Shown: piece by piece, positions 1-40,219 of the stretch | How the letters are laid out: every line of letters begins with the position of its first letter | How positions within the stretch are numbered: the first letter of the stretch is position 1 | DNA from: an uncultured Collinsella sp. | Lineage (GTDB): Bacteria > Actinomycetota > Coriobacteriia > Coriobacteriales > Coriobacteriaceae | NCBI GenBank assembly: GCA_934654795.1 | Contig: CAKUGT010000014.1 | Span: 1 to 40,219 of the forward strand | DNA length: 40,219 bases | Direction: 5' to 3' | Made by a program: the position numbers and the translations under genes | The notes under the pieces: model-generated | The model's database searches: none | What the model was told of the DNA's origin: nothing | Seen by the model: only the letters and a program-made list of their open reading frames with translations

Positions 1-28
1 GCGGTGTCCCCTTCCTTTCAAGAAAGGG

Positions 29-54
29 AAGAGGCGGGGCATGCCCCGCCTCTT
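29..54. terminator. Perfect palindrome, probable terminator
   Basis: A 26-base perfect palindrome centred on GGGGCATGCCCC forms a GC-rich hairpin. It has no strong T tract on either side, so termination efficiency is uncertain. It would end a transcript coming from the left of the window. The rest of 1-480 holds no convincing gene, only short open frames of unremarkable composition, plus the inverted repeats listed next. Confidence 0.5.
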
Positions 55-219
55 ACACCACATCTCTGCGCGCTACCGGAGACACTCCTGGCGCCAGCCA
101 ATGAAGACCTTTACGGATGAATTCCAAGCCGCTCCGCCGCTCCAGGCATCGTTTCCGCGCCTCGCGCCCGCCCCAAACAATCAAAACAAGCCCTTTTCGC
201 CGCAACCTCAAAGGTCTGT

Positions 220-445
220 GGGCAAAAAAGGGCAAATATGAGTACTGTTGCCATTTTAGTAGCAGGCAAATCCGCCCAAAATGGCGCCTGAGCGATCCCT
301 GTAAACCCCTAGAGCGGCCAACCTAGCTGGATTAGAGTCTGCTGAGGTGAATTTTAATGTACACACTCTATATTGTGTACATTATCTTCTTGCATATAAA
401 TGCTATCGCCCTAGCAACAGTACTCATATTTGGCATTTTTTGCCC
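220..445. repeat. 226-bp element with 32-bp terminal inverted repeats
   Basis: Bases 220-251 and 414-445 are reverse complements at 30 of 32 positions; each arm contains AAATATGAGTACTGTTGC. The roughly 160-bp interior is AT-rich on its right half and codes for nothing visible. It holds an inner hairpin, GCCATTTT at 250-257 with AAAATGGC at 278-285, and a separate palindrome at 356-383. Size and architecture resemble a MITE-like non-autonomous element or a REP-type intergenic element, but no target-site duplication is obvious. Confidence 0.7.
356..383. promoter_or_regulatory. Operator-like palindrome AATGTACAC-N10-GTGTACATT
   Basis: Nine-base perfect arms, AATGTACAC (356-364) and GTGTACATT (375-383), are separated by ten AT-rich bases. 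The shape fits a dimeric repressor site. It lies inside the inverted-repeat element with no gene start close by in the window, so it could also be a small hairpin of that element. Confidence 0.4.
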
Positions 446-474
446 ATTGCCATATAACTAACCCCCTATAGCAA

Positions 475-507
475 GCAAAAAACAGGCCGCAGCCCATCGC
501 TACGGCC
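475..507 (-). terminator. Rho-independent terminator after the NRMT gene
   Basis: Read on the minus strand, GGCCGTAGC (507-499) pairs with GCTGCGGCC (493-485), with one G-U pair and a five-base loop, and is followed by TGTTTTTTGC. It lies 24 bases past the NRMT stop codon and ends the two-gene metal operon. Confidence 0.85.
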
Positions 508-530
508 CGCTCGAAGCCCCAAAAGAGACG

Positions 531-1793
531 CTAGGCGCTGTAACCCATCGCCTGCAGCACAAACATAACAACTGTCAGCACCGTAATCACGCCGATGGTC
601 GCCCACGTGAGCACATTCCACACGCGGCCGTTGCGGTTGGCGCCCATAATGTGACGGTCTGCGGCGATAACCACCTGGAACACCAGAACCACGGGCAGTA
701 GCACGCCATTGATGACCTGCGAAGTCATCATAATCTGGAACAGATCGACACCGGGCATAAGCACCAGCACGGCCGAGATACCAATAATGGCGGTAATGAT
801 GCCGCGGTAGACCGGAGCCTCGTCCCAGCTGCGATCGGCGCCGCGCTCCCAGCCAAATGCCTCGCAGATGGCGCTGGACGTAACACCCGGCAGCACGCAG
901 GCGGCCAAGAAGCTCGCGGCGACCAGGCCCGAGGCGAACAGCACCGTCGACCACTGGCCGGCAATAGGCTCCAACGCGCGAGCGGCGTCGGCAGCATCGC
1001 TAATTTGGATACCCGCCGGGAACAGCACCGTGCCGGTCGTGATAATGATGAAGCCGGCGATGATGTCAGCAGCGATTGAGCCGCTTACGGTATCGATGCG
1101 CTGCAGCACGATATCGTCCTCGCCCGCGTTCTTATCGACCACGTTGTTCTGCGCCAAGAAAATCATCCACGGCGCGATGGTGGTACCGATCGTTGCGACC
1201 ACGAGCGACACGTAGCTGGGGTCATTTTGAATGTTAGGCACGACCAGGTCGACCGCGACCTCACCCCAGTTGGGGCCAGCCATAAACGCGGCGACGATAT
1301 AGGTCACGAACACGCAGCTTACCAGCAGCAAAATCTTCTCGATGCGCTGGAAACTGCCCGACATGGTAAGCATCCACACCAGCAGCGCCACCAACGGCAC
1401 CGAGATGCTCGCCGGCACGCCAAAGAGAGCAAGACCGCTGGCGATGCCCGCAAACTCCGAAATGGTCACAGCCGTGTTGGCGATCAGCAGCGCTGCCATG
1501 GCCAACACGCTCTTGCGCACGCCAAAACGCTCGCGAATGAGCGATGCCAGGCCCTTACCCGTGACGCAGCCGCAGCGCGCCGCGGTCTCCTGCGTCACGA
1601 TGAGCAGCACAGTCATGACAGGAAGCATCCAGAGCATCTTGTAGCCATAGCTGGCGCCCGCGCTGGAATACGTTGCAATGCCGCCGGCGTCATTGCCCGA
1701 AAGCGCCGCCAGCAGACCGGGGCCCATAGCGCCAAAGATGGCCGCGATGGTCAGCTTTTGCTTGGTGCCCGACTTTTGCTTGGTATTTTGCAC
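531..1793 (-). CDS. NRAMP-related divalent metal (probable Mg2+) transporter, NRMT type
   Basis: A polytopic membrane protein of 420 residues with the NRAMP/SLC11 fold, moving divalent cations into the cell. Two motifs at the ion site differ from the canonical Mn2+/Fe2+ carriers. The helix-1 DPGN motif reads D35-A-G-G38, and the helix-6 MPH motif reads A207-P-W209. Loss of the Asn and of the thioether Met is what sets apart the NRMT subfamily, Mg2+ transporters characterised from Eggerthella lenta, which like this organism is a coriobacterium. Mg2+ (and possibly Mn2+) transport is therefore more likely than a classical MntH role. I place the start at the GTG at 1793, eight bases after the upstream stop and preceded by AGGTGG; the frame also runs upstream inside the mgtE-like gene as far as an ATG at 1856. 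It is second in an operon with the MgtE-like gene and is followed by a clear terminator. Substrate is inferred from motifs only. Confidence 0.88.
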   Translation of the reverse strand: MQNTKQKSGTKQKLTIAAIFGAMGPGLLAALSGNDAGGIATYSSAGASYGYKMLWMLPVMTVLLIVTQETAARCGCVTGKGLASLIRERFGVRKSVLAMAALLIANTAVTISEFAGIASGLALFGVPASISVPLVALLVWMLTMSGSFQRIEKILLLVSCVFVTYIVAAFMAGPNWGEVAVDLVVPNIQNDPSYVSLVVATIGTTIAPWMIFLAQNNVVDKNAGEDDIVLQRIDTVSGSIAADIIAGFIIITTGTVLFPAGIQISDAADAARALEPIAGQWSTVLFASGLVAASFLAACVLPGVTSSAICEAFGWERGADRSWDEAPVYRGIITAIIGISAVLVLMPGVDLFQIMMTSQVINGVLLPVVLVFQVVIAADRHIMGANRNGRVWNVLTWATIGVITVLTVVMFVLQAMGYSA

Positions 1794-1801
1794 GCGACCA
1801 C

Positions 1802-3646
1802 CTAACCCATGACTGACATGGCGAGCAGCACCGCGGCGATGCAATACGCCACACACGAGATCATGACGGCAATGACGTTCATGGCGGTGCCCGACGTGTT
1901 GAGGTCATGCTCGTCACGCCAGAACAGCACCATCAGGTAAATCACGGCACTCATGTTGCCAACCAGGCAAATGATGGCAGCGATATTAAAACACCCGGTA
2001 AAGAGTTGCTCCTCAAACATGGGCGCATCGGGGAACGCGGCGGTGCGCACCAGCTGGGCGCACAGGTAGGTCACGAGCGACAGAATCAGGCCCATGCCCG
2101 TGCTCTGGAAGAAGAATCCCAGGTACGGCTTGGGCTCGTCGTCGTGGCCGTCGTACTCCAGGAAGTAGTTCTTGACGAACGACACCATGCGCGAGGCGGC
2201 CAGCAACACGAGCGGCATGGCGCACATGGGGAACACCACCAGGTGCGCGGAGCCGAGCGCTGTCCCCAGTACCGTTGCCATGATGCACGAGGCGATACCC
2301 CACACGACAACCCAGTACTGGCGATGCACAAACCAGCTGAGCACGTTCGTCGAGTCGTCGGACGCGCTGTCGCCCGAGCCGACACCGGCGATCTGCAGGT
2401 CCTCCTGATGCTCCTCGGCGATAACGTCCATGGCGTCGTCGAAGGTTACGATACCCAGGATGTGGCGGTTCTCGTCGCAGACGGGGATGGCGACCAGGTC
2501 ATACTTGGTCATCTCGTCCGTTACGTCTTCCTGGTCCTCGTCGGGTGACACATAGACCAGGTCGCGATAGGCCAGCTGGCCCAACGTGGCGTCGCGGTCG
2601 GCCACGATCAGCGTGCGCAGCGAAAGCACGCCGGTCAGCATGCCGCTCGGGTCCTCGGTGTAGACGTAGTAGACGCTCTCGAAGTCCTCGTCGAGCTTGC
2701 GGATGGCCTCGATGGCATCGGCGACCGTCGCCGTGGCGGGCAGGGCGACAAACTCCGAGGTCATGATACGGCCGGCGGTGTTTTCCTCGTAGCCCAGCAG
2801 GTTACGAATCGCCTTCTCCTCCTTGACGCCCATCAGGCGCAGGAGCTTCTCGGCCTTCTCGTAGCTGAGCTCGTCGATCAGGTCGGCAGCGTCGTCCGGG
2901 TCCATCATGGCCAGCATCGACGATGCGTCCGTGTCGGACAGGCCCTCGAGCATCTCGGTCATGAGCTCGTCGTCATCGAACTCCGAGATGGCCTCGGCTG
3001 CCTGGGCGGTATCGAGCTGTGCGAACACCTGCGCACGCAGGCGCGGGTCGAGCTGCTCGATAATGTCAGCGATGTCGGCGGGGTGCAGCTCGCCAAGCGT
3101 CTTGTGCGAAACCGAGAGCTGGATGTTCTTAGTCGAACGGTCAAGCAGGTCCATGTAGGACCAGGCGATGATGTCCTCGCTGAGCGGCTTGCCCAGATGC
3201 TTCATAAAGCCCTCGACGACATGCTCGAGCGCGGGGCTAATCGCGCGCAGCAGGCCGCGGGCACCGACCTCGGCACCCAGCAGGCGCAGCTGGTTTTCGC
3301 CCGACATGGAGAACTTGATGTCGTTTACGCGCACGACCTTCATGCCCTGCGTGTCGACAATCTGCTTGTTGAGAACATCGCGCGCCAGCAACAGCTCGGT
3401 CGGCTGCAGGTACGAAAAGCGGATTTCGGTGGCCGACGTCTTGAGGTACACGCCCGTCTCGTCGATACGATCGACCCATTTGCGCCAGCTGATCATAAAC
3501 GGCGTCTTGCCGGGGCCGCGGAACGCGAGCGACGTCACGTGCGGAAAAACTTCGCCGGTAGCAATGCCAAAATCGTTGACCACGCCGAGCTTCTCGCCGT
3601 CGACGTCCAAGACCGGCAGTTTGAGCATCTCACTCAGATAATTCAA
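1802..3646 (-). CDS. PRC-barrel / MgtE_N / CBS-pair membrane protein (MgtE-like)
   Basis: A 614-residue protein. Residues 1-90 look like a PRC barrel, about 175-285 like the MgtE N-terminal helical domain (DPDDAADLIDEL at 249-260), and about 290-415 like two CBS domains. Five hydrophobic helices follow between about 441 and 612. The cytosolic half matches the Mg2+-sensing region of MgtE channels. The membrane half does not: I cannot find the GGN.G.Q signature of the MgtE pore. It may be a divergent channel or a Mg2+ sensor partnered with the NRMT, whose gene starts nine bases before this stop codon. The start is TTG (3644-3646), backed by GGGGAG six bases upstream; Met7 is the alternative. 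The long leader at about 3647-3851 may regulate it. Confidence 0.85.
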   Translation of the reverse strand: MNYLSEMLKLPVLDVDGEKLGVVNDFGIATGEVFPHVTSLAFRGPGKTPFMISWRKWVDRIDETGVYLKTSATEIRFSYLQPTELLLARDVLNKQIVDTQGMKVVRVNDIKFSMSGENQLRLLGAEVGARGLLRAISPALEHVVEGFMKHLGKPLSEDIIAWSYMDLLDRSTKNIQLSVSHKTLGELHPADIADIIEQLDPRLRAQVFAQLDTAQAAEAISEFDDDELMTEMLEGLSDTDASSMLAMMDPDDAADLIDELSYEKAEKLLRLMGVKEEKAIRNLLGYEENTAGRIMTSEFVALPATATVADAIEAIRKLDEDFESVYYVYTEDPSGMLTGVLSLRTLIVADRDATLGQLAYRDLVYVSPDEDQEDVTDEMTKYDLVAIPVCDENRHILGIVTFDDAMDVIAEEHQEDLQIAGVGSGDSASDDSTNVLSWFVHRQYWVVVWGIASCIMATVLGTALGSAHLVVFPMCAMPLVLLAASRMVSFVKNYFLEYDGHDDEPKPYLGFFFQSTGMGLILSLVTYLCAQLVRTAAFPDAPMFEEQLFTGCFNIAAIICLVGNMSAVIYLMVLFWRDEHDLNTSGTAMNVIAVMISCVAYCIAAVLLAMSVMG

Positions 3647-3751
3647 TGGTGCTCCCCATCATTATTCCTGCGGACCGCGGCAAAACGGGCACGCCATCCG
3701 TGGACAATTGGATATGTATACGCATGCGCGGGCGGCACGCCGCTCGACGCT

Positions 3752-3846
3752 CACACCCCGTGCATGCGCAAAAAGCACCTGCATGGGGTCATCGACTGTA
3801 TGGTCGAGGTTTGGATTTCACCTGCAACCTTTCTCTTGACCCTCAT
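3752..3846 (-). promoter_or_regulatory. Candidate structured leader RNA with two mutually exclusive folds
   Basis: Read as RNA on the minus strand, starting about 7 nt after the predicted transcription start. GGGUCA (3842-3837) can pair with UGACCC (3791-3786), closing a three-way junction with two hairpins: AGGUU (3830-3826) with AACCU (3811-3807), and CGAC (3806-3803) with GUCG (3796-3793). Alternatively CCCCAUGCA (3788-3780) can pair with UGCACGGGG (3764-3756) in a long hairpin. Both folds need the same C tract, as a switch would. It precedes an MgtE-like/NRMT operon, so a metal ligand is a reasonable guess. I could not match it to the M-box or yybP-ykoY consensus. The rest of 3647-3751 shows no feature beyond the ribosome-binding site of the mgtE-like gene. 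Confidence 0.45.
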
Positions 3847-3857
3847 TAACCGCAGTA

Positions 3858-3866
3858 ACTATAGCA
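3858..3866 (-). promoter_or_regulatory. Extended -10 promoter for the metal operon
   Basis: The minus strand reads TG-C-TATAGT (TG at 3866-3865, TATAGT at 3863-3858), an extended -10 element with no recognisable -35. Transcription would start near 3851, just before the structured leader and about 205 nt ahead of the mgtE-like start codon. Confidence 0.5.
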
Positions 3867-3947
3867 TCAGCATCGCGCTGCGGCACCGAATTTATGCGCT
3901 GCACATTGCAGGCATACCAAACGCTGACGTATCCGTGACATAGCCGT

Positions 3948-3969
3948 TTAAGAACGTCCCCGATGACTA
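3948..3969. repeat. Short copy of the GTTTAAGAACGTCCCC intergenic repeat
   Basis: CGTTTAAGAACGTCCCC followed by GATGACTA runs directly into the stop codon of the deacetylase-like gene. The same core occurs at 12461-12485, again ending at a stop codon, and in the TCTGTCCCC version at 16074-16130. It belongs to the REP-like family described at those places. Confidence 0.6.
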
Positions 3970-5373
3970 CTCCGTGGTTTCGTCGTCCTCGGCGAGTTGG
4001 GGGAACACGGCGTTCTTGGGCATCGTGACCTTCGTCAGCGAGGTGAGCTTTTTGCTCAGCGACGTGTCCGTCTTGACCAGGTCGCTCAGCGTCACGATCT
4101 TGTAGCCGTCGGCAACAAGGCCGTCGATAATCTGCGGCAGCGCCTCGAGCGTCTGCTCGGCGCACTCGTCGCTATCGGTGAGCAGCACGATATTGCCCGG
4201 CGTCACCGAGTCGAGCACCGTCGAGACCTGCTCGTCGGCACCATTGAGCAACCAGTCGCCCGAGTCGATATTCCACGAGACCACGGCAGACACCAAGTCC
4301 ATCGAGTCAATCCAATTTTGCTCGTCAAAAGCGGCGTAGGGAGCGCGCAACAGCATCGTCTTGACGCCGGTTGCCGACTTGATGGCGTCGGTTCCCCTCG
4401 AGATCTGCTTGCGCACCGTCTCGCAATCCTCGCCCTTGAGCGAATCATCGCTATAGCTATTGGAACCGACCTCGCACCCGGCGTCGACAATCGCCTTAGC
4501 CGTGGCGGGCGAGGCCTCGGCGGCATCGCCCGAAAGGAAGAACGTGGCGCTCACGCCCTTCTCCTTGAGCACCTGCAAAATCTGCTTGGTGGCGCCGCTC
4601 GGTCCCTCATCAAACGTCAGGGCCACAACCTTCTCGTTGCCCTTTGGCGCCACGCTGGCGCAGGCAACCACGCAATCGGTGGCGGGCACAACCTCGCCAC
4701 GGTCCTGCGTCTTGCCCGATTGCTCGCCAACCCACACCTCGGAGCGACCCTGGACGCCCCACGTCTGCACATACTCGATGGCGCCCGTGCCCTCGACCTT
4801 CAGCTTGGGCTCGATGGTCGTGGCCTGCACCTCGTGCTTCTCGTAGATGTTGCGGCCGTCTCTGACCGTCACCTTCTCGCCGCCGGCAAGTTCGCGGCTA
4901 TCCCATTTGCCCTGCTTCACACGCTTGCCGTCAACCTTCACCGACAGCTTTTCGCCCCCGTGGCGCTTGAGCACGCTGTCGTCGACGGCCAGCAGGTCGC
5001 CCGCGTCATAGGTGTCGGTCAGCTCCTGGTCGTCGATAAGATTCTGCAGCGTTGAGCCCACGCGCACCGCGGTCTTTTGTCCGTTGAGCTCCACGTCCAC
5101 GCTGCGGTTGACGTAGCCCACGACGGCAGCGATAAACAGCACGAGCGCGCAGCCCACGGCGATGAGCGCATAGGGCAGACGGGACGGACGGCGGGGCGAG
5201 CGCCCATTGCCAATGCGCGCGCTGCGGTCGCTAAAACCGCGACTATGGTTGAGGTACATCGCGCCGGGCTTACGGCGGCGTTTGCGCTGGCCGCTGGGCA
5301 GCTGCCCCAGGTCGCGGCGAGCCGTCGGACGCGCACCGGAGTGCCCGTTTAAGTTGGATCCGTTTTGGCGCAT
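3967..5373 (-). CDS. Membrane-anchored NodB-fold (polysaccharide deacetylase family) protein with lost metal ligands
   Basis: A 468-residue protein: basic N-terminus, one transmembrane segment at about 67-87, a DUF348/G5-like segment (about 91-130), then a NodB-homology domain (about 246-430). NodB enzymes remove acetyl groups from peptidoglycan or other glycans outside the cell. Here motif 1 reads T-F-D255-E256-G-P instead of TFDDGP, and motif 2 reads N305-S-Y-S-D309 in place of H-T/S-x-x-H. The C-terminal LLHD is LLT399D. RAPY (343-346) and DSGDW (370-374) are kept. Both zinc His and the catalytic His are therefore gone while the fold motifs remain. It may be a pseudo-enzyme (glycan binding or scaffolding) or use a different metal. 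The ATG at 5373 follows a strong GGGGGAGGG. It is a single gene, separated from the upstream gene by a terminator. Confidence 0.85.
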   Translation of the reverse strand: MRQNGSNLNGHSGARPTARRDLGQLPSGQRKRRRKPGAMYLNHSRGFSDRSARIGNGRSPRRPSRLPYALIAVGCALVLFIAAVVGYVNRSVDVELNGQKTAVRVGSTLQNLIDDQELTDTYDAGDLLAVDDSVLKRHGGEKLSVKVDGKRVKQGKWDSRELAGGEKVTVRDGRNIYEKHEVQATTIEPKLKVEGTGAIEYVQTWGVQGRSEVWVGEQSGKTQDRGEVVPATDCVVACASVAPKGNEKVVALTFDEGPSGATKQILQVLKEKGVSATFFLSGDAAEASPATAKAIVDAGCEVGSNSYSDDSLKGEDCETVRKQISRGTDAIKSATGVKTMLLRAPYAAFDEQNWIDSMDLVSAVVSWNIDSGDWLLNGADEQVSTVLDSVTPGNIVLLTDSDECAEQTLEALPQIIDGLVADGYKIVTLSDLVKTDTSLSKKLTSLTKVTMPKNAVFPQLAEDDETTE

Positions 5374-5394
5374 GTGCCCTCCCCCATAAACACA

Positions 5395-5424
5395 GCGAGC
5401 CGGAGCAACATGTCTCCGGCTCGC
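5395..5424 (-). terminator. Terminator hairpin after the PRC-barrel gene
   Basis: Perfect 11-bp arms (5395-5405 and 5414-5424) with an 8-base loop, followed on the minus strand by TGTGTTTATG. It sits 22 bases past the PRC-barrel stop and just before the deacetylase-like start. The T tract is weak. Confidence 0.65.
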
Positions 5425-5445
5425 CTCCCATCATTTGGTACGTCG

Positions 5446-6201
5446 CTATTTGCTAGCTTTTAACGAGCCCCCGCTCGCCTTTTGGTATTCGTCCTTAAAG
5501 GCCTTGAACATGCTGCGCGTCTTGCCGAGCTGCTTGCCCAGCGCGCGACTGCCCTTGTCCACGGCGACCGATCCCTTGTCATCGAGCACCTTGGCTCCCT
5601 TTTTGACCTTATCGCCCACCACGACACTGGCCTCGGCAGCCTTTGCGGCGGCGCCGCCCGAATACCCGAGCGCCTTGACCTCGTCCGAAACGATCATCGC
5701 GCCGTTCTCGTAGCCGCGCAGCATCGTCGGCGGCACCTGCGTGTCACCGACAAGCACGCTCGAAGCGGCACCAGCAGTCACATAGAACATCTGGACGATG
5801 CCCGAGCGCGGCTTGAACTCCACGTCCGAACAATAGCCCACGACATCGCCCGATTCCGTGCGCACGTCCATACCAACCCAGATGATGCAATCGTCCAGGT
5901 TAATGTCGAGGCGCTTGGCCGCGGCGGCATCGTAGGTGTCCTTGACGTCATTCACCGCAATGGCGCCCTCGTAGACGCCGATGGCATCGAGCGCCACAAA
6001 ACGGTCGGGGCGCTCGATCATGCCCGCAATGTCGGACTGGCGAACCATAAAGCCCACCACGCGCGTTCCGCCTGGAGTAAAGACCGGAAAGTGTATCTTT
6101 CCGAGCTTTTTAGGGCTACGTGGCGTGCCGTCCTTTTTGGTGCGCTTATCCTCAGCAGGCTTGCGATAAACCTTGACGCCGACAAAATCCCCGGCGCGCA
6201 T
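5446..6201 (-). CDS. PRC-barrel domain protein
   Basis: A 251-residue, probably cytoplasmic protein. Two PRC-barrel-like segments are suggested: about 1-85, with the loop KLGKIHFPVFTPGGTRVVGF, and about 108-160, with DVRTESGDVVGYCSDVEF. A small hydrophobic stretch and a Lys/Ala-rich, charged C-terminal tail (about 180-251) follow. PRC barrels are small beta domains used in RNA-processing, photosynthetic and envelope proteins, and they do not by themselves reveal a reaction. The start codon overlaps the stop of the YtxH gene by one base (TAATG), so translation is coupled. A role with YtxH in envelope or general-stress physiology is a guess from context. Confidence 0.75.
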   Translation of the reverse strand: MRAGDFVGVKVYRKPAEDKRTKKDGTPRSPKKLGKIHFPVFTPGGTRVVGFMVRQSDIAGMIERPDRFVALDAIGVYEGAIAVNDVKDTYDAAAAKRLDINLDDCIIWVGMDVRTESGDVVGYCSDVEFKPRSGIVQMFYVTAGAASSVLVGDTQVPPTMLRGYENGAMIVSDEVKALGYSGGAAAKAAEASVVVGDKVKKGAKVLDDKGSVAVDKGSRALGKQLGKTRSMFKAFKDEYQKASGGSLKASK

Positions 6202-6590
6202 TATGCCTCGGTCGAGGGCTCCGCAGCCTCGGTGTCGGCCTCGGCGGCGTTCTCGACCACGACGTCGGCAGCGGGCGTCACGTTGCCGCCCGAGATGGCG
6301 TCGTTGAGCTGCTCGCGCAGCTGATCCATACGCTCGCGGGCCAGGTCGACCTTGGCGCGCAGGTCATCGGTCTTGGCATCGACCATCGGGCCGAAGTCGT
6401 TGACCGCGGCGCGGGCCTCCTCGGCACCGTGCTCGTAGGTATCGCGCATGTTATCCCAAGCGTCGTTGGCGATATCGGCAGCCATGGCGCGGGTCTCGGC
6501 GCCCGAGCGCGGGGCCAGAGCAACGCCGATGATAGCGCCGGCGGCGGCACCAAAGAGTGCACCGGAGACAAAGCTAAAAGTCTTACCCAT
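6201..6590 (-). CDS. YtxH domain protein
   Basis: A small protein of 129 residues. It has an N-terminal Gly/Ala-rich hydrophobic segment (residues 5-28, including GAAAGAIIGVALAPRSG) and then an amphipathic helical region with repeated Ala/Asp/Glu. This is the standard layout of YtxH proteins, small envelope-associated proteins of unknown biochemical role, often stress-induced in Gram-positives. The start at ATG 6588-6590 (MGKTFSF) is chosen because AGGAGAGG lies seven bases upstream; an ATG two codons earlier is too close to it. It is first of a two-gene operon with the PRC-barrel protein and is preceded by a TATAAT box. Confidence 0.8.
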   Translation of the reverse strand: MGKTFSFVSGALFGAAAGAIIGVALAPRSGAETRAMAADIANDAWDNMRDTYEHGAEEARAAVNDFGPMVDAKTDDLRAKVDLARERMDQLREQLNDAISGGNVTPAADVVVENAAEADTEAAEPSTEA

Positions 6591-6641
6591 GATCATTCCT
6601 CTCCTGCGGGCACGTCGGCGCCCACCGTTTGAATGCTGTCC

Positions 6642-6647
6642 ATTATA
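6642..6647 (-). promoter_or_regulatory. -10 box for the YtxH/PRC operon
   Basis: A perfect TATAAT on the minus strand, about 52 bases ahead of the YtxH start codon. No convincing -35 lies 16-18 bases upstream, so an activator or alternative sigma recognition is possible. Confidence 0.45.
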
Positions 6648-6733
6648 CCCGCAGCGCAACACTTGCCGCCCCGCTCATCTGCATACGGTAAAAGCGCAGG
6701 CAATACGGCCTATCGAATGTGTTACGAATCTGT

Positions 6734-7564
6734 CTATTCCACAGGCAGGGCCGGCATGGCCGTCGTGGCCGCCGGATCCTCGCCGGCACCGTCTACGAGC
6801 GGCAGCGCGCTTTCGTGCACCGAGCCAGTCGGAGCCGTTGCCGCGCCGCCGAAGACGGCCGCGGAGGCCTCGTGGTTCTCGACAACCGCGCCCTCGGTAT
6901 CAATCGCTACCTGGGGCTCGTCTTCAAAGTTGGGGACGCCCTGAGGCTCAGCTGCCGGCTCGGCGGCCGCATCGACAACGGAATCGACATCGTCGTCGGC
7001 AGGAGCTTCGCCCTCAGTCGCATCCTCGGCCACGTCCTCACCATTCGCGGCGGCGACGGCCTCATGCGGATCCTTGCCCTCGGCCTCGGCACGCATACCC
7101 AGCACCAGGTTGCGCAGGCCAGCGACCGTACCGTCCACGTCGGGGGCGGGCTGGTCGGCGTGCAGGTAAGCCCAATCCATCATGAAGGTAGCAGACGACA
7201 GCGCGCCGATGGCCAGCGCATCGTCGGGACACGAAAGCTCAATCTCAAAGACGCGCTCGTCATGCTCGCTCACGCGGGTGCGCCCGCACGAGATATTGCC
7301 GGCAAGGCCGGTCTCGTTCATCAGCTCGACCGACACGTGCTCCAACAGGTGGCAGAGCTCAGTCTGACCCATGCAATCCTGGAACTCGCGGCCGGAATCG
7401 CCCAGGCACAGATGCTTGGCAATCGCCGGCACCAGATAGTACACGCGCGCCGTGGCCTCGATATCCTCCGAGGTCATGAGCGGCATGCCGGGGTTCACCA
7501 GCACATGCGCGCAGATCTTGTCCTCGCTGACGGTGACCTTAAGGATGTTGAACAGGCCTGCCAT
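6734..7564 (-). CDS. Protein resembling the cyanophycin-synthetase N-terminal domain, with acidic tail
   Basis: A 276-residue protein. Residues 1-150 form the only conserved-looking part. It contains CHLLEHVSVELMNETG (about 71-86) and then NISCGRTR, reminiscent of the EHVALELQ...GRTR segment of the cyanophycin synthetase N-terminal domain, which binds the growing polymer. The ATP-grasp and ligase domains are absent. Residues from about 150 on are acidic, Ala/Glu/Asp/Pro-rich and probably disordered. It is therefore a standalone N-domain homologue, perhaps a binding protein, and I assign no reaction. The ATG at 7564 follows GGGGAG. It lies 24 bases after the CNNM-like gene and is probably cotranscribed with it. 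The family link rests on a short motif only. Confidence 0.6.
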   Translation of the reverse strand: MAGLFNILKVTVSEDKICAHVLVNPGMPLMTSEDIEATARVYYLVPAIAKHLCLGDSGREFQDCMGQTELCHLLEHVSVELMNETGLAGNISCGRTRVSEHDERVFEIELSCPDDALAIGALSSATFMMDWAYLHADQPAPDVDGTVAGLRNLVLGMRAEAEGKDPHEAVAAANGEDVAEDATEGEAPADDDVDSVVDAAAEPAAEPQGVPNFEDEPQVAIDTEGAVVENHEASAAVFGGAATAPTGSVHESALPLVDGAGEDPAATTAMPALPVE

Positions 7565-7588
7565 AACTCTCCCCTACTCGTCCTTGTC

Positions 7589-8962
7589 CTACTCGTCGCC
7601 GTCGTGCGGGTCGGCAAGACCCGCACCCGACGCCGCCGGCTCGTCCGCCGCGGACTCGGAATCCTTCTTATCGGTTTCGGCCGGAGCGATCACGCGAATG
7701 AGCGAGATGCGCTGGCCACGCATCGACTGCACCTTAAACTTGTACCCCGCGACCTCAAACACCTCTCCGATGTCGGGCACCGAGTCGCAAAGCTCCAAAA
7801 TCCAGCCGGCGATGGTCTCATAATCATCGCTTTCCTCGAGCGGCCATCCAAGCTCAATCGCATCATCGCACGAAAAACGCCCATCGACGAGCCACTCGCG
7901 GCGCGAAAGGCGCGTGAGGTACTTGTTGTCGGGGTCGAACTCGTCCTCGATCTCGCCGACGATCTCCTCGACAATGTCCTCGATGGTGATGATGCCGGCC
8001 GTGCCGCCGTACTCGTCCACGACCACCACGATCTGGTCGTGCGAGGTCTGCATCTCGGACAGCAGCGGCAGGATGTCCTTGGTATCGGGCACAAAAGCAG
8101 CATCGCGAAGGAAGCCGGCAATGGGCTGGTCGCCCTTGCCGTCGAGCGCGGGCTGGATCAGGTCCTTGATATGCGCGATGCCGGCCACGTTGTCGGGATC
8201 CTCGTGGTAGACGGGGATACGGCTGAAGCCGGTCTGGCGCATGGTGGATAGCACGCTGGCGACCGTCTCGTCGTCCTCGCACATGGTGGTGTCCACGCGC
8301 GGCACCATGACCTCGCGGGCAACGGTGTCGCCCAGGTCGAAGATCTCGTGGATCATGCGCTTTTCCTCGTCGAGCAGGTCGTCCTGCTCCGAGACCATGT
8401 ACTTGATCTCTTCCTCCGAGACGTTCTGGCGGTCGTCGGCGCTCTTGATGCGCAGGATACGGGCCAGGCCGTCGGAGCAGGCGCCGGTCAGCCACACGAG
8501 CGGGCGGGCGATCTTCTGGAACACGGAAAGCGGCCCCACGACCTGCTTGGACACGCCCTCGGCGTTGGCCAGGCCGATACGCTTGGGCACGAGCTCGCCG
8601 ATCACGATGGACACGAAGGCGACGGCGACGGTAATGATGACCGGTGCCAGCCCGCGCGCGATGGCGGAGAGCGGCGCGATGCCAAAGCTCATGAGCCACG
8701 TGGCGAGCGGGTCGGACAGGCTCGTCGAGGCGACGGCGGATGAGGCGAAACCCACGAGCGTGATGGCGACCTGGATGGTGGCCAGCAGCTGGTCGGAGTC
8801 GGCGGCGAGCTTAATGGCGTGCTCGGCACGCTTGTCGCCCTCCTCGGCCTCGTGCTCCAGCACGGCGCGCTTGGCCGTGGTGAGGGCCATCTCGGACATA
8901 GAGAAGTAGCCGTTGATGAGGGTCAAAACGAGTGTGGTGATAAGGGAGATGGTTATGTCCAT
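7589..8962 (-). CDS. CNNM/CorC-type hemolysin family protein (DUF21-CBS-CorC_HlyC)
   Basis: A 457-residue membrane protein in family order. The DUF21/CNNM transmembrane domain (about 1-190) has hydrophobic helices at residues 3-23, about 62-82, 98-125 and 138-158. A CBS pair follows (about 205-335, with MVPRVDTTM at its start), and then a CorC_HlyC domain (about 350-435). Homologues (YfjD, YqhB, MpfA, CorC) act in Mg2+ export or homeostasis; the old name hemolysin is historical. The C-terminal tail is short, acidic and Ala-rich. It forms a likely operon with the 6734-7564 gene downstream and perhaps with hemolysin III 111 bases upstream. The ATG at 8962 has only a weak ribosome-binding site. 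Ion specificity cannot be read from the sequence. Confidence 0.88.
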   Translation of the reverse strand: MDITISLITTLVLTLINGYFSMSEMALTTAKRAVLEHEAEEGDKRAEHAIKLAADSDQLLATIQVAITLVGFASSAVASTSLSDPLATWLMSFGIAPLSAIARGLAPVIITVAVAFVSIVIGELVPKRIGLANAEGVSKQVVGPLSVFQKIARPLVWLTGACSDGLARILRIKSADDRQNVSEEEIKYMVSEQDDLLDEEKRMIHEIFDLGDTVAREVMVPRVDTTMCEDDETVASVLSTMRQTGFSRIPVYHEDPDNVAGIAHIKDLIQPALDGKGDQPIAGFLRDAAFVPDTKDILPLLSEMQTSHDQIVVVVDEYGGTAGIITIEDIVEEIVGEIEDEFDPDNKYLTRLSRREWLVDGRFSCDDAIELGWPLEESDDYETIAGWILELCDSVPDIGEVFEVAGYKFKVQSMRGQRISLIRVIAPAETDKKDSESAADEPAASGAGLADPHDGDE

Positions 8963-9073
8963 CGGGAGTTTCTCGAACCTCCAAGATTCGGGACGTTGGC
9001 AGGAGACGTAGTTGGCGGATAAGACGGTTGCGCCCGGCGGCCACCTGGGTGGATCCGCGCGCAGGCTCGGTCG

Positions 9074-9757
9074 TTAGATTACGAAGAGGATCACCGCCAT
9101 GAACTGGAAGATGCTACCGGCGAGCACCCACAGGTGAAACACGCTGTGCAGGTAGCGCACGTTTTTGGCGATGTAGAACGGCACGCCCACGGTGTAGCAC
9201 ACACCGCCGACGGCAAGCAGCGCCAACGCGACGGGATTCAGCAGCGCCACGAGCGCAGGCAGCTTAAAGACGACGAGCCAGCCCATTAGCAGGTAGACCA
9301 GGCCGCTTACCCAGTGCGGCTGACGCTCGCGCAAAAAGCACTCGAGCGCGATGCCGATAATGGCGATGGCCCATACGGCAAAGAACAATGCAGCGCCGCC
9401 GTCGTTTGCCAGCGTGATGAGGCAAAACGGGGTATAGCTGCCCGCAATGAGCAGGTAGATGCAGCTGTGGTCGATGATGCGGAATACGCGCTTGGCGCGC
9501 TCGGGCTGAATCGCGTGATAGAGCGTGGAGGCCAGGTATTCGAGGATGATGCTGACGCCGTAGACGATCGCCGCGGCCATATGTGCCGGGCCGCCACCGC
9601 GCAGGGCAGCGAATACGATCAGAAGCACCAGGCCTGCGATGCCCAGCAGGCAGCCGACACCATGGGTGACGGAGTTCATGATCTCCTCGCCCACCGTGTA
9701 CTGCGGAACGGCCGCGGCCTTAGGTCGCGGCTTGGAACTGTCGCTCGAATCGGACAT
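9074..9757 (-). CDS. Hemolysin III family (HlyIII/TrhA, PAQR-like) membrane protein
   Basis: A protein of 227 residues with seven predicted hydrophobic helices between about 32 and 225. It has the HlyIII hallmarks: EEIMNSVTHGVG near the N-terminus, ASTLYHAIQPERAKRVFRIIDHSCIYLLIAGSY in the middle, and a closing SVFHLWVLAGS. The conserved His and Asp residues match the presumed metal site of the PAQR superfamily. Bacterial members affect membrane energetics or lipids; direct toxicity is not established for most. I prefer the ATG at 9757 (MSDSSDSS), preceded by GGAGG eleven bases upstream; an in-frame ATG at 9778 has no ribosome-binding site. Confidence 0.85.
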   Translation of the reverse strand: MSDSSDSSKPRPKAAAVPQYTVGEEIMNSVTHGVGCLLGIAGLVLLIVFAALRGGGPAHMAAAIVYGVSIILEYLASTLYHAIQPERAKRVFRIIDHSCIYLLIAGSYTPFCLITLANDGGAALFFAVWAIAIIGIALECFLRERQPHWVSGLVYLLMGWLVVFKLPALVALLNPVALALLAVGGVCYTVGVPFYIAKNVRYLHSVFHLWVLAGSIFQFMAVILFVI

Positions 9758-9792
9758 GCCGGTTACATCCTCCAACATAAATAGTTCTCAAC

Positions 9793-9822
9793 ACTATATC
9801 AAAGCGTCTGGGTACGTGTGAA
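9793..9822 (-). promoter_or_regulatory. Promoter of the hemolysin III gene
   Basis: On the minus strand TTCACA (9822-9817), an 18-base spacer and TATAGT (9798-9793), the last preceded by an extended TGA. Transcription would start close to 9786, leaving a short leader. Confidence 0.55.
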
Positions 9823-9864
9823 ATTTGCACCTTACGTGACCTTTTGTTTACCCATTCTTTGCTT

Positions 9865-9923
9865 GTTGACGCATCAACGGTGAACATCCATAATGCGCTT
9901 GCATTAAATGTTGATGTATTAAC
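9865..9923 (+). promoter_or_regulatory. Promoter flanked by two operator-like palindromes
   Basis: TTGACG (9866-9871), exactly 17 bases, then CATAAT (9889-9894): a well-formed housekeeping promoter for the hydrolase gene. The palindrome GTTGACGCATCAAC (9865-9878) covers the -35, and a related GTTGATGTATTAAC (9910-9923) lies just past the expected start site near 9901. Two such sites 45 bp apart around a promoter are typical of a repressor of the MarR/TetR size class. No such regulator is encoded in the window. Confidence 0.65.
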
Positions 9924-9943
9924 ATCTTATAGGAAAGCCTCTT

Positions 9944-10909
9944 ATGTCTCAAAACGCACGTTCCCATCGAAAGCTCAAGATAGCCGGCGTCGTTGCGCTG
10001 GTGCTCGTTGTCGCGCTGTTGGGGTTTGCCGGCAACTTCTTGTTCGACTTTGCCCTGAATCCCCAAGCGCCGTACACCATGAAGATGATGCAGGACGGCA
10101 AGGACGCCGAAAAGGGCGAGCAGATTGACGCCGAGGAGGGCGAGGCACGGGCGTGGTTTAAGGAAAACCGCGAGAGCAGCAGCCTCACCGCGGACGACGG
10201 GACCGAGCTTGCCGCCTGGTATTTTGCTGCGTCGGAGAGCACGCACGACTACGCCGTCTGCCTGCATGGATATACCAACGAGCCCATCGGTATGGCCCGA
10301 TACGTCAAGCGATTCCATGACCGCGGCATGAATGTACTCGCACCCGCCGCCCGCGCCCACGAGCGCTCCGGCGGTGACTACATCGGCATGGGCTGGCCCG
10401 AGCGCCTCGATGTCGTCGCGTGGATCGGGCGGATCATTGCGGCCGATCCCAAGGCGCGCATCCTGGTCTTTGGCGAGTCGATGGGCGCGGCGACCGCCAT
10501 GAATGTAGCGGGGGAATCTCTGCCCGCAAATGTGAAATGCATTATCGAGGATTGCGGCTATACGAGCGTCTGGGACGAGTTTTCCCTGCAGCTCAAGGAC
10601 GTGTTCGGCCTGCCCAGTTTTCCCTTGCTCGATGTGGCCAACCTGGTATGCAACGTGCGCGCAGGCTACGACTTTCATAAGGCGAGCAGCGTGGAACAGC
10701 TCAAGCGCGCGACGGTTCCCATGCTTTTTATCCACGGTGACCAAGACACCTTTGTGCCGTACGACATGCTCGACCAAAACTACGACGCGTGCGCCAGCAA
10801 GGTCAAGCAAAAGCTCACCATTCATGGCGCCACCCACGCCAAGAGTGCGCAAGTCGACCCCGAGCTCTACTGGAATACGGTCGACGACTTCCTCGATAGG
10901 AATTTTTAG
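9944..10909 (+). CDS. Alpha/beta hydrolase with N-terminal signal anchor
   Basis: A 321-residue serine hydrolase. A basic N-terminus and a hydrophobic segment (residues 12-35) make a signal anchor or uncleaved signal, so the catalytic domain should lie outside the membrane. The nucleophile elbow is G177-E-S179-M-G181. The acid is in HGDQD (266 or 268, most likely D268) and the catalytic His is H298 in GATHAKS. CLHGYTNEP (106-114) fits the oxyanion-hole region. The fold matches the BAAT/YqkD-like peptidase-or-esterase group, with substrate unknown. The start ATG follows AGGAAAG. It is monocistronic: its own promoter with two palindromes upstream and a perfect bidirectional terminator downstream. 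Confidence 0.88.
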   Translation: MSQNARSHRKLKIAGVVALVLVVALLGFAGNFLFDFALNPQAPYTMKMMQDGKDAEKGEQIDAEEGEARAWFKENRESSSLTADDGTELAAWYFAASESTHDYAVCLHGYTNEPIGMARYVKRFHDRGMNVLAPAARAHERSGGDYIGMGWPERLDVVAWIGRIIAADPKARILVFGESMGAATAMNVAGESLPANVKCIIEDCGYTSVWDEFSLQLKDVFGLPSFPLLDVANLVCNVRAGYDFHKASSVEQLKRATVPMLFIHGDQDTFVPYDMLDQNYDACASKVKQKLTIHGATHAKSAQVDPELYWNTVDDFLDRNF

Positions 10910-10954
10910 GCGAATAGTACGGTTTACTGGTCTATCTGACCCCTAGCACTTCCG

Positions 10955-10993
10955 AAAATCCGCCCGCGAGCGCTGTGCTCGCGGGCGGATTTT
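10955..10993. terminator. Bidirectional terminator, 17-bp perfect stem
   Basis: Arms 10955-10971 and 10977-10993 are perfect reverse complements with a five-base loop. The outer AAAA/TTTT gives a T run on both strands, so it serves both the plus-strand hydrolase and the minus-strand DUF362 gene, which converge here. Confidence 0.9.
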
Positions 10994-11040
10994 GCTTGAA
11001 TTAAGCCACGAATGCGCTTGTTTTGTCCAATAGCTAGGCG

Positions 11041-12246
11041 CTACTTGACCTCGATGAGCTCATACTCGCTCGTGCCCAGGCCAATCTTCTCGGCGTGCGC
11101 GATGCACACGCGCCAGTCGGTGTCGGGATGCGTGATGCAGAAGGGGTCCTTAGCCTGCTCGCCCTCCAGATGCTCGTGGTTGTGCTCCATCTTGGCCGCG
11201 CTATCGGTGAGCTCGGTGTTGGGCAGCGGCTCGGATGCCATGACGGCATCGGCGCAGGCCTGGTCGATGGCGACCGGGTCGAAGCTCGCGAACATGCCGA
11301 TGTCGTTGACGATAGGCGTATCGTTTTCGGGGTGGCAGTCGCAGTTGGGGCTGATGTCCATGGCGAGCGAGATGTGGAAGCTCGGGCGGCCGTCGACGAC
11401 GGCCTTGGTGTACTCGGCGATCTTACAGTTGAGCACGTCGGCCGCGGCATCATAGCCGGGCTTGATGGCGTCCTGGTTGCACACGCCGATGCAGCGGCCG
11501 CAACCCACACAGCGATCGTGGTCGATGGCGGCGACGTGGACCGTGCGGGTGTTGCCATTGGCAAGCTCGCGCTCACGGGTATCGTCAAACGAGATGGCGT
11601 TGTGCGCGCAGATCTTTTCGCAGGCACGGCAGCCAACGCAGTGCTCGGTCGCGACGTTCGGCTTGCCGGCGGCATGCTGCTCCATCTTGCCGGCACGGCT
11701 GCCGCCTCCCATGCCCAGGTTCTTCATGGCGCCGCCAAAACCGGCCTGCTCATGGCCCTTAAAGTGGGTGAGGCTGATCACAATATCGGCATCCATAAGT
11801 GCCTGACCGATCTTTGCCTCGCGCACGTACTCGCCGCCCTCGACCGGGACAAGCGCCTCGTCGGTGCCCTTGAGGCCGTCGGCGATGATGATCTGGCAAC
11901 CCGTGGCATACGGGGTAAAGCCGTTCTGGTAGGCGGTGTCGATGTGCTCGAGCGCGTTTTTGCGGCTACCGACATAGAGCGTGTTGCAGTCGGTGAGGAA
12001 GGGCTTGCCGCCCAGCTCCTTCACGACGTCTGCGACGGCGCGGGCGTAGTTGGGGCGCAAAAAGCTCAGATTGCCCAGCTCGCCAAAGTGAATCTTGATG
12101 GCGACAAACTTGTTCTCGAAGTCGATCTGCTCAATGCCGGCGCGGCGAATGAGGCGCTTGAGTTTGTCGAGCTGGCTCTCGCGAGCATGCGTGCGCAGGT
12201 TGGTGAAGTACACCTTTGCCGGTGCTGCGGGTGCGGTTGCGGTCAT
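11041..12246 (-). CDS. DUF362 protein with two [4Fe-4S] ferredoxin motifs
   Basis: A 401-residue cytoplasmic iron-sulfur protein. Residues 1-190 and 265-345 are the DUF362 regions (for example FVAIKIHFGELGN, DADIVISLTHFKGHEQAGFGGAMKNLGMG). Two ferredoxin-type clusters lie between them: C203-x2-C206-x2-C209-x3-C213 and C246-x2-C249-x2-C252-x3-C256. DUF362 proteins are common in anaerobes and presumably transfer electrons, but no reaction is known for this type. The His/Asp-rich linker near 310-350 (EHNHEHLEGEQ) might bind metal. The ATG at 12246 follows GAGGGGAT. It stands alone, closed by the shared terminator at 10955-10993. Confidence 0.88.
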   Translation of the reverse strand: MTATAPAAPAKVYFTNLRTHARESQLDKLKRLIRRAGIEQIDFENKFVAIKIHFGELGNLSFLRPNYARAVADVVKELGGKPFLTDCNTLYVGSRKNALEHIDTAYQNGFTPYATGCQIIIADGLKGTDEALVPVEGGEYVREAKIGQALMDADIVISLTHFKGHEQAGFGGAMKNLGMGGGSRAGKMEQHAAGKPNVATEHCVGCRACEKICAHNAISFDDTRERELANGNTRTVHVAAIDHDRCVGCGRCIGVCNQDAIKPGYDAAADVLNCKIAEYTKAVVDGRPSFHISLAMDISPNCDCHPENDTPIVNDIGMFASFDPVAIDQACADAVMASEPLPNTELTDSAAKMEHNHEHLEGEQAKDPFCITHPDTDWRVCIAHAEKIGLGTSEYELIEVK

Positions 12247-12325
12247 AGATCTATCCCCTCGGTCTATATGGCGTTACAGACATAGAGGATGGTACCCGGT
12301 GAAGTGGGGTTGAAGTCAAGCACGG

Positions 12326-12482
12326 CCACTCATTGGGGACAGACTTAAATGACTGAAACCACTCATTGGGGACAGACTTAAATGAGTGCCGCCAGGGACA
12401 GTCCCTGCCAGCCCGGCCGGCGAGCCGGCGATCCGACAAAGACTGTCCCCAACGACTAGTCGTTTAAGAACGTCCCCAATTG
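12326..12482. repeat. REP-like GGGGACAG repeat cluster
   Basis: Two direct copies of a 27-base unit containing CATTGGGGACAGACTTAAAT lie at 12326-12352 and 12359-12385. An imperfect inverted repeat follows (GGGACAGTCCCTGCC near 12395-12409 against GACAAAGACTGTCCCC at 12435-12450), and then CTAGTCGTTTAAGAACGTCCCC up to the stop codon of the ABC permease. The same blocks recur at 3948-3969 and 15990-16134. The stretch 12247-12482 has no gene. Confidence 0.75.
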
Positions 12483-15149
12483 CTACTCCTGCACCTTGAG
12501 GGCTTCGGCCAGACTGACGCGCTTGATAGAGCGCGTGTGTAGCAGCGCCACGACCAGGTAGGTCGCAAAGCCGATGCCGACGCATGCAGCCATGGACCAA
12601 GCGGGCACGTAAATCTCGATATTGCCGTTATAGGCGAGCAACATAGAGCGGAAGATGGCCGTGAGCGAGCCAATAATGACCGGCAGGCTCAGCACGAGCG
12701 ACGCCGCCACGCACAGCGTAATCGAGCGGATGTACAGATGCGAAATCTCGCTATCGCGATAGCCAAAGACCTTCATGTAGCTGATCGACCGGGCGCTATG
12801 GTCGATCACAGCCTTGGTCAGCAGGTACATAAACAGCAGGAAGATAAACACCGCGAGCCCGATCATCATGCCGATCATTTTGCTCATCATGCCGATGAAC
12901 TGGTCACCCACGGCGCGCATGTCGTCGGGCGTGGTGTCGCCGGCAAAGTAGCGCGCGTCGAGGTCGAGCTTCTCGTCGCTCACATAGCCGTTAAAGTAGG
13001 CGGCGTCGTTGTCGAACAGCTCGTTAAAGTCGTCGATACTCATATAGATATTCATGTCCGACTTGGAGCCCCAGGTGCAGTCCTTGCCCGCGTACTCAAG
13101 GGAATAATCCCGAGCCTCGTACTTGTCGCGAAGCTCGACCTTCTGGCCCTCGCTCCAGCCAAACTTATCGAGCAGACCGCCGCCAAAAACGACGTGCCCA
13201 TCGCCGACGTTGAGGTCTTTCCAATAGCGCGAATCGGGCGAGATGCCGTAGACAGAAATCGTCTCCTCGCCATTACCATCGCCGCGGTCGTATTGCAGCT
13301 GGTAAACGGCATATTTCTCGGCCTGCGCGATTGCGCCCGCGCCGTTGTCGGTCGTGTTGACCGGGTGAATGTCGTCGTTGTCCGCGTCAATTTTCGAGGC
13401 CTTGTCGATCAGGTCGATAGCCTCGTCGCGGTCGCAGCCGAGGGCATCGGCAAGGTCATCGAGGCGCGCATAAAGCGCATCCTTCTTGTCCTTGACCTTA
13501 GCAAGCGCATCCTGCGCTGCGGCCAGGCTCTCGGCAGACGGAGATGCGGTCGCGGCATCGGCTGCCGTCTGCGCCGCATCGGCCGCGCCGTCAAGCTCGT
13601 CATCGGCATCCTGGGCGGCAGAAAGCAGCGCGCCGTCAACCGACTGCAAGCGCTCGAGTGCCGACCACTGCTCGCGCTCCTCGGCAGTGCCCTCGAGCTC
13701 CAACGGCGCCTTGAGCGTGTACTGGTGCTCGGCAACCAGGCTCGTCTCGAGGTTGTCCGCGTAGTGCGTCATCGTGGGCAGAATCGCCAGGCCAAAGAGC
13801 AGCAGCAGCGAGGCAAACGCAATGCCCACGAAGAGCGTGGCGAAGTTGCCCAGGTTGCGCAGGAAGACGCGCAGGCGGAAGCGCGAGACAAAGCCCACGC
13901 GCTCCGGCAGCTGCAGACCGCGCTTGGTACCCGACTTACCGCTCGCCTCGTGGCGAAGGAACTGCAGCGGCGTCTTGCCCATTTTGCGGAGCAGACCCAC
14001 CAGCGTGATGAGGATGAGCGCGGCGGCGGGGACCACGGCGCACTTCACAAAGATCTCCCAGCTCCAGTACACCTGGAAGGGCGGCAGGCTGTACGAGCCG
14101 TAGTAGAGACCGCGCATGGGCTCGGTAAAGAACGCAACGCCGAGCGCGGTGCCCAAAAGTGCCGCGAGCACGCCCACGATGGCGGGAAGTGCCAGGTAGT
14201 GCAGCACGATCTCGCGACGGCGATAGCCGCTGGCGAGCAGCGTGCCGATGATGGCGCTCTCCTCCTCGATGGTGGCGTCGGTGAGCACCACAAAGACAAA
14301 CGCCATGATCACGATGATGATGTCGAGCAACGTCATCCACATCATGGAGTCGCCGTCCACGTCGTCGCGCGCATAGCCAATGCCCTGATTGGAATCGGCA
14401 TCGATCAGATCGTCCACGCGCGCATCGGCATCGGTCAGCGCCTCGACCATATCCTGCTCCGCATCGATGCGATCCGCGGTGGGGAGATCGCGGTCGGTAA
14501 AAGTAAAGGAGTAGGTGTAGGCAGGCGCGCCGCCGGCGTCCTCGAGCGCGGTAAAGCCGGCGTCGGTGACCTCGGCCACGCCGTACGTGATGGTGTTCAC
14601 CGTGAAGTCCGAATTGTTGAGGAACAGCGCCTGGCTATCGGGCTGGGTCATGATGCCGCAGATGGTGTAGGTGCGACCCTCGAGCTCGACCCTATCGCCC
14701 ACGGCGAGGTCGTTGTTGGTGGCAAAAACGCGGTCGATGGCCACCTCGTCGTCCGCCTTGGGTTCCTTGCCCTCACAGTAGGACGCGATATCGACCTTGG
14801 TGCGGTGCGCATAGGTGCGCAGCGTGCGCTTGGTGCCGTCGTCGCCGGCGGTCTTTTTGATGATGGCGTCGATGGAGAAATTCTTGTAGAGTGTGACGCC
14901 ACCGACGTCGCCGGCTGCATCCTCGGCGGCCTTGAGCTGGTCTTTGGTAGCCTCGAAGGAGGTGGTCACGCGGCCGTCCTCAATCGTGTATGCATCGCGC
15001 ATGTCGTCGATAAGGCAACCGATGGAATGCGCCGCGAGCAAAAAGCCCGAGGTAAGGGCGATGCTTCCGCACATAAGCAAAAAGATGCCCAGGTACTTGC
15101 CGATATTGCGGCGCAGCTCGCGCGGGAGACGTTTTGCGAGAGGTGTCAT
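12483..15149 (-). CDS. ABC transporter permease, FtsX/MacB type
   Basis: An 888-residue permease. One transmembrane helix sits near the N-terminus (about 20-42) with a large extracellular domain after it (about 45-275). Three helices with an FtsX-like core follow (about 275-400, including ATIEEESAIIGTLLASGYRRREI). Then comes a second N-terminal-like helix (about 425-455), an extracellular, Ala/Asp-rich coiled-coil-like stretch (about 500-610), and a C-terminal FtsX core (about 755-888) ending in SLAEALKVQE. Such two-core permeases pair with a LolD/MacB-like ATPase to export peptides or lipids, or to act mechanically on the envelope; the cargo is unknown. The ATPase gene ends eight bases upstream. 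I choose the ATG at 15149 with AGGCGG before it; a TTG at 15164 would overlap the ATPase. Confidence 0.85.
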   Translation of the reverse strand: MTPLAKRLPRELRRNIGKYLGIFLLMCGSIALTSGFLLAAHSIGCLIDDMRDAYTIEDGRVTTSFEATKDQLKAAEDAAGDVGGVTLYKNFSIDAIIKKTAGDDGTKRTLRTYAHRTKVDIASYCEGKEPKADDEVAIDRVFATNNDLAVGDRVELEGRTYTICGIMTQPDSQALFLNNSDFTVNTITYGVAEVTDAGFTALEDAGGAPAYTYSFTFTDRDLPTADRIDAEQDMVEALTDADARVDDLIDADSNQGIGYARDDVDGDSMMWMTLLDIIIVIMAFVFVVLTDATIEEESAIIGTLLASGYRRREIVLHYLALPAIVGVLAALLGTALGVAFFTEPMRGLYYGSYSLPPFQVYWSWEIFVKCAVVPAAALILITLVGLLRKMGKTPLQFLRHEASGKSGTKRGLQLPERVGFVSRFRLRVFLRNLGNFATLFVGIAFASLLLLFGLAILPTMTHYADNLETSLVAEHQYTLKAPLELEGTAEEREQWSALERLQSVDGALLSAAQDADDELDGAADAAQTAADAATASPSAESLAAAQDALAKVKDKKDALYARLDDLADALGCDRDEAIDLIDKASKIDADNDDIHPVNTTDNGAGAIAQAEKYAVYQLQYDRGDGNGEETISVYGISPDSRYWKDLNVGDGHVVFGGGLLDKFGWSEGQKVELRDKYEARDYSLEYAGKDCTWGSKSDMNIYMSIDDFNELFDNDAAYFNGYVSDEKLDLDARYFAGDTTPDDMRAVGDQFIGMMSKMIGMMIGLAVFIFLLFMYLLTKAVIDHSARSISYMKVFGYRDSEISHLYIRSITLCVAASLVLSLPVIIGSLTAIFRSMLLAYNGNIEIYVPAWSMAACVGIGFATYLVVALLHTRSIKRVSLAEALKVQE

Positions 15150-15157
15150 GGCGCCGC

Positions 15158-15871
<714 letters not shown>

Positions 15872-15989
15872 ACTATCCCCCATTGTTAGCCTTCCGCTAC
15901 TTTTCTAGGGCTATAGTAAACCCCGGCGAACTATTTTTGCGCGACATATGGCATTTATTTCAAACTAGTCACCCGACAGTTAGGGACGC

Positions 15990-16134
15990 TCCTTTCCTGC
16001 CGGCAGTTGGGGACAGCCCTTGCCAACCCTACTGGCAAAACGGCCGATCGGCAAAGACTGTCCCCAATGACTAGTCGTTTAAGTCTGTCCCCAATGACTA
16101 CTCTTGGTCGTTTAAGTCTGTCCCCAATGAGTAC
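15990..16134. repeat. REP-like GGGGACAG repeat cluster, larger copy
   Basis: An inverted repeat has arms 16007-16024 and 16050-16067, 16 of 18 positions complementary (TTGGGGACAGCCCTTGCC against GGCAAAGACTGTCCCCAA). Two direct copies of GTCGTTTAAGTCTGTCCCC plus AATGA follow at 16074-16097 and 16107-16130. The cluster reaches almost to the stop codon of the next minus-strand gene at 16150. Order and sequence match the cluster at 12394-12482, so this is a mobile or duplicated intergenic family, not a chance hairpin. Confidence 0.75.
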
Positions 16135-16149
16135 CCGATGACTAGGTGG

Positions 16150-17355
16150 CTAGGCGTGGGATTTGTTATGGGTGAGGGCTAGGCCTACGGCGGCGACGGC
16201 GACGGCGAAGAGTACGGTGACGCCCAGATCGCAGGCAATGTCGCCCAGCACGGCAGACGTCAGGTCCGACGCGAGCGCCTTGCCGATCGCGTCGTTCACC
16301 CAATATGTCGGCACAAAGTGCGCCGCCGTCTGCACGGTCGAGCCCATGAGCGACAGCGGCATCCAGGCGCCGCCCAAAAACGTCATGAGCATGCCGAGCA
16401 GGTTGCCCACGCCGTTGAGCAGCTCCTCGCGCGCACCCAGGCCCGACAGCGTAAAGCCAACAGCCAGGGGCGTGCACGCCAGAGCAAACGTCGCCGCCAG
16501 CGCCAGGCACACGCGGCCCACGCCGACCTCGGCAACCGCGCCGGCAAAGCCCACGACGCCCATCATGCTCGACACAAACCAGATGCAGACGGTGAGCACC
16601 GCGGCGGCCGCGAACACGGCAAGCGAGCGCTGGCGCTCGGAGACCGGGCCGGCATCCATGCGGCGCACGCGCTCGGGCTCGTTCATGCCCGAGAACACCA
16701 GGCCCACCGACACGATGACCGACGAGATGATCGCATACGCGCCAAAGTTGAAATACGACTCGAGCGTGGCGGCGGCAGTCGAATCGACCTTGACCTGCTC
16801 GATCTGGACCTCGGCGCGCTTGGCGGCGGCATGCTCGGCAGCCTTGGCCACGTCGCCGTCGGAGGCAGCGGGCTCAAGTGCCGCCGCAGCGCCCGCGAGC
16901 GAGATCCAGCGCGAGGCCTCCGCAGACGAAAGCGCCGCCGCCATGGTGCCGGAGCCGTAGGTCACATCGAGCTTGGGCAGGGCCTCCCCCGCACGGGCGG
17001 CCGCGATCAGGTCGCCCTCAAACCCGTCCGGGATAAAGAACACGCAGTCGGCGCTACCCTTGGCACTGTTGCTCTTGGAGAGCGCGTCCGCAAGATCGTA
17101 CGTGTCGTCGCCGACGCCCGTGACCAGGTCAAAGCGCGACCCCAAGTGCTTGGTGAGCGCCCGCGAAAGGTCGCTGTCGTCGCGATCGACCACGATCACG
17201 TTGGTGTCGTAGGGCTTGTATTCGGTGAGCTGCGACGAATTCCAGCTCACCGACGCCGCAATGAACACGCCCATGAGCGAGATGAACACCGTGTAGATGA
17301 GCAGGTAGAACGGGTGTGCCAGCGCCATGCGAAGCGCGGTCTTAAAGGTGCTCAT
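16150..17355 (-). CDS. ABC-2 type transporter permease
   Basis: A 401-residue membrane protein of the ABC-2/YhgE-like design: a helix at about 12-34, a long extracytoplasmic domain (about 35-205) rich in Ala, and five or six helices at about 210-395. It is the second permease of an ATPase-permease-permease operon, so it probably forms a heterodimer with the preceding gene product; the cargo is unknown. The start codon ATG 17353-17355 (MSTFKTALRMA) has AAGGAG seven bases upstream and overlaps the end of the previous gene by 14 bases. An upstream start at 17394 would overlap much further and lacks such a site. Confidence 0.82.
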   Translation of the reverse strand: MSTFKTALRMALAHPFYLLIYTVFISLMGVFIAASVSWNSSQLTEYKPYDTNVIVVDRDDSDLSRALTKHLGSRFDLVTGVGDDTYDLADALSKSNSAKGSADCVFFIPDGFEGDLIAAARAGEALPKLDVTYGSGTMAAALSSAEASRWISLAGAAAALEPAASDGDVAKAAEHAAAKRAEVQIEQVKVDSTAAATLESYFNFGAYAIISSVIVSVGLVFSGMNEPERVRRMDAGPVSERQRSLAVFAAAAVLTVCIWFVSSMMGVVGFAGAVAEVGVGRVCLALAATFALACTPLAVGFTLSGLGAREELLNGVGNLLGMLMTFLGGAWMPLSLMGSTVQTAAHFVPTYWVNDAIGKALASDLTSAVLGDIACDLGVTVLFAVAVAAVGLALTHNKSHA

Positions 17356-18529
17356 AGCGACTCCTTCCAAACACCAGCGTGGCGGCAACGACAAACACCA
17401 GGGCCATCAGGACGAGCGCGCCCGCGCGCACGGCAAAGGGGCCCAGGTCCTCAAAGAAATACAGACGGTTGAACATGTCGCAGATGAGCTTGACGGGGTT
17501 GAGCCAGCACTCGGCCGGGCAGGCGCGGGCGACGTCGTCGGCAAGCGCCATCGCCGGCTCGCCGTAAAGGCCGGCGAACAGGGCGCACGTGGTGGCGAAG
17601 CCCGTGAGGATACCCGACTTGGACGCCTTGCCTCCCTTAACGGGCAGCGTGCCCACAAAGAGCCCCAAGCCCGTTGCGGCAAGCGCGGATGCAGCGCCGC
17701 CTACCAGGCAGAGCCCCTCGCGCCCGCCAAAGTCGACGCCGACGACCAGGCGCACATAGCCAATCGCAACCGTCATCGAGGCAAAAGAAACCAGCCACGA
17801 GCCGACAAAAATGCCGGCCAGCGACGCCGTCTTGGAAAGGCCGCCCACGCAGCGGCGTGCGCCAAGACCCGACAGGTTGGGCTGCAGGTCGACGACGCTC
17901 AAGGCGGCAAACTCGGCAGACATCATCGCGACCAGGCCAAAAAGCGCGTAGTAGTAAATGGTCGTGCCGTCGGGCGTGGTGCGTGTCAGGCTCACGCGAC
18001 GGGTTCCGCCCTCGAGCGACAGGGCGCGGGCGACCGCCTCCGAATCGGCAAGCGCCGCCGGGTTGTCCTGGGCAATCTGGGCCATGAGCTCGGCATTTTG
18101 CGTATACGAGCTTGCCACCGTTTCCAGAATGCTGCGGTCGACGAGCACCGTGGACGCACGCGAGCTGTCGTAGCTCGAGAGCAGCGTGAGCCTGGGCGTG
18201 CCCGCGGCATCGACCGTGTAGATGCCCGCGACCTCGCCGGCCTTGAGCGCGCGGTTCGCGGTGGCTGCATCCTCGCACTCGTGAATCTCGAGCAGCTGAT
18301 CGTCGCCCTCCTTGGCAAGCGACGTCGCCACATCCTTAAAGGTCGACGCGTCCCAGGCTTCGTCAGCCACGATGGCCACCGGCACCGGGTCGACCTTGCC
18401 GTCGGAGCTCAGGTTCGCAAACATAAACATGAACATCGTGGAAAGCGCAATGGGAAAGACCGCGCCCCAGACCCACGTGCTCGGCCGACGCAGCAGCGTC
18501 TTGAGCGTGATGATGACGGTGTTGAACAT
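17342..18529 (-). CDS. ABC-2 type transporter permease
   Basis: A 395-residue protein paralogous in layout to its downstream neighbour. The first helix (about 15-40, GAVFPIALSTMFMFMFANL) is followed by an extracytoplasmic domain (about 42-185) and a six-helix block (about 190-390). ABC-2 pairs like this export drugs, lipids or peptides. The start ATG lies nine bases after the ATPase stop, with GGGGGCGG as ribosome-binding site. Its last 14 bases overlap the next gene, indicating coupling of the two permeases in fixed stoichiometry. Confidence 0.82.
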   Translation of the reverse strand: MFNTVIITLKTLLRRPSTWVWGAVFPIALSTMFMFMFANLSSDGKVDPVPVAIVADEAWDASTFKDVATSLAKEGDDQLLEIHECEDAATANRALKAGEVAGIYTVDAAGTPRLTLLSSYDSSRASTVLVDRSILETVASSYTQNAELMAQIAQDNPAALADSEAVARALSLEGGTRRVSLTRTTPDGTTIYYYALFGLVAMMSAEFAALSVVDLQPNLSGLGARRCVGGLSKTASLAGIFVGSWLVSFASMTVAIGYVRLVVGVDFGGREGLCLVGGAASALAATGLGLFVGTLPVKGGKASKSGILTGFATTCALFAGLYGEPAMALADDVARACPAECWLNPVKLICDMFNRLYFFEDLGPFAVRAGALVLMALVFVVAATLVFGRSRYEHL

Positions 18530-18538
18530 GGCCGCCCC

Positions 18539-19477
18539 CTAGTCGCGCAGCTCGCGGCCGGTGATCTCGAGGAACACGTCGTTGAGGGTCGGCGGCTCTG
18601 AGTAGATGCGGCCGAGCGGCACGTCATGCGAGCGCAGCGCGTCGAGGATGTCGGTCAGGTTATGCGGGCTCGCCTCGCACGAGAACGTGAGCTGGCCCGC
18701 CGTCGCCGCCAAGTCCAGGACATGCGGCAGACTCGCAACGGCGGCGAGCGCCGCGCTCGGCACCTCGCCGACCTCGATCACGATTTTCTCGCCCATCTGG
18801 ATCATGCGCTTGAGCTCGTCGTTGGTGCCCTGCGCCAGCACGCGCCCGCCGTCCATGATCATGATGCGGCTGCAGATCTGCTCGACTTCCTCCATGTAAT
18901 GGCTGGTATACACCACCGTGGCGCCTTCGTCGCGCAGGCGGCAGATGCCCTCCAGGATGGCATTGCGGCTTTGCGGGTCGACCGCCACCGTGGGCTCGTC
19001 AAAAAAGATGAGCTCGGGCTTGTGCGCGATGCCGCAGGCGATGTTAAGGCGACGTGCCAGGCCGCCCGAAAGCTTGCCGGGGCGGAACTTGGTAAAGTCG
19101 CCCAGGCCGACAAAGTCGATCGCCTCGTCCACCAACGCGCGGCGGCGCTTGCGATCGTTGACGTAGAGGCTGCAGAAATAATCGATGTTCTCGCGCACGG
19201 TGAGCTCGTCGAACACCGCCACCTGCTGCGGCACCACGCCGATGCGACGCTTAAGGTCATAGCGGGCGGGCGTCATGGGCTCGCCGAACAGCTCGATGGT
19301 GCCTTTGTCGTAGGCAAGCAGCTGCAGGATACAGTTGATGGACGTAGTTTTGCCCGAGCCGTTGGGGCCCAGCAGACCAAAGATCTCACCAGGGGCGATG
19401 CTCAGGTTAAAGTGGTCGAGCGCAATAAGATCGTCGTAGCGCTTGACGAGGTTTTCGACGTGGACGATGTCTGTCAT
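18539..19477 (-). CDS. ABC transporter ATP-binding protein, ABC-2 (CcmA/DrrA-like) type
   Basis: A 312-residue ATPase with Walker A GPNGSGKTT, Q-loop PQQ, signature LSGGLARR, Walker B LIFFDEPTVAVD and switch His in TSHYMEE. A roughly 80-residue C-terminal extension (from about 230) matches the DrrA-like regulatory tail. It energises the two ABC-2 permeases that follow. The start is ATG 19475-19477 (MTDIVHVENL), with GGAAGGG seven bases before it; upstream in-frame codons are not conserved-looking. Confidence 0.9.
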   Translation of the reverse strand: MTDIVHVENLVKRYDDLIALDHFNLSIAPGEIFGLLGPNGSGKTTSINCILQLLAYDKGTIELFGEPMTPARYDLKRRIGVVPQQVAVFDELTVRENIDYFCSLYVNDRKRRRALVDEAIDFVGLGDFTKFRPGKLSGGLARRLNIACGIAHKPELIFFDEPTVAVDPQSRNAILEGICRLRDEGATVVYTSHYMEEVEQICSRIMIMDGGRVLAQGTNDELKRMIQMGEKIVIEVGEVPSAALAAVASLPHVLDLAATAGQLTFSCEASPHNLTDILDALRSHDVPLGRIYSEPPTLNDVFLEITGRELRD

Positions 19478-19591
19478 GAGGCGGCCCTTCCGTTGATTGC
19501 GGCCCGGTACGATTGCATCATCGCAGGAGCGGGCGGGCCGCACCAGTGAGCTTTGTCACGAGTGCGGCGCCAACAGAACCGGCATCGCCAC

Positions 19592-19620
19592 GGGACAAAG
19601 CAATCAGATGTGTTTGTCCC
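19592..19620. other. Inverted repeat GGGACAAA-N13-TTTGTCCC
   Basis: Eight-base perfect arms lie between the DUF4143 gene and the ABC-2 operon, about 115 bases ahead of the ATPase start. It could be an operator of the ABC-2 promoter or a weak terminator of the gene upstream; there is no T run. Confidence 0.4.
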
Positions 19621-19687
19621 AAATCTTAAGTAAGTGAGGCTTGCATTTCTGATCACTTTGACCCGTCCGCGCCGTAGCAATCACCAG

Positions 19688-20860
19688 CTAAAACAGCTCC
19701 ACCTCATCCCGCAAGAACTGCTCAACCGAAACGTTACGATCGCCCACAATCATCGGCTTCGCCTGAGGGTTCTGCGCCAAAAACTCAGTCATACCGCTCT
19801 TGGACACGCGGCCGCTTTTAACCTCGATCGCCGCAAGGGCGTCATCGCCGCGCTTCGCCACAAAGTCCACCTCGAGATTGCCCTCACGCCACCAATACAG
19901 CTCAAAGCCTTCTGTTTGAGCACGCGCGATGAGCCGGGCGCCCACCGCAGTTTCGACCAAATGCCCTCGCAGGGCAGAATCAGCCAACAAGTCACCCGTC
20001 CCGCGCCACATCGAGAACATTAATGAGGGATCATGCACAAGCAGTCGCGGCGAGCTTGCCCTCGACCTCACCTGCTTGGCGTCGTATTTTTGCAACCCGC
20101 TCATCATGCCCGCCTTGGACAGCAGATCAAGATAATGGCGCACGGTATCAGTGTTTCCCTTATCGTCAAGCTGCCCCAGCAGTTTTCGATACGATATCTC
20201 CTGCGCCGAATACTGCGCACCCAGCTCAAAGAGGGCTTGCATGAGCGCCGGCTTGCGCACGTCTTCCATCTGCAATACGTCACGCGAAATCGTCGATTCC
20301 ACGATCGAATCGCGCATATACTCTCGCCAACGATTGACATCGCTCTTGAGAATCGCGGCGCCCGGATACCCGCCAAACATCAGATAATCCTCGAAGCTAT
20401 AGCCAAACGCCTCGGACATCTCGGATAGGCTCCAATGCGTCGAACGCAGTAGCTCAAATCGCCCCGCAAGCGATTCGGTCAGCCCACTGTCGAGAAGCAA
20501 GCTCGACGAACCGGACAGCACCACGAGAAGCTCGGTGTCGTTCCAAGAGTCTTCGTCCCACAGGGCCTTGACCGTCTCGGACCAACCCGTAACCTTTTGT
20601 ATCTCGTCGAGCACAAGGATGGCACGCGAGCCATTACTTGTCAGCTGCCGAGCCTGGCGCCACTCAAGGTCGATCCAATCCCCCGCGAGTTCGCGCGACG
20701 AGTCGGCACTCGCCACGCGACACGGAAGCCCGCAAGCCTTGACCGCCTGCTTGATGGCCGTGGTCTTGCCAGTTTGTCTGGGACCCATAACCACCTGAAT
20801 AAAGGAACGCGGCCCCATGAGTCTTTGCTGTAACACGGTCGATATCTTGCGCCTATACAC
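19688..20860 (-). CDS. AAA_14/DUF4143 family ATPase
   Basis: A 390-residue protein. The AAA_14 domain occupies about 15-150, with Walker A G26-PRQTGKTT34 and Walker B ILVLDEIQ. The DUF4143 domain occupies about 190-360 and has a nuclease-like pattern near its end (EVDFVAKRGDDALAAIEVKSG: D, E-x-K as in PD-(D/E)xK folds). The family is widespread and multicopy in gut anaerobes. Its role is not established; defence, DNA or toxin-antitoxin functions have been suggested. The start is GTG, strongly supported by AAAGGAGG six bases ahead. The promoter region carries a long palindrome and repeated ATCTAGCAAAAAT blocks. Confidence 0.88.
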   Translation of the reverse strand: MYRRKISTVLQQRLMGPRSFIQVVMGPRQTGKTTAIKQAVKACGLPCRVASADSSRELAGDWIDLEWRQARQLTSNGSRAILVLDEIQKVTGWSETVKALWDEDSWNDTELLVVLSGSSSLLLDSGLTESLAGRFELLRSTHWSLSEMSEAFGYSFEDYLMFGGYPGAAILKSDVNRWREYMRDSIVESTISRDVLQMEDVRKPALMQALFELGAQYSAQEISYRKLLGQLDDKGNTDTVRHYLDLLSKAGMMSGLQKYDAKQVRSRASSPRLLVHDPSLMFSMWRGTGDLLADSALRGHLVETAVGARLIARAQTEGFELYWWREGNLEVDFVAKRGDDALAAIEVKSGRVSKSGMTEFLAQNPQAKPMIVGDRNVSVEQFLRDEVELF

Positions 20861-20879
20861 CTAGAGCCTCCTTTTGATA

Positions 20880-20940
20880 AATCTATCTAGCAAAAATAAT
20901 AGTTGTATCTAGCAAAAATGATAGATACAACTATCAAAAA
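20880..20940 (-). promoter_or_regulatory. Palindromic repeat operator/promoter of the DUF4143 gene
   Basis: ATAGTTGTATCT (20899-20910) and AGATACAACTAT (20923-20934) are perfect 12-base inverted arms around AGCAAAAATGAT. ATCTAGCAAAAAT occurs twice (20885 and 20907 onward) and ATCAAAAATG once more at the right edge. This AT-rich block sits 20-80 bases ahead of the GTG start, where promoter and operator should be. Confidence 0.6.
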
Positions 20941-21044
20941 TGTTCAGGTGAAATGATTGTCGGCGAGATATAGTCGCGGTCCCCCTTGCTGGGACAAATG
21001 TCACGGTTGCTCCCGGTGGGGCCTCCCCCGTGCGCGGCATCGCG

Positions 21045-21050
21045 TACAAT
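21045..21050 (+). promoter_or_regulatory. -10 box of a probable leaderless kinase transcript
   Basis: TACAAT ends seven bases before the A of the kinase ATG at 21057, so transcription should begin at or next to the start codon. No ribosome-binding site and no good -35 are visible. Leaderless messages are common in Actinobacteria. Confidence 0.55.
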
Positions 21051-21056
21051 ACCCGT

Positions 21057-22202
21057 ATGAACAGGCTATTCGACAAATCGATCGTGCTGGCGTGCTGTAT
21101 CGCAGCCGCTCTGGGCCTTGCTGTGGACGCGCGCTTGGTCGCGGCGTTTTGCCTTGGCGTCGTAGTCGCCTCGCTAACGGAAACCGCGCAAGGCGAACGT
21201 GGCCGCCGCGCCAGCGAGGCCGCCAGCTACGCTTACATTATGGTGGCCGTCTTTGCGCCGTCGTTTGCTCCGTTTGCACCCCTCGCCCTCTACGATATCG
21301 CACGACGCGTGCGCCGCGAGCACGTCTGGGGCGCACTGGGCGCCGGCGCCATCTTTGTCTGCGCGCTCGTCGCATATGCCCACGCCGGCGCGCTTCCCAC
21401 CCGTGCGCTGCTGTTGACCGCCATCCTTTCGGTCGCCGCCACCTTACTGTCGTTGCGCACCGCCCAGTTGGAACGTGAGCAGGAGCGCATGCGTCGCACC
21501 CGTGACGAACTGCAGGAACGAGCCCTCGCGCTCGAGGCGCGCAACCGCGACCTTGCCGACCGCCAGGACTACGAGGTCGAGCTCGCGACGCTCGCCGAAC
21601 GCGCACGCATCGCGCGCGAGATCCACGATAACGTGGGCCACCAGCTCACGCGTGCCTCGCTGCAAACCGAAGCCCTACGCGTGGTCCACGCCAACGAGCC
21701 CGGCGTCGCCGCCGACTTCGCCGACGTCAAGCGCACGGTCGATGAGGCGCTTCAGCTCGTGCGCACCAGCGTCCACGCGCTCAACGACAACGCGGCCAAT
21801 CTCACCGTACAGCTCGAGCGCATCGTGAAAGGCGCGCGCTCGGATGGCGGGCCGCAGATTGATCTTGAGGTTTTGGCCGAGCATGCACCCGCCAACGTCG
21901 CCAACTGCTTTGCGGCGATCCTGCGCGAGGCACTCTCCAACACCATACGCCACGCCCGTGCTCAAAACGTTACCGTGCGATGCATGGAGCATCCGTCGTT
22001 TTACCAGCTCATCGTTACCGACGATGGCGAGGGTAGGATCCGGGCGGGCGGTCGCGGAGTCGCGGAAGGCATGGGGCTCGGCTCCATGCGCGAACGCGTC
22101 GAGGCGCTTGGCGGGATCTTTACCGCCGGGCCGCGCGCCGGCGCCCCCGGCTGGCGCGTGTTTGCCACCGTCCCCAAACAGCAAGGAGATGACGCCCGAT
22201 GA
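21057..22202 (+). CDS. NarL-family sensor histidine kinase (HisKA_3 / HATPase)
   Basis: A 381-residue membrane kinase. Five or six short hydrophobic segments fill residues 10-135 without a sizeable extracellular domain, so it probably senses the membrane or an intramembrane cue, as LiaS- or DesK-like kinases do. A coiled-coil-like linker follows (about 138-175). The HisKA_3 domain has the phospho-acceptor H190 in IAREIHDNVGHQ. The ATP-binding domain has the N box with N295 (LREALSNTIRHA), DDGEG (322-326) and GMGLGSM (338-343). It phosphorylates the response regulator whose ATG overlaps its stop (ATGA). I favour the ATG at 21057 over a GTG at 21030 because of the TACAAT box. Confidence 0.88.
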   Translation: MNRLFDKSIVLACCIAAALGLAVDARLVAAFCLGVVVASLTETAQGERGRRASEAASYAYIMVAVFAPSFAPFAPLALYDIARRVRREHVWGALGAGAIFVCALVAYAHAGALPTRALLLTAILSVAATLLSLRTAQLEREQERMRRTRDELQERALALEARNRDLADRQDYEVELATLAERARIAREIHDNVGHQLTRASLQTEALRVVHANEPGVAADFADVKRTVDEALQLVRTSVHALNDNAANLTVQLERIVKGARSDGGPQIDLEVLAEHAPANVANCFAAILREALSNTIRHARAQNVTVRCMEHPSFYQLIVTDDGEGRIRAGGRGVAEGMGLGSMRERVEALGGIFTAGPRAGAPGWRVFATVPKQQGDDAR

Positions 22203-22828
22203 GGCTCATTGTTGTCGACGACGACCGCCTGGTGGTCGATTCGCTCAAGATTATCCTGGGTGCCCAGCCGCAGATCGAAGTCGTGGGCACCGGCGCCGAC
22301 GGCAACGACGCGGTCGCGCTCTACGCCGAGCATGCGCCCGATATCGCGCTACTCGACATCCAGATGCCGGGGCGTGACGGCCTTTCGGCGGCGCGCGAGA
22401 TCCTCGAGCGCGACCCCGCGGCACGCGTGGTGTTCCTGACCACGTTTTCGGATGACGAGTACATTGTGTCGGCGCTCAAGCTGGGCGCCCGCGGCTACCT
22501 GATCAAGACCGATGTCGCCGCCATTCCGCCAGCGCTGGCGCAAGTCATGGATGGCAAGCGCGTGCTGGAGGGCAAGGCAATCGAGGATGTTGACTTTGAC
22601 GGGATGGGTGACAAGGCAGGCACGCCCCACCGGCCCGCCGCCTTCGCCAGCCTGACCGACCGCGAGTTCGAGGTCGCCGAGCTCATTGCCCGCGGCCTCG
22701 ATAACAAGGAGATTGCCGCCACCGCCTATATGGGCGAAGGCACCGTGCGAAACCACATCAGCTCAATCCTGGCCAAAATGGGCCTACGCAACCGCACCCA
22801 GATCGCCATCGCCTACCTGCGAGGGTAA
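22199..22828 (+). CDS. NarL/LuxR-family response regulator
   Basis: A 209-residue DNA-binding regulator. The receiver domain has acidic D7-D-D9, phosphorylation site D53 (LLDIQMPG) and the T/K switch region (FLTTFSDD, GYLIKTD). A C-terminal LuxR helix-turn-helix spans about 145-205 (LTDREFEVAELIARGLDNKEIA...TVRNHISSILAKMG). It acts with the kinase encoded just upstream, with a four-base overlap. Target genes cannot be named; the ABC exporters and the adhesin nearby are candidates by position only. Confidence 0.92.
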   Translation: MRLIVVDDDRLVVDSLKIILGAQPQIEVVGTGADGNDAVALYAEHAPDIALLDIQMPGRDGLSAAREILERDPAARVVFLTTFSDDEYIVSALKLGARGYLIKTDVAAIPPALAQVMDGKRVLEGKAIEDVDFDGMGDKAGTPHRPAAFASLTDREFEVAELIARGLDNKEIAATAYMGEGTVRNHISSILAKMGLRNRTQIAIAYLRG

Positions 22829-22847
22829 CTCAAAGAATCGACGACTC

Positions 22848-22914
22848 AGTTGCGGTGAAATACGGACTGCTGTGCCCCCTAGGGCTGCCAAACAGTCCGT
22901 ATTTCACCGCAACT
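22848..22914. repeat. Hairpin element with 22-bp perfect arms
   Basis: Arms 22848-22869 and 22893-22914 (core TGCGGTGAAATACGGACTG) are perfect reverse complements around a 23-base loop. It lies between two convergent genes and has no T tract, so it is not a standard terminator. It resembles, in form but not sequence, the longer elements at 220-445 and 29935-30087. Confidence 0.75.
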
Positions 22915-22936
22915 TATAGAGCAGTCGCACAAAAGT

Positions 22937-22971
22937 GCCGCCACGGAGGAGGGAGATGCCTCCGTGGCGGC
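22937..22971 (-). terminator. Terminator of the adhesin gene
   Basis: GCCGCCACGGAGG (22937-22949) and its exact complement (22959-22971) form a 13-bp stem with a nine-base loop. On the minus strand ACTTTTG follows. It lies about 80 bases past the adhesin stop. A second hairpin, GGGGCCTTTTGGCCCC, lies between it and the gene near 23018. Confidence 0.75.
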
Positions 22972-23049
22972 TGGGGGTGGGGTGGGGGCTATGTTTTGGC
23001 TCCCCGCCGGCGGCCCGGGGCCTTTTGGCCCCAGGCTCCGTCGACGTGC

Positions 23050-26000
23050 CTAGCGCTTGCGGATACCCCAGACCAGGGCTCCGACGCCAGCCATGGCAAT
23101 GACAAATGCCATGAGCAGTGCGGCTGCCTGCTGGTCACCCGTGGTGGGCAGGAAGCCCTTGACCGTCTTGACGATGTTCGTCACGGTCTTGGGCGTACCG
23201 GGGTCGGGCGTCGGCACAGGCGTCTCGGGCTTCTTGTACGTGTTGTTGAACACGATACCCTCGACGCTCTTGTCGCCCTTGGTATAGGCGACGCTCGCCT
23301 TGAGGTTGCCCTCGCCGTCATCGACCACGTTGACGGTCGCGGTGAAGACGGACTTGTCGTAGGTCATGCCGGCCTCGTCGCCCTTGACCTCGCTGATGGC
23401 GTAGACGTACGTTCCAGGCTCGCTGTACTCGAACTTGTCGAAGCTGATCTTGCCGTCGGCATCGTTGGTGACGGTGGACTCGACGTCCTCACCAGCGAGC
23501 TTAAAGCTAAACTCGTCCTTCTTGAGCTCGCGTCCCTCGAGCACCTTGATGGCGCCGATGGAGACCTGAGTGGGCATGGCGTGATACTTGTTGGTAAAGC
23601 CAGCGGACTCGGTGGTTCCCTCGAGCTTGTGCGTCGCGGTCAGCGTGCCGTCGCCGTTGTCGGAGACGGTGGTCACGACGGTGTAGGTCGCGCCGTCATA
23701 GGTGACGCCCTTGTACAGGCCGAGCGCGTTGGGGCAAGCCTCGCGCAGCATGTACGTGTGCGTGCCGGGCGCCTCGTAGCGGATCGGGCTCAGTGTCACG
23801 GTGCCGTTGGCGTCGTTGGCGCCGCTCGCGACAACCACGCCGTCCTCGAGCAGATCAAACGTGAACTCGCCTGCTGCAAGGTCGCGTCCGGTCAGACGCT
23901 TGACCGTCTTGACCTGGTCGGTCACCACAGAATCGGTAGGCGTCACGCTGTAGGTGTTAGTGAACGTGAAGGCTGCGCCGTCGTCGCCTTCGCGCACGAC
24001 CTTCAGATGTCCGGCGCCGTCGTCAGTCACGGTGTAGGAAACCTTGCGCGTGGCGTTGGCATCGTTGGTCACGCCAGGAACGCTACCGGACTCGGTCACC
24101 GTGTAGGTAAAGGTGTGCGAGCGCGAAGTAGTGGTGGCAGGCTCGTTCTCGTCCTTGGATTCGTCAGCGTTAACGTCAACGTCGGCCTCGTCGGCCTCTG
24201 CCTCGTCGGCCTCTGCCTCATCAGCATCAGCTTCATCGGCTTCGGTCTCGTCGGTTGCGTCGTCCGTCACGCCCAGGGCGCGGTTGAGGTCCTCGAGCGT
24301 AAAGTGGATCTTGCCAAAGTCCACGTTGCCGGCCGCGTCGTTGGTTGCGGTCGCGTGCTCGGGCATCGGGGCGCCCGCCTCGTCGGCGGCCACGGTAAAG
24401 GTGAACTTACCCGCGATGTCGGCCGGGGTCAGGCCCTCGGCGGCTTGGAGCTTCTTGGTGCCGGCGAGCGCGGCATCAACGGCATCGGTGCCGTAGACGT
24501 TCTCGAACAAGGGCTTAATGCCGTCGTAGACAGGCGTTGCCGTCAGGGTACCGTCGCCGTTATCGACGACAATAACCTTAAAGCTAAAGCTCGGCGTTGC
24601 GGCCGTGATGCCCTTGGCCGCGAGCTGCGGCGTGAACTCAAAGGCGGTGTAACCGATGGTCCACTCAGGCTTGGCATCCGTATCGGTGCGGATGGCGCGC
24701 TTGGCATTTACCAGATTGGCGAGCATCTCGGTGGTGTAATGCAGGGAACCGAAGCGTACATGCTCATTAACGTTGGTAGTGCACGTGCCCTCAATGGCTT
24801 CCTTCTCACCTGCGTAGGCGATGCCAAAGTAGAACTCGCCGTCGGCCATCGGGCGACCGGTCAGGGTCTTGGCGGCAACGACCTGAGCAGCGGCGCCACC
24901 AGTCGTGTTGGTCGTAGCACTGTAGCTGTTGACGAACGGGACCACGGCGCTCTCGACCGCAGCGGCACCAGTCTTGTACTCGGTCACCAGCGTGCCCTCG
25001 GAACCGCCAGAAACGGTCGTCGTGGCGGTGAGCGTACCGGCGGTGTCGTCGGCGATGGCGATCGTCACGGTACGCACGGCGTCGTCGTAGGTGTAACCGG
25101 GCTGGCCGTCATTCTTCTCGGCCACGGTGTACTTGAAGGTCTTGCCGGCGTCAGCCTGCGTAAACTTGACCTCATGGCCAGCCAGGATGTCGATCAGGCC
25201 GACCGTTCCCTCTGCCGTCGCAGGGGACTTGAATTCGTTGGCGACGGGCAGTAGACCAAGCGCGTTGGCCGAAGCCTCGTCGGCGGGCGTCACGGTAAAG
25301 GTAAACTGGCCCTCGGTCATGGGACGTCCGCGGAGGGTCTTGCTGAGCTTGAGGCCGCCGGCCGCGGTGTAGTTAAGCTCAGTGCGGTACGTGTTGGTAA
25401 AGCGTCCGTTTTCCTTCTTGGTGACGTTGGCGGTCAGCTTGCCTTCGCCGTCCTCGGTCACGGTCACTTCGGCGGTCGCGACATGGGCGTCATACGTCAT
25501 GCCAACCGTGCTGCCCGCGTTCTCGCGGATCTCGTACTTGTAGGTTCCAGCAGCCGTGTAGCGAATCTTGCCGAACTTGATGGCGGCGATGCCGTCCTTC
25601 GCGTCGTGCCTGCTCACGGTCACGGTTGCGGGGTCGGGCAGCGGGGTGCCCTCGGGAGCGGTGATGGTAAAGCTGAACTCGTCCCCATCCGTCCACTCGC
25701 GACCGTCGATGGCCTTGCTCAGACCAAAGTCGAGGTCTGCATCGGTCGGGGTCACGCTGTAAGTGTTCTCGAAGGTCGCAGGCTTGTCGCTCTTCAGGAC
25801 ATGCTTTGCCTCGAGCGTGCCGTCGCCCTTGTCGGTGATGGTGGTCTCGATGGTGAACTTGGCGTCGCTGTAGGTGATGCCCTTGCTGGTGGTTCCGCCG
25901 TTGACCTCGCGCAGCGTGTAGGTGTGCTTGCCGGGCTTGTCGTAGGTGATCTTGCCCATCGCGATCTTGCCGTCGGCAGTGTTGGTGCCCTTGGCAACGA

Positions 26001-29000
26001 CCTTGTCGCCCTCGACGAGCTCAAAGCTAAACTCGCCGTCCTTGAGCGTGCGACCGGTCAGAACCTTGGTCGCGGTGATCTGGTCGGTGACACTGAACTC
26101 GTTGGGGTTCGGCTTATAGCTGTTGTTGAACTTCGCCTCGCCGGCTCCCTTCAGCTCATGCGTAGCGTTGAGCGTGCCGTCACCGTTGTCGGTGATGGTC
26201 GTCTCGATGGTGTAGGTCTTGCTGTCGTAAGTGATGCCATTGCCGGCGTCGCCCGGGACCTCGCGCAGCGTGTAGGCGTGCTTGCCGGCCTCGGTGTAGG
26301 TGATCTCGCCCATCGCAATGTTGCCGTCGGCGTCATTGGTACCGGTGGCGACCACGTCGTTGCCCTCGACGAGCTCGAAGGAGAACTCGCCGGCCTTGAG
26401 GTCGCGGCCGGCCAGGACCTTGGTCGCCGCGATCTTGTCGGTGACACTCGACTTGCCAGGATTCGGCTTGTAGGTGTTCTCGAAGATCGCCTTCTCGGCG
26501 TTCTGCAGCTTATGCTCCACGCTGAGGGTACCGTCGCCGTTGTCCGTAACCGTAGTCACGATGGTGTACTCGGCGGTGCTGTAGGTAATGCCGTTCTCGG
26601 TGGCGCCGGCCTTGGCCTCGCGCAGCGTGTAAGTGTGTTCGCCGGCCTCAGTGTACGTGACGGGATCCATCACGATCTTGCCGTCGGCGTTGTTGGTACC
26701 GGTGGCGACGACCTCGTTGTCCTTGACGAGCTCAAAGCGGAACTCGCCGGCCACAAGGCCAAGCTCGCGCCCGGTCAGGACCTTAGTCGCGTTGATCTGG
26801 TCGGTGACGCTGGAGTCCTTGGGGGCCACGGTGTAGGCGTTCACAAACTTGTTGCCGGTATCGCCGTAGACAGCCGTCGCCGTCAGGGTACCATCGCCGT
26901 TGTCGACAACGGTTACATATGCGTCAATTACCGACACGGTGGCGCTCACGCCCGCAGGCAGCCTATCGGTCTGCTCGGCAGCAATGTAGCGAATGGTCCA
27001 CGTGGGCTTGTCTGAGCTATCGTCAAACGACGCCTTGTCTTCCTTGACCAGCTTGGCAAGCGACTCGGTCGTGTACTCCAGCGGACCGAACTCAACCTTG
27101 CCACTCTTGTTGGTTGCGTTCAGCAGGACCTCGTCGTGCCCCGCGTAGCTCAACGTAAACTTGAATTCGCCGTCGGCCATCAGGCGCCCCGTGAGCGTCT
27201 TGGTAGCCTCAAGAGTCAGCGGGGTTTCCGTCTTGGCGCTATAGGTGTTCGTGAACTTAGTCTCACCCGAGGTCTTTTCAACGTCGGCCTTAAGCTCGCC
27301 CTTGGCGTTAACCGTCACAGTCACCTTGAACGTGGCAACGTTATCGCTGTAGGTGATACCGCCCAGCTTGCCCTTGACCTCGCGGACCTCATAAGTGTAC
27401 TCGCCCGGCTTGTTGTAGGTGATCTTGCCGAAGTCGATGGCGGCGACGCCATTGTCGTCCGCATTCTGATTGGTCACGGTTACGGTTGCAGGATCGGGCA
27501 GCGGAGCGTCGTTCTCGGACGTCGCGGAGAGCTCAAACTTAAACTCATCGGTATCCGTCCAGCCGCGGCCTTCGAGCACCTTGGTCAGGCCGAAGTCGGC
27601 CTTGGTATCCACCGTTGCCGGCGTCATGTTGTACGCAAAGCTGATCTTGCCGTTATTGCCCAGGTAGGAGTTGACATGCGTCGCGGTCGCCTTGGCGGAC
27701 GTGTTGTTCCACTTGGGATTGAGAACGTCGGAGGCGGTATGGGTGTTGTTGCCGCCCACGCTCTCCTTAGTGGTGTGGAGCTCATCGATAAAGGCCAGGC
27801 GTGCGGTTCCCACAGTAAACACCAAGTTACCGTTCTCATCGGGAACAATCGCGCCGTCGAACTTCGCGGCGTCGCCGCCGATAAATTCGATGACGTCGGT
27901 GGCGGGCTTGGCCTCGCCGTTCTCGCCCTGCTCCTCAAACTCATCCTTGTAGTAATACTTGCCGTCATCAGCCAGCGAGCCCGTTGCCGGCTTCGTGCAT
28001 TCCTTATCCGTGTAAATGGGCGTCTGCTTCTGGAAGTAGTAGTAGCGGTTGGTGTCGGCCGGCTCAAAGGTCGCAACCGTATCACCCAGCTCGCCGCCGT
28101 TCCACTTGTTCGCGTAGAAATTCACGGTCTTGGTGCGGTCAACGACGGTCGTATTATGCTCGATGTAGTCCTTGAGCCCCGTGACCTTCTCGGGCGTAAA
28201 CAGATTGTCGAGTGCAGCTTTCTTCACGCTCGAGGCGTACTTTACGCGGATAGGCTGAGCGCTGTCGACCGAGAGCTTGCCGTCTTCGTTCTTAAAGTGG
28301 CTCTGCGGAATCAACGATGCAGGGATGCTGACCGTTACGATATCGCCCTTCTGGGGATTGTCCTTGTCAGCACGCTGCACGGTGATGAGCAGGTCTTTTG
28401 CCTTACCGGTGAACTCGTAGGTATCGGTATTGGTTTCTTTGTTGACCATCTTGTTAGGCTTGGTAAACGACGTGCCGTTGATGACGACTTCAGTAAAGCC
28501 GTCGACCTGCATAAAGTCGCCCAGCTCATCGGTAAACGTGATGTAGCCGGACTTGGTCGCGTCGTAGCCCTTATCAATTTTGGTTGGATGGGGCGGCTCC
28601 GACGTAATGGCCTTTGAGATGTCGTCGAAGACCTTCTTGAGCTCATCGGCATTGGTCGCCGACTTGTAGAAGTCGGAGTTCTCCGCGCGCGCACCGTGAG
28701 CATCCCATGCCGTAGCATTGGGATAGTTGCTCGACACGGCCTGCATGAACTTGTTCGCTTTATTCGCTTCGTCTGTTCCTAAATCTTGAATGCCTGCACT
28801 GGGATTCGCTCCGCTAAAGATACCGATGGTATAAACGGTGGCCTTGCCGTCCTTCATGCTCTTGGCAAACTTCACGGCATCGTTGGCAACGCCCGAATCG
28901 AATTTACTTTGCTTTGTTGGCGTACCGTCGGTAAAGAACACAATAATCTTCTTGGCGTCTTCGCGGCCAGAAGTGATGCCCTTAGCCAGCTCCAGACCAT

Positions 29001-29694
29001 TGTCGGCGCGCGTGGCACCGGCAGGTTTGATTCCAGCAATTTTATTCTTGAGATTGGTTGCCTTGCCGCCGGAACAATCGGTCAGGCCCTCCACTACCTG
29101 CGAGTAGTTGTACCAAAATTGCCCCTGCTTGTACTGGTCGTTGCCGATTTTATCGGTCTTATCACCTGCAAACTTGACAATGGCAACCCTATGCTGCCTA
29201 TCGACGCCCTCGATACCTTCGTTTTGTTTGGCGATGGTATCGATAAAGCTATTCGCAGCGTTCTTCAACGCTTCGATACGCTCGGTCTTGTCGCCGCCGC
29301 CCATAGGATCATTCATCGAGCCAGAGGCATCCAGCACCATCACGATGTCAAGCGGCGTGGTAACCGTCACGGTTGAATTGGATGTCGAAGACATAGCCGA
29401 AAGCGTAGTCAAGAAATCCGACTCTTCGTTTTCTCCGGTTGCCTCAACCGTCTTGTCGGTCCAGATTCGGCCGACGTTTTGAGTCGTCACCTTATTGCCG
29501 CTGTGGCCGGCCGCCCATTTTTCCCAGCGTCCGCTGGTGTCGGGGTCGACGACCGTCGGTCCGCTCACTGTCGGTCCGTCCATTCCTGTGCTGGACCTGG
29601 CGTTGGCCTCGGGCAGCATGGCGAATGCTGCGGCTGGCAATACCAGCACTACGGCAAGTATCACCGCCAAGAGACCCCTCGTGTACTTACCCAT
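23050..29694 (-). CDS. Giant LPXTG-anchored VWA adhesin with eleven Spy0128/FctA-like domains
   Basis: A 2214-residue surface protein. Signal peptide 1-33; a VWA domain (about 113-350) with the metal-ion site D122-A-S-G-S126; an unassigned region (about 350-690); eleven tandem beta domains of about 130 residues (about 690-2160); then a sorting signal LPTTGD, a hydrophobic helix and a GIRKR tail for sortase. Each beta domain repeats the same three marks: a Lys in a K-x-L-x-GR motif, a Glu in Y-x-x-RE or equivalent, and an Asn in (F)xNxY. These are the trio that forms the internal Lys-Asn isopeptide bond in Spy0128/FctA pilin domains. The ninth carries an acidic insert of short A-E/D-A-D-E repeats. 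A role in attachment to host or other surfaces is inferred. No sortase is in the window. The ATG at 29694 follows AAGGGAG. Confidence 0.92.
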   Translation of the reverse strand: MGKYTRGLLAVILAVVLVLPAAAFAMLPEANARSSTGMDGPTVSGPTVVDPDTSGRWEKWAAGHSGNKVTTQNVGRIWTDKTVEATGENEESDFLTTLSAMSSTSNSTVTVTTPLDIVMVLDASGSMNDPMGGGDKTERIEALKNAANSFIDTIAKQNEGIEGVDRQHRVAIVKFAGDKTDKIGNDQYKQGQFWYNYSQVVEGLTDCSGGKATNLKNKIAGIKPAGATRADNGLELAKGITSGREDAKKIIVFFTDGTPTKQSKFDSGVANDAVKFAKSMKDGKATVYTIGIFSGANPSAGIQDLGTDEANKANKFMQAVSSNYPNATAWDAHGARAENSDFYKSATNADELKKVFDDISKAITSEPPHPTKIDKGYDATKSGYITFTDELGDFMQVDGFTEVVINGTSFTKPNKMVNKETNTDTYEFTGKAKDLLITVQRADKDNPQKGDIVTVSIPASLIPQSHFKNEDGKLSVDSAQPIRVKYASSVKKAALDNLFTPEKVTGLKDYIEHNTTVVDRTKTVNFYANKWNGGELGDTVATFEPADTNRYYYFQKQTPIYTDKECTKPATGSLADDGKYYYKDEFEEQGENGEAKPATDVIEFIGGDAAKFDGAIVPDENGNLVFTVGTARLAFIDELHTTKESVGGNNTHTASDVLNPKWNNTSAKATATHVNSYLGNNGKISFAYNMTPATVDTKADFGLTKVLEGRGWTDTDEFKFELSATSENDAPLPDPATVTVTNQNADDNGVAAIDFGKITYNKPGEYTYEVREVKGKLGGITYSDNVATFKVTVTVNAKGELKADVEKTSGETKFTNTYSAKTETPLTLEATKTLTGRLMADGEFKFTLSYAGHDEVLLNATNKSGKVEFGPLEYTTESLAKLVKEDKASFDDSSDKPTWTIRYIAAEQTDRLPAGVSATVSVIDAYVTVVDNGDGTLTATAVYGDTGNKFVNAYTVAPKDSSVTDQINATKVLTGRELGLVAGEFRFELVKDNEVVATGTNNADGKIVMDPVTYTEAGEHTYTLREAKAGATENGITYSTAEYTIVTTVTDNGDGTLSVEHKLQNAEKAIFENTYKPNPGKSSVTDKIAATKVLAGRDLKAGEFSFELVEGNDVVATGTNDADGNIAMGEITYTEAGKHAYTLREVPGDAGNGITYDSKTYTIETTITDNGDGTLNATHELKGAGEAKFNNSYKPNPNEFSVTDQITATKVLTGRTLKDGEFSFELVEGDKVVAKGTNTADGKIAMGKITYDKPGKHTYTLREVNGGTTSKGITYSDAKFTIETTITDKGDGTLEAKHVLKSDKPATFENTYSVTPTDADLDFGLSKAIDGREWTDGDEFSFTITAPEGTPLPDPATVTVSRHDAKDGIAAIKFGKIRYTAAGTYKYEIRENAGSTVGMTYDAHVATAEVTVTEDGEGKLTANVTKKENGRFTNTYRTELNYTAAGGLKLSKTLRGRPMTEGQFTFTVTPADEASANALGLLPVANEFKSPATAEGTVGLIDILAGHEVKFTQADAGKTFKYTVAEKNDGQPGYTYDDAVRTVTIAIADDTAGTLTATTTVSGGSEGTLVTEYKTGAAAVESAVVPFVNSYSATTNTTGGAAAQVVAAKTLTGRPMADGEFYFGIAYAGEKEAIEGTCTTNVNEHVRFGSLHYTTEMLANLVNAKRAIRTDTDAKPEWTIGYTAFEFTPQLAAKGITAATPSFSFKVIVVDNGDGTLTATPVYDGIKPLFENVYGTDAVDAALAGTKKLQAAEGLTPADIAGKFTFTVAADEAGAPMPEHATATNDAAGNVDFGKIHFTLEDLNRALGVTDDATDETEADEADADEAEADEAEADEADVDVNADESKDENEPATTTSRSHTFTYTVTESGSVPGVTNDANATRKVSYTVTDDGAGHLKVVREGDDGAAFTFTNTYSVTPTDSVVTDQVKTVKRLTGRDLAAGEFTFDLLEDGVVVASGANDANGTVTLSPIRYEAPGTHTYMLREACPNALGLYKGVTYDGATYTVVTTVSDNGDGTLTATHKLEGTTESAGFTNKYHAMPTQVSIGAIKVLEGRELKKDEFSFKLAGEDVESTVTNDADGKISFDKFEYSEPGTYVYAISEVKGDEAGMTYDKSVFTATVNVVDDGEGNLKASVAYTKGDKSVEGIVFNNTYKKPETPVPTPDPGTPKTVTNIVKTVKGFLPTTGDQQAAALLMAFVIAMAGVGALVWGIRKR

Positions 29695-29746
29695 CGTGTC
29701 TCCCTTCTCGCAGGATCAGACCTTGCATCAGCCTAAAGTTACGAAA

Positions 29747-29826
29747 TGAGACACAGTTAGGGCAGGTGACACACGTTCCAGATTCAGTTTTGGGCGTGAG
29801 ACAAATGTCTCACCAAAGTTGAGACA
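29747..29826 (-). promoter_or_regulatory. Operator cluster upstream of the adhesin
   Basis: GTGAGACAAATGTCTCAC (29796-29813) is a perfect 18-base palindrome. Single TGAGACA half-sites lie on both sides, at 29747-29753 and 29820-29826, and a related GTGACACA near 29766. Regular half-sites 53-132 bases ahead of the adhesin start suggest cooperative control of this gene. The -10/-35 boxes are not clear. Confidence 0.6.
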
Positions 29827-29934
29827 CGGCGTTTTCGCAGGAAAACGGGTGCGACTCGGAGCCGACAGGCCAAAATGATCCGTTTTCCTCCGTCCCCGGG
29901 GGATCAGGGGCTGCTACCAATACGGCACCATTTC

Positions 29935-30087
29935 AAAACTATGCCGGTTTACTACGATAAAAACGAAATCCCCGACCACACCCGCTTTTTTTCGCAAAGT
30001 CGCAAGCCGTCTACCTGCGGTTTTGTTTTTGCCGAATGCGGTGTGGTTGGAGGTTGGCGATTTATCGTAGTAAACCGGCATAGTTTT
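29935..30087. repeat. 153-bp element with 27-bp perfect terminal inverted repeats
   Basis: Arms 29935-29961 and 30061-30087 (core CTATGCCGGTTTACTACGAT) are perfect reverse complements. The inside continues as an imperfect hairpin (CCACACCCGC against GCGGTGTGG). It is non-coding and occupies most of the gap between the adhesin and the hydrogenase operon. No target duplication is visible. Confidence 0.75.
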
Positions 30088-30120
30088 GTTCGCGGCGGCC
30101 TGACCGCGCGCTCAAGCGCG

Positions 30121-30152
30121 GGGCCGGCGGGGCATTTTTGCCCCGCCGGCCC
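30121..30152. terminator. GC-rich hairpin after the hydrogenase operon
   Basis: Thirteen-base perfect arms (30121-30133 and 30140-30152) around ATTTTT. It lies ten bases past the last hydrogenase gene and is the likely end of that transcript, although no T run follows on the minus strand. Confidence 0.65.
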
Positions 30153-30162
30153 TATTTCAGCG

Positions 30163-30504
30163 CTATTCCGGCTTGGTTTCTACCGTGGGCGTCTTGTCCG
30201 CCGCGACTGGGGTGCGGGCGGTGTCCATAGTCAGGCAGTGCTTGGGGCAGCTTTCGATGCATTCGCCACACACCACGCAGGCATACGGGTCAATCGACCA
30301 CGTTCCTCCCTTGCGATCGACCGCGAGCGCGCCCGCCGGGCAGCGGCGCGCGCACATGCCGCAGCAAATGCACACGTCCATGTCGTTGACGATGTGCCCG
30401 CGCAAGCGCTCGGGCGCCGCCAGCTTCTCCTGCGGATAGCACACCGTGACCGGCTGCTTGACCATAGAGCCCAAGGCCGTCTTGGCAAATGTCAGTAAAC
30501 TCAT
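30163..30504 (-). CDS. echF: Ech hydrogenase ferredoxin-like subunit (EchF/HycF type)
   Basis: A 113-residue polyferredoxin with two [4Fe-4S] motifs: C-x2-C-x2-C-x3-CP beginning CICCGMC at about 45, and again CVVCGEC at about 75. It would pass electrons from soluble ferredoxin to the small subunit of the membrane-bound hydrogenase. The Pro/Thr-rich C-terminal tail has no motif. Last gene of the five-gene operon; ATG at 30504, seven bases after the large-subunit stop. Confidence 0.85.
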   Translation of the reverse strand: MSLLTFAKTALGSMVKQPVTVCYPQEKLAAPERLRGHIVNDMDVCICCGMCARRCPAGALAVDRKGGTWSIDPYACVVCGECIESCPKHCLTMDTARTPVAADKTPTVETKPE

Positions 30505-30511
30505 GCCGCGC

Positions 30512-31600
30512 CTACCTTTCCGTGCAGCTAATGCAGGGGTCGATGGTCAGGATAATCATGGGCACGTTGGCGATGAGCACGCCCTGCAGCGCATGCGTCA
30601 GACCCGCCAGGTTCTGCGACGTCGGCGTGCGCACGCGGAAGCGGTCCAGGTTCTTGGTGCCGTTGCCGCGCACATAGTAGTACGCCTCGCCGCGCGGCTG
30701 CTCAATCACAACTTCGCCGCGCGCGCCGTCGGCCGGTGTGAGCTTGGTGCGCCCACCGATACCGTCGTGCGGAATCTTGCCAACAAGCTCCTTAATAATG
30801 TCCATAGCTTGCGTGACCTCGGCGCAACGCACCTGGCAGCGAGCGTAGCAATCGCCGTCGGTCGCCACGATGGGCTCAAACGCAGCCAGATCCGCATAGG
30901 CGCCGTCGCCAAACATGCGCACGTCGTAGTCCACACCCGAGGCGCGCCCAAACGGGCCGACCATCGAAAGCTCCAGCGCGTCCTTCTTGCTGATCACGCC
31001 CACGCCATGCAGGCGCTCGCCACAGCTGTCGTCATCCAAAAACGTATGCATCAGGGCCTCGTAGTCGGGACGCATGGCATCGAGTGTCTGGACAATACCC
31101 GTCAGCTCGGAGTCCTCAATGTCGTGCTTAAGGCCGCCGATTTCGTTGATCGACAGGATCACGCGGCCGCCGCAGGTGCTCTCGAAGATCTTGAGAATCT
31201 GCTCGCGCAGGGTCCACGAACGATAGAACAGTGCCTCGAAGCCAAAGGCATCGGCGAGCAGGCCCAGCCACAGCAGGTGCGAGTGGATGCGCGAAAGCTC
31301 GTGCAAAATGGTGCGGATATACTGCACGCGGCCGGGCACCTCGATGTCAAGCATGCGTTCGCAGGCGCTGGCATAGCCGCAGCTGTGGCCCACGGCGCAA
31401 ATGCCGCAGATGCGCTCGGCGATGTAGCCAAACTGATGCATATCGCGCTTTTCGGTGAGCTTCTCGAGCCCGCGGTGCACAAAGCCGATCTGCGGAATTG
31501 CCTCGATGACGCGATCGTCCTCGATCACCAGGTCCAGATGAAGCGGCTCGGGCAGCACCGGGTGCTGCGGGCCAAACGGAATAACGGAGCGATGTGCCAT
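30512..31600 (-). CDS. echE: Group 4 [NiFe] hydrogenase large subunit (EchE type)
   Basis: A 362-residue catalytic subunit related to NuoD/HycE. The N-terminal L1 motif RICGICAVGHS supplies C65 and C68, and the C-terminal L2 motif DPCISCTER supplies C356 and C359. These four Cys bind the Ni-Fe centre, so it is a true hydrogenase rather than complex I, where they are lost. The protein ends exactly at the Arg of the L2 motif, so there is no cleavable C-terminal peptide; maturation by a HycI-type protease should not be needed. The N-terminal 30-kDa domain present in HycE is a separate gene here, as in Ech. Confidence 0.93.
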   Translation of the reverse strand: MAHRSVIPFGPQHPVLPEPLHLDLVIEDDRVIEAIPQIGFVHRGLEKLTEKRDMHQFGYIAERICGICAVGHSCGYASACERMLDIEVPGRVQYIRTILHELSRIHSHLLWLGLLADAFGFEALFYRSWTLREQILKIFESTCGGRVILSINEIGGLKHDIEDSELTGIVQTLDAMRPDYEALMHTFLDDDSCGERLHGVGVISKKDALELSMVGPFGRASGVDYDVRMFGDGAYADLAAFEPIVATDGDCYARCQVRCAEVTQAMDIIKELVGKIPHDGIGGRTKLTPADGARGEVVIEQPRGEAYYYVRGNGTKNLDRFRVRTPTSQNLAGLTHALQGVLIANVPMIILTIDPCISCTER

Positions 31601-31605
31601 GGACC

Positions 31606-32322
31606 TTACGCCTCCTTTTTCTGCTTGTCGCGGGCGGCCTTGGCGGCAAGCGCCGCGCGGACCTTGGCCGCTTTCTCGGGATCCATGGCGGCGAGCTTTG
31701 CCTCCATCTCGACGGCTTTAAGTGCGGCCTTGGCGGCGGCCTCGTCATGCTGAGCATCGGAGCCGGCAGCCGCAGCGGGCTGAGCGGCGGCGCCCGCGGC
31801 ATCGCCGGCGCCCGCAACGCCCTCCCCTGCAGCAGCCGCAGCCGCGGCGGCCTTCTCGGCAGCGGCCTTGCGCGCCTTAGCCTCGGCAGCCGCGCGGACC
31901 TTCATGGCCTTCTCACGCGCAGCCTTCACCTCGGGCGTGATAACGCTCATGGGCTCGGCCGTCGAGACCTGGTAGAAAAAGCCCTTAAAGTCGATCTGCA
32001 TGTCGGTAATGGCAAGACCAAACAGGTCGTGGACCTCATTTTCAAACGGGAATACCGCCGGATAATACGAGCTGATGGACGGAATCTCCTGGTACCGGTC
32101 GATTCCCTCGACTACCAGGTTCTCAATCGCATGGCTGCCGTCCTGCGCAATATGCTCCTGAGCAGCTCGAACGTTGATAAACGTATAGACCAAGCGATAC
32201 GTGCCGTCGTCGACGTTGCGCTCGGCGTGCATTTGCACAAAGCGCGCGCCGACGCCCTTGAGCTCCTGGACATGCGACAGCAACTCATCGATCCCGACGG
32301 TGATATAGATTGCCTCTTGCAT
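31606..32322 (-). CDS. echD: Ech hydrogenase 30-kDa subunit (NuoC/EchD-like)
   Basis: A 238-residue protein. Residues 1-125 match the NuoC/30-kDa subunit (IYITVGIDELLSHVQELK near the start, SISSYYPAVFPFENEVHDLFG, typical of the E/D-rich LFG motif). The rest, from about 130, is a long Ala/Lys/Glu helix of low complexity that is not part of the family core. It joins the large and small subunits of the peripheral arm. The start overlaps the small-subunit stop by one base (TAATG); the large subunit follows five bases later. Confidence 0.85.
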   Translation of the reverse strand: MQEAIYITVGIDELLSHVQELKGVGARFVQMHAERNVDDGTYRLVYTFINVRAAQEHIAQDGSHAIENLVVEGIDRYQEIPSISSYYPAVFPFENEVHDLFGLAITDMQIDFKGFFYQVSTAEPMSVITPEVKAAREKAMKVRAAAEAKARKAAAEKAAAAAAAAGEGVAGAGDAAGAAAQPAAAAGSDAQHDEAAAKAALKAVEMEAKLAAMDPEKAAKVRAALAAKAARDKQKKEA

Positions 32323-32939
32323 TACTCGGCCTCCTTTGCAGCGGCGGGCTCGTCGGTAGCGCCGTCAGCAGCGGCGGGCGCACCGTTAGCGGCACCCGCG
32401 TCGGCACCGGCCCCAGCCCCGGCCCCCGCAGCTGCCACAAACCCGTCCTCGCCCAGCTCAACGCCGCCGTCCCAGGTAGCAGCGCCGCCCACGGTAAGTG
32501 GATCGCCGCCGGCGCGCATCACGGCCCCCTTCTGGTCCAGGATGCCGCACGCCTCCACGACGGCATCGATCACCGTCTCGGGGCGAATGGCGCACCCGGG
32601 CGCGTACACGTCCACGGGAATCGCGCGGTCCACGCCGCCGATCACGTTGTACGCATCGCGGAACACGCCGCCCGAACACGCGCAGATACCGCAGGCCACC
32701 ACGCACTTGGGCTCGAGCATCTGGTTGTAGATCTGGCGCACGACGGGCAGGTTCTGGGCATTGACCGAACCCGTCACCAAAAAGATATCCGCATGCTTGG
32801 GATTGCCGGTGTTGACCACACCAAAACGCTCCGCATCAAACAGCGGGGTGAGCGAGGCCAGCACCTCGATATCGCATCCGTTGCAGCTCGAGCCGTCGTA
32901 ATGAATAACCCACGGCGAGCGCGACATTTTATGATCCAT
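32322..32939 (-). CDS. echC: Ech hydrogenase small subunit (NuoB/EchC-like)
   Basis: A 205-residue subunit that binds the proximal [4Fe-4S] cluster. Ligands are seen in SSCNGCDIE (about 17-25), VACGICACSGG (about 81-91) and PGCAIRPE (about 113-120). Electrons pass from EchF through it to the Ni-Fe site. The final 45 residues are Ala/Gly/Glu-rich and not conserved. ATG at 32939 with AGGAGG eight bases upstream, overlapping the stop of the membrane-subunit gene. Confidence 0.9.
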   Translation of the reverse strand: MDHKMSRSPWVIHYDGSSCNGCDIEVLASLTPLFDAERFGVVNTGNPKHADIFLVTGSVNAQNLPVVRQIYNQMLEPKCVVACGICACSGGVFRDAYNVIGGVDRAIPVDVYAPGCAIRPETVIDAVVEACGILDQKGAVMRAGGDPLTVGGAATWDGGVELGEDGFVAAAGAGAGAGADAGAANGAPAAADGATDEPAAAKEAE

Positions 32940-32951
32940 GGATGCCGCCTC

Positions 32952-35834
32952 CTAAATAAACACGTCAACGAGGATGGGCATAAGGTTGAGCAGGCCAAAC
33001 ACCAGCGCCACGCCCCAGCCGAGCTTAAAGCAGCTGCGCCAGGTGCTGCGCGCGAAGGTGTTATCGATCAGCACCTCGACAAAATACGTCACGGCCATCA
33101 CGACCAGGGCAACCACCCAGCTCACCGGGTTGTCCCAAACAAAGAACATGCCCACCCACATCAAAAACAGCACGGTCTCGCACCAGTGCATAAGGGTCAT
33201 CTTGGCCAGCGTGCTGCCGCTCATCTCGGTGGCGACGCCCTGGACAATCTCCTGATGCGCGTGATGCGAGTACGAAAGATCGAACGGCGACTTGCGCAGC
33301 TTGATGGTAAGCACCGCGAGCAGCGCGAGGAAAATGGGCGCGCTGTACACGATGATGGGGACCGACTGCCCCGTCACGGCGATGGAATCGAAGCTGTCGG
33401 TGGCAAGGTACAGACCCACGCTCATCAGCAGAACGGCGGGCTCGTAGCTCATGACCTGCAGCAGCTCGCGGTCGGCGCCGACCTGGGCAAACGGGCTTTG
33501 CGTCGAGGCGGACGCCAACACCACAAAGATCGCAGCGAGCGTAACCATGAAAGCGCACAGCAGCGTGTTGGAGCCCGACACAAAGATGCCGCCGCCCACC
33601 ACGGTAAAGATGAGCGCGCACGCCATGTAGGTATCGTCCATGGTGTTTACGCTGGCAGGGGCCTTGCGCAGCAGCTTGGCAACGTCGTAGAACGGTTGCA
33701 GCAGGCGCGGGCCCACGCGGCCCTGCATACGGGCGGACAGCTTGCGATCGATGCCGTCGATCAGGCCGCCCACAAACGGCGCTAGGAGGGCAAACGCCAC
33801 GGTGCCTATAAAGATGCCCACGACGCCCGAGCCTTCGAAATATTTACCGCGCAGCACCGAGGGCGCACTCATGGCAAGCCGCTCGGGCCCAATCCACGCG
33901 CAGCACAGCAGCGCAAACAGAATGATGCTGCAGCACACGACGCTACCCGCGGGGCCAATACGCTTCTCGCCAAGGGCGTCCTCCGAGTACCAATTGCGCT
34001 TTTCGGCCTTTACCTCGCGTCCCATCGAGCCGCGGAAATGGCGATATTTGTCGGTTCCCACACCCGAAAGATATACGTTTACGTGCGGCTTGTTGCTCAC
34101 GCGGAATGAAGTCAGCAGCACCACGGCGATAAAAGCCACGATAACCACCATCAGATACATGGCATCCTTGCCAATAACGTACGGCACGCGGCCAAACACC
34201 ATGGCCAAGTAAGGCGACACCAGACCGCTCGAGATAATCGGGAACGCCACGCAGCACAGAATCAGCAGCGCGGCGATGGTGTTGAGGGCCATCCATTCGG
34301 TCTTATGGACATTGACCTCAACGTTTTGAGCCGTGGGGTCGACGCCCGAAAGCTTGGCGAGCCACTTGCCCCAGAAGAAGAACGTCGCGGCCGAGCCAAA
34401 GGCCAGCACCATGATCATGAGCACGTTGCCGGTCTGCGCGAACGCCACCAGGGCGCCCCACTTGGACACGAGCATGCCAAACGGCGCCACGAACATGCCC
34501 ATAATGCCCAGCATCATCAGGCGCGTCAGGTGCGGCATACGGCTGAACATGCCGTCCATGTCCTCGATGTTGCGGCTGCCGATATGATGCTCGGCGGTGC
34601 CCACGCACAGGAACAGCAGCGACTTAGCCACCGTGTGGAACAGGATCAGGAAGATGGCGGCCCACACGGCCTCGGGCGCGCCGACGCCCAGGCAGGCACT
34701 GATGAGGCCCAGGTTGGAGATGGTGGAGTACGCGAGCACGCGCTTGGCGTTGCTCTGCGAGATCGCCATAAGGGCGGCGAGCAAAAACGTGATGGCGCCC
34801 ACGCTGGTGACCATAAAGCCCGTCACGGGATAGGTGGCGTAGAGCGGGCTGAGCTTGACCATCAGGAACACGCCGGCCTTGACCATGGTGGACGAGTGCA
34901 GCAGGGCGCTCGTGGGCGTGGGGGCGACCATGGCGCCAAGCAGCCAGGTATGGAACGGCATCTGCGCGGCCTTGGTGAGGGCAGCGAGCGACAGCAGGAC
35001 GACCGGCATCACCAGCAGAGCGGACTGCGCGGTGCCGGCGCCGGAAAGCTCGATCATGCCCGAGATGGTCAGCGGCATGCCGTTGAAGTGCAGAAACATA
35101 AGGCCCGCCAAAAACGCGATGCCGCCTAGCATGTTGAGGATGATCTGGGTAAAGGCGTTTTTGATGGCCTCGGGCGTGCGCGTGTAGCCAATCATGAGGA
35201 ACGAACACACGGTGGTGATTTCCCAGCCGCAGAACAGCCACTCCAGGTTGTCACTCGTCACGATGACGAACATGGCCGAGAGGAACAGGAACATGAGCGC
35301 CAGGAACTGCGGGCGACGGTCGGGCGCGGTCTGCCCGCGCAGCGCGGCCTCGTGCTCGTCGTGGGCTTGGAAGTCCTTCATGTAGCCCAGGGCATAAACG
35401 CAGATCAGGCTGCCGACGATGCCGACGGCAAGCACCATGATTACGCTCATGTAGTCCAGGTAGAGCGGCGTGGCGGTAACGACCTCGGCCGCGGGCAGCG
35501 TCATGGCAGCGAAGGCGACCGAGCCCACCAGCTGCACCACGCCAAGCACCGTGGTGAGCGTGCTCTTATATTTGCGCGCGTTGTACAGGATGACGGCGCA
35601 CAGGATCACGTCAATGGCAGAGCTGATGATCGAAAGCACGTGCGAGGCGCCCGGCGCGACCTCGAAGCTCTGCGGGCCCGTGCCAAAAAACATGACGGCG
35701 ACTACAACCGTCACCGCCATGATGATGCCGGAGCCTATGAGTCCCACCGCATCGCGGGCGCGGTCACCGCGTGCGAGCAACATGCCCAGCGCCGGTACCA
35801 GCGGAAACAGGGTAAGGAAATACAGTAGCGTCAT
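32952..35834 (-). CDS. Fused membrane subunits of Ech hydrogenase (NuoL/EchA plus NuoH/EchB)
   Basis: A 960-residue polytopic protein. Residues 1 to about 640 are an antiporter-like proton-translocating subunit (EchA/HyfB/NuoL). They show the helix-7/8 signature KAAQMPFHTWLLGAMVAPTPTSALLHSSTMVKAGVFL, with lysines in helices, plus a conserved E in GWEITTVCSFLMIGY. Residues from about 665 to 960 are NuoH/EchB/HycD (ARMQGRVGPRLLQPFYDVAKLL, SPFDLSYSHHAHQEIVQG). One reading frame runs through both, joined by a segment of about 25 residues. The two are separate genes in the standard Ech order. First gene of the operon, which matches A, B, C, D, E, F. It pumps ions coupled to hydrogen production. 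Confidence 0.9.
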   Translation of the reverse strand: MTLLYFLTLFPLVPALGMLLARGDRARDAVGLIGSGIIMAVTVVVAVMFFGTGPQSFEVAPGASHVLSIISSAIDVILCAVILYNARKYKSTLTTVLGVVQLVGSVAFAAMTLPAAEVVTATPLYLDYMSVIMVLAVGIVGSLICVYALGYMKDFQAHDEHEAALRGQTAPDRRPQFLALMFLFLSAMFVIVTSDNLEWLFCGWEITTVCSFLMIGYTRTPEAIKNAFTQIILNMLGGIAFLAGLMFLHFNGMPLTISGMIELSGAGTAQSALLVMPVVLLSLAALTKAAQMPFHTWLLGAMVAPTPTSALLHSSTMVKAGVFLMVKLSPLYATYPVTGFMVTSVGAITFLLAALMAISQSNAKRVLAYSTISNLGLISACLGVGAPEAVWAAIFLILFHTVAKSLLFLCVGTAEHHIGSRNIEDMDGMFSRMPHLTRLMMLGIMGMFVAPFGMLVSKWGALVAFAQTGNVLMIMVLAFGSAATFFFWGKWLAKLSGVDPTAQNVEVNVHKTEWMALNTIAALLILCCVAFPIISSGLVSPYLAMVFGRVPYVIGKDAMYLMVVIVAFIAVVLLTSFRVSNKPHVNVYLSGVGTDKYRHFRGSMGREVKAEKRNWYSEDALGEKRIGPAGSVVCCSIILFALLCCAWIGPERLAMSAPSVLRGKYFEGSGVVGIFIGTVAFALLAPFVGGLIDGIDRKLSARMQGRVGPRLLQPFYDVAKLLRKAPASVNTMDDTYMACALIFTVVGGGIFVSGSNTLLCAFMVTLAAIFVVLASASTQSPFAQVGADRELLQVMSYEPAVLLMSVGLYLATDSFDSIAVTGQSVPIIVYSAPIFLALLAVLTIKLRKSPFDLSYSHHAHQEIVQGVATEMSGSTLAKMTLMHWCETVLFLMWVGMFFVWDNPVSWVVALVVMAVTYFVEVLIDNTFARSTWRSCFKLGWGVALVFGLLNLMPILVDVFI

Positions 35835-36083
35835 ACCATCACTCCCCCATGCTAAAACGCTGCAATTGTTTAACGTTATAGCTCAGTTGAGGAGTAGCGG
35901 CGGCGGGTTTTCGGTCAACTGGGGAGTTTTAGGCGTACGGGGTAAGGAGTCTGTCCGCTTTGGAGCAGAGAGGCGACGCTCCCCCTATCGCGGCGGCGGG
36001 CGCACGGGCCACTGCGCGCGGTTTATTAACCACTTTGGAGGATGTTCCAGTAGGCTCACGACGGTCCAAAAAGTTGGCGCGGC
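35835..36083. other. Intergenic region before the hydrogenase operon
   Basis: No gene. CAGTTGAGGAGT (35884-35895) and CAACTGGGGAGT (35916-35927) are direct repeats, nine of twelve bases identical and 32 bp apart, about 50-90 bases before the hydrogenase start. They may be regulator sites. TATAAC occurs on the minus strand at about 35879 as a possible -10. The promoter is not certain. Confidence 0.35.
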
Positions 36084-36084
36084 A

Positions 36085-36109
36085 AGAAAAATGCGCCCCT
36101 GTGGGCGCA
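36085..36109 (-). terminator. Terminator of the HTH gene
   Basis: TGCGCCC (36092-36098) and GGGCGCA (36103-36109) form a seven-base stem with a CTGT loop. On the minus strand TTTTTCTT follows directly. It closes the HTH gene before the hydrogenase promoter. Confidence 0.85.
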
Positions 36110-36121
36110 CCATCCCGTTCG

Positions 36122-36526
36122 CTATTCCGCCTTTTTAACGCGCGGCTTGCGACCGCGCGGCTTATCGACCAGCGCGGACTCACCGCTCTCGCGATACTGG
36201 CGGCACCAAGCCTTGACCGAAGACTCGCTGGGAATCTTGTGCTTGATCATGGCCTCGCGAACCGTTAAGCCATTTTCCAAGCGGTCTTTGACCACGGCGA
36301 GCTTAACTTCGTACGAATAGGTGTGATGATGCGAACCGGCGTTGAGAACGGCGTCGGCACCGCCTACGGCATACGCGCGGGCCCACTGACGAGCCGTGGC
36401 CTGGGGAATGCCAAGCTCCGCGGCGAGGGCGCGATGACCGACCCCCTCTTGGAGGATCTCGACGGCGCGCTGCCTAACCTCGGGCGCATGCGTGCGAGTC
36501 CTAGTTGCTTCCGACATACCTGCCAC
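36122..36526 (-). CDS. Orphan helix-turn-helix protein, IS150/IS3 OrfA-like
   Basis: A 134-residue protein with two helix-turn-helix units. The first (about 15-60) is RQRAVEILQEGVGHRALAAEL...ARQWARAYAVGG; the second (about 71-120) is VKLAVVKDRLENGLTVREAM...SVKAWCRQYRESG. The C-terminus is Arg/Lys-rich (KPRGRKPRVKKAE). This is the InsJ/OrfA design of IS150-type transposases. No orfB or DDE domain follows; instead a strong terminator comes right after, so it is not an active IS element. It is either a remnant or a domesticated regulator. The start is GTG 36526, with AAGG seven bases upstream, or ATG 36517 three codons later. Confidence 0.65.
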   Translation of the reverse strand: MAGMSEATRTRTHAPEVRQRAVEILQEGVGHRALAAELGIPQATARQWARAYAVGGADAVLNAGSHHHTYSYEVKLAVVKDRLENGLTVREAMIKHKIPSESSVKAWCRQYRESGESALVDKPRGRKPRVKKAE

Positions 36527-36849
36527 TTCTTAGCCTTAACCGTTAATCTGCTTTCTTACGTGCAAGTTAGATAGTAGCATTTTACTGTTTGCTCAAAGCA
36601 GTTAATTAAAATAGACGCGGTGTTATCTGGGCATTTGGCACCAATTTACAACATTTCTTTATCGATTATTTACGCTGGTAGCTGACTCGCAGCTAATCGT
36701 CATTCGCTTGTCAACAAAATTGGCATCTCTTTATGTCCTTTGGCATAGAGGATATAGTTATTAACCCCTCCCCCAATAATTTTGAGCGATCGGCAAGGCA
36801 GCAGACGTACTTACTCCTCATGATTACCGCGCATTGCCATCCACCGGAG
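36527..36849. other. AT-rich gene-free gap
   Basis: This stretch is visibly richer in A and T than its surroundings and has no coding frame of note. It holds the promoter area of the HTH gene (minus-strand TTGAGC, 17 bases, TATCTA, a weak match). Its composition is consistent with a regulatory region or an old insertion. Confidence 0.35.
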
Positions 36850-36891
36850 CAAAACAAAAAGGGCGGGGCCTGCTGCGCTTGCAGGCCCCGC
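36850..36891 (-). terminator. Terminator of the flavin reductase gene
   Basis: GCGGGGCCTGC (36863-36873) and its complement (36881-36891) form an 11-bp stem with a seven-base loop. CCTTTTTGTTTTGC follows on the minus strand. It lies 76 bases past the stop codon. Confidence 0.9.
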
Positions 36892-36966
36892 ACCGGTTGA
36901 CACCCGACGGGACACAGCCGGGCGAGACGGATCCGTGCTACCGTCCCGCCTGGCCGCGATGTTCAA

Positions 36967-38997
36967 CTACAGCTCGTTGGCCGCGTGATACGCCGTGCGA
37001 ATGGCGCTCGCGATGTCGGCGGTGCGCTCGCCCGAGCAGTCGCCCACGCAAGTCACGGGCACCGTCACGCCGTCCAGGTCAAACGCGTTGGCCTTGGAGC
37101 CCACGGCCATCACCACGTAATCGCAGGCAATCTTCACCGGCTCCTCGGCGCCGTCCTCGGTAGTGCGCACGGCCTCCACGCCCTCGTCGGTAATGGCGGT
37201 CAGGCGGGTCTTCACGTGCTGCTCCACGTTGTGCTCGGCAAAGTCGCTCATGATCAGCGGCAGAATGGTCTCGGACTCGCCTGCGGCAATCTTGTCGAGC
37301 ATTTCCACGATTGCCACCTCGCAGCCGTGCTGCAGCAGGTACTCGGCAGTCTCGGTGCCCACCAAGCCACCGCCAATGACGGCGACGCGGCCCGTAAGCT
37401 CCACCTTGCCGGCCAGCACGTCCCAGCTCGAGACGACCTTCTCCGAGTCGGCGCCCGGGACGGGGATGACCACGTCGTGCGCGCCCACGGCCACAATCGC
37501 GGCGTCGGCGGCGTTGAGGTCCTCTGCCGTGGCGGCGTGGTTGAGTTCAACCTTAACGCCCAGGCCAGGCAGAATCTTCTCGTAGTACTCGACCGAGCGC
37601 ATAATCTCGTCCTTGCGCGGAGGCGCTGCCGCAAGCACAATCTGGCCGCCCAGGTGATCGCTCGCCTCGTAGACGGTCACGTCGTAGCCGCGCTTGGCCG
37701 CCACGCGCGCGGCCTCCAGGCCGGCGATACCGCCGCCCACCACGGCGATCTTCTTGTCGCCCTCGCCCGGCTTGATGGCGATGGTCGCCTCGTCACCGTT
37801 CTCGGCATTGAGTACGCACGAGATGTACTTGCGGTTTTGAATCGCGTCGACGCAGCCCTTGTTGCAGTTGAGGCACTCGCGGATGGGCTCGCCAGTCGCG
37901 GCCTTCAGCGCAATGTCGGGGTCGCACATGAGCGAGCGGCCGTAGGCGACAATGTCTGCCGAGCCGTCCTCCAGGATCTTCTCGCCGGCCTCGACCGAAA
38001 CCACGCGGCCGACGGTTGCCACCGGCACGGAGACCAGGGCCTTGACGCGCTCGGCCACGGGCAGCGTCCAGTTGTAGGGCATGGCGCCCATGGGCGGAAT
38101 GGTGTCGCCCATGTTGCCGGTGTGGTTTGCCTGCGCCACTTGGATCATGTCGATGCCGGCGTCCTCGAGCAGCTTGGCAAACTCGCAGGCCTCGTCGGGC
38201 TGCAGGCCGCCCTTGCCGCGCGGCGTGCCGTCGGGGTTCTCCATGATCACGGGGAGCTTGTACTCCACCATCAGCTGCGGCGCGGCCTCCTTAATGGCGG
38301 CGACGACCTCCAGCGCATAGCGGACGCGGTTTTCGAACGAGCCGCCGTACTCATCGGTGCGCTTGTTGAGGATGGCCGAGCACAGCGAACCCACCAGACG
38401 GTCGCCGTGGACCTCGATGGCGTCGATGCCGGCCTGCTGCGCGCGGGCGGCCGAGGCGGCGATGGCCTCCTTGATCTGGGTGAGCTGCTCGACACTCGCC
38501 TCGTTCACAAAGTGTTGCATGTCGTGGTGCAGCTTGGCGTAGGCCTGCTTGCGGATCTCGTTGGACTCGGCCATCTTGGCGGCGAAGGTCTCCTCGTCGC
38601 CGGCGGCCTTGGCCTCCTGCGCGGCCTTGGCGGCGGCCATGGAACCCATGACCATGCGGCCGACACCGGGCACGTCGTACTCGGGGTGGAACAGCTGCAG
38701 CGCGACCTTGGCGCCGTGCTTGTGGACGGCGTCGGCCAGCGCCTTAAACGTGGGGATCTGGGCGTCGGTCGCCAGCTTGGGCGTGGGGCTCGCGGTCATG
38801 ACGGGAGCGACGTCGCCGATGACGATGTAGCTCACGCCGCCACGGGCAAGGCGCTCGTAAAAAGCCAGGCTGCGCTCGCCGATGGAGCCGTCGCGCTCCT
38901 CGTAGCCGGTGGTCAGCGGCGGGAACATAATGCGGTTCTTGAGCTCGAGCGGGCCAACCGTAATGGGCTGAAGCAGCTTTGATGCAGGTGCGGTCAT
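36967..38997 (-). CDS. Old Yellow Enzyme-type FMN/[4Fe-4S]/FAD oxidoreductase
   Basis: A 676-residue three-cofactor enzyme of the 2,4-dienoyl-CoA reductase / enoate reductase / trimethylamine dehydrogenase group. Residues 5-360 form the FMN TIM barrel (FPPLTTGYEE, EVHGDRLVGSLCS, TDEYGGSFENR). A C-x2-C-x3-C-x11-C motif (first C in ECLNCNKGC, about 382-404) binds [4Fe-4S]. A C-terminal FAD/NAD(P)H module carries two dinucleotide folds, GGGIAGLEAA and GGGLVGTETA. Such enzymes in gut anaerobes reduce activated C=C bonds of dienoyl-CoA, bile-acid, steroid or dietary substrates; the true substrate is unknown. The ATG at 38997 (MTAPASK) is preferred because AGAGAGG lies seven bases ahead; an ATG two codons earlier is too close to it. 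Monocistronic. Confidence 0.88.
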   Translation of the reverse strand: MTAPASKLLQPITVGPLELKNRIMFPPLTTGYEERDGSIGERSLAFYERLARGGVSYIVIGDVAPVMTASPTPKLATDAQIPTFKALADAVHKHGAKVALQLFHPEYDVPGVGRMVMGSMAAAKAAQEAKAAGDEETFAAKMAESNEIRKQAYAKLHHDMQHFVNEASVEQLTQIKEAIAASAARAQQAGIDAIEVHGDRLVGSLCSAILNKRTDEYGGSFENRVRYALEVVAAIKEAAPQLMVEYKLPVIMENPDGTPRGKGGLQPDEACEFAKLLEDAGIDMIQVAQANHTGNMGDTIPPMGAMPYNWTLPVAERVKALVSVPVATVGRVVSVEAGEKILEDGSADIVAYGRSLMCDPDIALKAATGEPIRECLNCNKGCVDAIQNRKYISCVLNAENGDEATIAIKPGEGDKKIAVVGGGIAGLEAARVAAKRGYDVTVYEASDHLGGQIVLAAAPPRKDEIMRSVEYYEKILPGLGVKVELNHAATAEDLNAADAAIVAVGAHDVVIPVPGADSEKVVSSWDVLAGKVELTGRVAVIGGGLVGTETAEYLLQHGCEVAIVEMLDKIAAGESETILPLIMSDFAEHNVEQHVKTRLTAITDEGVEAVRTTEDGAEEPVKIACDYVVMAVGSKANAFDLDGVTVPVTCVGDCSGERTADIASAIRTAYHAANEL

Positions 38998-39139
38998 GGA
39001 CATTCCTCTCTTATAGGCGCGGCGGCGATGATACCGCGTAGTTGTTTAAAGGATATGGCATGGGGGCACAGCGGCACAACGGAAATCGGCGGATAGCAGG
39101 TGGCGGCAGGTGGATGGGGACGGGGCCGGCTCCCGGTTT

Positions 39140-39441
39140 GTCTCAATCTGTAACATCTACTCAGCAAAATAAGGTCTAACTGTTACAGATCGAGACAAAC
39201 TAATTCGGTCCGACCAAACATCTCAATCTGTAACACCTAGACCGACTTTTGACCTCCACCTGTTACAGATCGAGACAAACCAAACCCGGACTGCCGGAAA
39301 ATCTCGATCTGTAACAGTAACTCGGCAAAATCCGTCCCTCGTGTTACAGATCGAGACAAACAGAACCATCCCACCGAAACGTCTCAATCTGTAACAATTA
39401 ATCGTCCAAATCGGGTCTAGGTGTTACAGATTGAGATTTTG
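39140..39441. repeat. Tandem hairpin array, cluster 1 (four units)
   Basis: Four units of consensus TCTCAATCTGTAACA, 25 bases, TGTTACAGATYGAGA. The left arms start at 39141, 39221, 39302 and 39382, a period of 80-81. The loop is exactly 25 bases every time and shares a CAAAAT-like centre. Linkers of about 25 bases mostly begin with CAAAC and end in GAAA or similar. Position 5 of the arm varies between A and G. Arms 3 and 4 keep perfect pairing with a G-C or an A-T there, while 1 and 2 pair as G-U only on the minus strand. Confidence 0.9.
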
Positions 39442-39563
39442 ATCTGAGGGGTTGAGGGCTGGGCCGGGGGACACCGGACGGAGTCGCGGACGAACCGGTA
39501 ACCCGGCCCCGATCCCTCACCGGGGCCGCATCACAGTGTCCCGAGTGCCGGACAGCCCCTCAA

Positions 39564-39640
39564 TTCCGGACATTCAAGTCTCTTTCCGGACATTTTTGGC
39601 CCCTTTCCGGACATTGTCCGCGAATGTCCGGAAAGGGGCC
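39564..39640. repeat. TTCCGGACATT site cluster with 18-bp palindrome
   Basis: TTCCGGACATT occurs at 39564, 39584 and 39605 (20 and 21 bp apart, two helical turns) and inverted at 39623-39633. The last direct and the inverted copy form an 18-bp perfect palindrome (39598-39615 and 39623-39640) around GTCCGCG. Partial copies (GTGCCGGACAG, GTGTCCGGAAC) flank it. Confidence 0.8.
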
Positions 39641-39680
39641 ATCGTGTCCGGAACGAGGCTCGGTCAGCGATGGCCCCCTG

Positions 39681-39726
39681 GTTCCCTAGTAAAAGTTCCT
39701 CAGTTCCGCAGTAAAGTTCCCTAGTA
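39681..39726. repeat. GTTCCNNAGTA direct repeats
   Basis: GTTCCCTAGTAAAA, GTTCCTCA, GTTCCGCAGTAAA and GTTCCCTAGTA follow each other within 46 bases. They form a third repeat type between the two hairpin clusters, coding for nothing visible. Confidence 0.65.
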
Positions 39727-39801
39727 TCCACCTCAGTGACAGGCGCCAGTTTGAATTCGCGAGTCGCCCTCTTCGCACAACGGGGCCGGCCTGCCGAAAT
39801 G

Positions 39802-40102
39802 TCTCGATCTGTAACATCTAGACCTACTTTTGGGCTCCAACTGTTACAGAACTAGACATTCAAAATCGGTCTGCCGGAAAATCTCAATCTGTAACAGTAA
39901 CTCGGCAAAATCCGTCCCTCGTGTTACAGATTGAGACAAACCAAACCATCCCGCTGGATAATCTTGATCTGTAACAGTAACTCAGCCAAATCCACCCCTC
40001 GTGTTACAGATTTAGACAAACGGAGGTCGTCCCGCCGAAATATCTCAATCTGTAACAGTTAGCCGCCCAAATCGAGTCCAGGTGTTACAGATTGAGATTT
40101 TG
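39802..40102. repeat. Tandem hairpin array, cluster 2 (four units)
   Basis: Units start at 39802, 39882, 39962 and 40043 with the same 15-25-15 plan and an 80-81 period. Unit 6 has the same 25-base loop as unit 3 of cluster 1, unit 5 resembles unit 2, and unit 8 resembles unit 4. Both clusters are preceded by CGGGGCCGGC (39121 and 39781). Cluster 2 is therefore a 660-bp-shifted partial duplicate of cluster 1. Arms of units 5 and 7 are partly broken (GAACTAGA, GATTTAGA); units 6 and 8 are perfect. The gap 39004-39139 before the first cluster has no feature. Confidence 0.9.
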
Positions 40103-40151
40103 TTTGGGAAGTTGAGAATTGGACCGAAAACACGGTTCCCAAATAAATCAG

Positions 40152-40174
40152 AACCACCCTTAAAAAGGGTGGTT
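40152..40174. terminator. AACCACCCTT hairpin, probable terminator
   Basis: Ten-base perfect arms around AAA, followed by TTTGCTCTTA on the plus strand. It lies 50 bases past the second hairpin cluster and could end a transcript running through that array, or one entering from the right. Confidence 0.6.
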
Positions 40175-40219
40175 TGCTCTTAGGGTATAACCCACGGGCC
40201 CCGGGCTCGCGTCTAAAGG

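Follow-up and report, generated by a model that had tools for sequence, protein, structure and literature searches.

Intergenic arrays of paired inverted repeats in gut Collinsella appear to evolve like sites for a putative DNA-binding protein

The array of inverted repeats in the 40,219-nt stretch of Collinsella DNA analysed here (the window) is one of a dispersed family of short arrays found in the spaces between ordinary genes of one group of gut Collinsella. These arrays have a near-constant geometry, 13 positions of the arm are under strong constraint, arm positions 4-5 do not covary, and the placement is intergenic. Our best reading of these sequences is that the arrays evolve in the manner of sites for a putative DNA-binding protein, and not as folded RNA hairpins would.

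At the window locus there are eight inverted repeats of 55 nt, each with 15-nt arms around a 25-nt loop, in two clusters of four at 39141-39436 and 39802-40097 (Table 1). An earlier, sequence-only reading had described eight units in two sets of four, and all of them are present, within a few bases of the bounds it gave (39140-40102); the exact 25-base loop (8/8 units) and the 80-81 bp spacing of units within a cluster were also borne out. The linkers are nearly as regular as the loops, at 25, 26 and 25 nt in the first cluster and 25, 25 and 26 nt in the second. Because the linkers too are 25-26 nt long, successive copies of the motif TCTCRATCTGTAACA lie 40-41 bp apart and alternate in orientation, giving a basic period of about 40 bp. 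The arms are perfectly complementary in four of the eight units, and the two clusters are homologous (77% identity over 342 bp). A search for the arm TCTCAATCTGTAACA with at most 3 mismatches gave 16 matches in 39141-40097 and a single one in the rest of the window; shuffles of the whole window averaged 0.34 and reached at most 2.

Table 1. Units of the window array and neighbouring features
Feature	Position	Strand	Description
Unit 1	39141..39195		arms 39141-39155 and 39181-39195; loop 25; arm mismatches: 1
Unit 2	39221..39275		loop 25; preceding linker 25; arm mismatches: 1
Unit 3	39302..39356		loop 25; preceding linker 26; arms perfectly complementary
Unit 4	39382..39436		loop 25; preceding linker 25; arms perfectly complementary
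Inter-cluster spacer	39437..39801		carries TCCGGACATT inverted repeats and repeats of GTTCCCTAGT
Unit 5	39802..39856		loop 25; arm mismatches: 2
Unit 6	39882..39936		loop 25; preceding linker 25; arms perfectly complementary
Unit 7	39962..40016		loop 25; preceding linker 25; arm mismatches: 2
Unit 8	40043..40097		loop 25; preceding linker 26; arms perfectly complementary
NADH:flavin oxidoreductase gene, 678 aa	36967..39003	-	PF00724 and PF07992; start 137 bp from array

The distance from the oxidoreductase gene to the array is 136-148 bp in 20 relatives, and a tRNA-Met lies on the opposite side of the array in three of the four related loci scanned (two carriers and the genome G041). Among the non-viral loci examined, the spacer between the clusters has partial matches at only two other places (L087, and L304, which is the same place as L053), and its two repeated strings each occur in only two others of these loci. 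Elsewhere in the window, the minus strand at 23050-29694 encodes a surface-type protein of 2214 aa in which a VWA domain accompanies 11 FctA (Spy0128-like isopeptide) stretches, and a tandem repeat with a 354-bp period lies within its DNA (25813-26752).

The sequence-only reading had implied that the array was unique, and a structure confined to the window locus is ruled out by the many arm matches in relatives. In the nearest genome, G001, there were 103 arm matches at no more than 2 mismatches, compared with none for the reversed control, and its loci form 18 distinct arrays of 2-5 units each. The exact pair of inner arms (ATCTGTAACA, 25 bases, TGTTACAGAT) was found in 23 of 65 genomes of the family, all of one genus: 22 of the 43 genomes of that genus hold 17-43 pairs each and G041 holds one, and none was found in the 22 family genomes of other genera. 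When up to 2 mismatches were allowed in 296 genomes of the class, 22 matched, all of the same genus, 20 of them with 38-65 units and G021 and G041 with one each. A two-unit pattern occurred in at least 120 stretches of named GTDB genomes, and among the matches listed 80 of 80 were Collinsella, many named C. aerofaciens. Degenerate arrays were also sought in eight non-carriers, which gave 0-2 matches each where the reversed control gave 0-3; the matches include one true unit each in G021, G041 and G042. Within the genomes searched, the arrays thus occur in a single group of Collinsella, and outside it only as one unit in each of those three genomes.

In a clpB tree, the six sampled carriers form one group with the clpB of G042 as its sister, and G042 is 90-92% identical to the carriers near clpB but only 77% near gltB. 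The one-unit stretch upstream of clpB in G042 (L305/L270) is 98% identical to that in a different Collinsella genome, G021 (L301), and this identity makes horizontal transfer of the piece likely. The right arm of the unit in this stretch is altered, perhaps through relaxed selection after transfer. Lone half-sites, apparently truncated units, adjoin single units at two other loci (L073, after 11296; L077, before 6101).

Phage and plasmid origins were considered and rejected. No match was found in the phage collection, and among 42 viral-contig stretches with the short core only one (L114) has true units, within DNA that shares 88-92% identity with chromosomal loci. The sole record from the plasmid collection is a 0.9 Mb C. 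aerofaciens record with recA, ftsK and gltB. This record (NZ_OY725717.1, PLSDB "plasmid 6", 899,693 bp; L322, L323) also carries scpB and looks chromosomal.

The geometry holds across the family. In 208 distinct arrays of 1-8 units, many of them orthologues, the loop is 25 nt in 586 of 592 units and 26 nt in the other six, a count in which loops of 24-26 nt were allowed and many loci had been retrieved by a pattern that fixes a 25-nt gap; the linkers are 25 or 26 nt in 378/384. With loops of 15-35 nt allowed, 581 of 591 were 25 nt, and four were overlapping 31-nt readings. A fair test used loci retrieved without a fixed gap, by arms alone in G001 and by the flanking protein in relatives of the window locus, with loops of 10-60 nt allowed. 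In G001, 48 of 49 loops were 25 nt and one was 26 nt, and all 31 linkers were 25 or 26 nt; in the relatives, 70 of 74 loops were 25 nt and four were 26 nt, and all 54 linkers were 25 or 26 nt. The consensus of 186 hairpins has arms TCTCRATCTGTAACA and a loop of 25, and outside the outermost arms conservation falls off steeply beyond 4 bp. Peaks of A/T at about 0, 10, 21-22 and 30-31 bp from the unit centre hint at phased bending, but the fixed A/T positions 13, 15-17, 19, 25 and 27 from the centre are out of step with that phase, which counts against it.

We compared rates of change at the window locus among 21 sequences, of which 20 come from relatives and one is the window itself (L089 was dropped, the array apparently lying past the end of its contig). 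Pairwise differences at the 13 fixed arm positions were 0.0245 in the distal unit (21 sequences) and 0.0045 in the proximal unit (17 sequences, the four with 26-nt loops being dropped). The corresponding values at codon positions 1, 2 and 3 were 0.010, 0.002 and 0.1045, so that third codon positions change 4-23 times faster than the fixed arm positions. There is free variation at arm positions 4-5 (0.22-0.24), and the loops (0.24-0.27) change faster than third codon positions, probably through exchange and through gain and loss of units. The neutral yardstick is uneven, because the 60 bp beyond the distal array end (0.246, window left out) match the loops in rate and exceed the gene-side flank (0.099). 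A similar difference was seen in 47 loop clusters of at least four members (0.024 at fixed arm positions, 0.16 at loop positions 6-11). The 13 positions are unchanged in 915 of the 1084 half-sites, and no half-site departs from them by more than 3 changes, which is inside the detection limit; detection bias therefore does not explain the conservation of the arms.

The pairing of the arms bears on whether the arrays might work in transcripts as RNA hairpins, in termination, stability or as RNase III sites. We tested covariation in 149 loop-cluster founders at arm positions 4-6 and at 12 loop positions. At arm positions 4 and 5, the ones that vary much, the two arms behaved independently (99 same, 97.9 expected; 77 same, 74.0 expected), and position 6 was weakly positive (137 against 134.5, p=0.03). 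The sequence-only reading had described an arm position that switches between A-T and G-C while pairing is kept in several units; this A/G position, arm position 5, is paired in five of the eight window units, about the expectation for independent arms. In all 542 hairpins, a set that counts orthologues many times, weak associations appeared at position 5 (293 against 269.2, p=0.02) and position 6 (513 against 506.9, p=0.0006). These positive signals oppose a protein-site reading, but they are small. Complementarity was below chance at loop positions 1, 2, 8, 10 and 12 of the founders (23 against 45.3, 39 against 53.1, 30 against 50.8, 27 against 44.8 and 26 against 67.8), at position 12 because an A- or T-run crosses the centre, and pairing at the other seven was not significant in either direction. 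The first cluster scores much better than shuffles when folded as RNA (z -15), but any inverted repeat folds well, and the predicted fold forms units 1 and 3 while it joins unit 2 to unit 4 instead of making four independent hairpins. No known RNA family was matched in the window at the Rfam gathering score, the best sub-threshold match on a unit being a microRNA model at 25.3 bits where the gathering score is 80. From the independent arm positions, the sub-chance loop pairing and the non-independent fold, we conclude that the folded form is not the thing selected. Hairpins acting in transcripts are also at odds with the occurrence of arrays in every gene orientation, and we regard them as a very improbable explanation. 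The sequence-only reading had suggested selection for a folded or protein-bound form. Its protein-bound half gains indirect support from the conservation of the arms at a fixed locus and the near-constant spacing over 208 distinct arrays, and its folded half is not supported by the pairing tests.

The arrays may instead be double-stranded DNA platforms of paired sites for a candidate sequence-specific DNA-binding protein, a proposal to which we give about an even chance. Such a protein would read a half-site made of one arm and its flanks, about WWTR-TCTCRATCTGTAACA-NYTAG, and two inverted half-sites 25 bp apart over an A/T-rich centre would bind one symmetric protein unit. On arrays of one to eight palindromes at 80-81 bp, neighbouring complexes would cooperate, and the protein would stack along the array; the linker between units would accept 25 or 26 bp and the loop almost only 25. 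Such a symmetric, stacking protein would fit a long base-constrained half-site, a strict 25-bp gap within pairs and a linker between pairs that is a little less strict (25/26 bp). We infer from the sequence patterns that a protein binds the arrays, presumably as a dimer or oligomer. No binding protein was found in this analysis.

By simple ORF calling, 155 of 159 distinct arrays are intergenic (no overlap of more than 30% with called genes) where genes cover 84%. No function dominates among 29 neighbour proteins examined in the genome G006, which include ClpB, glutamate synthase, Nramp, aconitase, release factor 3, DXP synthase, phosphorylase and PTS proteins. Because the neighbouring genes share no evident function, a general role in chromosome organisation, or in insulation or topology between genes, would seem to fit better than one regulon. 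A bias towards the origin or terminus looked suggestive by eye, but none that was significant relative to dnaA was seen, and a role directed at either is not supported: the largest array-free arc was not above chance in three genomes with 15-22 listed array loci each (P=0.25, 0.30 and 0.46); loci within 30 kb were merged, the array lists of G006 and G007 were incomplete, and for G028 the origin was placed by synteny and the length rounded. Another dispersed repeat, a terminator-like hairpin (CCACCACAAAGGTGCC...CCTTTGTGGTGG), adjoins several arrays and flanks some on both sides (L064, L066, L075, L076, L078, L079, L080); its 13-base string CCACAAAGGTGCC has 81 matches in 57 of the non-viral loci examined.

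Two further explanations have to be weighed against a protein platform. The arrays could be operators of a single transcription factor with a scattered regulon. The sites are long, conserved and palindromic, and there is usually room for a promoter, the median distance being 138 bp to gene starts (5th percentile -18, with rough ORF calling) and 58 bp to gene ends; LacI, GntR and DeoR regulators, moreover, appear twice each among the 29 neighbours. However, of the 150 arrays with both neighbours scored, 51 have convergent neighbours, a setting where one would not expect a promoter (39 are divergent and 60 tandem), and the other neighbours, ClpB through phosphorylase, are unrelated, so that we consider a regulon improbable.

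A stronger contender, although still an unlikely one, is a BIME/REP-like or MITE-like mobile repeat, a palindrome copied by a transposase in trans that has no host function. Such a repeat would account for arrays that are dispersed, multicopy, intergenic, variable in copy number and alternating in orientation, and Y1 transposase genes occur in all 22 carriers; they occur as well, however, in 15 of 21 other genomes of the genus. Among listed Y1 matches compared by eye with listed arrays, no unit-flanked Y1 tyrosine transposase of the kind expected from a REP/RAYT system was seen. In G006, G007 and G028 the nearest such match is at least 36 kb from an array, but both G012 and strain TSDC17.2 have an IS200-type copy only 1.6-1.7 kb from one. 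IS3 and IS110 transposase genes, one each, are near two G006 arrays. One locus has an array in G006 and none in G007, as insertion would produce, but there the array is bracketed by two copies of a different hairpin repeat, and its loss through recombination between them accounts for the difference without any insertion. In G021, G041 and G042 the unit has stayed single, and inert copies would not be expected to conserve their arms at fixed loci while loops and arm positions 4-5 change. A dispersed REP family with random copy number and unconserved loop length had been named as a finding that would speak against selection; the arrays are indeed dispersed and variable in copy number, but their loop length is conserved.

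Among known systems, the matS/MatP, NBS/Noc and SBS/SlmA systems use mostly single short sites with an origin or terminus bias. The Collinsella repeats resemble them in the scatter of some tens of short conserved sites round one chromosome, which in those systems have one protein reader, but differ in being arrays of long half-sites for which no positional bias was detected. BOX repeats of streptococci are intergenic and modular (A/B/C), with a variable number of the middle unit; the Collinsella arrays are likewise intergenic and modular with a variable number of the unit, but lack A/B/C modules and use a single palindromic unit throughout. Integron attC sites have the motif GTTRRRY, which the arm does not fit. 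The layout is BIME-like: BIMEs and REPs are described, in the parts of PMC2817692 used here, as protein binding sites with suggested roles in chromosome organisation and termination, and the Collinsella arrays share with them dispersed, intergenic, multicopy palindromes with regular spacing and alternating orientation. As defined there, however, a REP has a GT(A/G)G head and, after it, a GC-rich palindrome with a break of 2-4 bases, and the consensus of 186 hairpins has neither, its arms being 15 nt and its loops 25 nt. Nor is pairing preserved by complementary changes at arm positions 4-5, position 6 being the weakly positive exception noted above. For both reasons we do not file the arrays as REPs or BIMEs.

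A literature search, judged by titles and abstract openings and with the supplementary tables of PMC8040213 outside its scope, gave no paper pointing to these repeats. That paper, in the part seen, describes 250 palindromic candidate RNAs from human microbiomes, 20 of them not terminator-like, and one of these could be the Collinsella unit.

Taken together, each of the three mapped genomes has 15-22 listed, precisely spaced and conserved non-coding array loci, for which our searches gave no name. Collinsella aerofaciens is a common human gut bacterium. As a tentative and rather doubtful extension of the platform proposal, these loci may belong to a lineage-specific chromosome-organising system of the C. 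aerofaciens group, in which an oligomeric protein would read paired half-sites of 20-24 bp, bend the A/T centre and stack on 1-8 palindromes at some twenty nodes between genes. With a site of this length and specificity, a single pull-down could identify the binding protein, and the set of arrays lets protein-site and hairpin explanations of BIME-like repeats be compared.
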